NCBI GenBank assembly: GCA_016218825.1
Contig: JACRCV010000092.1
Location: 1-38,602, forward strand
Length of the DNA: 38,602 nucleotides
Direction of reading: 5' to 3'
Source: Deltaproteobacteria bacterium
GTDB lineage: Bacteria; Myxococcota; XYA12-FULL-58-9
Shown: positions 1 through 38,602 of the stretch, one piece after another
Layout: the number at the start of each line of letters is the position of its first letter
Numbering within the stretch: position 1 is the first letter of the stretch
Translations under genes and position numbers: made by a program
The notes under the pieces: model-generated
The model's database searches: none
Told to the model about the DNA's origin: nothing
The model's input: only the letters and a program-made list of their open reading frames with translations

Positions 1-61
1 GGTGGTCCCACCCCCTCCCCCCCCCCGGGGGCAAGGGGGTGGCGAGGCCCCAAGGGCAGAG

Positions 62-120
62 CCGGGGGAGGGGGGGTGGGGAGCGCCGCGGCAGCCGCGG
101 CGCGGGAATCAAAGGAAAGG
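62..120 (+). repeat. REP-like element copy R1 (G-tract, palindrome, tail)
   Basis: A G-rich tract (62-82) ends in GGAG. It is followed by a perfect palindrome with 10-base arms (83-92 and 94-103) around a single A, and then by the tail GGGAATCAAAGGAAAGG (104-120). The same architecture recurs at 12961-13042, 18894-18975 and 38418-38456. This copy lies just past the end of the glycyl-tRNA synthetase gene, in the opposite orientation. Bases 1-60 upstream are C/G homopolymer-like tracts that can pair with each other, and no gene is visible there. There is no T-tract, so it is not a classical intrinsic terminator. Confidence 0.75.
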
Positions 121-132
121 CCCGAAAGCGAT

Positions 133-1653
133 CTAGCTCTGCTTCAGACGCGTGCTGACGACCTCGACGGCGCGCGCCGCCGGGATCCGCTCCTGCTTCA
201 TGGTGTCGCGGTCGCGGATGGTCACCGTGCCGTCTTTGAGGGTGTCGCCGTCGATCGTCAGGCAGTACGGGGTCCCGGCCTCGTCGTGGCGCCGGTAGCG
301 CTTGCCGATGGCGTGCTGCTCGTCGTAGCTGGCGTTCAGGCCGGCCTGGAAGAACTTGGCGACGACGTCGCGCGCCGCCTCGGGCATGCCGTCCTTCTTG
401 ACGAGCGGCAGCACCGCGGCCTTGATCGGCGCCAGGCGCGGATGGAGACGCAGCACCACCCTCGTCGCGTCTTCGCCCTTGGCGTCGGCGACCTTCTCTT
501 CGCTATAGGCGTCGATGAGGTACACCAAGAGCCCGCGGGTGGCACCCGCCGCCGGCTCGATGACGTAGGGCATGAAGCGCCAGCCCGGCTTGCCGGTCGC
601 CGGATCGACCTTCTGTTGATCGAAGTACGACAGCTTGGTGCCCGAGTGCTCCTGGTGCTTCTTCAGGTCGTAGTCGGTGCGGCTGGCGACACCCTCGAGC
701 TCGCCCCAGCCCCAGGGGTAATCGTACTCGATGTCGTAGCAGCGGTCGGCGTAGTGCGCGAGCTCGCTCTTCTCGTGGGCGCGGCTGCGGAACTTCGACG
801 GGTCGTTGGCGTAGCGCCGCCACCAGGCCATCCGCTGCTCCAGCCAATAGTCGAGCCACTTCCCCTGCGTGCCGGGCTCGACGAAGTACTCCATCTCCAT
901 CTGCTCGAACTCGCAGGAACGGAAGATGAAGTGCTCCACCGTCACCTCGTTGCGGAAGCTCTTCCCCATCTGCGCGATGCCGAACGGGATCTTCATCGAC
1001 ATCGTCTGCTGGACGTTCAAGAACTGCACGAACATCGCCTGCGCGGTCTCGGGTCGCAGGTAGACCGCGCTCTCCCGCACCACCTCCTCGATCTTGGTGC
1101 GCAGCGCCGGACCCGAGAGGTGCCGCTCCTTCTCGACCGCCTCGGTGATGCTGCCGAGCACGTCCACCGGGCCGATGTTGGAGCGGAACATCAGGTTGAA
1201 CTGGCGCTCCGCAGACAAGTCGGGGCCGCCGCACTGCGGACAGACGTAGGCGCGCTCGGCCTTGGCGCTGAGCTTCTTGCCGCTCTTCTTGCCGCCCTCG
1301 AGGTACGTGATCTCGGTGCCGATCTCGACCTTCGGCGCCTTGTCGGCGCGGAAGCGCTCTTTGCAGTTCCGGCAATCGACGAGCGGATCCGAGAAGCCGG
1401 CGAGGTGGCCGGAGGCCTCCCACACCTTCGGGTGCATGATGATCGAGGCGTCGAGGCCGACGACGTCCTCGCGCTCGTGCACCATCGCCCGCCACCACTC
1501 GCTCATCAGGTTGCGCTTGAGCTCGACGCCCAGCGGGCCGTAGTCGTAGGCGCTCTTCAGGCCGCCGTAGATCTCGCTCGATTGGAACACGAAGCCGCGC
1601 CTTTTTGCGAGGCTGACGATCTTCTGCATCACGTCGGATTCTGGGTTGACCAT
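133..1653 (-). CDS. glyS: glycine--tRNA ligase, single-chain class II type
   Basis: It charges tRNA-Gly with glycine in the cytoplasm. The 506-residue product is the homodimeric eukaryote/archaea-like type rather than the bacterial alpha2beta2 type. Visible marks are the N-terminal SSEIYGGLKSAYDYGPLG segment (about 25-42), two CxxC pairs (C94/C97 and C138/C141) that probably bind zinc, class II motif 2 around FRNEVTVEHFIFRSCEFEQM, and the C-terminal anticodon-binding domain starting near LAPIKAAVLPL. The start at 1653 was chosen because an AAGGAG site sits 7 bases upstream; an in-frame extension to 1728 lacks family similarity. It is divergent from dksA, and a repeat element lies beyond its stop codon. 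The symbol glyQS is also used for this type. Confidence 0.95.
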   Translation of the reverse strand: MVNPESDVMQKIVSLAKRRGFVFQSSEIYGGLKSAYDYGPLGVELKRNLMSEWWRAMVHEREDVVGLDASIIMHPKVWEASGHLAGFSDPLVDCRNCKERFRADKAPKVEIGTEITYLEGGKKSGKKLSAKAERAYVCPQCGGPDLSAERQFNLMFRSNIGPVDVLGSITEAVEKERHLSGPALRTKIEEVVRESAVYLRPETAQAMFVQFLNVQQTMSMKIPFGIAQMGKSFRNEVTVEHFIFRSCEFEQMEMEYFVEPGTQGKWLDYWLEQRMAWWRRYANDPSKFRSRAHEKSELAHYADRCYDIEYDYPWGWGELEGVASRTDYDLKKHQEHSGTKLSYFDQQKVDPATGKPGWRFMPYVIEPAAGATRGLLVYLIDAYSEEKVADAKGEDATRVVLRLHPRLAPIKAAVLPLVKKDGMPEAARDVVAKFFQAGLNASYDEQHAIGKRYRRHDEAGTPYCLTIDGDTLKDGTVTIRDRDTMKQERIPAARAVEVVSTRLKQS

Positions 1654-1708
1654 GACGACGCTCCTTAGCCCAAAGGACGACGGCGCGCCAAGCACCAACA
1701 ACTCTGCT

Positions 1709-1738
1709 GTTCCCTTTTGGACGTGCAAAGCCTATGAT
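1709..1738 (+). promoter_or_regulatory. candidate dksA promoter (-10 box)
   Basis: TATGAT at 1733-1738 matches a sigma70-type -10 box in five of six bases. The -35 region about 17 bases upstream (near TTCCCT, 1710-1715) is weak. Transcription would start near 1745 and give a leader of roughly 40 bases before the GTG at 1788. The call rests on motif reading alone. Confidence 0.3.
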
Positions 1739-1787
1739 TGACGGTCCACCAGGCGGCCCAAGGGAGCGGCGCCAGGGGAGGTGAACC

Positions 1788-2150
1788 GTGAACAAGAAAG
1801 ACGTGAAGCGCTTCAAGGACCTCTTGGCCAAAGAGCGCGAGAACCTGATCAAGAACGCCAACAAGACCCTCAGCGAGGAGGCGGCGCTCGATGTCAACGA
1901 GCTCCCCGACGAGATCGATCAGGCGTCGGCGGAGTACTCGCAGTCGTTCATCTTCCGCCTCCGCGACCGGGAGAAGTATTACCTGTCGAAGATCGACAAG
2001 GCGCTGAAGAAGATCGACGAGGGCGAGTTCGGGGTCTGCGAGGCCTGCGGCGACGAGATCTCCGCCAAGCGCCTCGAGGCCCGGCCGGTGACGACGCTCT
2101 GCATCCGCTGCAAAGAAGAGCAGGAGATGGAAGAGCGCAGCTACGGCTGA
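1788..2150 (+). CDS. dksA: RNA polymerase-binding transcription factor DksA
   Basis: DksA enters the RNA polymerase secondary channel and works with ppGpp to tune rRNA and stress promoters. The 120-residue product has the expected coiled coil. It carries the DxxDxA tip motif (D41, D44, A46) that separates true DksA from many TraR-like proteins, and a four-cysteine zinc finger (C84, C87, C105, C108). It is shorter at the N-terminus than the E. coli protein, as is common outside the Gammaproteobacteria. The GTG start follows a GGGGAGG ribosome-binding site. The gene is divergent from glyS and convergent with the next gene, with only 36 bases between their stop codons. Confidence 0.93.
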   Translation: MNKKDVKRFKDLLAKERENLIKNANKTLSEEAALDVNELPDEIDQASAEYSQSFIFRLRDREKYYLSKIDKALKKIDEGEFGVCEACGDEISAKRLEARPVTTLCIRCKEEQEMEERSYG

Positions 2151-2186
2151 GCCCGCGTCCGTCCGCCGACCTCGGGCCCGCGGTGC

Positions 2187-3173
2187 CTACTGCCGCTTGA
2201 GGTCGAAGCCCTTGCCGAAGCGCTCGCCGGTCAGGCGAAGGGTGTTGCCGCTGAGCGTGATGCCGAGCACGATCCGCTTGCTGCCGATCTTCAACGTCAG
2301 CTTCGCGCCCGCGACCGTGTAGGTGCCGCCCTTGCCGTCCAAGACCGCGGCGCCGCTCGGCTTCAGCTCCAGGCGGTGCCCGACGCCGACCCACCGTCCG
2401 ACCACCGGGTGCCAGGCCGCCAGGGCGCCGTCGACGCGGACGTAGCGCATCGGCTCGTCGAAGCTCGGCGACGACAACACCAGCTCCTGGCCCTCGACGC
2501 GGTAGTTGAAGTTCTCCTCGGCGCCGTTCGCCTGACGGGTGAGCAGCAGATCGCCCTCGATCCGGAAGGTCCCGGTGACCCCGGCCAGATCGAAGGTCCC
2601 GTCCTGCCGGAGCTCGAAGGTCGTGTCGGGGGTGTCTTTCATCAGCCACTTGCCGACCACGGCGCCGAGCTCGCGGACCGCCGGCGCCGCGCTCCCCGCC
2701 GGCGCGAACGACGCGAAGATCTTGGCGAAGTCGGGCTCGAAGATCGCGAACGCCGCGTCCAGGGTCTCGACGTGCGCCACGAACAGGACGCCCCGCCCGA
2801 CGACCACCCGATCCTCGCTCACCTTCGGCCGGCCTTGGTCGCCGTCGACGAGCACCACGTAGCGCCTTCGCGCCGCCATGTCGCGGCCGAGCGCGGCGTC
2901 GTCCTTCATCAGGAGCTTGAACCCCGGCTGTCTTTCGACCGCGGCCAAGAGCGCGCCGATCCACGCCTGCGCCGTGACCCCCGGGCCCACCGGCACCAGG
3001 CGCACCGAGGCGCTGGCGAAGCGCTCGTCGATCCGGCGCACGAACGCCGCACCCGAGGTGTCCCCGGGCAGCGGCGCGAACTCCCAGCCCACCGGGAGAT
3101 CGATCGTGAAGCGGTTCTGGACGTCAGTGAACGGCGCCGCGAGGACCAACGCCAACATCGGGAGGATGTGCAT
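2187..3173 (-). CDS. secreted protein with two beta-barrel-like modules, unknown function
   Basis: No specific family was recognised. The 328-residue product starts with a short hydrophobic segment (MHILPMLALVLAAP) that looks like a signal peptide. Residues 20-165 resemble the loosely defined DcrB/PsbP-like secreted domain (RFTIDLPVGWEF). The C-terminal part holds two related units, each starting VG(K/R)W and followed by a strand of the type FELRQDGTF or LELKPSGAAV. This is the look of a lipocalin-like or copper-resistance-like half-barrel repeat. ATG 3173 is preferred over GTG 3182 because it starts the signal peptide directly. Periplasmic or outer-surface location is inferred. Confidence 0.7.
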   Translation of the reverse strand: MHILPMLALVLAAPFTDVQNRFTIDLPVGWEFAPLPGDTSGAAFVRRIDERFASASVRLVPVGPGVTAQAWIGALLAAVERQPGFKLLMKDDAALGRDMAARRRYVVLVDGDQGRPKVSEDRVVVGRGVLFVAHVETLDAAFAIFEPDFAKIFASFAPAGSAAPAVRELGAVVGKWLMKDTPDTTFELRQDGTFDLAGVTGTFRIEGDLLLTRQANGAEENFNYRVEGQELVLSSPSFDEPMRYVRVDGALAAWHPVVGRWVGVGHRLELKPSGAAVLDGKGGTYTVAGAKLTLKIGSKRIVLGITLSGNTLRLTGERFGKGFDLKRQ

Positions 3174-3227
3174 GCCGGGCACTCTAGCGCGGCGTCGCGC
3201 GGCGGCAAAGCCGGCGCCGCCTCGGTC

Positions 3228-4709
3228 TCAGACCACCGCCGGCAGCCGTGCGCTCCAGGGTCGCGCGGCCTCGAGCTGCGCCCCGAGCCGCAACAGCGTC
3301 GCTTCGTCCCCGAAGCGGCCGACGAACTGGACGCCGATCGGCAGGTTGGCGGCGTTCCAATAGAGCGGCACGCTCATCGCCGGCTGGCCGGTCTGGTTGA
3401 AGAGCATGGTGTTCGGCGTCTTCTCGAGCGCGTTGGCGGCGAGCGCGCTCAGGGCCGCGTTCAACAGCGGCCGCGCCGGCAGCGCCCGCAGCAACGCCAG
3501 CCCGAAGCGCTCGCCGGCCTTCAGCGCCAGCTCGCCGATCTTGACCGGCGGATAGGCGAGCGTCGGGGTCAGGAACAGGTCGTGCTGGTGAAAGAAGGTC
3601 GCGAACGCCCGGCCGGCGCGGCAGGTGGCGGCGCGCGCCTGCTCGAGATCCAACGCCGACAGCGCCCGCCCCACCTGACACAAGAACCAGCTGCTGGGCT
3701 CGAGCTCGTGCGACCGGACCTTGCGGCCCAACAGCCGCTCGGTCTCGGCGACGAACGACGCCATGCCGGCCGCGACCACCACGAGGTAGGCGCGCACCAG
3801 CTCTTCTTTGGCGAAGACCGGCGCGGTCTCGGTCACCACGTGGCCGAGCTCGGCCGCGAGCTTGGCGGCGTCGGTGACCGCGGCGACGCAGTCCGGGTGG
3901 GTGTTCCGGCCGAAGAGCGAGCCGCTGTGGAAGGCGATCCGCAACGCCCCCGGGGGCTTGCCGACCTCGGCGGCGAACGGCCCCGACGCCGGCGGCGCGA
4001 CGTAGGGCGCGCCCTCCTCCGGTCCCGAGACCGCGTCCAACAGCGCCGCGCAGTCACGGACGCTGCGGGTCAGCGCGTGGATCGACACCAGGCCGCTCCA
4101 CCCTTCGCCGGCGTCGGGGCCCACGGGGTTGCGACCCCGGGTCGGCTTCAGGCCGAAGAGCCCGCACGCCGAGGCCGGGATGCGAATCGAGCCGCCGCCG
4201 TCGCCGCCGTGCGCCATCGGCACGAGGCGCGCCGCCACCGCCGCCGCTGAGCCGCCGCTCGAGCCCCCCGGGGTGTGCTCGGGGTTCCACGGGTTCTTGG
4301 TCGGCCCGAAGAGCTCGGGCTCGGTGACCGCCAACAGGCCGGCCTCGGGCGCGTTGGTCTTGCCGGTGATCACCAGGCCGGCCTTCTTGAAGCGCGCCAC
4401 GATCTCCGAGTCGTGATCGGGGACGAAGCCGCGGCGCGCTCGGCTGCCCGCGGTGCACGGCTCGCCGGCCACGAAGCCGTCCATGTCCTTGACCAGAAAC
4501 GGGACGCCGGCGAACGGGCCACCGCTCACGGCCTTGGCGCGGGCCCGCGCTTGCTCGTACATCTTGTGGACCACGGCGTTCAGCGTCGGGTTCAGGGCCT
4601 CGATCTTGGCGATCGCGAGCTCGACGAGCTCGAGCGCGGTCACCTCCTTGTCGCGCACCAGCTTCGCGAGCCCCAGCGCATCGTGTCGGCCGTATTCCTC
4701 CGGTGTCAT
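3228..4709 (-). CDS. amidase signature family hydrolase
   Basis: It hydrolyses carboxylic amides by the Ser-cisSer-Lys mechanism. The 493-residue product shows the full signature: K74 in LVKDMDGF, S150 in GGSSGGSAAAVAA, and the nucleophile S174 in GGGSIRIPASACGLFG. The length suits the family (GatA, fatty acid amide hydrolase, 6-aminohexanoate cyclic-dimer hydrolase types). No gatB or gatC is nearby and GatA-specific features were not evident, so a stand-alone amidase is more likely than tRNA amidotransferase. The substrate cannot be named. ATG 4709 is preferred over GTG 4712 because the AGGGAGG site leaves only one base before the GTG. It lies 18 bases downstream of yicC on the same strand and is probably co-transcribed. 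Confidence 0.9.
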   Translation of the reverse strand: MTPEEYGRHDALGLAKLVRDKEVTALELVELAIAKIEALNPTLNAVVHKMYEQARARAKAVSGGPFAGVPFLVKDMDGFVAGEPCTAGSRARRGFVPDHDSEIVARFKKAGLVITGKTNAPEAGLLAVTEPELFGPTKNPWNPEHTPGGSSGGSAAAVAARLVPMAHGGDGGGSIRIPASACGLFGLKPTRGRNPVGPDAGEGWSGLVSIHALTRSVRDCAALLDAVSGPEEGAPYVAPPASGPFAAEVGKPPGALRIAFHSGSLFGRNTHPDCVAAVTDAAKLAAELGHVVTETAPVFAKEELVRAYLVVVAAGMASFVAETERLLGRKVRSHELEPSSWFLCQVGRALSALDLEQARAATCRAGRAFATFFHQHDLFLTPTLAYPPVKIGELALKAGERFGLALLRALPARPLLNAALSALAANALEKTPNTMLFNQTGQPAMSVPLYWNAANLPIGVQFVGRFGDEATLLRLGAQLEAARPWSARLPAVV

Positions 4710-4727
4710 CACGCCTCCCTGGCAACG

Positions 4728-5594
4728 TCACTCGACGTTGGCGACCTGTTCCTTGAGCTGCTCGACCTGCGCTTTGAGCTCGACGACCTGCTGCGACAAG
4801 CTGGCGTCGGCGCTCTTCGAGCCGATGGTGTTCGCCTCGCGCAGCATCTCCTGGGCGAGGAAATCGAGGCGGCGGCCGACGTCGTCGCCCTGAGCGAGGA
4901 GCTCGCGCGCGTGCTCGAAGTGCGCCGCGAGGCGCTCCAGCTCCTCGGTGATGTCGGCCCGGTCCGCGAACACCGCGACCTCGCGCGCCAAGAGCGCCGG
5001 ATCGACGCCGGCCTGGCCGGTGCCGATGAGCTCGGCGAGGCGCGCCTCGAGCCGGGCCTTGTAGCCCTTGACCACCTCGGGGGCGCGGGCGCGGACCACG
5101 GCGCGCACCTCGACCATCCGTGCCAAGATGGCAGCGATCGCGGTCTTCAACGCCGCGCCCTCGCGCTCCCGCATCCGCACGAGCTCGGCGAGGGCGGCGC
5201 CGAGCGCCTCCGACACCAGCCGCCGCTCGTCCGCGGCCACCTCCGAGGGCTTGCCCTGTTGGCGGTCGACGACGACCCCGGGGAGCAGGCCGACGACGTG
5301 CACCGGCAACCCGAGACGCTCGAACGCCGTCTTGTAGGCGGCGGCGAGCTCGGCGTTGACCTCGGCCGCGGGCCCGAGGTCGGTCCGGGTGACGTAGATC
5401 GCCAAGGTGACGCTGCCGCGCCGCAGCCGCTCGCGCACCACGGCCTCGAGCTCGCCCTCGAGGCTGGCATAGGCCGGCGGCGCCTTGACGCTCACCTTGA
5501 GGAAGCGACCGTTCACCGCCTTGAGCTCCACGGCCACCTGGATCGTCGCGATCTCGGCGCGGCCGGAGCCGCAACCGGTCATGCTCTTGAGCAA
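4728..5594 (-). CDS. yicC: YicC family endoribonuclease
   Basis: YicC/YloC proteins are endoribonucleases linked to RNA turnover and stationary-phase survival. The 288-residue product has the hallmark N-terminus LKSMTGCG and a C-terminal DUF1732-type end (EANTIGSKSADASLSQQVVELKAQ, seen in two parts). The start is a TTG at 5594. A GGAGG (5600-5604) sits five bases upstream, and this choice places the conserved KSMTG at residues 3-7. The in-frame ATG at 5615 would put that ribosome-binding site inside the gene. It is divergent from the LptC-like gene and sits upstream of the amidase. Confidence 0.92.
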   Translation of the reverse strand: MLKSMTGCGSGRAEIATIQVAVELKAVNGRFLKVSVKAPPAYASLEGELEAVVRERLRRGSVTLAIYVTRTDLGPAAEVNAELAAAYKTAFERLGLPVHVVGLLPGVVVDRQQGKPSEVAADERRLVSEALGAALAELVRMREREGAALKTAIAAILARMVEVRAVVRARAPEVVKGYKARLEARLAELIGTGQAGVDPALLAREVAVFADRADITEELERLAAHFEHARELLAQGDDVGRRLDFLAQEMLREANTIGSKSADASLSQQVVELKAQVEQLKEQVANVE

Positions 5595-5652
5595 GAAGAC
5601 CTCCAGGGCGCGCACGCGCCTCGTGCCCGACCGTCGCCCGTGACGCGCGGGG

Positions 5653-5681
5653 TTTCCCCCGCCACCGAATCCGCCTACACT
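5653..5681 (+). promoter_or_regulatory. candidate promoter giving a leaderless mRNA
   Basis: TACACT (5676-5681) fits the TAnnnT -10 pattern, and TTTCCC lies 17 bases upstream. Only eight bases separate the -10 box from ATG 5690, and no Shine-Dalgarno sequence is visible. Transcription would begin at or within a few bases of the start codon. Confidence 0.35.
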
Positions 5682-5689
5682 CGAACGCC

Positions 5690-6220
5690 ATGCGACGCGG
5701 CGCCGGCATCATCGTCTTCCTTTGTGCGGCATGCAACGAGGCCGCGCCGGCCCCGGTCGCGGCGACGCCGGAGCGGCAGTTCGTCTTCGACCACCTCCAG
5801 ATCCAGGAGCGCAAAGGCGGCAAGCTCACCTGGACCGGCACCGCGCGCCGCGCCGCGGGCGACCTGAGCCAGGCGGACGCCGAGGAGGTGCACCTACAAT
5901 GTGAGAGCCAGGAGAACGGCGGCAAGACCTATCAGGTGTTCGCGCCCAAGGCGCACCTGGCGCTCGACCTCGGGCGGGCCGACTTCGAGGCGGTGCGGAT
6001 CGTGGACGCCGGCGGCGTGTCCCTGGAAGCCGGCGTCGCCCACTACGACGAGGCGGCAGGGCTGCTGTCGGCCGACGGGCCGCTGACCCTGACCGCCCAC
6101 GGGCTCGTGGCGCACGCGACCTCGGCGCGCCTGCGGCTCGACACCGGCGAGGTCTCGATCGTCGGACCGGTCACCGGCCGCTACCTGCGGCCGCCGGCGA
6201 GCGCCGTGCCTGCGCCCTAG
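5690..6220 (+). CDS. LptC-like LPS export lipoprotein (candidate)
   Basis: LptC helps pass lipopolysaccharide from the LptBFG transporter to the LptA bridge across the periplasm. The 176-residue product has a short hydrophobic N-terminus ending in a cysteine (FLCAACN), which could be a weak lipobox. It then shows a run of beta-strands in the LptC/OstA style: FDHLQIQERKGGKLTWTGTA, then a strand with AHLALDLGRADFEAVRIVDA, and ADGPLTLTAHGLVAHATSARLRL. No lptA or lptB is adjacent, so the assignment rests on strand pattern and length. Its stop codon shares a CTAG with the stop of the convergent gene. Confidence 0.55.
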   Translation: MRRGAGIIVFLCAACNEAAPAPVAATPERQFVFDHLQIQERKGGKLTWTGTARRAAGDLSQADAEEVHLQCESQENGGKTYQVFAPKAHLALDLGRADFEAVRIVDAGGVSLEAGVAHYDEAAGLLSADGPLTLTAHGLVAHATSARLRLDTGEVSIVGPVTGRYLRPPASAVPAP

Positions 6221-6939
6221 CCGGACGTCTCCGGCGTCAGCTCCACCTTGATCTCCGCGACCTTGAGGCCGCGCGCCTCCAGGCCCGCGGCCAGCCGCGG
6301 CGCTTCGGCCTCGAGCAGGCGCCGGAGATTCTGATCCGGGGCGATGAAGGTCGCGACCACCGCGCCCTTGGTCACGGTGATCCGGCAGACCAGGTCGGCG
6401 AACAGCTCGTCGGAGAACGCGATCTCGAACGACGTCGAGGCGTCGCCCTCGTTGATCAACAGGGCGCTCTCGGCCGCGGTCTCGAGCAGATCCTGCGGCA
6501 CCGCCGCCACCCCCTGGGGTCGCGGCGGCGACGGCCGGATCGCCGGCGCCCCGGGAGGCGGCCGGCGTGGCAGGGCATCGTCGGCGACGGTCTCCTCGTC
6601 CGCGGCGGTGGCCGGCGCGGGCATCCCCTCGACCCCGCGCGCCGCGCTCACCGTCACCTCGGCGGTGGCGACCGACGGTGCTTCGACGCCGAGCTTCGAC
6701 AACGCCAGGTCGTAGCGCCGGCCGGCGGTGATCGCGGCCGGCGACAGCCATGATCCCGCGGTCGCGGGCTCGTCCGCCCCGGCCGGCGGCGCCTCGGCCA
6801 GGGCCTCGAGGCTCGGCCCGTCCCGAAGCCGCGCCAGATAACCCTCCACGACCCGCTTGTCGCGCGCCGCGCCGGCGCCGGTGGGCGGCGGCAGGACCGG
6901 ACGCGCCCCCAAGGGACCGTCGTGCGGCCCGCGGGTCAC
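6217..6939 (-). CDS. protein with FliK/HrpP-type C-terminal domain
   Basis: The 240-residue product has a proline- and alanine-rich N-terminal two thirds (about 1-150) with no recognised fold. Residues 170-235 look like the flagellar hook-length control C-terminal domain (Flg_hook), also found in type III secretion needle-length proteins: FEIAFSDELFADLVCRITV, then GAVVATFIAPDQNLRRLLE, then APRLAAGLEARGLKVAEI. No other flagellar or type III gene occurs in the window. The GTG start at 6939 directly abuts the TGA of the GH18 gene upstream, so translation is probably coupled to it. The stop overlaps the stop of the convergent LptC-like gene in a shared CTAG. Confidence 0.6.
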   Translation of the reverse strand: MTRGPHDGPLGARPVLPPPTGAGAARDKRVVEGYLARLRDGPSLEALAEAPPAGADEPATAGSWLSPAAITAGRRYDLALSKLGVEAPSVATAEVTVSAARGVEGMPAPATAADEETVADDALPRRPPPGAPAIRPSPPRPQGVAAVPQDLLETAAESALLINEGDASTSFEIAFSDELFADLVCRITVTKGAVVATFIAPDQNLRRLLEAEAPRLAAGLEARGLKVAEIKVELTPETSG

Positions 6940-8502
6940 TCAACGCCCCCGGCGGCAGCGGCCGACCGCCGGCAACAGGGCCAACAGCAGCACCAGGCTC
7001 GTGGGCGTCGCCGTGCACCCGTCACAGGAGTCCGGTGGCGCGGTCGGATCGGGCCCGACGGCGTCGGGCGTGGTGTCCCCCACCTGCACCGTCACCGACG
7101 CGCTCGCCTGCGCCAGGCCGTCGCCGACGCTGAGCGCGACGTGGTAGGTGCCGGCCGCGGACGCCGTCAACGTCGCGACCGGGCGCAGCGCGTTCGTCAG
7201 CACCGCGGTGGAGCTCTCGACGACGGTCCAGCTGTACGTCAGGCGGTCGCCGTCCGCGTCCGAGCTCCCGGAGCCGTCGAGGGTCACCACGGCGCCGACC
7301 GCCGCCGCCGCCGGCTCCGCGATCTGCGCCACCGGCGCGTGGTTCTGGGCGGCGGTCCGTTTGAAGCGCAGATCGAGCTCGTCCCACAGCGGGTGGGTCG
7401 GCGCGGCGTAGGTGACCGCCCAGAACATCACGCCGCCGAAGTCGACCTCGGTCACCAGGTCGAGCTTCGCGGCCATCGACTCGGCGTCTTCGCAGAACAG
7501 CTGGCGCCAGCTGCCGGCGTCGTTGTAGACCCGATACGGCGTCTCCGAGACCGGATCCCAGGTCTTGCCGGCCGCGAACGAGGTGTCGCACGCATCCACC
7601 AGCGCGGCGACGCCGTTACCGGCCCGGGTCCCCGGCACCGTGGCCGAGGTCGTCGGCCAGTCGCGGCCGTAGAGCGGCAGCCCGAGCACGAAGCGGTCGC
7701 GGTTGATGCTGCCGCCGTACTGGAGGTAGTCGCTGGTGGTGAAGCGCAGGTCTTTGCCCTCCCACTTCGTGCCCGCGGCGATCGGCGACACCGGGCCCGG
7801 GTCGCCGCCGCTCCAGTGGTAGTCGTAGCCCATGATCATCAGGCCGTCGCAGGCCTCGGCCAGCCGGTCGTAGTCGTAGGACCCGAGCCAATCGACGGCG
7901 GGCGACGCCAGCGAGACGTGCGACCCCGGGATCTGGGTGTGGAACGCGGCGCTGAGCGCGGTCATGAAGGTGACAAAGTCGGCCTTGGCGGCGAGCGGCA
8001 CGCTCTCGAAGTCGATGTTGACGCCGTCGCCGCCCTCGGCCGCGACCAGCGCCACGAGCGCGCTGACGAGCGTCTGCCGCCGCGTCGGATCGGCGAGCAA
8101 GCTGCCGATGGTCGCGTTGTCGAACAGTGTCGCGGTCAAGGTGACCGCGACGCCGTAGCCGTGCCCGGCGGCGACGAGGTTGCGGCCGTTGCCGGCGAAG
8201 CCGTGCGAGCTCCCGAGGCTGCCGTCGGCGTTGATCTCGACGCTGAAGAACGCCAGGTGCGTCAGGTGGGTCCACGGGATCTCGTCGGCGGGCGCTGCCC
8301 AGTACGGATAGTAGCCGTAGACCACGCGGGTGAAGTCGACCGCCGACTTCGCTTGCCGCCCGATCGCAAAGCCGCGCTGTTCGAGCACCGACGGCGCGCC
8401 GGCGTGTTGCAGCGCCTCGTCGGCGTGCGGCTTCGGGCCGAGATCCTGTTCGTCGTCACCTGCGGGCAAAGCGAGGAAGACCGCGACCGCCATCCACATC
8501 AT
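6940..8502 (-). CDS. secreted GH18 glycoside hydrolase with PKD-like domain and MYXO-CTERM-like tail
   Basis: GH18 enzymes cleave beta-1,4-linked N-acetylglucosamine polymers such as chitin or peptidoglycan strands. The 520-residue product has a short hydrophobic N-terminus, then a TIM-barrel domain (about 58-380) with the catalytic motif DGVNIDFE (159-166, acid E166). The middle Asp of the usual DxxDxDxE is Asn, as in many spore-cortex/peptidoglycan-type GH18 proteins. Other marks are MIMGYDYHWSG (222-232) and GLPLYGRDW (274-282). A PKD/Ig-like domain with DGSGSSDADGD spans about 388-475. Residues 491-520 (Cys, hydrophobic helix, Arg-rich end) resemble MYXO-CTERM sorting signals. The start follows GAGGTGAG. 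A CRP-type operator lies about 120 bases upstream. Confidence 0.88.
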   Translation of the reverse strand: MMWMAVAVFLALPAGDDEQDLGPKPHADEALQHAGAPSVLEQRGFAIGRQAKSAVDFTRVVYGYYPYWAAPADEIPWTHLTHLAFFSVEINADGSLGSSHGFAGNGRNLVAAGHGYGVAVTLTATLFDNATIGSLLADPTRRQTLVSALVALVAAEGGDGVNIDFESVPLAAKADFVTFMTALSAAFHTQIPGSHVSLASPAVDWLGSYDYDRLAEACDGLMIMGYDYHWSGGDPGPVSPIAAGTKWEGKDLRFTTSDYLQYGGSINRDRFVLGLPLYGRDWPTTSATVPGTRAGNGVAALVDACDTSFAAGKTWDPVSETPYRVYNDAGSWRQLFCEDAESMAAKLDLVTEVDFGGVMFWAVTYAAPTHPLWDELDLRFKRTAAQNHAPVAQIAEPAAAAVGAVVTLDGSGSSDADGDRLTYSWTVVESSTAVLTNALRPVATLTASAAGTYHVALSVGDGLAQASASVTVQVGDTTPDAVGPDPTAPPDSCDGCTATPTSLVLLLALLPAVGRCRRGR

Positions 8503-8622
8503 CGAGACTCACCTCAGCGCTCAATCCACCGAGCGTACGGCGACCGCGGTCCCATCCGCAACCCCTCGTGGTCACGAAGGTCCTGGCAGGTATCGCACCG
8601 CGTCACACAATGTAGGGGGGAG

Positions 8623-8638
8623 TGTGACACGGATCACA
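8623..8638. promoter_or_regulatory. CRP/FNR-family operator, perfect TGTGA-N6-TCACA
   Basis: TGTGA (8623-8627) and TCACA (8634-8638) are separated by six bases, exactly the consensus for CRP-type dimers. A second inverted repeat, GTCACAC (8602-8608) with GTGTGAC (8622-8628), overlaps it. The site lies in the divergent region between the GH18 gene (start 8502) and the plus-strand gene at 8685. It could serve either gene. The regulator is not in this window. Confidence 0.5.
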
Positions 8639-8684
8639 GCGCCGGACACCGGTCCCTGGGATGGTAGGGCTTGGATCGAAGGCC

Positions 8685-9188
8685 ATGCGGCGGATCGCGA
8701 ACCAAGAGACCCCCGGCGGGGGACGGCGGATCGTCTACGAGCACGAGTGGCGCGAGGCCTTCGTGGGCGAGGCGTTGACGTTGGATCTGGGAGCCGACCG
8801 GCAGCTGCAGGGGATGGAGCTCTACTCCGCCGAGCTCGGGATCGTTCGCTGGAGCTTTGCCACCGGGCTCGGCGAGGCGCGCGCCTGGGAGAACGAGGAC
8901 GACCTCGCCGCCGCGACCTCCCCGCAGAGCCTGGCGCGTCACTTCCCGACCCTGTTCATCGACGGCCGGGCGTCGGCGGCGATGGCGCCGGCGATCGTCG
9001 AGCGGGTGCTCGCCCGCATCACCGGGTCGCCGCTCGAGCGCGTCCTCCGCCAGGCGATCGCGAGGCCCGAGGAGCGCATCACGCCGAGCAGCGACGAGCT
9101 GCGGTACCCGCCGGACGCGCCGACCGCGAGCGGCATGCCGGCCGCGCTCACCTTCGTCGCGCGCCTCAAGCAGCGCTTCTTGACTTGA
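8685..9188 (+). CDS. conserved-looking hypothetical protein
   Basis: The family was not recognised. The product (167 residues from ATG 8685, or 175 from ATG 8661) is soluble-looking with no signal peptide or membrane segment. It starts MRRIANQETPGGGRRIVYEH and has a mixed alpha/beta composition with normal amounts of Glu, Phe and Tyr. That composition supports this strand over the repetitive Arg/Gly-rich reading of the opposite strand. Neither start has a strong ribosome-binding site. A perfect CRP-type operator lies 47 bases upstream of 8685, so catabolite or cyclic-nucleotide control is possible. The stop is 78 bases before tRNA-Cys. Confidence 0.6.
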   Translation: MRRIANQETPGGGRRIVYEHEWREAFVGEALTLDLGADRQLQGMELYSAELGIVRWSFATGLGEARAWENEDDLAAATSPQSLARHFPTLFIDGRASAAMAPAIVERVLARITGSPLERVLRQAIARPEERITPSSDELRYPPDAPTASGMPAALTFVARLKQRFLT

Positions 9189-9266
9189 CGGCCCCGGCCG
9201 CGGCATTGTGCCCCGCCTCACGGGCCCGAGCGGAGCGAGGTCTCTCCGGGTGTACGTCGTTCTCGA

Positions 9267-9342
9267 GGCGCGGTACCCAAGTGGCTAAGGGAAGGGTCTG
9301 CAAAACCCTCATTCATCGGTTCGAATCCGATCCGCGCCTCCA
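9267..9342 (+). tRNA. trnC: tRNA-Cys (anticodon GCA)
   Basis: It folds as a full cloverleaf. The acceptor stem GGCGCGG (9267-9273) pairs with CCGCGCC (9332-9338). The anticodon stem AGGGT/ACCCT encloses the loop CTGCAAA, giving anticodon GCA. The T-arm ATCGG/CCGAT encloses TTCGAAT. The discriminator base is T (9339), the U73 identity element of cysteine tRNAs, and CCA is encoded (9340-9342). Confidence 0.96.
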
Positions 9343-9357
9343 ACTTCTCTCGCTGAT

Positions 9358-9387
9358 CGCCGCCTTCCCGAAAGGGACCGGGCGGCG
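9358..9387 (+). terminator. strong hairpin downstream of tRNA-Cys
   Basis: CGCCGCC (9358-9364) pairs with GGCGGCG (9381-9387). Inside it TCCC pairs with GGGA around a GAAA tetraloop (9370-9373). It sits 16 bases after the tRNA and could end its transcript or block 3' exonucleases. No T-tract follows, so it is not a textbook intrinsic terminator. Confidence 0.4.
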
Positions 9388-9390
9388 CGG

Positions 9391-9419
9391 ATGACTCGCC
9401 GGCGGGCTGCTGGTAGGCT
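9391..9419 (+). promoter_or_regulatory. candidate promoter giving a leaderless mRNA
   Basis: ATGACT (9391-9396) and TAGGCT (9414-9419) are 17 bases apart. Only six bases separate the -10-like box from ATG 9426, and no Shine-Dalgarno sequence precedes that ATG. The arrangement matches those at 5690 and 14740. Confidence 0.35.
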
Positions 9420-9425
9420 CCGGCC

Positions 9426-11249
9426 ATGAGACCAATCCTCGCGAGCTTCGGCGGGCTCGTGGCCGGCGCCACGCTCGGCGGCCTGGTCGTCGGCGCCGCC
9501 GAGGGCATGTTTCGGAACGCCGGCGCCCTGTACGCCGCCCTGCTCTACGGCACCCTGTGGGCGATCGCCGCGGCGCTCTTGGCGACCCTCCTGGCGCTGG
9601 CGCTCCGGCGCCCGGTCCAGAAGCTGCAGCTGCGCTGGGGCCTGATCCTGGCCCTGGCGCCGTCCGGCCTCGTGCTCGTCCGCTTCGTCGTGCTCAGAGA
9701 CGTGCTGCACGAGAGCCCGCACGCGCAGCCGGTGGCGGCGGCGGCCGGGCTCGCGGTCGCGGCGGCGGTGGTGGCGATGGTGCTCAAGGGCGCGCACGTC
9801 CTGGTGCGTCGCTTCGCCACCGAGGAGGTGCGCGGCGCCCGCCTCTACCTCCTGCCGGCGTTGGTCGTGGCGGCCTTCGCGCTCTTCGCCCAAGCGCCGG
9901 ACGACGAGGTGACCGAGGTCCTGCCGGTCGCCGAAGCGCACCGCGGCCGCGGCGTGATCCTCGTGGTCATCGACGCGCTGCGCGCCGATGCGCTGGGCGT
10001 CTACGGCGCGCCGCCGCATCGCGGCGCCGACGCTTCACCGAACATCGACGCGCTCGCACGGCGCGCGCTGGTGTTCACCAATACCAGCGCCCAGGCCTCG
10101 TGGACCAAGCCCGCGGTGGCGACGATCATGACCTCGCGCCACGCGAGCGGCCACAATACCATGAGCAAGCCCGCGGTGCTGCCGTCAAGCCTGCCGACCA
10201 TCGCCAGCCTGCTCGCCGAGAACGGCGCCAAGACCGCCGCCGTGGTCACCAACTACAACCTCGAGGCCGGCTACGGCTTCGACCGGGGCTTCTCGCGCTT
10301 CGACTACCTCGCCCCGGCCCGCTACCTCGGCGCCCCGGAGCGCGCCAACCGGCTGGCGGCCTACAACGTCTACCGCCTGCTGCGGGAGCGCTCCTTGCGC
10401 GACGCGCGCCAGCCGCGCTACTTCTACCGCTCCGCCCGCGCCGTCAACGCCCGCGCCCTCGACATCCTCGATCAGCTCGGCGACGGCGACTTCTTCCTCT
10501 ACCTGCACTACATGGAGCCGCACGACCCCTACTTCGACCGGGACGGCGCCTCGTTCGCCAAGGTCTCCGACCCGAGCCCGCCCGCCGCATGGGCGCCGCG
10601 GATGCACGCCGCCTACCGCGACGAGGTGCAGCGCGCCGACGCCGCCTTGGGCGAGCTCGTCCAGGCGCTCGACCGCCGCGGCCTCCAGGATCAGGTGACC
10701 CTGATCGTCACCGCCGACCACGGCGAGGAGTTCGCCGAGCACGGCGGCTTCTACCACGGCACGACGCTCTACGAAGAGCAGCTGGACATCCCGCTCGTCA
10801 TCGCCGGCCCCGGCGTCACACCGGGGACCGACGCCGCGCTGGCGCGTGGGTTGGATCTGGCGCCGACGATCCTCGGCCGCTTCGGCCACCGGGCGCCGCC
10901 GTCGTGGGAGGGGCGCGACCTGCTGACGGCGAGCGTGCCGCCCGAGGCGACCCTGGCCGAGGAAGATCACGAGGGCAACCGCCTGACCGCGGTCCGCACC
11001 CACCGCAAGAAGCTCATCCTCGCGAACCCCGACAACCCGCGCGGCCTGAAACCCACCGAGCTCTATGACCTCGAGAACGACCCGCGGGAGGCCAAGCCGA
11101 TCGCCGACGACCCGAGCGCCGTCAAGGCGCTCGGCGCCCTCGCGGACCAACTGCGGGCGGCGTCCAAGCAGGGCGGCGCCAGCGCCCAAGAGCGCCGCCT
11201 CGACGCCGCGGCCGAGGCCGAGCTGCGCGCCCTGGGATACGTGCACTGA
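9426..11249 (+). CDS. membrane-anchored sulfatase-like hydrolase/transferase
   Basis: The 607-residue product has an N-terminal membrane part with about four or five hydrophobic helices (to about residue 157), then an alkaline-phosphatase-superfamily sulfatase domain facing the periplasm. Metal and active-site marks are D183 in VVIDALRAD, T227 in SWTKPAVATIMTSR, and the TADHGEEFAEHGG segment. The nucleophile position is Thr rather than the Cys or Ser converted to formylglycine in true sulfatases. This is more like phosphoethanolamine or phosphoglycerol transferases, so the enzyme may cleave or transfer a phospho-group. It ends LRALGYVH. The next gene starts eight bases after its stop and encodes another superfamily member, so the two probably form one transcript. 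Confidence 0.85.
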   Translation: MRPILASFGGLVAGATLGGLVVGAAEGMFRNAGALYAALLYGTLWAIAAALLATLLALALRRPVQKLQLRWGLILALAPSGLVLVRFVVLRDVLHESPHAQPVAAAAGLAVAAAVVAMVLKGAHVLVRRFATEEVRGARLYLLPALVVAAFALFAQAPDDEVTEVLPVAEAHRGRGVILVVIDALRADALGVYGAPPHRGADASPNIDALARRALVFTNTSAQASWTKPAVATIMTSRHASGHNTMSKPAVLPSSLPTIASLLAENGAKTAAVVTNYNLEAGYGFDRGFSRFDYLAPARYLGAPERANRLAAYNVYRLLRERSLRDARQPRYFYRSARAVNARALDILDQLGDGDFFLYLHYMEPHDPYFDRDGASFAKVSDPSPPAAWAPRMHAAYRDEVQRADAALGELVQALDRRGLQDQVTLIVTADHGEEFAEHGGFYHGTTLYEEQLDIPLVIAGPGVTPGTDAALARGLDLAPTILGRFGHRAPPSWEGRDLLTASVPPEATLAEEDHEGNRLTAVRTHRKKLILANPDNPRGLKPTELYDLENDPREAKPIADDPSAVKALGALADQLRAASKQGGASAQERRLDAAAEAELRALGYVH

Positions 11250-11257
11250 GAGCCAAG

Positions 11258-12925
11258 GTGGGCGCGCGACTCCTGATCCTGGGCCTGGACGGCGCCACCT
11301 TCGACGTCCTCGATCCGCTGTTCGCCGTGGGCGCCCTGCCCGCCCTCGCCGCGCTCGCCCAGAGAGGCTGGCGCACCGAGCTCCACTCGACCCTGCCGGT
11401 CGCGACCCTACCCGCCTGGACCTCCTTTCTGACCGGCACCGCGCCGGCGGTGCACGGTGTCACCGATTTGCTGCTCCGCGTCCCCGGCAGCTACGGGCTG
11501 CGCCCCGCGACCGCCGCCGACCGCGGCGCCGAGACCTTTCTCTGGCGCCTCGCGCGCCGCGGCCTCGCGGTCGCGGCGCTCGGCGTGCCGGGGACCTACC
11601 CGCCCGAGAGCTATGCCGACGGCATCTGCGTCCCGGGCTTCGACGCTCCCGGCGCCGCCCGGGTTCGCGCCGACGGCATTTGGCCGCCGGCGCTCGCCGG
11701 CCGCCTGGAAAGCCTCGGCGGTTGGCGCTACGCGACGTTCAACGAGCACGGGCCGGCGTCGGAACGCCTGCGGCGCGCCGCCCCGGCGCTCATCGAAGAC
11801 CTCGAGCGCAAGGAGCGGGTGATCCTCGACCTCTACCGCAGCCGCGCCTGGGACCTGTTCTTCGTCCACCTGCAGGCCGCCGACACCGCCCAACACCACC
11901 TCTGGCACACCCACGATCGGGCCTCGCCGCGCGCCGCCCACCCGGAGCTCGCGAGCGCGGTCGCCGACGTCTGGCGCCGCATCGACGCCGTGGTCGCCCG
12001 CCTGCTCCGGGAGACGGATCCCGACGCCCGGATCCTGGCCGTCAGCGACCATGGCATGGGGGGCGCCGCCGACGTCGCGGTGCACCTGAACCGCTTCCTG
12101 GCGCACGAAGGCCTGCTCCGCTTTGCCGCCGCCGCCGCGCCCCGAGCCGCCGGCGCCGCGTTGCGCGCCGGGCTCGCCCGCCTGCCCAAGGAGGTCGTCG
12201 GCGCCGTGGTCCAGCGCCTGCCGCGGGCCCTGTTGGCGCCGCTGTTCTCGCTCAGCCACCACGCCGCGATCGACTTCGGCGGCACCCTGGCGTTCTCCGA
12301 CGAGCTCGACTACGCCCCGTCGGTCTGGCTCAACCTCGCCGGCCACTTCCCGAGCGGCACGGTCGACGAGCGTCAGGCCGAGCCGATCCTGCGCCGCGTC
12401 GAGGCCGGGCTCTCGGCGCTTCGCGATCCGGCGACCGGCCGGCAGCTCATCGCGCGCGTCCATCGACGCGCCGACCTGCCCGCCGGCCCCTACCGCTTCC
12501 GCGCCCCCGACTTGACCATCGAGCCCGCGTGGGAGAGCGGCTATCGCGCCTCGTTCCTCGCGAGCCGTGGCCCGGGCCCGGCGGTGCGGGTGCTCGACGC
12601 ACGCGAGCACGACGCCGCCAAGGGCGCCGGACTCCCCGGGGTCCACAAGCGCGAAGGGATCTTCATCGCCGCCGGCAAGGGCCTGAGCCCGCTCGAGCTG
12701 CCGCCGCTCCAGATCCACCAGGCCGGCGCCCTGGTGTTCCCGCTCCTCGACCAGCCGATCCCGCAGGCGCTGAAAGCGGCCCTGCCGGGCTTCACCGGCG
12801 AGCTGCTGCCTGTGGAGACCGAAGCAACCCCCGCCGCGGCGCCCGAGGCAGCACTCGAGCACCCGGCCGCCGCCGACCAGCGACAGACCCTCGAACAGCT
12901 GCGGGCGCTAGGCTACCTGGACTAG
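11258..12925 (+). CDS. type I phosphodiesterase/alkaline phosphatase family protein
   Basis: The 555-residue product belongs to the alkaline phosphatase superfamily, in the nucleotide pyrophosphatase/phosphodiesterase branch. Marks are D11 in LILGLDGATFD, nucleophile T55 in LPAWTSFLTG, DTAQHHLW, and the metal-binding SDHGMG. A cytoplasmic location is suggested by the lack of a signal peptide, although related proteins can be membrane-associated. The GTG start at 11258 follows the sulfatase-like gene by eight bases. The C-terminus LRALGYLD matches the ends of the neighbouring sulfatase-like proteins. The substrate is unknown. A REP-like element and an AT-rich hairpin follow the stop. Confidence 0.85.
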   Translation: MGARLLILGLDGATFDVLDPLFAVGALPALAALAQRGWRTELHSTLPVATLPAWTSFLTGTAPAVHGVTDLLLRVPGSYGLRPATAADRGAETFLWRLARRGLAVAALGVPGTYPPESYADGICVPGFDAPGAARVRADGIWPPALAGRLESLGGWRYATFNEHGPASERLRRAAPALIEDLERKERVILDLYRSRAWDLFFVHLQAADTAQHHLWHTHDRASPRAAHPELASAVADVWRRIDAVVARLLRETDPDARILAVSDHGMGGAADVAVHLNRFLAHEGLLRFAAAAAPRAAGAALRAGLARLPKEVVGAVVQRLPRALLAPLFSLSHHAAIDFGGTLAFSDELDYAPSVWLNLAGHFPSGTVDERQAEPILRRVEAGLSALRDPATGRQLIARVHRRADLPAGPYRFRAPDLTIEPAWESGYRASFLASRGPGPAVRVLDAREHDAAKGAGLPGVHKREGIFIAAGKGLSPLELPPLQIHQAGALVFPLLDQPIPQALKAALPGFTGELLPVETEATPAAAPEAALEHPAAADQRQTLEQLRALGYLD

Positions 12926-12960
12926 ACCGGTTTTGCAGTGAGCTGATCGAAGCGATCCGT

Positions 12961-13042
12961 GCCCCCGCCCCACTCGGGGGCGGGGGACGGGGGGTGGGGG
13001 TGGGGAGCGCGGCCGCAGCGGCCGCGCGGGAATCAAAGGAAG
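12961..13042 (+). repeat. REP-like element copy R2 (full length)
   Basis: It begins with a GC hairpin (CCCCCGCCC pairing with GGGCGGGGG), then consecutive G-runs separated by one or two bases. GGAG (13004-13007) follows, overlapping a perfect palindrome with arms 13007-13016 and 13018-13027, and then the tail GGGAATCAAAGGAAG. It differs from the copy at 18894-18975 at only three of 82 positions. It lies downstream of the phosphodiesterase gene in a convergent intergenic region. Confidence 0.85.
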
Positions 13043-13054
13043 CCGAGAGAACTC

Positions 13055-13097
13055 GAGTATACTCTACTTAAACTATTACTTTAAGGATATTATACTC
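13055..13097. other. nested AT-rich stem-loop in the 12926-13174 gap
   Basis: GAGTATA (13055-13061) pairs perfectly with TATACTC (13091-13097). Inside, CTTAAA (13067-13072) pairs with TTTAAG (13080-13085) around CTATTAC, with 5/5-base internal loops between the two stems. The surrounding 13050-13175 is strikingly AT-rich for this genome. The 249-base gap between convergent genes holds this hairpin and repeat copy R2, and no gene was found in it. Confidence 0.6.
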
Positions 13098-13174
13098 AAC
13101 ATCTAATGAATCACGAGAACTGAAGCGCGCGGCATACCGACACACCGAACACACGTAAAACCACTAAGAATATT

Positions 13175-14641
13175 CTACTGGATATAACCGAGGGCTTTCA
13201 GGTCCTGGCGGGTCTCGGGATCGAGGTTGAGATTGTCGACCACGTGCGGCAAGCCGCCGGCGGCCTCGACCTGGCGGTGGCGCTTGACGATGCCGAGGAG
13301 GTGCCACCACCGCGGACCGGGGGCGCCGGTCGTCTTGTCGAAGAGGTTGTGGCGCTCGAAGGGATCGGCGGCGATGTCGAACATCTGCACCTGCTCCTCG
13401 GTGAACGACACCGACGGCAGCAACCGCTGCTTGCCGACCGTGGCCATGAACTGGTCGTGGTCGGTCGGATCGCCGTAGATCACCTTGCTGCGGTAGGTGC
13501 GGATCATCCGCCGGCTGATGCCGAAGTTGTGGAACTCGCAGGTCACGAAGCGGTTGTCGATGTCGACCCTCTCCGGCCGCGCCAGGTGGCGAAAGATGTC
13601 GACCCCCGGCAGGTAGTCGGGCACCGGCGCTCCGAAGGCCCGAATGATGGTCGGCATCAGGTCGACGGTCTGGAACAGGTAGTGGTTGTAGCTGCCGCGC
13701 TCGCTCATCAGCGGCGCCTTGATGATGAGCGGCGCCCGCACGATCTCCTCGAAGAGGTGGTGGGCGTGCAGGAAGACGCCGTGCTCGCCGAACGCCTCGC
13801 CGTGGTCGGCGGTGATCATCAGGGTGGCCTTGTCGTAGATCCCGAGCGTCTTGAGCTCGTCGAGGAAGCGCCCGACCGCGGTGTCGGTGTAGTTGAGGGC
13901 GCCGTCGTAGGTCGCCTGCAGCCGCTCGATCTCGGCGGCGCTCGGCCGGCCCACCTCCCAGTGCGGCGAGCGGATCAGCTTGACGCTCGGATCGCGTACG
14001 TACATGTCCTCGTAGGGCGCGGGCGCGTGGTAGGGGTCGTGGGGGTCGACGAAGAACAGCATGAGGAAGAAGCGCTCGGCGGCGTGCGCGCGAACGAAGG
14101 GCACCGCGAGCTCGACCACCTGGTCGGCCGACGGCAGACCGCGCCAGTGCTTGACGGTGTCGGCGTAGAACGAGAAGCCGCGGCTCAAGCCGAACGCCGA
14201 TCCGGCGTTGCCGTTGCCGACCACGGCGCCGGTCTTGACGCCGTTCTGCTCCAGGATCTCGCCCAGAGTCACGTACTGCTCGGCGAGGCGGTCCTGGTCG
14301 CGCTCGACCGCGTGCCGCGCCGGCAACAACCCGGTGAGCAAGCTCGCGGTGCTCGGCCGGGTCCAGTTGCCGTTGACGAAGTAGTTGGTGAGCAGCACCC
14401 CGTCGTCCGCCACCGCCTTCAGGCGCGGCGTGGTGTCGCGGCCGTAGCCGTACGGCGTCAGGTGGTCGGGGCGCATCGCGTCGACGACGATGAGGATGAC
14501 CGGCCCGCCCTCGGAGCTGATCTTCACCCGGGGAGTGGCGGGACGCGTCAGACCGGTGAAGTAGGCCTTGGAGAGATCCGGCGGCAGCCCCACGAGGGAC
14601 AGCAGCATGAGAGCGACAGGCGTCACGTGCGCTGATCTCAC
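13175..14641 (-). CDS. secreted sulfatase-like hydrolase
   Basis: The product (about 488 residues) has an N-terminal hydrophobic signal (VTPVALMLLSLVGL), then a sulfatase domain. Visible are D54 in LIVVDAMRPDH, T94 in NWTRPSTASLLTG, FFVDPHDPYHAP, and the metal-binding ITADHGEAFGEHG. As in the protein at 9426-11249, the formylglycine position is Thr, so sulfatase activity by the usual mechanism is not expected. The start is uncertain: GTG 14641 gives a signal peptide with a positive n-region, and GTG 14644 or 14626 are alternatives. The C-terminus is LKALGYIQ. It is convergent with the phosphodiesterase gene and divergent from 14740. The TAG stop lies beside the AT-rich stem-loop region. Confidence 0.85.
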   Translation of the reverse strand: MRSAHVTPVALMLLSLVGLPPDLSKAYFTGLTRPATPRVKISSEGGPVILIVVDAMRPDHLTPYGYGRDTTPRLKAVADDGVLLTNYFVNGNWTRPSTASLLTGLLPARHAVERDQDRLAEQYVTLGEILEQNGVKTGAVVGNGNAGSAFGLSRGFSFYADTVKHWRGLPSADQVVELAVPFVRAHAAERFFLMLFFVDPHDPYHAPAPYEDMYVRDPSVKLIRSPHWEVGRPSAAEIERLQATYDGALNYTDTAVGRFLDELKTLGIYDKATLMITADHGEAFGEHGVFLHAHHLFEEIVRAPLIIKAPLMSERGSYNHYLFQTVDLMPTIIRAFGAPVPDYLPGVDIFRHLARPERVDIDNRFVTCEFHNFGISRRMIRTYRSKVIYGDPTDHDQFMATVGKQRLLPSVSFTEEQVQMFDIAADPFERHNLFDKTTGAPGPRWWHLLGIVKRHRQVEAAGGLPHVVDNLNLDPETRQDLKALGYIQ

Positions 14642-14705
14642 CACAAGGCGCCCGCCTGTCAACTTTCTTTCCGGCGGCGCAAGCGAGACGCGCCGCTGCA
14701 GCAAA

Positions 14706-14733
14706 TTGACGCGTGCGCGCCGGCTGATACCAT
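14706..14733 (+). promoter_or_regulatory. candidate promoter giving a leaderless mRNA
   Basis: TTGACG (14706-14711) and TACCAT (14728-14733) are 16 bases apart. Six bases separate TACCAT from ATG 14740, so the expected start of transcription falls on the start codon. No Shine-Dalgarno sequence is visible. Confidence 0.4.
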
Positions 14734-14739
14734 CCTTCC

Positions 14740-17337
14740 ATGGCTATCCGCACGACGGCCTTGACCGGCCTGGTCCTCGCGCTCACCGCCCCGGTGCACG
14801 CCGAATCGTTCGCCACCGACGGCAACACCCGCCAAGGTCGCCTGCGCTACGTGATGACCGGCGCGTCGATGGTCGACAACCAGGGGCTGCAGAACGGCGT
14901 CAACTGCCTGCGGCCGTCGGCGTCGGCCACCATCCGGCCGACCGACCTGTCGCCGCGGGCGCGGTTGGTGGCCGCGACCCTCTACGTCGCCGGGTCGCTG
15001 ATCGCCGACGACGGCCCGGACTACGCCAACCCGGCCGTCAACCTGTTCGTCACCCCGGGGCTGCGGGCCGACGATCCGAGCCAGGTCGGGGCGGTGGAGG
15101 ACGCGGCGCGCGCCGCCGCCGACACCTCGGTCGAGCTGCTGTTGCCGGGGGCGCCGCTGCCGGTGACGGTGTCGGCACCGGCCGGGAGCTCCTACGTCTC
15201 GGTGTACTACAAGCCCTCCGGCTCCGAAGCCGGCAACGTCGGCTTCTTCGTCACCCCGATCGACATCACCCAGGCGCTGCAGAACGACGGCCGCGGCGTG
15301 CTCGTCGGCGACTACACCGTGTCCGGCCTGCTCGCCGACGTCTGCAACGGCCCGGAGGCGGTCTGCAACCAGCCGCCGAGTCCGCCGACCTGCAGCACCC
15401 TTGCCGGCGCCGCCACCCACACCAACGGCGCGGCGTCGTTCGCGCTCCTCCTGATCGTCGAAGATCCGGAGCTGCCGCTGCACGCGGTCTCGGTGTTCGA
15501 GGGCCTGATCTCGCTCGCCGGCCGCACCGTCGAGCGACGCCTGACGCTGCGCAGCCCGATCTCCAGCCCGGCGGTGGGCTCGCTGACGATGTATGGCCTC
15601 GAGGGTGACCTCCTGATCCCCGACGCGGTCGTCAACGTCGGCCCCTGTCACGCCGAGGAGTACGTCGAAGCCGACGGCGACCTCGACCCGAGCCAGAACG
15701 GCCGCTGCCTGGTGGACGACGACAACCCGGTCGGCAACATCTTCAACTCCACGATCAACATGGTGCCGGCGGCGTCACCGCCGTCCTGCAGCCTCGCCGG
15801 CCGGCCGCAGAACTGCTGCCTGGGCGACGGTCTCTGCAGCGTCACCGGGGTCGACATCGACCGCTTCGACATCTCCTCGGCCCTGGCGCCCGGCGCGAGC
15901 ACGGTGCGGGTCAGCGTCGGCAGCGGCACCGACCGGGTGGCGCTGGCGGTGATCGTGCTCGGCGTCGACGTCTTCGAGCCGGTGCTCGACGTCGATTCGC
16001 AGATCCGGGTGTTCGAAGGGCAGGACGGCGCGCTGCTGCCGGTCGAAGGCGGCGGCGTGCACCTCGGCAGCACCCTGACCTACTCGATCGCGGTCAGCAA
16101 CACCGGCAACGTCGCGGCGCACGGCGTCAACGTCTACGTCGCGGCGCCGCCCAACACCTCGGGTCTCGGCGTCGTCGACTCGCCGCCCGGCTCGGTCGTC
16201 ATCCTCAGCCCCACCGGCGGCGACGCCGGCACCGGCGCGGTCACCGTCAGCGGCTTCGACGTGCCGGCGGGCGAGATCAGCGAGGTCCGGCTGCAGCTCG
16301 GGGTCCCCTGCCCTCCCAACAGCGCTCGCAGCCTGGCGCTCACCGCCGAGCTCAGCTGCACCGACCTCCCGGCGTTCATCGTCGCCGCGCCGGTGATCGA
16401 GGCCGGCGGTCCCGGCATCCTGTCGTGCCACGGCATCGACCCCGACGGCCCGTTCGCGGTGCAGCCCGAAAAGCGGTCGCTGCGCGGCGGTGGCGCCAAC
16501 TGCAGCGTGTCCGGCGCCCCGTGGCTCGGCCTGGTGGCGATGAGCTGCGGGCTGCTCTTGATGGCCCGAGGGCGAAGGCGCCGCGGCGTGATGTGGGCGC
16601 TCCTCGTCAGCCAGCTCTTTGCCGCCGGCTGCGGCGCGCGCCACGCCGCCGCCGAAGGAGCGCCGCCGCCCGACGACCGAACCATCACCGATCTCGCCGG
16701 CCTGCCGGGCGAGGCGTGCGGCTCCGGTCTGATGGTGTACGTCGCCAGGAGCGACCACAGCCGCTACTGCATCGACCGCTTCGAGGCCGAGGTGGGCAGC
16801 GGCAGCCTCGGCGACGCGATGCAGGGCCAAGACGACACCGACACCAACACCAACGGCAGCACCACCGCCGCCGCGACCGTCGGCCTCGGCGTCACCCCGG
16901 CTGCGCAGGTCAGCTGGTACCAGGCGAAGGCGTTGTGCGAGAACGCCGGCAAGCACCTGTGCAGCCGCGCCGACTGGGAGCTGGCCTGCCGCGGGCCGTT
17001 GGCCCTGATCTACCCCTACGGCGACACCATCGACGACCACGCCTGCAACGGCTTCTTCAACTACCCGGCCATGAAGCCCGCGATGACCGGCGCCCTCGAT
17101 ACCTGCGGCAGCGCCGTCGGCGCCTACGACATGTCCGGCAACGTCGAGGAGTGGGTCGCGGACGCGGTGCCCCGGATCCCGGGCACGACCGCGCTCTTGG
17201 ACCGCGCCATCCGCGGCGGCAGCTTCAAGTCCAACTCCCAGGCCCTGGCCTGCGTCGGCGACGAGTTCCACGCCCCGCCTGCCGAGACCGACATCGACCG
17301 CGGCTTCCGCTGCTGCAGCGACGGCCCGGTCCCTTAG
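14740..17337 (+). CDS. secreted DUF11-like protein fused in frame to an FGE-like lipoprotein
   Basis: This 865-codon frame looks like two proteins in one. Residues 1-616 start with a signal peptide (TTALTGLVLALTAPVHAES), contain cysteine-bearing beta-rich segments, a DUF11-like domain (STLTYSIAVSNTGNVAAHG), and end in a Cys-hydrophobic-RGRRRR tail like a MYXO-CTERM signal. Codon 618 (ATG 16591) then begins MWALLVSQLFAAGCG, a typical lipoprotein signal with Cys631. A formylglycine-generating-enzyme-type domain follows (YCIDRFEAEV, QAKALCENAGKHLCSRADWE, YDMSGNVEEWV, IRGGSF, RGFRCC). A TGA overlaps ATG 16591 in the +1 frame. The ancestral state may therefore have been two genes joined by TGATG, and one extra base now fuses them. 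Internal initiation at 16591 is possible. Confidence 0.75.
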   Translation: MAIRTTALTGLVLALTAPVHAESFATDGNTRQGRLRYVMTGASMVDNQGLQNGVNCLRPSASATIRPTDLSPRARLVAATLYVAGSLIADDGPDYANPAVNLFVTPGLRADDPSQVGAVEDAARAAADTSVELLLPGAPLPVTVSAPAGSSYVSVYYKPSGSEAGNVGFFVTPIDITQALQNDGRGVLVGDYTVSGLLADVCNGPEAVCNQPPSPPTCSTLAGAATHTNGAASFALLLIVEDPELPLHAVSVFEGLISLAGRTVERRLTLRSPISSPAVGSLTMYGLEGDLLIPDAVVNVGPCHAEEYVEADGDLDPSQNGRCLVDDDNPVGNIFNSTINMVPAASPPSCSLAGRPQNCCLGDGLCSVTGVDIDRFDISSALAPGASTVRVSVGSGTDRVALAVIVLGVDVFEPVLDVDSQIRVFEGQDGALLPVEGGGVHLGSTLTYSIAVSNTGNVAAHGVNVYVAAPPNTSGLGVVDSPPGSVVILSPTGGDAGTGAVTVSGFDVPAGEISEVRLQLGVPCPPNSARSLALTAELSCTDLPAFIVAAPVIEAGGPGILSCHGIDPDGPFAVQPEKRSLRGGGANCSVSGAPWLGLVAMSCGLLLMARGRRRRGVMWALLVSQLFAAGCGARHAAAEGAPPPDDRTITDLAGLPGEACGSGLMVYVARSDHSRYCIDRFEAEVGSGSLGDAMQGQDDTDTNTNGSTTAAATVGLGVTPAAQVSWYQAKALCENAGKHLCSRADWELACRGPLALIYPYGDTIDDHACNGFFNYPAMKPAMTGALDTCGSAVGAYDMSGNVEEWVADAVPRIPGTTALLDRAIRGGSFKSNSQALACVGDEFHAPPAETDIDRGFRCCSDGPVP

Positions 17338-17347
17338 GGCGCTCTGC

Positions 17348-17387
17348 CTTTCCTTTGATTCCCGCGCGACGGCCTGGCTCAGCGCGG
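17348..17387 (-). repeat. REP-like element copy R3 (degenerate, tail conserved)
   Basis: On the minus strand CCGCGC (17387-17382) pairs with GCGCGG (17367-17362) over a 14-base loop. It is followed by GGGAATCAAAGGAAAG, identical to the tail of copy R1. The G-tract and GGAG foot are missing. The upstream arm overlaps the last codons of the amidohydrolase gene, so the hairpin straddles its stop codon. It lies between two convergent genes only 41 bases apart. Confidence 0.55.
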
Positions 17388-18512
17388 CCGGTCGAGATGG
17401 AGCAGGCGGCGGGCGTTGGTGCGATAGATCTTGTCGAGCGTCGGTCGCGACAGCCCGATGGCGTCGATGGTCCAGCGGCCCTGGATCGGCGTCAGGTGCG
17501 CCATCTTCCGATCCCGGGTCTCGAAGTAGCGCCAGTGCAGGTCGTAGTAGCGCCGCGCGTCCGCGATCGTCGGGTGATCGTCGGGGCCGCCGGCGCCGAG
17601 CACCACGTCGTGCCGGCCCACCTCCAGGTCGGTGCCGAGCACGATCCGATCCTGAAACTCCTCGAAGAACGCGCGGGCGCGCTCGGGATCCCGGCGTCCG
17701 ATCTCGGGGAGGCGCGCCGCGACGTCGACGTAGAGGTTCGAGAGCGCCCGCATCGAGGCTGCGACCGCGTCCAGGCTCTCGGGATAGCCGCCGACGTGGA
17801 CGCCGACGAACGTCGTCGCCGGGTGACGCGCCACCAGCCGATCGCGAGCCGCGAGCAGCTCGAGGAGCGACGGGAAGTCGGCGCCGAAGAAGCTCCAGCT
17901 CGGATGCGCCGCGAGCTCCTCGTAGCGCTCGTTGTCGGCCGTCGGCTTCTCGAAGAACGCCAACGGGTCGCCGGTGTGGATGGCGACCGGGACCCCGAGC
18001 TCGCCGGCGGCGCGCCACAGAGGATCGAGGCGCGGGTCGTCCACCTTCAGCAGGCTCCGGTCGGCGGTGCGCACCCCCAACCCGAGGCTCTTGAACACCT
18101 TCAAGCCGCGCGCCCCGGCCGCCACCGCCTGCCGCAGGTTGAGCGCGGCGAGGGCGCCGAACTCCGGGTCGTCGACCAGGCTCCAGTCGACCCCGGAGAA
18201 CACCAGAAGCTTGAGACCCGGGTGGGTGGCCTCGAAGCGCGCCGCTTCCTTCAGATGCGCGTCGAGCACCGGCCCGGCCGGCCGCCCCACCAGGTTCACC
18301 GCGACGTCGACGCCGGCGGCCGCGAAGATCTCCGCGGCCCGCTCGGCGCCGCCATAGCCGATGTGGGTGTGGAAATCGACCGCGTGGCGCGACTCGCCTT
18401 GCGCATACGGCGGCTGTGGCCGACAGCCGGCGAGCGGCCCGGCGCCGAGCACCGTCAGGCCGATGGTTACCTGAACGAGGACGACACCGGGCGCCCGCCG
18501 CCGGCGCGGCAT
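17379..18512 (-). CDS. amidohydrolase-family lipoprotein
   Basis: The 377-residue product is a metal-dependent hydrolase of the amidohydrolase_2 type, anchored as a lipoprotein. The signal ends in the lipobox LAGC (lipidated C30). Metal ligands are suggested by VDFHTHIG (H48, H50), VAIHTGD, VGVHVGGYPES and LGTDLEVG. The start at ATG 18512 was chosen because it begins directly before the arginine-rich n-region MPRRRR; upstream in-frame codons are the antisense of the HMA gene in another frame. It starts 23 bases after the HMA-domain gene and is probably in its operon. The substrate is unknown. Repeat copy R3 overlaps its 3' end. Confidence 0.85.
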   Translation of the reverse strand: MPRRRRAPGVVLVQVTIGLTVLGAGPLAGCRPQPPYAQGESRHAVDFHTHIGYGGAERAAEIFAAAGVDVAVNLVGRPAGPVLDAHLKEAARFEATHPGLKLLVFSGVDWSLVDDPEFGALAALNLRQAVAAGARGLKVFKSLGLGVRTADRSLLKVDDPRLDPLWRAAGELGVPVAIHTGDPLAFFEKPTADNERYEELAAHPSWSFFGADFPSLLELLAARDRLVARHPATTFVGVHVGGYPESLDAVAASMRALSNLYVDVAARLPEIGRRDPERARAFFEEFQDRIVLGTDLEVGRHDVVLGAGGPDDHPTIADARRYYDLHWRYFETRDRKMAHLTPIQGRWTIDAIGLSRPTLDKIYRTNARRLLHLDRPR

Positions 18513-18535
18513 GACCAGCGACCCCGCCCGCCTCG

Positions 18536-19006
18536 TCACTTGGCTTCCGGGGCCGGGGTGAGCGGCTCGACCGCCGCCAACGTCGGCTTGTACCCGGCCT
18601 TGGTGATCGCGAGGGCGAGCTCCTCGGGCTTCACCCGCGCCGGATCGTAGCGGACCACCGCCTGCTTGTCGGCGAGCGACACCCGCGCCTCGAGGACGCC
18701 GTCCAAGAGCTTCAACGCCTCGGTGACCGTGCCGGCGCAGCCGTCGCAGTGCATCCCGGCGACCGCGATGGTGATCGAGCGCGTCGGGTCTTGCGGCACC
18801 GGCGGGGGTACCGGCTTGTCGGCGCACGCCGCAGCGAGCGCGAGCCCGAGCACCACGGCAATGCCCAGCCGCGGTCGCGCGGCGGCAACGTCGGCCCCCG
18901 CCCCACCCGGGGGCGGGGGACGGGGGGTGGGGGTGGGGAGCGCGGCCGCGGCGGCCGCGCGGGAATCAAAGGCAGAGGAGAGCAGCGTGGATGAGGATCG
19001 GATCAT
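18536..19006 (-). CDS. HMA-domain (heavy-metal-associated) lipoprotein; start uncertain
   Basis: The C-terminal half (ITIAVAGMHCDGCAGTVTEA and onward) is a complete heavy-metal-associated domain with the GMHCDGC metal-binding motif, as in copper chaperones and MerP. Before it lies a lipoprotein-type signal (GIAVVLGLALAAACADKP). The start is unclear. ATG 19006 has a GAGGA site eight bases upstream and follows the hemN stop by 19 bases, but the translation then runs through repeat copy R4 (18894-18975) before the signal sequence. GTG 18856 starts right at the signal but has no ribosome-binding site and no positive n-region. The repeat may have entered the gene's 5' part. A role in periplasmic metal handling is inferred. 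Confidence 0.7.
   Translation of the reverse strand: MIRSSSTLLSSAFDSRAAAAAALPTPTPRPPPPGGAGADVAAARPRLGIAVVLGLALAAACADKPVPPPVPQDPTRSITIAVAGMHCDGCAGTVTEALKLLDGVLEARVSLADKQAVVRYDPARVKPEELALAITKAGYKPTLAAVEPLTPAPEAK
18894..18975 (+). repeat. REP-like element copy R4 (full length), within the 5' part of a gene
   Basis: It differs from copy R2 at three of 82 positions. It has the 5' GC hairpin, G-runs, GGAG (18937-18940), palindrome arms 18940-18949 and 18951-18960 around G, and the tail GGGAATCAAAGGCAG. It lies between the likely ribosome-binding site and the lipoprotein signal of the minus-strand HMA gene, opposite to the direction of transcription. Confidence 0.85.
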
Positions 19007-19025
19007 CGGTCGAATCCTCAGCGGC

Positions 19026-20426
19026 TCAGACCGTCCGCGAGAACCGCGGCTTGTCGGCGGCGCCGGCTCGGGCGAGGTAGGCGTCGAAGGGCATCGCGAC
19101 GTTGCGCGCGAACACCCGACCGCGCTCGGTGATCTCGAGGCTGTGCGGCGTTTGCACCACCAGGCCGTCGGCGATGAGCGGCGCCAAGGCCGAGAGCTCG
19201 TTCGCGAAGTGGGCGCCAAACTCGATGCCGAAGCGTTTCTCCACCATCGCGAAGTCGAGGTAGAGGTTGCACATCAATTCGATGATCACCGTGCGCCGCA
19301 GGTGATCCTCGTGGGTCAACACCCGGCCCTTCTCGGTCGCGAAGCGCCCGGCCTCGATCGCCCGATAGTAGTCCGGGAGCTTCTTGGCGTTCTGCAAGAA
19401 CGCGCCGCCGGCGTCCGAGATCGCCGACAGCCCGAGGCCGATCAAGTGGGTGGGCTCAAGCACGGTGTAGCCCTGAAAGTTGCGGTTGAGCTTGCGGGCG
19501 CCGAACGCCCGCGCCAGCTCGTCGGTGGCCTTCGCGAAGTGGTCGAAGCCGATGGCCTGGTAGCCCGCCGACATCAGGGTCGAGCGCGCCGCGTTGAACA
19601 TCCGCCAGCGGTCCTCGGCGGTCGGGATGCCGTGCGCCTCGAGCTTCTTCTGGTGCGGCTTCATCCACGGGACGTGGGCGTAGCCGAACACCGCGATCCG
19701 ATCGGCGCCGAGCTCGATGCAGCGCCGCGCCGAGTGCGCCAGGTGCGCCGCGGTCTGCTTCGGCAGACCGTACATCAGATCGACGTTGATGCTGTGGAAG
19801 CCGAGCTCGCGGCCGAGGGTGAAGATCGCGGCGCTCTTCTGATCCGGCTGGCGGCGGTCGGTGACCTCCTGGACGTCGTCCTGGAAGTCTTGCACCCCCA
19901 TCGACAGGCGGTTCCAGCCGAGGCCCCTGAGGCGCGTCAGGTGCGCCCGGGTCGTCACCATCGGGTCGACCTCGACGCCGATCTCGGCGTCGGGCAAGGG
20001 CGGGAACGCCGCGAAGATCGCGGCGCCGAGCCGCTCGAGCTCGTCGGGAGTGAAGAAGGTCGGGGTGCCGCCGCCCAAGTGCAGCTGCACCAGCTTCTTG
20101 TCGCCGACGATGCTTTGCACCAGCGCGATCTCGCGGGTGAGCGCCGCGAGGTAGCGCGCCACCTTGTCGCGGCTCTTCAGCACCACGACGTTGCAGCCGC
20201 AGAACAGACACATGCGCTCGCAGAACGGCAGGTGCACGTAGAGCGAGATCGGGCGCGGATCGGCGGCGACCCGTGAGAGCGCCGCGGTGGCGTCGTCATG
20301 GGTCAGGTCGATCCACTCGGGCGCCGTCGGGTAGCTGGTGTAGCGCGGCCCCGGCCGGTCGTAGCGGGCGATCAGATCGTGCGGCACATCGTGGCTCTGC
20401 GGCAGATCCGAAGGCAGGCTCGTCAT
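19026..20426 (-). CDS. hemN: oxygen-independent coproporphyrinogen III oxidase
   Basis: This radical SAM enzyme decarboxylates coproporphyrinogen III to protoporphyrinogen IX without oxygen. The 466-residue product has the HemN signature RYTSYPTA (28-35). It also has the extended cysteine motif C69-x3-C73-x2-C76-x-C78, which is specific to genuine HemN rather than HemW-like proteins, and GGGTPTF. The C-terminal HemN domain is present (NRNFQGYTV, GLGLSAIS). Its ATG overlaps the hemE stop in ATGA, so it is translationally coupled. Decarboxylation by HemE followed by HemN makes biochemical sense. An HMA-domain gene starts 19 bases downstream. Confidence 0.96.
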   Translation of the reverse strand: MTSLPSDLPQSHDVPHDLIARYDRPGPRYTSYPTAPEWIDLTHDDATAALSRVAADPRPISLYVHLPFCERMCLFCGCNVVVLKSRDKVARYLAALTREIALVQSIVGDKKLVQLHLGGGTPTFFTPDELERLGAAIFAAFPPLPDAEIGVEVDPMVTTRAHLTRLRGLGWNRLSMGVQDFQDDVQEVTDRRQPDQKSAAIFTLGRELGFHSINVDLMYGLPKQTAAHLAHSARRCIELGADRIAVFGYAHVPWMKPHQKKLEAHGIPTAEDRWRMFNAARSTLMSAGYQAIGFDHFAKATDELARAFGARKLNRNFQGYTVLEPTHLIGLGLSAISDAGGAFLQNAKKLPDYYRAIEAGRFATEKGRVLTHEDHLRRTVIIELMCNLYLDFAMVEKRFGIEFGAHFANELSALAPLIADGLVVQTPHSLEITERGRVFARNVAMPFDAYLARAGAADKPRFSRTV

Positions 20427-21478
20427 GCCACGCCTCGCGTCCGGACCCCGTGGCGCTTGACGCTGTCGACCACCTGGCGGGCGTGCGCCGGCGGCGTCGG
20501 CGGCAAGACGCCGTGGCCGAGGTTGAAGATGAAGCCGTGGAGACCCTCGGCCTCTTGCAGGATCTGCTGCACCCGCCGGTCGATCTCCTCGACGCTCGTG
20601 AGCAGCACCGCCGGCTCGAGGTTCCCCATCAACGCCACCGAGTTTCCGAGGCGCGCCTTGGCCTCGCTGATGCTGACCTTCCAGTCGAGGGCCAGGACGT
20701 CGGCGCCCAGATCGGCCGCGGCCTCGAGGTGGCCGCCGATGTCGCGGGCGAAGTAGACCACCGGCGCGCCCTTGGGTTTCAGGCCTGCGATCACCTGGCG
20801 GGCGTACGCGAACGCCAGGCCCTTGAGCTCGGAGCTCGGCAGCTCCCCCGCCGAGGTGTCGAAGAGCTGCACCACGTCGCAGCCGGCGTCGAGCTGCGCC
20901 GCGGCGTGCGCCGCGACCACCTCCGCGACCCTCTCGATGAGCGCCTCGGCCACCTTCGGGGCGCCGTAGACCAGCTTGCGGAACTCGAGCCAGTTGCCGT
21001 CCGGCTTGCCCTCGACCATGTAGGCGGCGAGCGTCGCCGGCGCGCCGACGAAGCCGATCAGCGACACCTCGGGCGGCAACGCCGCACGGGTGCGGCGGAT
21101 CGCCTCGAGCACCACGCCGAGGTCCCGGCGGACGTCGACCTTCTTCAGCGCCTTGACGTCGTCGAAGGTGCGGATCGCCGGCGCCAGGCGGGGCCCGGGC
21201 TCGAAGGTCAGCGCCTGGCCGAGCGCCGCCGCCGGCAGCGTGATGTCGCTGAAGATGATCGCCGCGTCGGTGTCGAGGTAGCGCGCGGCGTCGAGGGTCG
21301 CCTGCGCCGCCAGCGCCGGATCACGGCACAGGGTCAGGAAGTCGGCCTTGCGGCGCAGCTCTTGATACTCCGGCATGTAGCGCCCCGCCTGGCGCATCAT
21401 CCACACCGGGATCCGGTCCACCGGCTCGCGCCGGCAGGCGCGGACCATTCGGGTCGCTTTCGTCGTCGTCATGCTCAC
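20423..21478 (-). CDS. hemE: uroporphyrinogen decarboxylase
   Basis: It removes four carboxyl groups from uroporphyrinogen III to give coproporphyrinogen III. The 351-residue product carries the family signature PVWMMRQAGRYMPEY (24-38) and IIFSDITLP, with normal length. GTG 21478 is preferred because AGGAGAGG lies six bases upstream; ATG 21472 is an alternative. It is the first gene of a minus-strand unit hemE-hemN, divergent from hemX-hemA-hemC-hemD-hemB across a 122-base control region. Confidence 0.95.
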   Translation of the reverse strand: MSMTTTKATRMVRACRREPVDRIPVWMMRQAGRYMPEYQELRRKADFLTLCRDPALAAQATLDAARYLDTDAAIIFSDITLPAAALGQALTFEPGPRLAPAIRTFDDVKALKKVDVRRDLGVVLEAIRRTRAALPPEVSLIGFVGAPATLAAYMVEGKPDGNWLEFRKLVYGAPKVAEALIERVAEVVAAHAAAQLDAGCDVVQLFDTSAGELPSSELKGLAFAYARQVIAGLKPKGAPVVYFARDIGGHLEAAADLGADVLALDWKVSISEAKARLGNSVALMGNLEPAVLLTSVEEIDRRVQQILQEAEGLHGFIFNLGHGVLPPTPPAHARQVVDSVKRHGVRTRGVA

Positions 21479-21547
21479 GATCCGCCTCTCCTATAGGTTT
21501 CAGGCCCGAGGGCGCAACGGGCATGCTGTGTGCCAACTAGACCCGGC

Positions 21548-21576
21548 TTGTCAAGCGGCGGCGCAGAGCGTATGAG
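21548..21576 (+). promoter_or_regulatory. candidate promoter of the hemX-A-C-D-B operon
   Basis: TTGTCA (21548-21553) and TATGAG (21571-21576) are exactly 17 bases apart, 24 bases before ATG 21601. The -35 box lies in the palindrome CTTGTCAAG, whose opposite strand reads TTGACA toward hemE. The two divergent units may therefore share or compete for one site. No good -10 box was found on the hemE side. Confidence 0.5.
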
Positions 21577-21600
21577 ATCGGCGACGGCAGTTGTTGCACC

Positions 21601-22431
21601 ATGATCGACACCGAAAACCTCTTGTGGTTCTTGAACTTCCTGGTGCCGGTCCTGTACCTCGTGACCGTGCTCGCCTACCTGGCGCTGTTCTTCACCGAGC
21701 ACCGGTTCGCGAAGCGGGTCGCGCGACCGATGCTGGTCGCGAGCGTGCTCGTCAACCTGGTCTATTTCGCCGCGTTTACGTCGTACTTCGAGCACGTGCC
21801 GCTGGTCAGCGGCCCGCAGGTGGTCGGCGGCGTCGGCTTTGCGCTCGCGGTCACCTACCTCTGGGTCGAGAACCAGACGCAGACGCCGCACACCGGGCCC
21901 TTCATCCTCTTCCTCAGCTTCTTGTGCCAGGCGGTGAGCACGCTGAACCCGCGCCTCGATCCCTACGTCCCGAAGATCCTCGACAGCGTGCTGTTCAGCT
22001 TCCACGTCTCGGCGGCGGTGCTCGGGTACTCGAGCCTGGCCTTGGCGTCGGTGTACGGGCTCATCTACCTCCTCCTTTATAAGGACATGCGCATCAAGCA
22101 CTTCGGCCTGGTGTTCCACCGCCTGCCGCCGCTCGCGGTGCTGGACCGGATGAACTTCATCGCCACCGCCGTCGGCTTCGCGTTCATCACCGTGGCGATG
22201 GCGTTGGGCTTCGTCTGGAGCTGCCTGGTGTTCAAAGGTCCGGTGGCCGATCCGAAGCTCATCGTCGGCGTCGTCACCTGGCTCGCTTACGGGATGACGG
22301 TGTACGGGCGCCGCCGCCACTCCTGGCAGGGACCGCGCCTGGCGTACTCGTCGCTCTTCGGCTTCGTCGTCCTTCTCCTGTCGATGTTCGTGGTGAACTT
22401 CTTCTTCACCAAGTTTCACGTGTTCACCTGA
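21601..22431 (+). CDS. hemX: HemX/CcsA-like integral membrane protein
   Basis: The 276-residue product has about eight hydrophobic helices and belongs to the cytochrome c assembly (CcsA/CcmC/HemX) superfamily. Conserved-type features are FHVSAAVLGYSSLALAS in a middle helix, a HSWQGPRLAY loop and a histidine near the end (FFFTKFHVF). It lacks the tryptophan-rich WWD heme-handling motif seen in the ccmC and ccmF genes of this window, which fits HemX rather than CcsA. It sits immediately before hemA, and in Bacillus HemX affects the level of glutamyl-tRNA reductase. That role is inferred here from context. Confidence 0.8.
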   Translation: MIDTENLLWFLNFLVPVLYLVTVLAYLALFFTEHRFAKRVARPMLVASVLVNLVYFAAFTSYFEHVPLVSGPQVVGGVGFALAVTYLWVENQTQTPHTGPFILFLSFLCQAVSTLNPRLDPYVPKILDSVLFSFHVSAAVLGYSSLALASVYGLIYLLLYKDMRIKHFGLVFHRLPPLAVLDRMNFIATAVGFAFITVAMALGFVWSCLVFKGPVADPKLIVGVVTWLAYGMTVYGRRRHSWQGPRLAYSSLFGFVVLLLSMFVVNFFFTKFHVFT

Positions 22432-22443
22432 GCAGGCGTCCGC

Positions 22444-23760
22444 ATGGGTCTCATCGTCGTTGGCTTGAGCCACCACACCGCGCCGGTCGACCTCCGCGAG
22501 CAGGTGGTCTACTCCAAGGATGACGCCGTCGCTGCGTTGAAGCGCCTGAAGGCCGACCCGTTGTTGCCGCAGGCGATGCTGCTGTCGACCTGCAACCGCA
22601 CCGAGCTCTATGCCCTCGCCGCCGACGACGAACAGGCGCAGCACCTCGTCAAAGAGCAGATCTTCGCCGACCGCATGAAGGCCGCGAACGGCAACGGCGA
22701 GCAGTACCTCTACCGCCACGCCGGCGACAAGGTCGTCGAGCACCTCTACCGCGTCACCTGCGGTCTCGACTCGATGGTCATCGGCGAGGCGCAGATCCTC
22801 GGCCAGGTGAAGGACGCCTACGCGCTCGCGCAGGCGGCCGCAACGAGCGGCACCGTGCTGCATCGGCTGGTGAACGGCGCGGTCCGCGTCGGCAAGCGGG
22901 CCCGCACCGAGACCGAGATCGGCACCGGCGCGGTGTCGGTGGCGTCGATCGCCGTCGAGCTGGCGGAGAAGGTGTTCCAGACCTTGAAAGGCCGGCGGGC
23001 GCTCTTGGTCGGCGCCGGCGAGAACGGTCGGCTCGTGGCCCAGCACCTCCTCGCCCACGAGATCGCGAGCTTGACGATCTGCAACCGCACCTACGCGCGC
23101 GCCGAAGGGTTGGCGCAGGAGCTCGGCGGCGACGCCCGGCCCTTCGAGGAGCTCGCCGACGCCCTCGCCAAGACCGACGTCGTGGTGTCGACCACGGGCG
23201 CGCCGGAGCCGGTGATCACCGGCGCGATGGTCGGCGCGGCGATGAAGAAGCGCAACCACGAGTCGCTGGTGCTGCTCGACATCGCGGTGCCGCGCGACAT
23301 CGATCCGGCGGCCGACAGCCACGGCAACGTCTTCCGCTTCGACATGGACGCGCTCAGCGCGGTCATCGACGGCAACTTCGAGCGCCGCAAAGGCGAGATC
23401 CCCGCGGTGCTGAAGCTGATCGAGGGCGAGGTCAGCGCGTTCTTGCGCTTCTGGGCCAGCCTCGACGCCGGCCCGGTGATCCGCGATCTGCACGCCGCGT
23501 TCGAGAGCGTCCGCAGCGCCGAGGTCGAGAAGAACGCCCGGCGGTTCGCCGACCAGGATCGGGACCAGCTGCAGGTGTTCAGCCGCTCGCTGATGCAGAA
23601 GCTCTTGGCCGGCGTCACCCAGGAGATCAAGAAGTACCAGCGCACCAACCCCGTGGAGATGGAACGGCTGGCGGCCTTGCGCACGATGTTCGGCCTCGGC
23701 GAGCCCCAAGATCCTCACGACCCCCCGCTCGAGAACGGTGACTCCGATGACGTGGAATAG
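22444..23760 (+). CDS. hemA: glutamyl-tRNA reductase
   Basis: It reduces glutamyl-tRNA to glutamate-1-semialdehyde, the first committed step of the C5 heme pathway. The 438-residue product has the N-terminal GLSHHTAPVDLRE, catalytic C50 in LSTCNRTELYA, GLDSMVIGEAQILGQVK, and an NADPH-binding fold around LLVGAGENGRLVAQHL. A C-terminal dimerisation helix follows. The last 20 or so residues are acidic and variable. It follows hemX by 12 bases and overlaps hemC by 14 or 23 bases depending on the hemC start. Confidence 0.97.
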   Translation: MGLIVVGLSHHTAPVDLREQVVYSKDDAVAALKRLKADPLLPQAMLLSTCNRTELYALAADDEQAQHLVKEQIFADRMKAANGNGEQYLYRHAGDKVVEHLYRVTCGLDSMVIGEAQILGQVKDAYALAQAAATSGTVLHRLVNGAVRVGKRARTETEIGTGAVSVASIAVELAEKVFQTLKGRRALLVGAGENGRLVAQHLLAHEIASLTICNRTYARAEGLAQELGGDARPFEELADALAKTDVVVSTTGAPEPVITGAMVGAAMKKRNHESLVLLDIAVPRDIDPAADSHGNVFRFDMDALSAVIDGNFERRKGEIPAVLKLIEGEVSAFLRFWASLDAGPVIRDLHAAFESVRSAEVEKNARRFADQDRDQLQVFSRSLMQKLLAGVTQEIKKYQRTNPVEMERLAALRTMFGLGEPQDPHDPPLENGDSDDVE

Positions 23761-24682
23761 ACCCAAGGCGGTGATCGGCACCCGCGGCTCCAAGCTCGCG
23801 CTCTGGCAGTCCAACTTCATCGCCGACCGGCTGCGGACGCTGCACCCCGGCCTGAGCGTCGAGCTCAGCGTCATCAAGACCAGCGGCGACAAGTTCCAGG
23901 ACATGAGCCTGCCGGCGATCGGCAAGGGCGCGTTCACCAAAGAGATCGAGGAGGCGCTGCTCGCCGGCGACGTCGATCTGGCGGTGCACAGCCTGAAGGA
24001 TCTGCCGACCGCGACGCCGGACGGCTTGACGGTCTGGGCCTACCCGGCGCGCTTCGACCCGCGCGACGCCTGGATCGGCCGCAACGGCCTGCGCTACACG
24101 ACGATGAGCGACGGCGCCACGATCGCGACCGGAGCGCTCAGGCGCACCGCCCAGGTCAAACACCGCTTCCCGAAGGCCAAGATCGAGGCGCTGCGCGGCA
24201 ACGTCGACACCCGCCTGAAGAAGTTTGCCGAAGGCCAGATGAGCGGCATGTTCCTCGCCGCCGCCGGGTTGAAGCGCCTCGGCCTCGAGGCGCACATCAC
24301 CGAGCTGCTCGCGCCGGAGCTGTTCTTGCCGGCGCCGGGCCAGGGCGCGCTGGCGATCGAGGGCCGCTCGGATCTCGCGACCGGCGACCTGCTCCGCCCC
24401 CTCGACGACGCCAACACCCGCGCCCAGGTGACCGCGGAGCGCAGCTTGCTCGCGACGCTCGAGGGTGGCTGCCAGGTGCCGATCGCCGCGCTCGCCCAGC
24501 TCGTCGGCGACGAGCTGGTGCTCGACGGCCTGGTCGCCGATCTCGAAGGCGACGTCCTGGTTCGTGACGTGGTCCGCGGCCCGCGCGCCAAAGCCGCGGT
24601 CCTCGGCGAGCGCTTGGCAGAGCGGTTGCTGGAGCGCGGCGCCCGCCAGATCCTGCACGCCCTGCGCCAGCAAGGCGGCTGA
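23747..24682 (+). CDS. hemC: hydroxymethylbilane synthase (porphobilinogen deaminase)
   Basis: It joins four porphobilinogen units into hydroxymethylbilane. Marks are IGTRGSKLALWQ near the N-terminus, HSLKDLPT, ALRGNVDTRL, PGQGALAIE, and the dipyrromethane-cofactor cysteine in LEGGCQVPIA. ATG 23747 is given; GTG 23738 in the same frame would add three residues. Either start overlaps the hemA stop (23758-23760), indicating translational coupling. The length of 311 residues is normal. Confidence 0.96.
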   Translation: MTWNRPKAVIGTRGSKLALWQSNFIADRLRTLHPGLSVELSVIKTSGDKFQDMSLPAIGKGAFTKEIEEALLAGDVDLAVHSLKDLPTATPDGLTVWAYPARFDPRDAWIGRNGLRYTTMSDGATIATGALRRTAQVKHRFPKAKIEALRGNVDTRLKKFAEGQMSGMFLAAAGLKRLGLEAHITELLAPELFLPAPGQGALAIEGRSDLATGDLLRPLDDANTRAQVTAERSLLATLEGGCQVPIAALAQLVGDELVLDGLVADLEGDVLVRDVVRGPRAKAAVLGERLAERLLERGARQILHALRQQGG

Positions 24683-24689
24683 GGCCGGG

Positions 24690-25490
24690 GTGCGTTCGCC
24701 TGCCTCGGTCACCGAGCCCGGCGCCGTCTGGATCACCAGGCCGGCGCCGAACAACGCCGCCACCGCCCGGGCCGTCGCCGCGGCAGGCTATGACGTCCTC
24801 TTGATCCCGGTCCTCGAGGTGGGTCCGACGCCGCCGGCGCCCCTCCCGACCGGCGCCTGGCCGGACTGGCTGGTGTTCGTCAGCGCCAACGCCGTCTTGG
24901 GCTTCGTCGCCGCGACCCGCGCCCCCGGCTTTCCGCGCCGCGACCCCGCGCGCCCGATCGCGGTTGCCGCGGTCGGCCGGCAGACAGCCGCGGCGGCCGC
25001 AGCGGCCGGGTTCACCGTCACCTTGGTCCCCGATGACCAGCACGGCGACGGCCTCGTCGCGGCCTTCGCGACCACCGCGCTCCAGCATCGAAGCGTCTGG
25101 ATCCCGTCCGGCGGCCGAGCCGGGAGCGCGACCCGAACCCTACCGGCGGCGTTGGCGGCGCGGGGCGCCCTGCCCTCGGTCTTCCAGGTCTACGACACCC
25201 GCGACCGACCGCTGTCGGCCGCGGACCTCACGGCGCTCGATACGCGCGCCCCGGGGGCGGTCGTCTACCACAGCCCCTCGGCCGCCGCCGCCTTGTACCA
25301 CCAGCACCAGCCGCCCGCGGTCCGCCGCTTGTGTGACCGGGTCGCGTGCGTCGCGATCGGCGCGACCACCGCGGCGCGACTTGCCGAGCTGGGCGCACCG
25401 CGGGTATGGGTGTGCAACGAGCCCTCGGACGCGGGTCTCGTGGAGCTACTCTCCCGCGTATTCTTCCGAGGCGAAGGGAGCCCGCGATGA
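24690..25490 (+). CDS. hemD: uroporphyrinogen-III synthase
   Basis: It closes and inverts hydroxymethylbilane to uroporphyrinogen III. HemD sequences are poorly conserved, and this call combines context with fold-typical features: an N-terminal [51 protein letters not shown], and a C-terminal [11 protein letters not shown] with [16 protein letters not shown]. The 266-residue length suits the family. GTG 24690 was chosen because GAGG lies upstream and the next in-frame upstream codons belong to hemC in another frame. The TGA overlaps the hemB ATG. Confidence 0.93.
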
Positions 25491-26479
25491 CCACCTACCC
25501 GACCGTGCGGATGCGCCGCGTGCGCCGCCTGCCGCCCTTGCGCCGCATGGTGCGCGAGACCACCCTGTCGGCCGCCGACTTCATCTACCCGGTCTTCATC
25601 TGCCCGGGGACGGGCGTCGACAAGCCGGTGGGCTCGATGCCCGGCGTCGCCCAGTGGTCGGTGGACCGTCTGGTGGAGGAGGCGCCGCGCATCGTCGACG
25701 AAGGCATCCCGGCCCTGATCCTCTTCGGCATCCCCGAGCAGAAGGACGCCGTCGGCTCGGCGGCCTGGAGAGACGACGGCATCGTGCAGCAGGCGGTGGC
25801 GGCGTTGAAGAAGCGCACCCCCGAGCTCTTGAGCATCGTCGACCTGTGCTTCTGCGAGTACACCGACCACGGCCACTGCGGCGTGCTGAAGGACGGCGTC
25901 CTCGACAACGACCAGACCCTCGTGAACCTCGTCAAGCAGGCGACCTCGCTCGCCCGCGCCGGCGCCGACGTCATCGCGCCCTCGGGGATGATCGACGGCA
26001 TGATCGCCCGGATCCGCGCCGGCCTCGACAGCGCCGGCTTCACCGAGATGCCGATCCTGTCGTACGCCGCGAAGTACGCCTCCGGCTTCTACGGCCCGTT
26101 CCGCGACGCCGCGGAGTCGGCGCCGCAGTTCGGCGATCGGCGCTCGCACCAGATGGATCCGGCGAACGCCCTCGAGGCGCTGCGCGAGGTCGCGATCGAT
26201 CTCGAGGAAGGCGCGGACATGGTGATGGTCAAGCCGGCGATGCCCTACCTCGACGTGATCCGCCAGGTGAAGGATCGCTTCGGCTATCCTACCGCGGCCT
26301 ACCAGGTGAGCGGCGAGTACAGCATGATCCTCGCCGCCGGCAAGAACGGCTGGATCGACGAGGAGCGGGTGATGTTCGAGAGCCTGATCGCGATCAAGCG
26401 CGCCGGCGCCGACATGATCCTGACCTACTTCGCCCGCCGCGCCGCAACCATCTTGAAAAGCAAAGGCATGCCCTTCTAA
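25487..26479 (+). CDS. hemB: delta-aminolevulinic acid dehydratase (porphobilinogen synthase)
   Basis: It condenses two aminolevulinate molecules into porphobilinogen. The 330-residue product has catalytic lysines K196 ([15 protein letters not shown]) and K249 ([12 protein letters not shown]). It has the zinc-type cysteine cluster C121, C123, C131 in [14 protein letters not shown], so it should be zinc-dependent rather than the magnesium type. The ATG overlaps the hemD stop (ATGA) and follows GAAGGGAG. The in-frame extension to 25346 is the antisense-like reading of hemD. It is followed after 15 bases by an acyl-CoA dehydrogenase. Confidence 0.97.
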
Positions 26480-26494
26480 GCGAGGAACACGAAG

Positions 26495-28240
26495 ATGATC
26501 GACAAGAGCACCGCGAGCTTCGCCCAGTCGATGTGCCTGGGCGAGATTGAAGAAGACATCCTGCTGCCGTACCCGACGATCAAAGAGGCGGAGAAGGAGA
26601 CCCTGCGGGCCACCTTCGAGTCCTTCGACGCGCTCTTCAAGCCGCACGAGAAGGACTTCGCCAAGTGGGACAAGGACGCGCACCTGCCCCCAGAGTTCAT
26701 CGACGAGCTCAAGCAGTTCGGCGGCTTCGGCCTGGTGATCCCGGAGGCCTTCGGCGGCATCGGCCTGGGGAGCGCCGCCTACTCGCGCGCCGTGCAGGAG
26801 GTCGCGAAGTACGACGGCTCGGTCGCGGTGTCGCTCGGCGCCCACAGCTCGATCGGCATGCGCGGCCTGTTGCTCTTCGGCACCGACGAGCAGAAGAAGC
26901 GCTACCTGCCGAAGCTCGCGACCGGCGAGCTGATCGCGGCCTTTTGCCTCACCGAGGCCGGCGCCGGCTCCGACGCCGCGGCGATCAAGACCCGCGCGGT
27001 GCGCGAGGGCGGCGACTGGATCCTGAACGGCGAGAAGATCTGGATCACCAACGGCGGCTTCGCCAACTTCTTCACGGTGTTCGCCAAGACCCCCGGCGAG
27101 GGCGGCAAGGCGCACATGACCGCGTTCCTGGTGACCCGCGACATGGGCGGGCTCACGAACGGCCCGCACGAAGACAAGATGGGCATCCGCGCCAGCTCGA
27201 CGACGACGATCGTGTTGGACAACGTTCGGGTGCCGGCCGCGAACATGCTGGGACAGCCGGGCCAGGGCTTCAAGATCGCGATGAAGATCCTGAACAGCGG
27301 CCGCACCGGCCTGGGCGGCGGCTCGGTCGGCGCGATGAAGCGGGTGATCGGCCTGGCGGCGAACCAGGCGAAGGACCGCCACCAGTTCGGCCAGCCGATC
27401 ATGAACTTCGGCCTCGTGAAGCAGAAGCTCGGTCACATGGTGGTCGACTGCTACGTGACCGAATCGACGGTGAACATGCTCGCCGGCATCATCGATCAGG
27501 GCTACGAGGACTACGCGGTCGAGGCCGCGATCTCGAAGGTCTTCGCCTCGGAGTGCCTGTGGCGGGTCGCCGACCAGGCGTTGCAGATCGCCGGCGGCAA
27601 CGGCTACATGCGCGAGTTCCCTTACGAGCGCATCTTGCGCGACTGCCGCATCAACCGGATCTTCGAGGGCACCAACGACATCCTGCGGCTGTTCATCGCG
27701 CTCACCGGGATGAAGGGGGTCGGCGAGCAGCTCAAGGAGCTGACCTCGAGCCTGCGCGGCGTGTTCGACGATCCGATCAAGGGCTTCGGGGTCTTGTCGG
27801 ACTACGCCCTCAAGCACGCCTCCTTCTATACGCCGCTCGAGCGCCCGAAGAGCCGGTTCACCAGGCTCGCCCCCGAGATCAACGAGCAGGCGGTGATCTT
27901 CGAAGAAGGCGTGCGCAAGCTCGCCGCCGCCGCCGATCGGGTGTTGCGCAAGCACGGCAAGCGCATCGTCGAAAAGCAGTTCGCGACCCGCCGGCTCTCC
28001 GACATCATGATCGATCTCTACACCCTGGCGTGCACGCTCGCCCGCGTCGATCAGGCGGTCAAAGAGAAGGGCGCCGCGAAGTGCAGCCGCGAGCTCGCGG
28101 TCCTGGAGATCTTCGGCCGCCAGGCCAAGGGCCGGGTGTCGCGCAACTTCAACCGCATCGACGACAACGACGACGAGGTCATCAAGGCCCTCGCCGACCA
28201 CGTCTGCGAGGTCGGGCGCTACGATTGGGACAACATCTAG
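26495..28240 (+). CDS. acyl-CoA dehydrogenase with C-terminal extension (VLCAD/ACAD9-like)
   Basis: It oxidises acyl-CoA to enoyl-CoA using FAD. The 581-residue product shows FCLTEAGAGSDAAAIKT, IWITNGGFANFF, DRHQFGQPIMNFGLVK, QIAGGNGYMREFPYERILRD and the catalytic glutamate E391 in RIFEGTNDILR. About 180 residues after the core form a helical extension like that of very-long-chain enzymes, which supports membrane association. It follows hemB by 15 bases and may be read through from the hem operon. A metabolic link to heme synthesis is not obvious. Confidence 0.92.
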   Translation: MIDKSTASFAQSMCLGEIEEDILLPYPTIKEAEKETLRATFESFDALFKPHEKDFAKWDKDAHLPPEFIDELKQFGGFGLVIPEAFGGIGLGSAAYSRAVQEVAKYDGSVAVSLGAHSSIGMRGLLLFGTDEQKKRYLPKLATGELIAAFCLTEAGAGSDAAAIKTRAVREGGDWILNGEKIWITNGGFANFFTVFAKTPGEGGKAHMTAFLVTRDMGGLTNGPHEDKMGIRASSTTTIVLDNVRVPAANMLGQPGQGFKIAMKILNSGRTGLGGGSVGAMKRVIGLAANQAKDRHQFGQPIMNFGLVKQKLGHMVVDCYVTESTVNMLAGIIDQGYEDYAVEAAISKVFASECLWRVADQALQIAGGNGYMREFPYERILRDCRINRIFEGTNDILRLFIALTGMKGVGEQLKELTSSLRGVFDDPIKGFGVLSDYALKHASFYTPLERPKSRFTRLAPEINEQAVIFEEGVRKLAAAADRVLRKHGKRIVEKQFATRRLSDIMIDLYTLACTLARVDQAVKEKGAAKCSRELAVLEIFGRQAKGRVSRNFNRIDDNDDEVIKALADHVCEVGRYDWDNI

Positions 28241-28272
28241 AATCTGGAGTCCTGCCGAGCCGCGCCGAGTCT

Positions 28273-28289
28273 CGCCCCAGGTTGGGGCG
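28273..28289. terminator. hairpin between convergent genes
   Basis: CGCCCCA (28273-28279) pairs perfectly with TGGGGCG (28283-28289) over a GGT loop, between the stops at 28240 and 28304. It is followed by GGGATCTGG rather than a T-tract. The stem and the following GCGGGGATC resemble the first hairpin at 38361-38380 and the first hairpin of repeat copies R2 and R4, so it may be a partial repeat. Confidence 0.4.
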
Positions 28290-28303
28290 GGGATCTGGAC
28301 GCC

Positions 28304-30181
28304 TCACTGGCAGCGACAGTTGGTCCAGTCGAGCTGGGCGCCGTTGCAGTTATAGGTCCCGGACAAGGGGTTGTAGCCCATGACCGAGTCACACGCCCCG
28401 ACGGCCGCCACGCAATTGTCCGACGACTCCCGGTAGTATCGGTAGTAGGTGTCGGTCCCCGCCGCATCGTTGCCGATCGAGACGCAGGCACGACTGCGCT
28501 CGCTGCACATGGTCGTGCAGGACTTCGAGGTCTTGCTGTTGCGGACGACACAAGCGCCCCCGCCCGCCGGAATCAACGTTCCGGTGAGGCAGACGCCGGC
28601 GCCGTCGCAGTGCTCCCCGTCCGTGCAACCGTCGAAGTCGTTGCAGTCCCCGGTCGGGTAGGCCTCGCTGCAGGTGCTGGTGCCGTTGCAGGTGCGCTTC
28701 AGGCCGCAGATCCCGGGGAGGCTCACGCAGGTGATCAAGGTGCCGGCGCAGGCGCCGGCGGCGTCGCAGCGATCGGTGTGGGTGCACGCCTGGAGGTCGT
28801 CACAATCCTCACCGGCGTCCATGGTGCCGTCGCAGGTCGCGCCGCTCGAGGTGAAATGACACGGCTCGCAGGCCTCTGCGGAGCATTTCTTGCCGTTCGC
28901 GCTGCAGGTGACATCGCCGCACTCGCAGTGGTCGAAGCCGCATTCGCCGGCGGCGCTGCATGGACGTCCGACGTCGAGCTTGCACTCGCCGGCGTAGCAG
29001 GAGCGCTCGCCCGAACACCCATTCGGGTCGTCGCGCGGAGCCGGGGCGCCGAGCCCCGCGATACAGGCGAAGCCCGCGTCCAGATGCTCGCAGGTCCCGC
29101 AGGCGCTCGCGGCGCATCGCCTGACGCTGCACGCCGCGTCGGCGCATTCGCAGGCCTGGTCCAGGCACTCGCCCGGCGACACACAGGGCTGCCCCACGGC
29201 CAGCTTGGGGACGCAGGCGTCGGTCTTGCAATACGTCGTCAGAGGCGCAGCGCAAGCGGCGCTGTCGTAGTCGTTGCAGACGACGCGGCAGGAGGCGAGC
29301 GCCGAGTCGCACGCGAGACCCCTGGCACAGTCGGCGGCGCTCCGGCAACAGCCCGCGCCGGTGGCGCCGCAGCAGACGTCGTGCTCGCACTTGAGACCGT
29401 CGCTGCAGGTCCCCTGCCCTAGTCCGACGCAGGCCTCACCCGTGCCCCGTGGCGGCACGCACGCCGGAGGGCTGCACACGTAGCCGCTGTCACAGTCGGG
29501 GGTGGCGGCGCAAGCCGCCGGACATTGCGCCACCACCTGGTCGGCGGCGGCAGTGCATGCGACCGGCGCCAGGTGACCGGGGCAGTCGTGGGACCGCCCG
29601 GCGCAGGCGGTGTCGTCATCAACGACGACAGCAGTACAGACGTGGTCGGTGCACGCGACCTCTTGACGTCTCCCCTGACAGAGCGTGGCGCCGCTCGTGT
29701 CGTCGCACCTCGGCGCCGCGGCATACGACGCCGGACAGTCCGCCGCAGTCGCACAGCAGTCGCCGGCGCCACAGCACACCCCGGCGGCGCAGTGGCTCGA
29801 GGCGCAGGCAGAGTCGCCGATCCCGGCACAGCTCTCGCCGTCGGCGAGCCGGGCGGTGCACTTGCCACCCCAGAGGCAGAAGGAGCCCGCCGCGCAGGTC
29901 GAGTCGTCGGCGCACTCGGCCTCCGCGACTTCCTCGCAGGCGCCGGCGTCGCACGTCTGGGATCTCCGCGGACAGTCGGCGTCCCGATTGCACGCGACAG
30001 CGCAGATGCTGCGGATGCACAAGAGCTCCGGGGGGCAATCCGCCGGCGACTGGCACCCTCCGATCACGCCGCCCTTTTGGCAGGACAGCATCGCGGCGCC
30101 GCCGGCGAGCAAGGACAACAGCACCGCCCGCCGCGGGCGTCGACGGGAGCGCATGACCCGTGCACCGTCGAGACCGATCAT
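28304..30181 (-). CDS. cysteine-rich lipoprotein (about 90 Cys), unknown function
   Basis: The 625-residue product has an arginine-rich n-region, a hydrophobic stretch (AVLLSLLAGGAAMLSC) ending in a probable lipidated cysteine, then about 90 cysteines (roughly 14 percent). Many occur in dickkopf-like or EGF-like spacings such as CQSPADCPPELLC, CNRDADC and CSAAGECGFDHCEC, and there are at least two similar blocks of C-x4-C-x3-CEC type. Such proteins are common on myxobacterial surfaces, with no defined role. The start at 30181 was chosen because GGGAGG lies five bases upstream; ATG 30154 is an alternative with a shorter n-region. It lies 77 bases after the methyltransferase gene on the same strand. 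Confidence 0.85.
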   Translation of the reverse strand: MIGLDGARVMRSRRRPRRAVLLSLLAGGAAMLSCQKGGVIGGCQSPADCPPELLCIRSICAVACNRDADCPRRSQTCDAGACEEVAEAECADDSTCAAGSFCLWGGKCTARLADGESCAGIGDSACASSHCAAGVCCGAGDCCATAADCPASYAAAPRCDDTSGATLCQGRRQEVACTDHVCTAVVVDDDTACAGRSHDCPGHLAPVACTAAADQVVAQCPAACAATPDCDSGYVCSPPACVPPRGTGEACVGLGQGTCSDGLKCEHDVCCGATGAGCCRSAADCARGLACDSALASCRVVCNDYDSAACAAPLTTYCKTDACVPKLAVGQPCVSPGECLDQACECADAACSVRRCAASACGTCEHLDAGFACIAGLGAPAPRDDPNGCSGERSCYAGECKLDVGRPCSAAGECGFDHCECGDVTCSANGKKCSAEACEPCHFTSSGATCDGTMDAGEDCDDLQACTHTDRCDAAGACAGTLITCVSLPGICGLKRTCNGTSTCSEAYPTGDCNDFDGCTDGEHCDGAGVCLTGTLIPAGGGACVVRNSKTSKSCTTMCSERSRACVSIGNDAAGTDTYYRYYRESSDNCVAAVGACDSVMGYNPLSGTYNCNGAQLDWTNCRCQ

Positions 30182-30258
30182 CGATGCCTCCCGGATTGAG
30201 CCGTGGCTTGTCCGTCGATTCTACCAGGCCGGACGTCGGCCCGCACGCTGCCCCGGTC

Positions 30259-31314
30259 TCAGGTGTTCCACCAATAGCGGTGCCGATGCAGCTCGTAGGC
30301 GGCGTCGATCTTCCAGTCCGAGCCCGGGATGCTCAGGGTGACGCGGATGTCGTAGCTGCAGGCGTCGTTGCCGGTGAGCAGGATCTGGCCCTCGAGCCTT
30401 TCGCCGGGCGCCACCACCGCCGGCCGGTCGAACAACAGCCGCGTCTGGTACCAGTGGGTCTTCGGCGCGTGCGGCGAGGTCGTGAGCGTGACGTCGGCGA
30501 CGCTGCCGGAAAGCGAGGCGTCGAACCAACCGGCGAGGCCGTGCAGCGTGCCACCGGTCTCGATCTCGAAGGCCAACGGGATCCTCATGCGCGCGAGCTC
30601 GGCGGTGCTGACCCTGCAAAAGTCGACGGCGTGCGACACCGGCGCCGCCATCAGGCTCGGGGCGGTCATCGGCCCCACGACCGGCATCGCGAAGGCATCG
30701 GCGCGCGCCGCCCGCGCCATCGCCGAGAGATCACAGCCGTAGAAGCTGGTCTGCTCCCAGAAGTGCGCCCAGCCCTCCCAGCCGCTGTGCGCCACGCCGT
30801 CGGAGAACGGCGCCAAGAACAACGTCGCGGCCGAGGGGAACATCCGGCCGCCGGGCTTGAGGAAGCGCTCGCGGGCGATGACGTATGCGTCGAGCATGCG
30901 CTCGTGCACCAGGAACACCCCGAGGGGCTCGGAGACGATCACGTCCACCTTCGAGTCCAGGGTGAGGTGCTGCACCGTCCCCTGCAACACGGTGATCCGA
31001 TCGGCGAAGCCGTTCGCCTTGGCGAGCGTGCGAACACACTCGGCGACCGGCGTCGCCTCGACGGCGTAGACCCGCGCCGCCCCCGCCTGCGCCGCGAACA
31101 GCGACAAGATCCCCGAGCCGGCGCCGACGTCCATCACGACTTTGCCCTCGAAGTCGGCGCGGTTGTCGAGGATGGCGTCGTGGTAGGCCGCGGTGCGGAT
31201 CGCGTCCTCGAGCATGTTCTGCTGGTTGGCGAGCTCGGCGTAGTGCCGGGCGTGCATCTCGGACCAGATCGCGGTGTTGTCCCTGCCCAAAGCTGCGCCT
31301 GATGATGAGCCCAC
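30259..31314 (-). CDS. protein arginine methyltransferase, CARM1/PRMT4-like
   Basis: PRMTs transfer methyl groups from S-adenosylmethionine to arginine side chains. All catalytic-core motifs are visible in the 351-residue product: QNMLEDAIRTAAYHDAIL (32-49), motif I VMDVGAGSGILSLFAAQAGA (60-79), YAVEAT (83-88), the double-E loop SEPLGVFLVHERML with E129 and E138, and the THW loop (286-288). The SEP form of the double-E loop, PLAFEIETGG followed by LHGLAGWFD, THWYQ and a terminal WNT all resemble CARM1 (PRMT4) more than PRMT1. There is no N-terminal PH-like domain. GTG 31314 was chosen because AGGAAGG lies six bases upstream. It is divergent from the ccm operon; its substrates are unknown. Confidence 0.88.
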   Translation of the reverse strand: MGSSSGAALGRDNTAIWSEMHARHYAELANQQNMLEDAIRTAAYHDAILDNRADFEGKVVMDVGAGSGILSLFAAQAGAARVYAVEATPVAECVRTLAKANGFADRITVLQGTVQHLTLDSKVDVIVSEPLGVFLVHERMLDAYVIARERFLKPGGRMFPSAATLFLAPFSDGVAHSGWEGWAHFWEQTSFYGCDLSAMARAARADAFAMPVVGPMTAPSLMAAPVSHAVDFCRVSTAELARMRIPLAFEIETGGTLHGLAGWFDASLSGSVADVTLTTSPHAPKTHWYQTRLLFDRPAVVAPGERLEGQILLTGNDACSYDIRVTLSIPGSDWKIDAAYELHRHRYWWNT

Positions 31315-31369
31315 GTTCGACCTTCCTCGCCGCGGTCGAGCACACCCCCGGCGACCGCGTTCGAGCGCC

Positions 31370-31398
31370 ATGGTAGAGTGCCCCCCATTGCGACACAA
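31370..31398 (-). promoter_or_regulatory. candidate promoter of the methyltransferase gene
   Basis: On the minus strand TTGTGT (31398-31393) and TACCAT (31375-31370) are 17 bases apart. Transcription would start near 31363, about 49 bases before GTG 31314. The -35 match is partial. No comparable promoter for ccmA was found in the same 115-base divergent region. Confidence 0.3.
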
Positions 31399-31429
31399 CC
31401 AGGAAGTGCGATAGACGCGAGGCCGCAGT

Positions 31430-32107
31430 ATGGAAGCCGCCCGCCTCACCAACGTCTCCCGCCGCTACGGCAAGCGCTGGGCGCTCATTCACCTGAGCGT
31501 CTTGATCCCGGAAGGGCACGCGGTGCTGCTCACCGGGCCGAACGGCGCCGGCAAGACCACGCTCTTGCGCATCCTCGCCACCGCGCTGTCGCCGACCAAG
31601 GGCGCGCTCTCGATCTTCGGCATGTCGCCCGCGACCGAGCTCGACAGCATCCGCCGCAAGATCGGCCTCGTGACCCACAAGAGCCACCTCTACGAGGAAA
31701 TGACCGCGATCGAGTCCTTGACCCTCTTGTCCCACTTCGATCGCAAGGTGAACGCCAAGGACATCCCGGCGACCCTCGAGAGGGTCGGCCTCGCGGCTCG
31801 CGCCCATAGCACCGCGCGCACCTTCTCCGCCGGCATGCGGCGCCGGCTGTCGCTGGCGCGGGTGCTGCTGCAACAGCCCGACCTGCTGCTCTTGGACGAG
31901 CCCTTCACCCAGCTGGACCCCGAGGGCGTGGCGCTCGTCATCGAGGTGGTCCGCGAGCTCAAGGGCCGCGGCGTGACTCTCGTCATGGCGACGCACGACG
32001 TCGAGCGCGGCCGCGCGATCTGCGATCTGCACCTGCACCTGGTCGGTGGTCGGCTGGGCGCGCCGATCTCGTCTTTGAACGCCACGACCGTCGTGAAGGC
32101 CGAATGA
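31430..32107 (+). CDS. ccmA: heme exporter ATP-binding protein CcmA
   Basis: It is the ATPase of the CcmABCD complex that releases holo-CcmE from the membrane complex. The 225-residue product has Walker A GPNGAGKTT, the ABC signature FSAGMRRRLSLAR and Walker B LLLLDEPF, with the H-loop ATHD. It is the first gene of a nine-gene operon. The stop overlaps the ccmB start (ATGA). Confidence 0.92.
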   Translation: MEAARLTNVSRRYGKRWALIHLSVLIPEGHAVLLTGPNGAGKTTLLRILATALSPTKGALSIFGMSPATELDSIRRKIGLVTHKSHLYEEMTAIESLTLLSHFDRKVNAKDIPATLERVGLAARAHSTARTFSAGMRRRLSLARVLLQQPDLLLLDEPFTQLDPEGVALVIEVVRELKGRGVTLVMATHDVERGRAICDLHLHLVGGRLGAPISSLNATTVVKAE

Positions 32108-32829
32108 TGACCGCGCCCGGCGAGCCCACCCCATGCGATCGCGCCCGCGGCGTCGCCCTGCTGACGGCGACCGCGAGCGTCATCCGCAAAGATCTGCTCC
32201 TCGAGTGGCGCGGCCGGGCCCGGATCAACGCGACCCTGTTCTTCGCGATCATGACCTTGTTGTTGTTCTCGTTCGCGGTCGGCCCGGAGACCAAGTCGCT
32301 GGCGCAGAACGCCGCCGGCTATCTGTGGCTCGCCATTCTGCTCTCGAGCGTGCTGTCGCTCGGCGAGTCGTTCCGCATCGAGAACGAGAACGGCGCCCTC
32401 GAGGGCCTGCGCTTGATCCCGGTCGATGCGCGCGCCATCTTCCTGGGCAAGGCCATCGCCAACCTGGTGCTGCTCACCGGCCTGGGCGTGCTCTTGATCC
32501 CGATCGCGGTCGCGCTCTACGGCGCCGAGATCAGCGCCGGCTTCCCTCGCGCGGTCTTGGTGCTGGTGCTCGGCTGTGCGGCGATCAGCGCCCCCGGCAC
32601 CCTCTATGCGGCAATCGCCAACCAGGCCCGGGCCCGCGACGTCCTGTTGCCGCTGTTGCTGTTCCCGATCCTGGTGCCGGCGCTGGTCGGCGCGGTCAAG
32701 GCGACGCAGCTGGTGTTCCAGGGCGACCCGATGGGCCAGCTCGACAGCTGGACAACGTTGCTCGTGATATTCAACCTGATGTACTGGCTCTTGTGCCTCG
32801 TCCTCTTCGGACGGGTAGTCGAGGAATGA
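32104..32829 (+). CDS. ccmB: heme exporter membrane protein CcmB
   Basis: It is the membrane subunit partnering CcmA. The 241-residue product has about six hydrophobic helices. It carries the family-typical KDLLLEWRGRARINATLFF near the start, SFRIENENGALEGLRLIPVD in the first cytoplasmic loop, and LPLLLFPILVPALV. The start overlaps the ccmA stop; ATG 32107 is an equally possible start. It ends just before ccmC. Confidence 0.92.
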   Translation: MMTAPGEPTPCDRARGVALLTATASVIRKDLLLEWRGRARINATLFFAIMTLLLFSFAVGPETKSLAQNAAGYLWLAILLSSVLSLGESFRIENENGALEGLRLIPVDARAIFLGKAIANLVLLTGLGVLLIPIAVALYGAEISAGFPRAVLVLVLGCAAISAPGTLYAAIANQARARDVLLPLLLFPILVPALVGAVKATQLVFQGDPMGQLDSWTTLLVIFNLMYWLLCLVLFGRVVEE

Positions 32830-32831
32830 CG

Positions 32832-33521
32832 ATGCAAAAAGCGCTCGACGTCGGCCTCCCCATTGTCGCGATCGTCTTTCTGGTCGTCGGCGGCGTCCTC
32901 GGCCTCACGGTCGCGCCCGCGGACAAAGACATGGGCGACGTCTACCGCATCATGTACGTCCACGTGCCCGCGGCCTGGGCGGCCTTGCTCGCGGTGACCG
33001 TGACCTTCGTCGCCAGCCTGGTCTACCTGCTGAAGAACAACTGGCACGCCGACGCGCTCGGCGAGGCCTCCGCCGAGGTCGGGGTGTTCTTCGGCGCCCT
33101 GTTGATCGTGCTCGGGAGCATCTGGGCCCGCCCCACCTGGGGGGTCTGGTGGGACTGGGATCCGCGCCTGACCACCGCGGCGATCCTGTTGTTCGCGTTC
33201 GCCGGCTACCTGGCGCTCAGGCGCTTCGTCGATGACCCGGAGCGTCGCGCCACCTGGGCCGCGGTCGCGGCGATCGTCGCCTATGTCGACGTACCGATCT
33301 TGTGGTTCTCGGTGCGCTGGTGGCGGACCCTGCACCAGATCCAGAACACCGGAGAGAGCACCCACTCGGTGATGACCAAGAGCCTGTTGTGGAACGCGCT
33401 GGCGTTCGCGCTTTTGTACGTGTGGTTCGTGCGCCTGCGCTACCGCGTCGCCCTGGCGCGCCAGGCGGAGGAGCTCGCCGAGCCACCGGAGACCGAGCCG
33501 GCACACACGCCCGCACCCTGA
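32832..33521 (+). CDS. ccmC: heme-handling membrane protein CcmC
   Basis: CcmC delivers heme to CcmE. The 229-residue product has six hydrophobic helices, the tryptophan-rich WWD motif WGVWWDWDPRLT (103-114), and flanking heme-ligand histidines H44 (MYVHVPAAW) and H168 (TLHQIQNTG). ATG 32832 is preferred over ATG 32826 because GAGGA (32821-32825) lies six bases before it and immediately abuts the other. The proline- and glutamate-rich C-terminus is variable. Confidence 0.94.
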   Translation: MQKALDVGLPIVAIVFLVVGGVLGLTVAPADKDMGDVYRIMYVHVPAAWAALLAVTVTFVASLVYLLKNNWHADALGEASAEVGVFFGALLIVLGSIWARPTWGVWWDWDPRLTTAAILLFAFAGYLALRRFVDDPERRATWAAVAAIVAYVDVPILWFSVRWWRTLHQIQNTGESTHSVMTKSLLWNALAFALLYVWFVRLRYRVALARQAEELAEPPETEPAHTPAP

Positions 33522-33530
33522 GGAGATCGC

Positions 33531-33677
33531 ATGAACGGGACGATCGTTGGTGGTTGGGAATACATCTGGGCGGCCTACCTGGTCACCTGGGGGTCGTTGG
33601 CGCTCTATGCGCTGTCTTTGGTGTGGCGCGCCAGGAAAGCCAAGAGCGGCGAGCCGCAGCCCGGGAGCAAGCCGTGA
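33531..33677 (+). CDS. ccmD: heme exporter small protein CcmD
   Basis: The 48-residue single-pass membrane protein stabilises the CcmABC-CcmE complex. It starts MNGTIVGGWEYIWAAYLVTW, with the family pattern W-x-Y-I-W-x-A-Y, a single hydrophobic helix (about 12-31) and a basic tail (WRARKAK). AGGAG lies five bases before the ATG. The TGA overlaps the GTG of ccmE. Its small size makes it easy to miss; position between ccmC and ccmE supports it. Confidence 0.9.
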   Translation: MNGTIVGGWEYIWAAYLVTWGSLALYALSLVWRARKAKSGEPQPGSKP

Positions 33678-34200
33678 CCCCTGCCGGCAAGAAGCGCCTG
33701 ACCGCGGTCGCAGCGCTCGCGGTCGCCGGCGCCGGCCTGGTGTACCTCGCCACCGGCAACATCGAGGAGAACCTGGTCTACTACTGGACGCCGACCGACC
33801 TGCTCGCCAAGGCCGACACCGTGAAGAACGCCACGATCCGCCTGGGCGGCATGGTGCAGACCGGCAGCAAGCAGTGGAACGCCGAGACCTTGAGCCTCCG
33901 GTTCGTGATGGGCGAGACCCCGGAGGCCGGCGGCAAGACGATCACCGTGGTGTCGACCGGCGCGCCGCCGCAGATGTTTCGCGAGGGCATCGGCTGCATC
34001 GTCGAGGGCAAGTTCGACGGCCAGATCTTCCACGCCGACCGCCTGATGGTGAAGCACTCCAACGAGTACAAGCCCCCCGCCGACGTCGCCGACAGCCACC
34101 AGCTCTACAAGACCCTGGCGCCGGAGACGCCCGCGACCCACAAGAGCGGCAAGGAGGACGCCGTGCGCGCCGCTCCCGCCGGGACGGAGACAACAAGGTG

Positions 34201-34201
<1 letters not shown>
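33674..34201 (+). CDS. ccmE: cytochrome c-type biogenesis protein CcmE (heme chaperone)
   Basis: CcmE binds heme covalently in the periplasm and passes it to CcmFH. The 175-residue product has an N-terminal membrane anchor (about 10-27), an OB-fold domain, and the heme-binding HxxxY motif H128-S-N-E-Y132 in VKHSNEYKPP. The GTG start overlaps the ccmD stop, and the TGA overlaps the ccmF ATG in TGATG. The last 30 residues (after SHQLYKTL) are polar and poorly conserved. Confidence 0.94.
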
Positions 34202-36176
<1,975 letters not shown>

Positions 36177-36180
<4 letters not shown>

Positions 36181-36704
36181 ACTGGAAGAACGTCACCATC
36201 GTCGCGCTCATCAGCATCCCGCTGCTCGTCATCTTGGCGCTCGGCTTCGGCCTCGACCCGCGCGCGGTGCCCTCGGTGCTCCCCGGCAAGGCGGCGCCGG
36301 AGTGCACCCTGCGGGCCATCGGCGGCGAGAGCCGCGCCCTCTCGAGCTTTCGCGGCCGGCCGGTGGTGCTGAACTTCTGGGCGAGCTGGTGCGTGCCCTG
36401 CGAGGCGGAGCACCTGTTGTTGCAGGACGCGGCGCGCGCCTACGGCGAGCGGGTGCAGTTCTTGGGTGTCGTCTACCAGGACGAAGAAGAGAACGCCCGG
36501 CGCTACCTGGCGCAGAAGACCTCGACCTATCCGCAGATGATGGATCCGGCGTCGCGCTGCGCGATCGACTACGGGGTCGCCGGCGTGCCCGAGACCTTCT
36601 TCATCGACGCCGCCGGCACGGTGGCCGCCAAAGAGGTCGGCCCGGTGAACCCGGCCGGCCTGAGCCGCACCCTCGGGCAGATGCTCGCGCGAGGTATGCC
36701 ATGA
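36177..36704 (+). CDS. ccmG: thiol:disulfide interchange protein CcmG/DsbE (TlpA-like)
   Basis: It keeps apocytochrome CxxCH cysteines reduced. The 175-residue product has an N-terminal membrane anchor (6-24), a thioredoxin domain with W71-C72-V73-P74-C75, and the cis-proline segment GVPETFFID. An extra cysteine occurs at residue 43 before the active site. It overlaps ccmF and ccmH by ATGA junctions on both sides. Confidence 0.93.
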
Positions 36705-37165
36705 CGCTGCCAATCGTGACCGTGGTCGCCGTCCTGTTGGTAGAGACCTCCACCCCCGGCGCCGGCGCCAAGGCCGAGGTCACGCTGACCGAGACCGATC
36801 TGGCGCACAGCATCGGCAAAGAGCTGCGCTGTCCGGTGTGTCAGGGAATGCCGATCGCCGAGTCGCCGTCGCAGATGGCCCAGGACATGATGACGCGGGT
36901 GCACCAGATGCTCGCCGAGGGCAAGTCGCGGCAGGAGATCTTCGACTACTTCGTCGAGCGCTACGGCGAGTGGGTGCTGCTCGCCCCCAAGCCGACCGGG
37001 ATGAACTTGACGCTGTGGCTGTTGCCGGCCGCGGCGCTCCTGATCGGCCTGCTGTTGGTGTGGCGCTTCGCCCGCAAGCGACAGGGCGCGGCGCCGGTTC
37101 CTGAGGCCAAGCCCGCGGCCGCCGACGCGACTCTTGAGGCCATCCGCGACGAGGTGAACGAGTGA
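36701..37165 (+). CDS. ccmH: cytochrome c-type biogenesis protein CcmH (CcmH/CycL/NrfF)
   Basis: This thiol-oxidoreductase partner of CcmF has the motif LRCPVCQ (C44, C47). The 154-residue product has a signal-like N-terminus, the conserved RVHQMLAEGKSRQEIFDYFVERYGEWVLL region (seen in two parts), one transmembrane helix (about 103-122) and a short cytoplasmic tail. It is the short CcmH form, with the TPR part (CcmI) encoded by the next gene, whose GTG overlaps its stop. Confidence 0.94.
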   Translation: MTLPIVTVVAVLLVETSTPGAGAKAEVTLTETDLAHSIGKELRCPVCQGMPIAESPSQMAQDMMTRVHQMLAEGKSRQEIFDYFVERYGEWVLLAPKPTGMNLTLWLLPAAALLIGLLLVWRFARKRQGAAPVPEAKPAAADATLEAIRDEVNE

Positions 37166-38352
37166 GCGACGCGATCATCCAGTGGCTTCCCGGCATCATC
37201 GTGCTGTTCGCCGGGCTCGCGGCCGGCCTCTACGTCGCGGCGATCGTGCGCCGCGACACACCGCCCGCCGCCGCTCCGGATCTGGACCTCGACGACCTCG
37301 AGAGCCGGCGCGAGAACTTGATCGCGCTGTTGCGCGACCTCGAGACCGAGCGCCACATGCTCGACCCGGCGATCTATGCCACCCAGAAGGCCGAGCTCGA
37401 GGCCAAGGCGGTCGAGGTGACCCGCCTGCGCGACACGATCGGCCAGGGCGGCGGCGTCAGCGCCAAGACCGGGCGCCAGGAGCCCACCGCGGCGGTGCGC
37501 TTCCTCGCGTCGCGGCCGAGGCTCGCCGGTGTGATCTGGGGCAGCGGCGCCGTCGCGGTCATCGCCGCGATCTATCTGGTGATGAGCGGCCGGCCGACCA
37601 CGAGCCCCCGCACCTCGCAGCCGGTTGCTGCGCCCGCGCCGCCGTCGCTCAGCGCCGCCGGCCGGCAGCAGATCGGCGAGATCATGGCCGCGCTGCAGCA
37701 GAACCCCGGCGACATCGACGCGCTGTTGCGCGGCAGCCAGGTGATGGTGCGGGAGGGCCAGACGGTCGGGGCGCGCGCCTTCGTCGATCGGGCGCTGCAG
37801 CTCGATCCGGAGCACCCCGAGGCGCTGGTCGCCTACGCCACGCTGCTCGCGGCGCAGGGCGACGCCCAGGGCGGCCTCAACCGCCTCGACGCGCTGGTGG
37901 TGAAGAAGCCCGACTATCTGCCGGCGCATTTCGTGCGCGGCATGCTGGCCGCCGAGCTCCACGACGACGCGCGTATGCAACAGAGCCTGAAGCGCTTCGT
38001 CGACAAGGCCCCGGACGGCCCGCAGAAGAGCGCGGCCTTGGCGGCGCTCGCGGGCGCCAAGCCGGCCGAGGCCGCGGCCACGGTGTCGCAGCTGTGGGCC
38101 ACCCGCTGCTCGCTCTGCCACGGCGTCAGAGGCGGCGGTGACACCACGATGGGCAAGAGCATGGGCTTGGCGGACATGGCGAGCGCCGCGTGGCAACAGC
38201 GGCTGAGCGACGACGCGATCCGCCGGGTCATCCGCGAGGGCGTGCTGAAGGAGGAGGCGGGCCGCAAGAAGCGAATGCAGGCCTTCCCCGAGCTGTCGGC
38301 GGCCCAGGTCGACGAGCTGGTGAAGACGGTCCGCGCCTTCAAATCCCCGTAG
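37162..38352 (+). CDS. CcmI-like TPR protein fused to a cytochrome c domain
   Basis: The 396-residue product has two membrane helices (about 8-28 and 122-141) flanking a cytoplasmic coiled-coil-like segment (43-93), like the N-terminal part of CcmI. A periplasmic TPR region follows (about 165-290) with repeats such as ALQLDPEHPEALVAYATLLA. Residues 305-393 form a cytochrome c-like domain with CSLCH (316-320) and a possible distal ligand M372 in KKRMQAFPELS, followed by a C-terminal helix. CcmI normally presents apocytochromes to the heme lyase and carries no heme. This fusion would make an assembly factor that is itself a substrate of the machinery. The GTG start overlaps the ccmH stop. Confidence 0.88.
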   Translation: MSDAIIQWLPGIIVLFAGLAAGLYVAAIVRRDTPPAAAPDLDLDDLESRRENLIALLRDLETERHMLDPAIYATQKAELEAKAVEVTRLRDTIGQGGGVSAKTGRQEPTAAVRFLASRPRLAGVIWGSGAVAVIAAIYLVMSGRPTTSPRTSQPVAAPAPPSLSAAGRQQIGEIMAALQQNPGDIDALLRGSQVMVREGQTVGARAFVDRALQLDPEHPEALVAYATLLAAQGDAQGGLNRLDALVVKKPDYLPAHFVRGMLAAELHDDARMQQSLKRFVDKAPDGPQKSAALAALAGAKPAEAAATVSQLWATRCSLCHGVRGGGDTTMGKSMGLADMASAAWQQRLSDDAIRRVIREGVLKEEAGRKKRMQAFPELSAAQVDELVKTVRAFKSP

Positions 38353-38360
38353 CCGTGTTG

Positions 38361-38380
38361 CCCGCCCCACCCGAGGCGGG
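38361..38380 (+). terminator. GC hairpin after the ccm operon
   Basis: CCCGCC (38361-38366) pairs with GGCGGG (38375-38380), nine bases after the stop of the last ccm gene. No T-tract follows. Its loop CCACCCGA resembles the first hairpin of repeat copies R2 and R4, so it may be the 5' part of repeat copy R5. Confidence 0.45.
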
Positions 38381-38417
38381 ATCCGGCACGACTCGGAAAG
38401 ATAAGAGTGGGGATCAC

Positions 38418-38456
38418 GGAGGACGGGCGCGAAGCGCCCGCCGGGAATCAAGAAGG
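38418..38456 (+). repeat. REP-like element copy R5 (diverged)
   Basis: GGAG (38418-38421) is followed by a perfect stem CGGGCGC (38424-38430) with GCGCCCG (38434-38440) over a GAA loop, then CCGGGAATCAAGAAGG. The stem sequence differs from the other copies while pairing is kept. The long G-tract is absent. It lies downstream of the ccm operon in the same orientation. Confidence 0.7.
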
Positions 38457-38499
38457 ACTGACCATAACTCCGCTCTAGACGCTCCGCGTTAGGAGTGTG

Positions 38500-38540
38500 A
38501 AGCGCATCCGATCCGCGCTGTGCCTGGTTTGGATGCGCTT
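38500..38540. repeat. perfect 10-base inverted repeat with 21-base spacer
   Basis: AAGCGCATCC (38500-38509) is the exact reverse complement of GGATGCGCTT (38531-38540). The region 38457-38602 contains no recognisable gene; a second small hairpin (GCCC/GGGC) lies at 38561-38571. The repeat could be a terminator, an operator or the edge of an element that continues beyond the window. Confidence 0.5.
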
Positions 38541-38602
38541 GCCTTAGCGGGCCGCATGTCGCCCAGTGGGCGAGTTCTTGCTTGCTTTGGCTTCTGGTTA
38601 TA

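Follow-up and report, generated by a model that had tools for sequence, protein, structure and literature searches.

In-frame fusion of two predicted exported proteins through a MYXO-CTERM-like tail and an internal lipoprotein signal in Myxococcota

A frame in the window (the whole stretch of 38,602 nucleotides analysed here, contig JACRCV010000092.1 of assembly GCA_016218825.1, from a Deltaproteobacteria bacterium assigned to the Myxococcota) truly joins, in frame, what the sequence predicts to be two exported proteins, and this fusion has been kept in evolution. The open frame is conserved with both its hydrophobic segments and both its cysteines, and the same arrangement recurs in unrelated genes. 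A preliminary description of this DNA had noticed a Cys-hydrophobic-RGRRRR tail followed in frame by a lipoprotein signal ending in AAGC and by an FGE-like domain. This was confirmed: no stop codon follows the Arg run, so that the tail is internal, and the second signal and the FGE-like domain continue in the same frame. The features of the frame are listed below with their positions in the window.

14740..17337, plus strand: whole frame with both halves, a single open frame of 865 aa.
14740..14802, plus strand: N-terminal signal peptide (MAIRTTALTGLVLALTAPVHA), read by eye from the sequence.
16057..16281, plus strand: DUF11/DUF7507-like Ig-type domain, residues 440-514, a weak match.
16501..16503, plus strand: Cys588 of the MYXO-CTERM-like tail, after LRGGGAN, invariant in 7/7 N-halves.
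16516..16566, plus strand: first hydrophobic helix, residues 593-609, hydropathy 1.81 over 17 residues.
16567..16584, plus strand: Arg run RGRRRR, tail end and basic start of the internal signal, from sequence and alignment.
16588..16629, plus strand: second hydrophobic segment, residues 617-630, predicted from hydropathy as an internal lipoprotein signal.
16589..16593, plus strand: TGATG with the +1-frame TGA, not a functional junction here.
16591-16593, plus strand: ATG overlapped by that +1-frame TGA, from the sequence.
16621..16632, plus strand: lipobox A-A-G-C, matching a PROSITE-like pattern, with Cys631 as the predicted lipidated residue.
16876..17316, plus strand: FGE-sulfatase (sulfatase-modifying-factor-like) domain, residues 713-859, PF03781 match.

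Across the junction, the residues run in the order ...LRGGGAN-C-SVSGAP-WLGLVAMSCGLLLMA-RGRRRRG-V-M-WALLVSQLFAAG-C-G.... The codon of Cys631 occupies 16630-16632, and 234 residues lie C-terminal to it. The first 587 residues appear as a secreted, beta-rich protein, in which the DUF11/DUF7507-like part was matched weakly (PF24346, E 6.4e-5, and PF01345, E 0.009, both under their gathering scores on the Ig-type domain). A profile search of the PDB with this N-half gave no match. The other half carries the PF03781 domain (61.6 bits on the window protein, above the gathering cut-off of 23.3), and its matches to solved FGEs had E values of 8e-8 or weaker. A low-confidence AlphaFold model (mean pLDDT 63.5) displayed helices at residues 594-610 and 616-627; a fold search with this model returned only low-TM multi-domain Ig-type matches and nothing beyond 'Ig-like'. 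Third-position GC of the frame lay at 0.88-0.97 before as well as after the junction.

The whole protein was used to search 58 relatives, and a profile built on the N-half to search 195 genomes of the phylum. Over both sets, the full N-half was found in seven genomes, the copy of one of them (G001) ending at the end of a contig. In six of these seven, the N-half runs into the FGE half in one frame: the window's own genome (G000), a genome of the same genus (G001), one of the same family (G002), and G007, G008 and G011. The fused genomes span four Myxococcota families, the first three belonging to one and the last three to three more. The G002 homologue covers residues 2-864 of the window protein as one tblastn segment. 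In G004, the two halves are two genes with an ATGA overlap. A first scan of genome contigs with P0001 gave no match. A contig scan revealed the pair as two genes separated by an 18-base gap in Tb.RUG.239 (RUG.239); it also matched RIFOXYA12_FULL_58_15, RA.bin128, bin.157, SJ496 and PRO2, which are five of the family genomes. Separate genes in relatives, which the preliminary description had suggested looking for, thus occur in two genomes (G004 and RUG.239), and one frame in six. In G004 and RUG.239, an ordinary lipoprotein signal opens the separate FGE half at its N-terminus, exactly where the fused frames carry the internal one.

The two cysteines are conserved in both arrangements. The tail Cys was invariant in 7/7 N-halves of alignment A2, and RUG.239 also has it. 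The lipobox Cys is preceded by Gly or Ala in 8/8 homologues, fused and split. The strict lipobox pattern was found in four of the six fused members, window included; of the other two, G002 has a His at position -2 and G011 a short hydrophobic stretch.

It had been suspected that a single miscalled base decided between two genes and one, i.e. that a sequencing or assembly error had added one base and joined two coupled genes. A TGATG does sit at the fitting place in the +1 frame, with its TGA over the ATG, and two relatives have separate genes, one of them by the ATGA overlap. However, the motif, although present, is not specific: shuffling gives an expectation of 40.8 copies for the window, which has 75, a second one lies nearby at 16559-16563, and the codon pair GTG ATG itself makes TGATG. 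It is therefore weak evidence and was dropped as a coupled-gene junction. Moreover, five other independent assemblies keep the frame with different junction DNA, and in three of these (G001, G008 and G011) the +1 frame reads through the whole junction uninterrupted, which means that a single base could not restore two genes there. Since the junction DNA differs in every relative and these +1 frames are stop-free, a one-base error in the window is no explanation. We ruled it out on the continuous frames of the relatives together with the stop-free +1 frames, and an error of this kind is hardly credible.

On a tree of the N-half, G008 and G011 are outside, followed by the split RUG.239 and then by a group formed by G007, the split G004 and the three nearest genomes. 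The fused or split state changed at least twice on this tree, which does not tell fusion from fission and in which G008, G011 and RUG.239 are long branches. Such changes, like the long linker of G007, might be expected if the fusion were a by-product without consequence, the stop having been lost by drift and the read-through tolerated. We find this distinctly unlikely, because the fused state is common to G008, G011 and the window's order across long branches, and an open frame would probably not persist over such distances without use. In G007 (L009:1417-4284), the linker is a basic, AT-rich-coded stretch of about 60 residues between the two hydrophobic segments, which gives the impression of translated, formerly intergenic DNA.

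The tail helix keeps a MYXO-CTERM protein in the inner membrane, with the Arg run inside, and the protease MrtX cuts the protein at the tail; this requires Cys residues and is not blocked by a FLAG tag placed C-terminal to the tail (PMC11980579). The window shares with this system a Cys (C588), a hydrophobic helix (593-609) and an Arg run (RGRRRR) in a predicted secreted Myxococcota surface protein, the traits of TIGR03901. In contrast to it, the window tail is internal and not C-terminal, and taken alone it scores 7.8 bits, under the curated TIGR03901 cut-off of 20. Therefore we term it MYXO-CTERM-like. The G004 tail alone reached 18.4 bits against the same cut-off. Distant relatives of the N-half end in ordinary MYXO-CTERM tails: among the eight scanned with TIGR03901 (L072-L075, L077-L079 and L084), three were above cut-off, two below, and three were without a listed match. 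G007 gave no MYXO-CTERM match at E <= 0.02.

The MrtX profile (NF040593) gave one main match in each of the six other genomes, at 110-128 of 180 bits and thus under the curated cut-off; the MrtX-like proteins of G001 and G002 are 62% identical to each other. In G000, a 96.5% complete draft, neither this profile nor the same-genus MrtX-like protein gave any match. As this genome has about a dozen MYXO-CTERM tails above cut-off, it is as likely that MrtX falls into a gap of the draft as that it is truly absent. LspA matches above cut-off were found in 7/7 genomes searched. Like bacterial lipoproteins cut by LspA, the predicted signal of the window has a basic start, a hydrophobic stretch and A-A-G-C, but it lies at residues 617-631 of a longer chain, whereas it is N-terminal in G004 and RUG.239.

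The arrangement recurs in other genes. We examined 172 TIGR03901 matches, all from 13 of the 15 genomes searched (G007 and G037 had none): 15/15 in G000 and 83/83 in G001, G002, G004, G008 and G011 at E <= 0.02, and 74/74 in G049, G147, G070, G014, G024, G047 and G010 at E <= 0.002. The window's own family is missing from these matches because its tail scores too low. Eight of the 172 have at least 100 aa beyond the tail, and all eight reach a hydrophobic, signal-like segment within about 30 residues. Assigned by motif and by eye, three of these segments are lipoprotein-like and five signal-peptidase-I-like.

G008, L192/L199: lipobox ending LLAGC; choice-of-anchor/HYDIN-like Ig.
G002, L180/L200: lipobox ending VVLGC; DUF6055.
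G070, L214/L273: lipobox ending IGAGC, on a single 6.7 Mb contig; MopE-type motifs, then TIG and CoaZ repeats.
G004, L168/L201: A-x-A ending; DUF11/Big repeats, MYXO-CTERM, SPI-like signal, OmpA.
G008, L143/L202: A-x-A ending; metalloprotease halves of the NCBIfam MXAN_2677/MXAN_2678 family (182 bits, cut-off 250).
G008, L122/L198: A-x-A ending; CARDB/He_PIG repeats either side of the junction.
G008, L196/L197: A-x-A ending; CARDB/He_PIG repeats either side of the junction.
G010, L255/L274: A-x-A ending; RHS.

Exported-type domains lie on both sides of these eight junctions. The G070 case, lying on its single long contig, is no product of a fragmentary assembly. Two shorter extensions, L112 (31 aa) and L282 (59 aa), showed no signal-like segment. 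In three of the eight, one half is a homologue of the other (L197, E 5e-91; L198, 7e-40; L202, 4e-9). A second MYXO-CTERM match was found near the end of the same frame in L197 and L198; at the end of L202, a Cys-helix-RRR stretch can be seen by eye, and the domain scan lists just the internal MYXO-CTERM of this protein. These three have the look of tandem duplications in which complete preproteins became fused. In L202 (L202:2712-4691, G008), the internal MYXO-CTERM and a signal-peptide-like segment lie between the two homologous metalloprotease halves; the name of the MXAN_2677/MXAN_2678 family suggests separate neighbouring genes in M. xanthus.

The presence of a hydrophobic segment directly after the Arg run exceeds chance. 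At all 14 junctions (six of the family and eight others), a 10-residue stretch with a mean hydropathy of at least 1.8 was found at most 30 residues from the Arg run (75 residues for G007, owing to its long linker), compared to 10.5% of random 30-residue stretches from the same proteins. With a stricter hydropathy of 2.0, the figures were 11 of 14 junctions and 6.3% of random stretches, the value for the window being 1.95.

These features point to a precursor which, in our view rather probably, enters the membrane as a hairpin and gives two anchored proteins through two cuts. The first half, a tail-anchored DUF11-type surface protein, would be exported behind the N-terminal signal peptide until the Cys-helix-Arg tail halts in the inner membrane, the Arg run remaining on the cytoplasmic side. 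A second half returned to the cytoplasm needs a new export to work outside, and a signal peptide would be a ready-made part for this. The shared Arg run would also be the basic start of the second hydrophobic segment, which would re-insert and carry the FGE-like half out. On the outer side, a myxosortase-type enzyme would cut at the tail Cys and the lipoprotein signal peptidase (LspA) at the lipobox Cys. The putative products are two separately lipid-anchored proteins in equal amounts, and a short hairpin peptide. One gene also gives two exported proteins in the case of the cytochrome b/c1 precursor FbcH of Bradyrhizobium, where an internal signal is cut by signal peptidase. FbcH differs from the window in that signal peptidase I is involved, the proteins are respiratory and there is no sorting tail.

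The two helices might also remain uncut as a membrane anchor, with the FGE-like domain staying covalently joined to the surface domain, a tether that the preliminary description had suggested. The topology requires the two helices alone, both of which appear in the low-confidence model, and such an anchor would impose the same hydrophobicity constraints on the sequence. Several findings count against cleavage: the 7.8-bit tail, the missing MrtX match in G000, G007 without MYXO-CTERM, and the strict lipobox missed by two of the six fused members (G002 and G011). However, all 8 homologues, fused and split, retain Cys631 with a small residue in front of it, while the surrounding linker varies, and 8/8 unrelated tails with a long extension lead to lipobox or A-x-A endings, i.e. 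to cleavable-looking signals. The tether is therefore possible but unlikely, and it ranks below cleavage into two proteins.

Besides the fusion, a nested translation start could yield the second half as a separate lipoprotein, for example from the ATG at 16561 or 16591. The ATG at 16561 in G000 would give MARGRRRRGVMWALLVSQLFAAGC and an ATG in G002 MGRRGGATLVLLLVLSHGC, both plausible lipoprotein signals; G001 and G011 have a TTG at a like place, with a poorer fit. Predicted ribosome binding is weak before the two candidate ATGs (-2.5 and +0.7 kcal/mol); before the separate gene of G004 it is -7.2 kcal/mol. Moreover, the nearest ATG, GTG or TTG is 49 codons before the lipobox Cys in G007 (none in 48) and 59 codons before it in G008 (none in 58). 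With no start codon within reach, the FGE half can hardly be made alone in these two genomes, and at least there the lipoprotein signal must work inside a chain. As a general explanation, the nested start was ruled out for G007 and G008 only, by the absent start codons; overall we hold it to be very unlikely. Among the unrelated genes, L199, L200 and L273 have no ATG, GTG or TTG 13-35 codons before the predicted cut.

An internal MYXO-CTERM is already published, and what appears to be new is its pairing with an internal export signal and its recurrence. Such internal motifs are described as rare, with MXAN_5598 of Myxococcus xanthus as the named example; it consists of an adhesin region, an internal MYXO-CTERM, and an outer membrane beta-barrel with an OmpA domain, and the authors proposed a gene fusion and processing of the N-part (PMC11980579). 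It is also listed as an OmpA-domain vesicle protein, in a passage without a word on cleavage (PMC4158809). MXAN_5598 and the window frame both have a surface domain, an internal MYXO-CTERM or MYXO-CTERM-like tail and a second exported domain in one frame. They differ in that the second half of MXAN_5598 is a beta-barrel with OmpA, and the passage on it mentions no internal signal peptide or lipobox (PMC11980579). L201 of G004 looks like the MXAN_5598 architecture. In the literature searched, only PMC11980579 speaks of an internal MYXO-CTERM, and no paper was found on its pairing with an internal export signal or on its recurrence.

Altogether, the sequences suggest that these bacteria join some of their surface proteins in pairs and cut them apart later. 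There is about an even chance that this reflects a general class in Myxococcota, of exported polyproteins in which whole preproteins are set head to tail through a back-to-back module (a MYXO-CTERM-type tail and an internal signal peptide around one Arg run). They would be cut by sorting protease and signal peptidase into separately anchored surface proteins, and the class would include the tandem duplicates with a MYXO-CTERM on each half. If true, each open frame would deliver two surface-anchored proteins in a fixed ratio and as neighbours in the membrane, and one short module would have three jobs, as anchor end, signal start and cleavage point. This would account for internal MYXO-CTERM motifs, the one in MXAN_5598 among them, and would offer a clean test of whether the sorting protease acts inside a chain. 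Annotators would also have to reckon with automatic pipelines reporting two proteins as a single one.

Adjoining the fused gene, the window holds three consecutive genes of the alkaline-phosphatase superfamily (9426-14704), two with PF00884 Sulfatase and one with PF01663 Phosphodiest. Their link to the FGE-like domain is doubtful, as the nucleophile sites, read by eye, are unlike C-x-P-x-R. Downstream of the fused gene, an Amidohydro_2 gene (PF04909) lies at 17379-18827 on the minus strand, and G001 has a frame of similar appearance in the same position (L007:301-1398).
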